Shown here: in pieces, positions 1 to 12,614 of the stretch
How the letters are laid out: every line of letters starts with the position of its first letter
Numbering within the stretch: position 1 is the stretch's first letter
From: an uncultured Saprospiraceae bacterium
GTDB taxonomy: Bacteria; Bacteroidota; Bacteroidia; Chitinophagales; Saprospiraceae
DNA: 12,614 nt
Reading direction: 5' to 3'
Assembly (NCBI GenBank): GCA_937959095.1
Contig: CALGLY010000125.1
Coordinates: 1-12,614 of the forward strand
Notes under the pieces: generated by a model
The model's input: the letters and a program-made list of their open reading frames with translations, nothing else
Databases searched by the model: none
Told to the model about the DNA's origin: nothing
Translations under genes and position numbers: made by a program

Positions 1-3000
1 TTTGCACCTGTTTGTATTTCTAAATTATAGGTTTCAAAATCAGATGCACAACTCGCATCTTGTACGATGGAGAAGTTAGGAGCTGCTGCTTGTGTGATGC
101 TTGCAGTTCCTATGCTTTCACAATTATTAGTATCTGTTATCGTTACGCTATAATTGCCAGTTCCTACTTCTATTGCGTTAGTTGTTTCGCCTGTAGACCA
201 TTCAAAACTCGCGCCTACGCTTGCGGTCAGTGTTGTAGTTGCTCCAGCACAAAGGCTCGTTGCTCCAGAAATAGAAGCTGGATTATCAGCAAATGCTGTG
301 ACGGTAGTAGAGGTCGTATTTTCGCAACCATTTTCATCGGTAACCGTTAGCATATATTCTCCTATTCCAACGCTAATATTTCGTGTTGTTCTACCATTCG
401 ACCAAGCATAGCTTGTTGCTTCATTGGCAATCAAAAGTGCTTCCGTACCAACACAAACTTCGGATACGCCTGTAATGCTTGCTTGTGGCAATTCATTCAT
501 AATCAAGCTCACCGCAGTACGCGAACTTTGGCAACCATCTGCTGTAGTTATTTCTGCAAAATAGGTGCCTGCTGCGGTTGGTGTGAAGCTTGCTCCTTCT
601 CCTAAGAAAAGTCCATCTATATCCGAATCGAACCAACGAATTTCGGATAGTTCATCACTACTTACACTTAGACTAGGAAAAGCATCCCCTCTACAAATTT
701 CCATATCGCCACTACTTATAGGAGCTGCTATTTGTGGGCAATTGCAATCGGGTGCATTGAAGTTTTGTATAAGTTCGCAACCCGCTGTATTGGTAATCGT
801 AATCGTTACAGGAATATCTGTGGTAATACCTGTGATACTGAAAATGCCATTTGTTCCACTTACGTCTCCTAGACTTGCATCTAAGGTATTTCCAGCTTCT
901 GTAGTAATTCCTAAACCATAAGTCTCTCTATCATCTGAACATTCCAAATCGGTAGAGAGTGTAAGGCTTGGGATGGCATCTTCACCAACGCTTGCTGTTG
1001 CTATACTTTCGCAACCTCTCGCATCTGTTACCGTCACACTATAATCACCTATGCCTACATTCACTTGATTGCTTTCTGCAAAATTGCTCCAAGTATAAGT
1101 CGCTCCTTCACTTGCCGTAAGTACCGTATTCTCATCAGGACAAACTAGTAATACCCCGCTAATGCTTGCTTCTGTAACGGCTAGTTCGCTTATGCTTTCT
1201 TCGTCTGTTGCGGTACAGCCGTTTGCATCCGTAATGACGACGCTATAAGTACCCGCACCGACTTCTATACGTTGTGTTGTTGCACCATTCGACCAAGCAT
1301 AGCTGCTTGCACTCCCTGCATCGAGTTCTGTTAGTCCGTCAGGACAGACTTCTGTAGCTCCTACAATATTTGCGGTAGGTGGCTCATTTATCACAAAATT
1401 GAATGCAGTACGTGGGCTAGTACATTCATTATTTATATTAAAAATTTCAGCAAAATACATTCCTGCCGTACTCGGCACGAAATCGAAACCAACTTCGATA
1501 GCAGTGCCGCCATTTGCCATATTATACCAGCGAATTTCGGAATCCGAATTTACGCCTGCTGGACGCACACTTAGCGTAGGTATCGCATCGCCTGTACAAA
1601 TTTCTATGTTTGTTTCACTCGCCGTTTGTGGTGCTGCTACTTGAGTGCAACTACAATCGGGTGCATTCACTAACTGCTCTGAGAAACAGCCTGTGGTAGA
1701 ATCTGTCACACGCACAGTCACTGGAATGTTTTTGGTGACATTCGTTATCGTAAATGTTCCATTACTTCCCGATACATCCCCTAGGGTTGTGCTTAATTCA
1801 CCATTAGTATCTGTTGTAATTTGGAAGCTGTAAGTTTCTAAATCGTCGGAACATTCTACTAAACCATCTACGAGTGTAAGGCTTGGTAGCGCATTTTCGA
1901 TTACTTCTACCGTAGCAATATCATCACAGCCATTCGCATCCGTCACAGTCACACTATAGTCCCCTATCCCTACATTCACTTGACGACCTTGACCGAAGTT
2001 ACTCCAATTATAAGTCGCCCCTTCGCTGGCAGTAAGGACTGTATTTTCATCGGGACAAACGACTAATTCACCGCTAATACTAGCGTCCTCTACGGCAAAT
2101 TCACTTATGGTTTTAGTATCTGTATCAAAACAGCCATTCGAATCCGTAATCGTGACGGTATAAATTCCTACACCTACTTCTACGCTCGGGCTGATTGCGT
2201 TTCCTGCATTCGATGACCAACTGTAACTTTCTACACTTCCTGTATTAATACTGGCATTTAATTCTACTAAACTATTCGGACAAGCCTGATTTGCTCCTGT
2301 AATCGTTGCCGTTGGAATATCATTAATTACTAAGCGTACTTCTGTTCGCGGACTCTGACAATTGCTCGCTATATCTACGATTTCTGCAAAGTACGTCCCT
2401 GCAACAGTAGGTGTGAAGTTTAGACCTGTCTCTAGCACTGTATTTCCTGTCGCGCTATTGTACCAACGCACTTCCGAATCAGCACTCACCCCTGCTCCAC
2501 TTACGCTTAATGTTGGTATTTCATCCCCTGCACATATTGCTTCATCGCCGATGCTTTGTGGTGCGGCTACCTGTGGGCAACTGCAATCGGGTGCTTCAAA
2601 GGTTTGCCTCGTTTCGCAGCCTGCCTCATTCATCACCGTGATAGTGATAGGCACAGCGGTATCTACTCCGCTTATGTTGTAGAATCCACCGCCACCGCCT
2701 AGTATACCAGAACTTGGTGTTATTACATTCGGTGCTTCGGTATTGATGCGTAAACTATAAGTCATTCTGTCTTCGGAACATTCTAGTAAGCCATCCACTA
2801 GTGTTATGCTTGGTAGTGCTGCTTGTGCTACTTCTACGGCATCAATGCTGGTACAGCCATTGCCATCCGTGACCGTCACGCTATAGTCCCCTATCCCTAC
2901 ATTCACTTGACGACCTTGACCGAAGTTACTCCAATTATAAGTCGCCCCTTCGCTGGCGGTAAGTATTGTCATTTCATTGGGGCAGACAACTAATTCGCCT

Positions 3001-6000
3001 GTAATGTTAGCGGCTGCCACTGTAAATTCTCCTACTGTTTTTGTATCTGTAGAAATACAATCGTTTTCATCAGTAATCGTCACAGTATAAATTCCTGGGC
3101 CAACTTCTACGCTTTGACTAAGTGCATTTCCTGCATTCGATGACCATTCATAACTACTTACATTACCTATATTAATACTTGCACTAAGTTCCAAAGTAGT
3201 ATTCGGGCAAGCTTGATCTGATCCTGAAATCGTTGCTTCAGGAATGTCATTAATAATCAGTCGAATTTGTGTGCGTGGGCTTTTGCAATCATCTTGTGTA
3301 TTTACTATTTCTGCAAAGTAAACACCTTCGGAAGACGGCATAAAATTAACTCCTGTACCTATCGAATTGCCTTCTGTTGCAGTGGTGTACCAATGTACTT
3401 CTGTGTTTTCGCCCAGCCCTGCATTCCCTACACTTAGATTCGGAATAGACTCGCCAAAGCAAACTTCTACATCGCCAAGGCTTTGTGGTGCAGATATGGG
3501 CTCGCAACTACAATCAGGGGCGGGTATGGTTTGAGTAATTCTACAACCTGCTGCATTCGTAACTACAATGGTAAGTTGCGTATTTTCAGGAACATTTGTT
3601 ATATTGAAAAAACCTCCATTACCACTTATAGTTCCTTCACTAAGAACTGGCATAGCATCCGAATCGGTAGAAATAGATAGTGAATAACTCTTTCGGTCAT
3701 CAGAACATTCTGGATCAGAAGTAATCATAAAGCTCGGATCGGAGCTTTGTGTTACCGTTCTCGTAGCCATACTTTCGCAGCCATTACCATCCGTTACAGT
3801 GACGCTATACGTACCTGCATCTACTGTTACTCTATCGCTTTGTGCAAAATTGCTCCAATTATACATCGCGCCTTCACTAGCAATAAGTGTCGACATTTCA
3901 TCGGCACAAATTTGTAAGTCGCCGCTTATAGTTGCCTCTTCTACTACATATTCAGTGACTGTTTCACTTGCTATTGCTTCGCAGTTATTGTTATCTGTAA
4001 TGGTTACGCTATACATCCCTTCCCCTACTATCACACTTGGACTAATTGCATCATTAGCATTGGAAGACCAACGGTAGGTGTTATTCGGATTTCCTGCATT
4101 TAGCGTTGTTTCTCCATCTGGGCACACTCGTAGTGTCCCTGTAATAGTTGCTGTAGGATTGGGATTAATTATTAATTGAACTGGCGTGCGCGGGCTCTTG
4201 CAATCACTTTCTGTATTGATTATTTCTGCAAAATAGGTACCTGAGCTAGTGGCACTAAAACTAAATCCTGTCGCAATAACATCTGTACCCGTGGCATCTC
4301 TATACCAACGGACTTCTTCTGTATCTACATCAATAGTAGCACTCACACTCAAGGGCGGAATAGGCATTCCCATACAAACCTCAACTGGATTTCCTGCCGA
4401 AGGTGCAGTAATCATAGGACACTCACACTCTGGTGCTGCGATGAATTGTTGCACGCTACAGTTGGCAGCATTCGTAATTACGACTGTAATGCTTTGCCCT
4501 GCTGGAATATCACGTACTATATATTGACCACCATTCACCGATGGCACGCCAATACCTCCATTTACCATTATGGTGCTACCCGTTTCGGAGTTTACTACAG
4601 CCGTATAGGTTTGTAAATCTTGAAGACAAAAAGTAGTTGGCGTATCAAAAATACTAGGAACTGCGGTTTCTGTAATGATATGCGTATCGGTGCTTTCGCA
4701 ATTATTATCATCGGTCGCAGTGACAACATATGTTCCTCTTCCTACATCGATGCTGCTGCTAGTTGTAGTAGCATCCCATCGGTAATCCGTCGCGCCGCTT
4801 GCTGTAATGGTTGTGATTGTACCTTCACAAATTTGGGTTGCTCCATTAATACTTACTTGCGTAGTTGGGAAAGTACCAATAGTCTCACTAGCCATTGCTT
4901 CGCAGCCTTCGCTGTTTCTCACTGTGACACTATATGTGCCAGCTCCTACGTCAATACTAGGTGTTATTTCATTATTAAAACTCCACCTAAAGGTGCTTGT
5001 GGTGCTATTATTATCTACGGCTGTTATTGTTGTAGTTTCGTTTTCGCAGACATTGGTTATGCCATTGATTTGTGGACTTGGGGCAGGATTGATAATTAAT
5101 TGAACTGGCACTCTAGCACTTGGACAATCATTATCTGTATTATAAATTTCAGCAAAATACGTGCCTGCTATAGTTGCATTCAAATTCGGGCCAGATGCAA
5201 TAGACATACCGCCAGCAGCTTGATTGTACCAACGAATTTCTAAAGCTGCATCGCCTCCTGTTCCACTTGCACTCAAAGGAGGAATAGGTGCGCCATCACA
5301 TATTTCTACATTGCTACCAATAGAAGGCGCGCTGATGTTAGGGCAACCACAATCGGCAGAGGGAATGGTAAGAGTATTGCTACAGCCATTATCATCCGTC
5401 ATAGTCACTGCTATATCGGTGCCTACGGGTATGCCTAAAATAGCAAAATCGCCATTCCCTGTACCTATGATAGTTGAGGTAGGACTGACGCTTATATTAT
5501 TTCCTACTTCACTCCTCACGGTTACTTCATATTCTTCAAAGCTATTGCCTGAACAATCCGCAGGAATAACTATAGTAATTGTTGGTTTTGGATTGACATT
5601 TACGGTAACTGTTTCGGTAGCTTCGCAATCTCCATCGCCTGTAATCACGACGCTATAGACTGTAGTCATGTTAGGACTAACGGTAATACTTGGACTCGTT
5701 GCGCCTGTATTCCAACTATAGCTATTGCCACCTGTGGCCGTAAGGGTAACAGCAGGATCGCCTTCACAGAGGACTTGGTTGTTTGTAATCGTTGTTGTTA
5801 ATGAACCGCCTGTGGTGAGTTGGATGGGAACACGAGTACTGGTACAAACATCTGGCGGAGGTAATTCTGCGGTAGCGGCATAATACGTACCTACAATACC
5901 TGGATTAAAACTACTGCCTACTCCTATAAAATCTTCGGGATCGCTGGTAGGAGAATCATACCAAAAAATTTCTAAATTATTGGCAGCCGTAGCATTTAAT

Positions 6001-7667
6001 ACGGGAAACTCCCCACAAGGTGCATCCGAAAGCGAGACCATTGGTGGTTGTGGAGCTGTTGTTACAATAACTACAACCTCTAATTCTGAAATACAGCCCG
6101 TTTGATCATCAATTACATTTAAAATATAAAGTCCTTCACTAGCAGCAGTAATATTAGGAATGTTTACGGTTCCATCCGTACCAGTAAAAGCTGCGGGAGA
6201 GTTATTTGGGAAAACCCACTCAAATTCATAGGTACCTGGGTTTTCAGGACGGGCATCTAGCGTAAGCGATTCCCCGATGCAGGCGATATAATCTTCTTCT
6301 CCTTGTATTTGCCCTGGTCCATCTTCTATAACTACTAAAAACTCTGCTTCACTAAAACAGCCTGTATCTGGGTCTTCTACAATCACAAAATAAAGCGCCT
6401 CTCCCGATTCTTCAACCCTTCCAAAATCTAGCCGATCTTCATTTATTCCTGATAATATGGTATTCCCATTTTCATCTGTCCAAGTATAATCATAGTCATC
6501 ATCACCTTGCGGTCTAGCACGTAATTGTACGCGTTCTCCTGTACACTCAAATACATCATCATTAGGTACTCGCCCTGGCCCGTCTAATACTTCTACAAAA
6601 GCAAATTCTGGATCTTCTGGTTCGCAAGGAGCATTAGGGTCGACTACAAATACTCCATAAACTCCTTCATCATCCATATCTAGAGTACCCAAATCGAATT
6701 CATCTTCACCTGCTCCTTCTAGTATAGTATTGCCACTTTCATTTATCCAGGTATAATAAAAATCTCCTTCGGCATCCGTACTTTCTGTTCGCGCTCTCAA
6801 TCTTCCTCTTTCTCCAGCGCAATCTACCACCTCACTTAGACTCACTCTTCCTGTACCTCCTGCTGCTACGGTTACGAAAAATTCAACTAATTTAAAACAA
6901 CCATCGCTATTCTGCACCTCAACGGCATACAGTCCTGAATCTGAAATTTGAGCATCATTAATCCTATACTGATCATCTGTTGCACCAGGTATATTATTAC
7001 CACTGCTATTGAGCCATTGATAGGTTTCGCCTCCTTGTGTGCTACTAAGTCGCAAACGTACATCGTCTCCTTCACAAGCAAGAATATCTTCTTCTTGTGC
7101 ACGCGCTGAAATGCCTTGTCCTTGTCCTTCTATAATGATTTGTTCGATACAAAGCTGTTCGGTTTTTTCTTGTGTTCCTATTTGTATATCAATGTTTAAT
7201 CGATCTCCTGTAACAGGAAGTACTGCTACTATCGCCTCGCTATAAAAAGTACCTGTCGGATAATCAGTCTCACTCTCTGATTCTCCACCAGAGGATATAC
7301 GGACTCGAATTCTATCCGCGCCACACTGCCCTTGTCCTTCAAAACCTACATCGGCTGTACCTACTGCAACTACTGTAACGATAACCGTACAAAAATCTGA
7401 AACGTCAATATTATTAATACTATACGAACTGCTATTGTCTCCTGAGGTAGAAGGTCCACAGTTCATGCAACCACTTCCTTCCAAATCCGTAACACAAAGC
7501 GACCCTCCGAAAGTGACCGTATTCCCATCCCCACAATCTCTTTCATCGAAATTTCCGGCAGAAAAGGAAGAAATCGTTTGGATAAGTGTCTGTCCACTCA
7601 ACAATAAAGTACAACAACAAATAAAAGTGAAGGATAGAAGGGTTACTTTTACAGCAAAACGCATCAT
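1..7667 (-). CDS. Giant secreted Ig/SprB-repeat adhesin-like protein, 5' part (C-terminus beyond the left edge)
   Basis: This is an open frame of 2555 codons from ATG at 7667 to the left edge; I found no in-frame stop, and repeat landmarks stay in phase throughout. An adjacent second ATG (7664) is an equally possible start. Order from the N-terminus: signal peptide (1-26), Cys-containing beta-rich domain (about 27-175), four Ig-like domains (about 190-541), an Ig-like plus SprB-like leader (about 543-694), then a 308-residue super-repeat copied six times plus part of a seventh. Recurring motifs are RWYN, GTYFAEI, WSNG and YSVTVTDxNGC; the last is typical of SprB repeats, named after the Flavobacterium gliding adhesin. 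No membrane segment was seen after the signal peptide. Proteins of this design are normally exported by the type IX system through a C-terminal domain, which would lie outside the window, so that route is inference. The likely role is surface adhesion, gliding or matrix function; the ligand is unknown. Confidence 0.93.
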   Translation of the reverse strand, partial: MMRFAVKVTLLSFTFICCCTLLLSGQTLIQTISSFSAGNFDERDCGDGNTVTFGGSLCVTDLEGSGCMNCGPSTSGDNSSSYSINNIDVSDFCTVIVTVVAVGTADVGFEGQGQCGADRIRVRISSGGESESETDYPTGTFYSEAIVAVLPVTGDRLNIDIQIGTQEKTEQLCIEQIIIEGQGQGISARAQEEDILACEGDDVRLRLSSTQGGETYQWLNSSGNNIPGATDDQYRINDAQISDSGLYAVEVQNSDGCFKLVEFFVTVAAGGTGRVSLSEVVDCAGERGRLRARTESTDAEGDFYYTWINESGNTILEGAGEDEFDLGTLDMDDEGVYGVFVVDPNAPCEPEDPEFAFVEVLDGPGRVPNDDVFECTGERVQLRARPQGDDDYDYTWTDENGNTILSGINEDRLDFGRVEESGEALYFVIVEDPDTGCFSEAEFLVVIEDGPGQIQGEEDYIACIGESLTLDARPENPGTYEFEWVFPNNSPAAFTGTDGTVNIPNITAASEGLYILNVIDDQTGCISELEVVVIVTTAPQPPMVSLSDAPCGEFPVLNATAANNLEIFWYDSPTSDPEDFIGVGSSFNPGIVGTYYAATAELPPPDVCTSTRVPIQLTTGGSLTTTITNNQVLCEGDPAVTLTATGGNSYSWNTGATSPSITVSPNMTTVYSVVITGDGDCEATETVTVNVNPKPTITIVIPADCSGNSFEEYEVTVRSEVGNNISVSPTSTIIGTGNGDFAILGIPVGTDIAVTMTDDNGCSNTLTIPSADCGCPNISAPSIGSNVEICDGAPIPPLSASGTGGDAALEIRWYNQAAGGMSIASGPNLNATIAGTYFAEIYNTDNDCPSARVPVQLIINPAPSPQINGITNVCENETTTITAVDNNSTTSTFRWSFNNEITPSIDVGAGTYSVTVRNSEGCEAMASETIGTFPTTQVSINGATQICEGTITTITASGATDYRWDATTTSSSIDVGRGTYVVTATDDNNCESTDTHIITETAVPSIFDTPTTFCLQDLQTYTAVVNSETGSTIMVNGGIGVPSVNGGQYIVRDIPAGQSITVVITNAANCSVQQFIAAPECECPMITAPSAGNPVEVCMGMPIPPLSVSATIDVDTEEVRWYRDATGTDVIATGFSFSATSSGTYFAEIINTESDCKSPRTPVQLIINPNPTATITGTLRVCPDGETTLNAGNPNNTYRWSSNANDAISPSVIVGEGMYSVTITDNNNCEAIASETVTEYVVEEATISGDLQICADEMSTLIASEGAMYNWSNFAQSDRVTVDAGTYSVTVTDGNGCESMATRTVTQSSDPSFMITSDPECSDDRKSYSLSISTDSDAMPVLSEGTISGNGGFFNITNVPENTQLTIVVTNAAGCRITQTIPAPDCSCEPISAPQSLGDVEVCFGESIPNLSVGNAGLGENTEVHWYTTATEGNSIGTGVNFMPSSEGVYFAEIVNTQDDCKSPRTQIRLIINDIPEATISGSDQACPNTTLELSASINIGNVSSYEWSSNAGNALSQSVEVGPGIYTVTITDENDCISTDTKTVGEFTVAAANITGELVVCPNEMTILTASEGATYNWSNFGQGRQVNVGIGDYSVTVTDGNGCTSIDAVEVAQAALPSITLVDGLLECSEDRMTYSLRINTEAPNVITPSSGILGGGGGFYNISGVDTAVPITITVMNEAGCETRQTFEAPDCSCPQVAAPQSIGDEAICAGDEIPTLSVSGAGVSADSEVRWYNSATGNTVLETGLNFTPTVAGTYFAEIVDIASNCQSPRTEVRLVINDIPTATITGANQACPNSLVELNASINTGSVESYSWSSNAGNAISPSVEVGVGIYTVTITDSNGCFDTDTKTISEFAVEDASISGELVVCPDENTVLTASEGATYNWSNFGQGRQVNVGIGDYSVTVTDANGCDDIATVEVIENALPSLTLVDGLVECSDDLETYSFQITTDTNGELSTTLGDVSGSNGTFTITNVTKNIPVTVRVTDSTTGCFSEQLVNAPDCSCTQVAAPQTASETNIEICTGDAIPTLSVRPAGVNSDSEIRWYNMANGGTAIEVGFDFVPSTAGMYFAEIFNINNECTSPRTAFNFVINEPPTANIVGATEVCPDGLTELDAGSASSYAWSNGATTQRIEVGAGTYSVVITDANGCTATDEESISELAVTEASISGVLLVCPDENTVLTASEGATYTWSNFAESNQVNVGIGDYSVTVTDARGCESIATASVGEDAIPSLTLSTDLECSDDRETYGLGITTEAGNTLDASLGDVSGTNGIFSITGITTDIPVTITITNTAGCELIQNFNAPDCNCPQIAAPISSGDMEICRGDAFPSLSVSSDELSEIRWFDSDIDGLFLGEGASFTPTAAGTYFAEITTADGCQSSRTAVSLIMNELPQASITGVSEVCVGTEALLIANEATSYAWSNGRTTRNISVGIGEYMLTVTDENGCENTTSTTVTAFADNPASISGATSLCAGATTTLTASVGASFEWSTGETTNAIEVGTGNYSVTITDTNNCESIGTASITQAAAPNFSIVQDASCASDFETYNLEIQTGA
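1954..2030 (-). repeat. 77-base identical tract, copy 1 (module D, fourth super-repeat unit)
   Basis: This stretch encodes the WSN-to-GDYS part of a SprB-like module and is identical base for base to 2881-2957. The copies are 927 bases apart, which is exactly one super-repeat unit. The flanking bases diverge, and equivalent segments in other units, for example around 1045-1120, differ at many positions including silent ones. Confidence 0.95.
2881..2957 (-). repeat. 77-base identical tract, copy 2 (module D, third super-repeat unit)
   Basis: Partner of 1954-2030, identical over all 77 bases and in the same position within its unit. Identity that includes third codon positions is more than protein-level selection would need and points to recent duplication or gene conversion. 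Confidence 0.95.
6045..7110 (-). other. Four tandem acidic Ig-like domains of the adhesin
   Basis: Four domains of 85 to 92 residues have their first cysteine at residues about 198, 283, 375 and 463, each in a context like xCxGExxxL. Each has a conserved Trp (YQW, YTW, YTW, FEW) and an Ig F-strand pattern such as DSGLYAV, DEGVYGV or SEGLYIL, followed by a second cysteine. The linkers contain GPG (DGPGRV, DGPGQI). The block is rich in Asp and Glu, unlike the Thr/Ser/Asn-rich array after it, which suggests a different origin or a cation-binding stalk. Domain edges are estimates. Confidence 0.8.
7140..7589 (-). other. N-terminal Cys-containing beta-rich domain of the adhesin
   Basis: Residues about 27-176 are not part of any repeat. 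They hold about seven cysteines, including a CMNC pair, and alternating hydrophobic stretches such as FCTVIVTVVAVG and RIRVRI that suggest a beta sandwich. It ends in a Gly/Gln-rich linker (EGQGQG) before the Ig block. I do not recognise the family. Its position at the tip of a long repeat stalk would suit a ligand-binding head, but that is inference. Confidence 0.5.
7590..7667 (-). other. Signal peptide of the giant adhesin
   Basis: The first 26 residues have a basic start (MMRFAVK), a hydrophobic core with three consecutive cysteines (residues 17-19), and end in LSGQ. Cleavage after Gln26 fits the habit of Bacteroidota signal peptides ending in a small residue plus Q. The Cys run is not followed by a convincing lipobox arrangement, so I read this as a signal peptidase I substrate rather than a lipoprotein. 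Confidence 0.7.
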
Positions 7668-7818
7668 AATGTTTTTATTTGTGAAGGCTTTCGATAATAT
7701 TTGATATACTAGAAGGGGTTGTTAAGCAACATATCGGGGAAAGCAAGTAGAGATAGAAAGCCTAAATAATAGTTAACTTAAAAAGTATCAGAATTATATT
7801 TTACTAATAAATAGGGGA

Positions 7819-7826
7819 CAAATATA
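7819..7826 (-). promoter_or_regulatory. Candidate Bacteroidota -7 box (TATATTTG) for the giant adhesin
   Basis: On the minus strand this site reads TATATTTG, a full match to the TAnnTTTG -7 consensus of the Bacteroidota primary sigma factor. No clear TTG -33 element is present at the usual spacing; the best upstream match is a TTTACC. Transcription would start near 7812 and leave a leader of about 145 bases before the ATG at 7667. The A+T-rich context makes chance matches likely. Confidence 0.35.
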
Positions 7827-7895
7827 CAGTTCCGTAGGTAAACTCTATTTTAAAATTTTGATAATTCTTCTGCTTCTATAAAAAAATAATGTAAT

Positions 7896-8531
7896 ATGAA
7901 ACATATTTTAGTCGTAATAGCCTTTTTTTCGCTCCTAGCTTGCCAATCTAAAGTAGCTATAGAGGATATAGATACTGTGCCAGTTATCGAAAAGAACGAT
8001 GAAAAATTTGCAGATGTATTTCAACATCTAGAAGGGCAATGGGAAGGACAACTCAAAATTTTTGAAGATTTATCGCCTAGCAAGCGCGAGAAAAAGGCAT
8101 TGCAACAATTAGATATGTCTGATTTGCGAAATCCTAATTTAAAATTGCAACAAATCGCGAATGTGCAACGCAACTATCGTTCCGAAAGTCCGTATTTTCA
8201 ACGCATAGAAATTCAAGAAACCTACTACGATGAAGAAGGCAAGGAATTAGAACAACTTATCTATACAGGAGTTAATAAAATACAGAAGGGCAATTTATGG
8301 TCGGTGCTACAAGGACGCGGTGATACCCTACAACTTCGAGCAGGAAAAATAATGAACGACAAGCTTATTTCTTGGAAACGGAATGAAAAAGCCCCCTATC
8401 GGATGGATTATATAGAAGAAAAACGACAAGAAAATATACTAGAATTGATTGGATATACGTATGGGCCAGAAGATAATCCAAAATTGATGCCTCGTTTTTG
8501 GTATTATGGACGCTATGAATTGGTGAAATAG
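7896..8531 (+). CDS. Lipoprotein of unknown function (211 aa)
   Basis: The N-terminus has Lys3, a hydrophobic core and the lipobox LLAC, so Cys16 is the predicted lipidated residue after signal peptidase II cleavage. The mature part begins with an acidic linker (AIEDIDTVPVIEK), then HLEGQWEGQL near residue 45, a charged helical stretch (about 60-90), and a long run of alternating strands (RIEIQETYY, WSVLQGRGDTLQL, WYYGRYELVK). A Gly-x-Trp motif followed by antiparallel strands recalls lipocalin-like beta barrels, so a small ligand-binding barrel is possible, but I do not recognise the family. The start is the only ATG giving a full signal sequence; the upstream region is A+T-rich with no Shine-Dalgarno. 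A weak -7-like AAATTTTG lies at 7853-7860. The gene may be transcribed together with the BatC-like gene 41 bases downstream. Confidence 0.88.
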   Translation: MKHILVVIAFFSLLACQSKVAIEDIDTVPVIEKNDEKFADVFQHLEGQWEGQLKIFEDLSPSKREKKALQQLDMSDLRNPNLKLQQIANVQRNYRSESPYFQRIEIQETYYDEEGKELEQLIYTGVNKIQKGNLWSVLQGRGDTLQLRAGKIMNDKLISWKRNEKAPYRMDYIEEKRQENILELIGYTYGPEDNPKLMPRFWYYGRYELVK

Positions 8532-8572
8532 CGTTGAGTAAATGGAGAATTAAAAATTGATAATTGAAAACT

Positions 8573-9319
8573 ATGTTCAGATACCTTATTCTAGCCGCTA
8601 TCCTTATCGTAGGGAGTGGCACACTAGTAGCACAATCCGCACATTCGCTTTTTCGGAATGGCGATGCCGATTATAAAACAGGTGATTTTACAGCCGCAGA
8701 AGAAAATTATCGAAAAGGCTTGGAGCAAGAGCGTTCCTCTACAGCTACCTACAATCTTGGCAATTCCGTCTATCGGCAAGAGCGCGTAGACGAAGCCGCA
8801 CGACAATACCTAAAAGCGGCCGAAGAAGCAAAAGATGAACGAACCAAGGCACAAGCCTATCATAATCTGGGAAATTCGCTATACAGAATGGAGGATTATG
8901 AAAATAGTATTAAAGCTTTTAAAAATTCACTGCGTCATCAACCGAAAGATGTAGAAACCAAGTATAATTTGGCACAAGCACAACGCCAATATCGGATTCA
9001 GCAACAGCAACAACAGCAGCAGCAGCAACAACAAAACCAAGAGCAGGAGCAGCAAGAGCAGGATCAAGAGAATCAAGAACAACAAGAGCAGCAGCAAAAT
9101 CAAGACCAAGAGCAACAAGACCAGCAACAGCAACAGCAGTCGCAGTCTCAATCCGAAGATCAGCAAGACAAAGAGGAGCAACAGCAACAGCAGCAACAAC
9201 AAGACATGACTCGCGAAGAGGCAGAGCAGTTGCTAGAAATTGTGGAGAAAGATGAGCAAAAAGTGCAAGAAAAACTCCGCAAAGGAGGCGATAAAAAGAA
9301 GCCCGAAAAAGATTGGTAG
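8573..9319 (+). CDS. batC: BatC-like TPR protein with glutamine-rich tail (248 aa)
   Basis: The order is signal peptide (1-21, ending LVAQ), three to four TPR units (about 24-141, with motifs YNLGNSVY, YHNLGNSLYRMEDY and KYNLAQAQ), a Gln/Glu/Asp-rich tract (143-210), and a charged tail from MTREEAEQLL ending in PEKDW. This architecture and the tail, with its DExxVQEK and terminal KDW, match the BatC proteins of Bacteroides-type Bat operons as I remember them. Bat proteins (BatA to BatE) are envelope-associated and were linked to aerotolerance, though their biochemical role is unsettled; the TPR part presumably binds a protein partner in the periplasm. I start at ATG 8573; an in-frame TTG at 8564 would add three residues including a Lys (KT) and is possible. 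The usual batA, batB and batD neighbours are absent: upstream is a lipoprotein gene and downstream a gap. Confidence 0.87.
   Translation: MFRYLILAAILIVGSGTLVAQSAHSLFRNGDADYKTGDFTAAEENYRKGLEQERSSTATYNLGNSVYRQERVDEAARQYLKAAEEAKDERTKAQAYHNLGNSLYRMEDYENSIKAFKNSLRHQPKDVETKYNLAQAQRQYRIQQQQQQQQQQQQNQEQEQQEQDQENQEQQEQQQNQDQEQQDQQQQQQSQSQSEDQQDKEEQQQQQQQQDMTREEAEQLLEIVEKDEQKVQEKLRKGGDKKKPEKDW
8999..9202 (+). repeat. CAA/CAG-rich low-complexity tract encoding poly-Gln/Glu
   Basis: About 68 codons are almost all CAA, CAG, GAG, GAA, GAC or AAC, giving runs of Q broken by N, E and D. CAA and CAG are interleaved, so this is not a pure trinucleotide repeat, but length change by slippage or recombination is plausible. 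The antisense strand reads as an artificial Leu-rich frame. Confidence 0.9.
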
Positions 9320-9635
9320 AGTTGAAGTTGTGAAGTTGTTGAATTGTAAAATCGTTAAATTACTTTCATATTGTGTAGCAGAAAATAGAAGGTGATTTTA
9401 CAATTCAACAATTCTGCGATTTAAGGAAATCAGCAAAAAATAAGATTTTCTAAAATAGATACGAATCCGCTAAAAATACACGTTTCATCTACTCATATTC
9501 TTGCAGACCACCTTCAGCTTTTGAAGAACAATTAGTACATCTTTTAAAAGTTTCCTATAATTGTAGGCAAAATTACGTTCTTTATCCATTGTCCGTTATC
9601 ATAAAACTTACAATCCAACGAAAATTTCATTACTC
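9320..9635 (+). other. Intergenic region (316 bases) without a recognised gene
   Basis: The region lies between the BatC-like gene and the second lipoprotein. I see no convincing reading frame, tRNA or known RNA family. The first third has short-word A+T-rich sequence (GTTGAAGTTGTGAAGTTG) and the inverted repeat at 9334-9413. The rest (about 9425-9635) is A+T-rich and should hold the promoter of the downstream lipoprotein, but no good TAnnTTTG with a spaced TTG is present; TATAATTG at 9556-9563 is the nearest match, with one mismatch. Confidence 0.6.
9334..9413. repeat. Long-looped inverted repeat downstream of the BatC-like gene
   Basis: GTTGAATTGTAAAATC (9338-9353) is the exact reverse complement of GATTTTACAATTCAAC (9394-9409). 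Outward pairing continues through 9334-9337 with 9410-9413 (three pairs and one G-U), giving arms of about 20 bases around a 40-base loop. The arms are A+T-rich and no U-run follows, so a simple intrinsic terminator is not the best fit. A palindromic intergenic repeat element is an alternative. Confidence 0.75.
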
Positions 9636-10205
9636 ATGAAAAAATACTTAGTGCTGTTTATAGTCGCTTTAATTTGTTTTTCTTGCGACACCACTTCTAA
9701 AAGTAAAAGCACAAATCAAAAGGCATCAAACGGGAAAACGATGTTCACGCACGACCTCAGAAGACAAATTGAGGAATTCGGTGATATTAAAAAAGTTCAG
9801 TTTTTCACTACCCGTCGTATTAAGATGCGTCGAATAACTTCTACGGATGGCGTAGAAATTGCAACAGATGGTACTATCGTAGTGAAAGAAGGGGACTACG
9901 AAGAATCTATTACTCTAGAAAAAGATCTACCGGGTGTTTGTGTTTCTGCGCTAGAAGATAGATTGCATATTAGCTTCAGTGATGGCAGTTACCTGATTTT
10001 CCGAAAGGATTTCATGGGTACTTATAGTCTACTCGTGGAGCGCGATATGCGTGGCGTAGCCCGTGTCCAATACGGCACAGAATCCTACCAACTGCAACCA
10101 GGTAGTGATGAAGCAAAACTCGCCATTGCGAAAACTTTCAAGAAAGAAGATGAAGGCGATGAGCGCGTAGAATCGGGAAGAAAGATAGGCGGAAGCGGGG
10201 AGTAG
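9636..10205 (+). CDS. Lipoprotein of unknown function (189 aa)
   Basis: The N-terminus MKKY, a hydrophobic core and CFSC give predicted lipidation at Cys17; the -3 residue is Cys and the -2 residue Phe rather than the classic Leu-Ala, so the lipobox is acceptable but not perfect. A Ser/Lys/Thr-rich linker (18-35) follows, then a helix (about 38-50, HDLRRQIEEFGDI) and a beta-rich region (about 52-155) with strands such as KKVQFFTTRRI, LHISFSDGSYLIF and SYQLQ. The last 30 residues are charged and Gly-rich, probably disordered. I do not recognise the family. The ATG at 9636 gives the full signal sequence and there is no Shine-Dalgarno. The gene appears to stand alone: a 316-base gap precedes it and a convergent gene follows, with a stem-loop 12 bases after its stop codon. 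Confidence 0.88.
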   Translation: MKKYLVLFIVALICFSCDTTSKSKSTNQKASNGKTMFTHDLRRQIEEFGDIKKVQFFTTRRIKMRRITSTDGVEIATDGTIVVKEGDYEESITLEKDLPGVCVSALEDRLHISFSDGSYLIFRKDFMGTYSLLVERDMRGVARVQYGTESYQLQPGSDEAKLAIAKTFKKEDEGDERVESGRKIGGSGE

Positions 10206-10217
10206 TGAGAAGGAGAA

Positions 10218-10262
10218 AAAATGAGAGGGTGAGCTTTAAAAAAAATACCGCCCTCTCATTTT
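10218..10262. terminator. Bidirectional stem-loop terminator between convergent genes
   Basis: AAAATGAGAGGG (10218-10229) pairs perfectly with CCCTCTCATTTT (10251-10262) around a 21-base loop that contains an A-run. The site lies between the stop of the plus-strand lipoprotein gene (10205) and the stop of the minus-strand Omp85 gene (10281). On the minus strand the A-run at 10215-10220 becomes a U-tract right after the stem; on the plus strand the stem ends in TTTT. Both directions therefore fit an intrinsic terminator, better for the minus strand. Confidence 0.75.
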
Positions 10263-10280
10263 CTCACCATCTCATTTCTC

Positions 10281-12077
10281 TCAAAATAAACTCACATAAC
10301 CAAAATGTATCTTCGGATTCCGCAAATTGAGCGGACTATCTGCCCGTTGCCCGACGGCTAAACTAATACCAAATACCCCAACGCCCGTCTCCAAGGTCAA
10401 TCCTGCACCGAAACCGAGTGCATTATTCACCAAGTCTCGTTCGTTGGTCGCATCGCGTATCCAAGCATAATCTGCGAAGGCATAGAAATACGAATTGGTA
10501 CTAATCAATAGGCGTGGCTCTAGCGTGAAAAGGGAATATTGCGTCGCTAAGACCGACTGTTCATCAAACCCCCGCAGTATTTTATTGCCGCCTATTCGGA
10601 ATTGCTCATTTTGTAGAATGGGTTTATTGGAAAAAATAAACTGGCTTTGATTTTGAAGCTTCAAGGTGGCGCGTTTTCCTAATGGCAGGTAAGTCGCTAA
10701 AGTCGCGCCGAGTCCATATTGAAAACTATTCAGAGCAAGACTATCATAAAGACTTTGAAAATTAGTTTCATCATTGGAAAGGGCTATAATTTGATTATTA
10801 ATTTCAATATTTTTTTGCCCTGCGCTACCGCGCAAAAATAAGCTCCAACCTTTACGCGGATTGAAGCGATAATCCAACGCTTGTTGATAATATTCCAAAC
10901 CAAAAGCAGTGCGCTGATAATCCAAATTTTCAGGCAAACGTCCTTGCTGCCGAACACGAACGGTATCCACATTCAGCAAGTCCGAGCTTTGCGTATTCCA
11001 GAACGCTTTCAGATAATTGCCGCCTTCCAAAAGATATTGCACGCCCAAGTCCGAAGCCACTTCGAGCAAGGTAGTGTCTTGTTTATAAATCAATAATTTG
11101 CCATCCACGCCAAAGGGCAAATTGAGAATGTAGGGATAATTGACCGATAAATTCAAGCGCGGCGTAGCGGGGCGCAATTGCTCCAATTCCACTAAAAGCT
11201 GTTCGCCATAGCCAAAAGCATTGTAGAATTCGCCTTTCAAATCACCTGTTAGCGTGAAGCTTGTCGTTTGCACCGTTCCATTCGTTATGGTATTGGGTAG
11301 CACCCCTACGATGAAGTCAAAGCGGCTTGCTTTTTTAGGTTTTAAATATAAGTTAATGACCGCACGCTCGCCGTAGAACGTCACGTCCACAGGCTTTTCT
11401 TCTTCCACAAAAGGCAACTCTTGTATGCGCTGCCGTATCCGTAGAATTTTCGATTTATTGTACGGTTCATCAGGTAGAATGCCTAAGTAGTTTTCGAGAT
11501 ATTTTTTGGAAAGCTCGACTTTGCCCTCTACATAAATCGTGTCTACTATGATGAGTTGCCCCTTGTCCATTACTAGAGCTGCTTCTACTTTTCCTTCTTT
11601 TATTGAAATGCTATCCAATTGGGTTTTAGCAAAAGGGAAACCGTTGTTTTCTGCTTCCGTCAGTAGCTTATCTTGCAGTTGGCGGACGCGCTTTATTTGG
11701 AGCGGTTTCGCGCGATATAGTTGCTCCCGGAAACCTGCTTTGGTCAGCCATGCTTCATCTACATTGCCATTGCGTAGGTCTAGCCACTCATAAACATCAC
11801 CCACATGTAGGAGTGCGAGATAAGTAGAGCTATCTTTTAGTAAAATACTATCTATAGAAGCGGCAAGGTAGCCTTGTTGCTGTAAGTTTTTTGTCAAAGT
11901 CGCCAAGGTAGTGGTGAGACTTGGCGTATCTTCGATGCTTGTAGGAATTTCTACTTTGTTTTCTAGGAAATTTTCGGGTTTGTCTAGGGGAAGGATTTGT
12001 AGTTGGGTTTGGGCGGTGGTGGAATGAGTAAAGCACAAAGCACAGAAAAAACTTATATTTTTCAAAAAACAAAGCAT
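10281..12077 (-). CDS. Omp85/BamA-TamA-type outer-membrane beta-barrel protein (598 aa)
   Basis: A signal peptide (about 1-23, ending TTAQ) is followed by a POTRA-like periplasmic part. Two less clear units cover about 50-98 and 99-172; the clearest covers about 174-247 and contains VDTIYVEG, a helix with SKKYLENYLGI, a second helix with ILRIRQRIQELPF, and the strand AVINLYLKP. The C-terminal beta-barrel runs from about 250 to 598. It holds GGNKILRGF (496-504) with the RGF motif conserved in the Omp85 barrel lumen, then YFYAFADYAW (530-539), a Gly-rich strand (GFGAGLTLETGVGVFG) and a final Phe typical of outer-membrane barrels. At 598 residues it is shorter than five-POTRA BamA (about 800), so it is more likely an accessory Omp85 protein that inserts or exports a subset of proteins than the essential BamA. 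It starts two bases after the stop of the TPR-like gene upstream, which suggests coupled translation. Confidence 0.9.
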   Translation of the reverse strand: MLCFLKNISFFCALCFTHSTTAQTQLQILPLDKPENFLENKVEIPTSIEDTPSLTTTLATLTKNLQQQGYLAASIDSILLKDSSTYLALLHVGDVYEWLDLRNGNVDEAWLTKAGFREQLYRAKPLQIKRVRQLQDKLLTEAENNGFPFAKTQLDSISIKEGKVEAALVMDKGQLIIVDTIYVEGKVELSKKYLENYLGILPDEPYNKSKILRIRQRIQELPFVEEEKPVDVTFYGERAVINLYLKPKKASRFDFIVGVLPNTITNGTVQTTSFTLTGDLKGEFYNAFGYGEQLLVELEQLRPATPRLNLSVNYPYILNLPFGVDGKLLIYKQDTTLLEVASDLGVQYLLEGGNYLKAFWNTQSSDLLNVDTVRVRQQGRLPENLDYQRTAFGLEYYQQALDYRFNPRKGWSLFLRGSAGQKNIEINNQIIALSNDETNFQSLYDSLALNSFQYGLGATLATYLPLGKRATLKLQNQSQFIFSNKPILQNEQFRIGGNKILRGFDEQSVLATQYSLFTLEPRLLISTNSYFYAFADYAWIRDATNERDLVNNALGFGAGLTLETGVGVFGISLAVGQRADSPLNLRNPKIHFGYVSLF

Positions 12078-12079
12078 AT

Positions 12080-12614
12080 CTAAAGCCCCGAGGCAAGCAT
12101 CGCTATCTCTTTCTGGCGAATGCGTTGATCTAATTGTGTTGTAGATAAATAGCTTTTACTGCTAGGTGAAAAATCATAACGCTCCCGAAGCAATTGCGCC
12201 GTATCTATGACAAAGGGCATAGCGTGATACTTCTGCTCACAGGTTTTAAGTTCTACTTTTGCTTTGGTGTCCTTATCTAAAATAGAATAATAGTGCGCTT
12301 TGATTAGAAAATCACTAGGTTCAACACTAAGGATTCCCTCCATTTCTTCTTGAAAATGGGCATCGAATTTCTTTAATTGCATTTTTACATAGCGTAAGCT
12401 GCGTTTATATAAATCCTTTTGTTTTCTAAAATTACAATGTTTTATACCATAAGCTAAATCGGCTTCGGCTTTTCCCCAATTCTCCTCGTGGATAGCTAGA
12501 CAAATATCTAAGTGATACCAATAATAATCCGTCAAACTTATAGGCTTATCTATATTTTTAGCTAATTTCTTCGCTGCTTCAATATTTCCTAAGTGTAGAT
12601 AGATAGTTGCTAAG
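12080..12614 (-). CDS. Helical TPR-like protein, C-terminal 177 residues (5' end beyond the right edge)
   Basis: The frame is open from the right edge to TAG at 12080-12082. It should not be started at the internal TTG (12535), because the 26 preceding codons continue the same pattern (LATIYLHLGNIEAAKKLA). Paired amphipathic helices recur: IYLHLGNIEAAKKLAKN, then YWYHLDICLAIHEENWGKAEADL, then FLIKAHYYSILDKDTKAKVEL, which resemble degenerate TPR units. The tail (SYLSTTQLDQRIRQKEIAML) is a charged helix. I cannot assign a function; the likely role is a protein-binding scaffold. Its stop codon and the Omp85 start codon are separated by only two bases, so the two form a transcription unit, and the partner could act in the envelope, but no signal peptide can be checked here. 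Confidence 0.8.
   Translation of the reverse strand, partial: LATIYLHLGNIEAAKKLAKNIDKPISLTDYYWYHLDICLAIHEENWGKAEADLAYGIKHCNFRKQKDLYKRSLRYVKMQLKKFDAHFQEEMEGILSVEPSDFLIKAHYYSILDKDTKAKVELKTCEQKYHAMPFVIDTAQLLRERYDFSPSSKSYLSTTQLDQRIRQKEIAMLASGL

Follow-up and report, generated by a model that had tools for sequence, protein, structure and literature searches.

The window, the whole stretch of 12,614 nt that was analysed, is the entire contig C125 of an uncultured Saprospiraceae genome in 857 contigs that is 74% complete. TypA, encoded on contig C853 of this assembly, has its closest relative (80% identity) in a Saprospiraceae MAG, which puts the genome within or close to that family. A single minus-strand frame (3..7667) starts with an ATG at 7667, is still open at base 3 and encodes 2,555 aa of a giant repetitive protein. 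The frame is cut because the window is the whole contig and its left edge is the contig end; the 3' end of the gene is missing. All features given below lie on the minus strand. The hydrophobic first ~25 aa (7593..7667; translation read by eye) form a likely signal peptide, followed by an N-terminal region without a Pfam match (aa ~26-190, 7098..7592). A protein encoded on another contig of this genome, C166, begins with the same N-terminal region (72% over aa 11-267); leucine-rich repeats were seen by eye in that protein. About four Ig-like repeats come next (aa ~191-540, 6048..7097; a fourfold repeat read by eye), with an Ig_3 match at aa 192-253 of 22.2 bits, below the cut-off of 30. A diverged, Ig_7-like module B (5817..6002) and a D-like module (5598..5795) precede the main array. 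These two modules (5598-6002) and the Ig-like repeats before the array were absent from an earlier note on this DNA.

Modules were assigned with HMMs, giving the string B-D, then (ABCD)x6. The six complete A-B-C-D units lie at 4665..5594 (unit 1), 3744..4664 (unit 2), 2820..3743 (unit 3), 1896..2819 (unit 4), 981..1895 (unit 5) and 87..980 (unit 6). In unit 4, A spans 2577-2819, B 2322-2576 and C 2100-2321, with D running to 1896. A linker and the first residues of A from a seventh unit are found at 3..86, 16 aa of that unit being present after unit 6. Depending on the choice of border, the units measure 297-310 aa: 309, 307, 309, 309, 304 and 297 aa from the first Cys of A to the next, and 310, 307, 308, 309, 305 and 298 aa by HMM borders. 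Scored against an HMM built from the remaining five, each unit reached 277-422 bits, and the best scores of shuffled controls (200 per unit) were 2.8-8.0 bits. With six full units in one frame, far above shuffles, the regular A-B-C-D super-repeat described in the earlier note is real, and its assignment to a giant surface-type protein was supported. The repeat was also detected in the DNA: a 300-nt stretch is present three times, 915 and 927 nt apart, its outer copies being 65 and 77% identical to the central one, and four copies of a 177-nt stretch are spaced by 915, 927 and 924 nt (69-76% identity). Identity between neighbouring units is 42% (units 1 and 2), 45% (2 and 3), 62% (3 and 4), 56.5% (4 and 5) and 47.5% (5 and 6); the middle units are most alike and the end units less so, and the units are thus similar, not near-identical. 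Each unit has ten invariant Cys, of which A contributes four and B, C and D two apiece. The two motifs that had been given for the borders of A held in part: ECSxDxETY at its start is found unchanged in units 5 and 6 and in looser form in the others, and APDCxCP at its end is unchanged in units 4 and 6 and looser elsewhere.

Module B was identified as Ig_7 (PF19081; 239.1 bits, E 3.7e-72, seven stretches, cut-off 27.3). For module A, searches of the whole window protein with Pfam and NCBIfam gave nothing above cut-off. The best Pfam match of three single window copies was DUF5979, with 15.4 of 25 bits. When 39 diverse copies were searched, 20 families were matched at E ≤0.1, none in more than 4 of the 39; the best of these weak matches were Peptidase_A4 (E 1.2e-4, one copy) and CarboxypepD_reg (E 1.9e-4, four copies). 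Judged by these profile searches, module A is a domain without a named family, in agreement with the earlier reader, who could name none, and no full match to a well-described domain appeared above cut-off. Modules C and D group together and look PKD-like, their matches (PKD_6, K319L-like PKD) all being below cut-off. The label 'SprB-like' that they had been given was not borne out: none of the 54 SprB (PF13573) matches in the genome lies on C125, and six single C/D modules gave none up to E 10 with the HMMER filters on. SprB repeats above the cut-off of 28 are present on two likely C-terminal contigs, C683 and C322 (58.1 and 46.4 bits), so the label could be apt for the distal part of the protein, provided that the link made below holds.

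The structure of the unit was predicted with AlphaFold (unit 4; six window units), giving a mean pLDDT of 89.4 and a pTM of 0.56. Module A alone was predicted with seven strands (pLDDT 88.7, pTM 0.74), and fold searches grouped it with sandwiches of the Ig/FN3/cadherin type, no single one standing out as nearest; in the model it is a seven-strand Ig/FN3-like sandwich. Among solved structures, the unit comes closest to GhpA, the grappling hook protein A of Aureispira sp. CCB-QB1 (PDB 9flp, 9flw and others), the top match both in Foldseek and in the sequence-profile search (profile E 1e-87). This match is mainly through the C/D columns, with 12 of the 26 segments listed extending into the B columns. 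Long superpositions on GhpA had rmsd values of 17-19 Å; given these and the pTM of 0.56, a straight rod is a putative shape for the array.

The earlier note had A always directly before the Ig-like module. This order was found in 6 of 6 window units and in 59 of 67 cases among 120 listed homologs of unit 4 (3,135 were above threshold among 7,986 scored). At 30 loci of the best A matches in the order, own genome included, A was followed by B 70 times and by a gap 7 times and was the last detected module 14 times (70/77 with the last-module cases aside). On contigs C210 and C479 of the genus, however, A is followed by C or D instead of B, and 'always' is reduced to a strong rule. In the same 30 loci, B preceded A 53 times, C or D 11 times, a gap 4 times and another B twice; since B is mostly followed by A, (AB)n is the usual form there. 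Of 248 genomes sampled across the order, 62 contained a match to the A profile at E ≤0.001, up to 22 candidates having been scored in each. Across the phylum, 61 of 296 genomes were hit by the A+B profile, with most of the matches listed spanning the B half only. Among the 120 listed homologs of unit 4, 10 carry A (HMM), most carry a C/D-type module, tandem ABCD or ABDD units are found in P0001-P0003, and P0035 has one ABCD. Tandem four-module units occur in G000, G002 and P0002, the other A loci examined in the order being mostly (AB)n. The super-repeat is thus of a known broad kind, a four-module version of the common (AB)n array in which one domain is unnamed; the A-B pair recurs as a building block, its A half having no Pfam name.

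Contig C236 of G002, a genome of the same genus, is collinear with the window protein from aa 1298 to the window's end. Units 3, 4 and 5 each have the same-place C236 unit as best match (62, 69 and 70%), as against 60, 60 and 57% for the best neighbour in their own protein, and unit 6 matches its counterpart at 59% over 292 aa. In the comparison of unit sets, unit 6 best matched P0001_9 and C236a_3 (53%), because its counterpart, beside a run of N, was left out (units with X were excluded). Units 1 and 2 have no C236 counterpart, as C236 begins after them. The collinear same-place matches imply that units 3-6 are older than the split of the two same-genus species; a long repeat array can stay fixed across species. 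Units 1-4 of P0001 are 72-88% alike, which points to recent amplification in a paralog. Module distances were then compared over 40 units from the window and related arrays, from which units with X or with inter-module gaps ≥14 aa had been dropped. Third modules were nearest to third modules in 40/40 cases and fourth to fourth in 39/40, and distances between units were correlated among all four modules (r 0.51-0.68, p 0.001). Restricted to the six units of the window, significant agreement was seen between C and D (r 0.82, p 0.002) and for no other pair, the remaining five giving r 0.22-0.38 and p 0.10-0.19. Fixed order alone, from which the earlier note had argued that whole units were amplified, is therefore no proof that every copy arose as one block, but the 40-unit distances suggest that the array grew mainly by whole-unit duplication, and some module mixing may contribute.

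Beyond the window's end, C236 continues for ~1,220 aa with looser units (ABDD, ABD, AB) to a 3' edge that is itself open. The copy number in the window is accordingly a lower bound, as had been claimed, and the frame probably does not end just to the left without further units. The T9SS C-terminal domain that the earlier note had proposed to look for is absent from the window, where the frame is open; candidates for the end of the gene are contig C322 in G002 and contig C683 in the genome of the window, which are open at the 5' edge and end in CHU_C (scores of 34.8 and 37 bits; cut-off 27). TIGR04131 scored 23.6 and 21.3 bits on them, below its cut-off of 35. The two contigs are counterparts of each other, matching at 56% over 958 aa and at 70.6% in the final 635 aa. 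A PorP/SprF gene follows immediately past the C322 frame (105 bits, cut-off 90.55), and C683 ends with 69 aa of a PorP/SprF-type gene, 83% identical.

Assignment of this end to the window gene was examined by looking for the nearest module among 12 other array sequences, C322 and C683 themselves excluded. The A and B modules were nearest to the C236 tail in 7/7 cases for C322 and 8/8 for C683; with C and D included, the counts were 9/11 and 10/15 (19/26). The reverse test was weaker: of the 19 modules in the C236 tail, 8 had their closest relative in C683 or C322, 5 in the window and 6 in other proteins. A variant of B, W[YLF]D..GN, is present in the C236 tail (three copies), C683 (two) and C322 (three), and in none of the other 10 of the 13 array sequences tested; its absence from the window's own B modules speaks against the link to C683. 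The nearest-module and motif data tie the C236 tail to C322 and C683 and argue against a different ending of the window gene (a type A signal, a leucine-rich-repeat block or no export signal), with C683 being part of another gene. That reading draws on the lack of a physical link, there being no sequence overlap and no bridging contig between C125 and C683, and on two sister array proteins of the genus with such ends or contents; we regard it as unlikely. The first of these, P0012/C210, has a type A tail (PF18962), and the second, C688, runs into leucine-rich repeats (by eye). We infer that an end of the C683 and C322 type belongs to the window gene. On that basis the full-length protein would come to about 5,230 aa or more (2,555 + ~1,220 + 1,449, assuming C236 and C322 without overlap), and is probably a protein of >5,000 aa that is exported by the T9SS and held at the surface.

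At least 122 TIGR04183 matches and at least 22 TIGR04131 matches (17 above cut-off) were found in the genome, together with SprA in two pieces, both above cut-off; by these cargo matches and SprA, a T9SS is indicated, although GldM stayed below its cut-off. PorP-like proteins are described as binding type B cargo and suggested as anchors, with SprB and SprF as one such cargo/PorP-like pair (PMC9143113). The C/D-type kinship with GhpA and this anchoring of type B cargo suggest a surface-held rod that displays its N-terminal domain. We consider it fairly likely that the window encodes the N-terminal portion of a giant T9SS cargo, a long chain of domains ending in CHU_C and likely forming a surface rod. 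The order would be a signal peptide, an N-terminal domain, about four Ig-like repeats and then a beta-sandwich chain in four-domain units, extending for well over 1,000 residues more to a type B-like T9SS signal (CHU_C), with a PorP/SprF outer-membrane barrel encoded beside the C-terminal end. A stiff, Cys-stabilised rod would carry the N-terminal, putatively binding domain away from the cell, and its C-terminus would be retained on the cell surface by PorP/SprF, an arrangement proposed for SprB and SprF. From the sequence and the models we infer the signal peptide, secretion, rod shape, disulfides and adhesion; the likely role is that of a long adhesive or capture rod.

If the rod were instead moved, the protein could be an SprB-type gliding adhesin, driven along the cell surface. 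A likely type B-like signal with an adjoining PorP/SprF gene, as reported for sprB and sprF (PMC9143113), would fit this, as would the SprB repeats on the likely C-terminal contigs and the presence of SprA. However, SprB is unmatched in the window's array, and of the gliding genes searched (SprA and GldM), GldM reached 111.7 bits, below its cut-off of 180. With at least 22 TIGR04131 matches in the genome, the motility adhesin need not be any particular one of them, and we think a gliding role rather improbable here.

The surface-held adhesive or capture rod is also preferred over a grappling-hook-like organ, in which several copies would assemble, like GhpA in Aureispira, into a hook for catching prey or flagella. 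GhpA is the closest solved relative in fold and sequence, Aureispira is a genus of the Saprospiraceae and the inferred size is similar; yet the match is mainly to C/D, a module type common to most of the 120 listed giant homologs, GhpA was not found with profiles of A, of B or of A+B (up to E 10) or in a single-sequence search (up to E 1), although such a miss by a profile does not prove that homology is absent, and VipB/TssC (T6SS) was unmatched in the 74% complete genome, an uncertain negative given a control positive only in E. coli, so that such an organ is doubtful. Equally speculative is the idea that A founds an unnamed Cys-rich Ig-superfamily domain paired chiefly with Ig_7, and that the four-domain unit is a ready block for grappling-hook-like capture fibres outside Aureispira, in several paralogous giants of one genome. 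The GhpA match provides a solved template with which to ask whether such giants are capture fibres.

Three known systems were compared with the window protein. The ixotrophy hooks are reported as a heptamer of a T9SS-secreted protein (PMC11205867); the matched stretches of GhpA recur every ~249 residues, as against 308 for the window unit, and the GhpA entry has 5,898 aa, as against an inferred >5,000 aa. SprB/SprF of Flavobacterium johnsoniae is described as a repetitive giant adhesin with a type B signal and an adjacent PorP-like gene (PMC9143113). The window protein is likewise giant and repetitive and, by way of its likely C-terminal contigs, would have a type B-like signal and an adjoining PorP/SprF gene; it differs from SprB in its modules, PF13573 repeats being found in C683 and C322 but not in C125. 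The Ig_7/CHU_C repeat proteins of Bacteroidota (P0001-P0003, P0007 and P0009) have the same AB, ABCD or ABDD tandem arrays, with CHU_C (PF13585) among the Pfam domains of all five, whereas most A loci examined elsewhere in the order have (AB)n in place of the window's four-module ABCD unit.

Units 1-4 of P0001, a paralogous giant array protein, were found to be 72-88% identical to one another. This indicates recent amplification in the paralog; the window's ortholog pair, by contrast, is stable. Contig C236 of the same-genus genome G002, which carries the collinear relative of window units 3-6, contains an N run near 4537-4693 with apparently identical sequence flanking both sides, perhaps a scaffolding artefact.

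Array modules were also found on another contig of the same assembly as the window (C688), where a single frame without a closed end on either side holds ABD and ABCD units and, after them, Ig_7-like modules together with leucine-rich repeats (the latter recognised by eye). On a further contig (C166, frame 2083-4221, plus strand), the start of the encoded protein is 72% identical to the N-terminal domain of the window protein and is followed by leucine-rich repeats (read by eye); the two proteins share a head but differ in the stalk.

The giant gene is neighboured by lipoprotein-like, TPR/BatC-like, lipoprotein-like and BamA/Omp85-like genes (window 7896-12077). Their order is kept in G002 contig C246 (52, 77, 89 and 79%, respectively), which stops shortly ahead of the expected giant-gene start. 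The TPR/BatC-like protein includes a low-complexity Q-rich stretch (window 8999-9139).

On the Aureispira grappling hook protein GhpA (chain 9flp_A), matches to the profile built on the A-B-C-D unit were placed at 1790, 2038, 2288, 2537 and 2789, a spacing of ~249 residues, which suggests that GhpA carries its own super-repeat.
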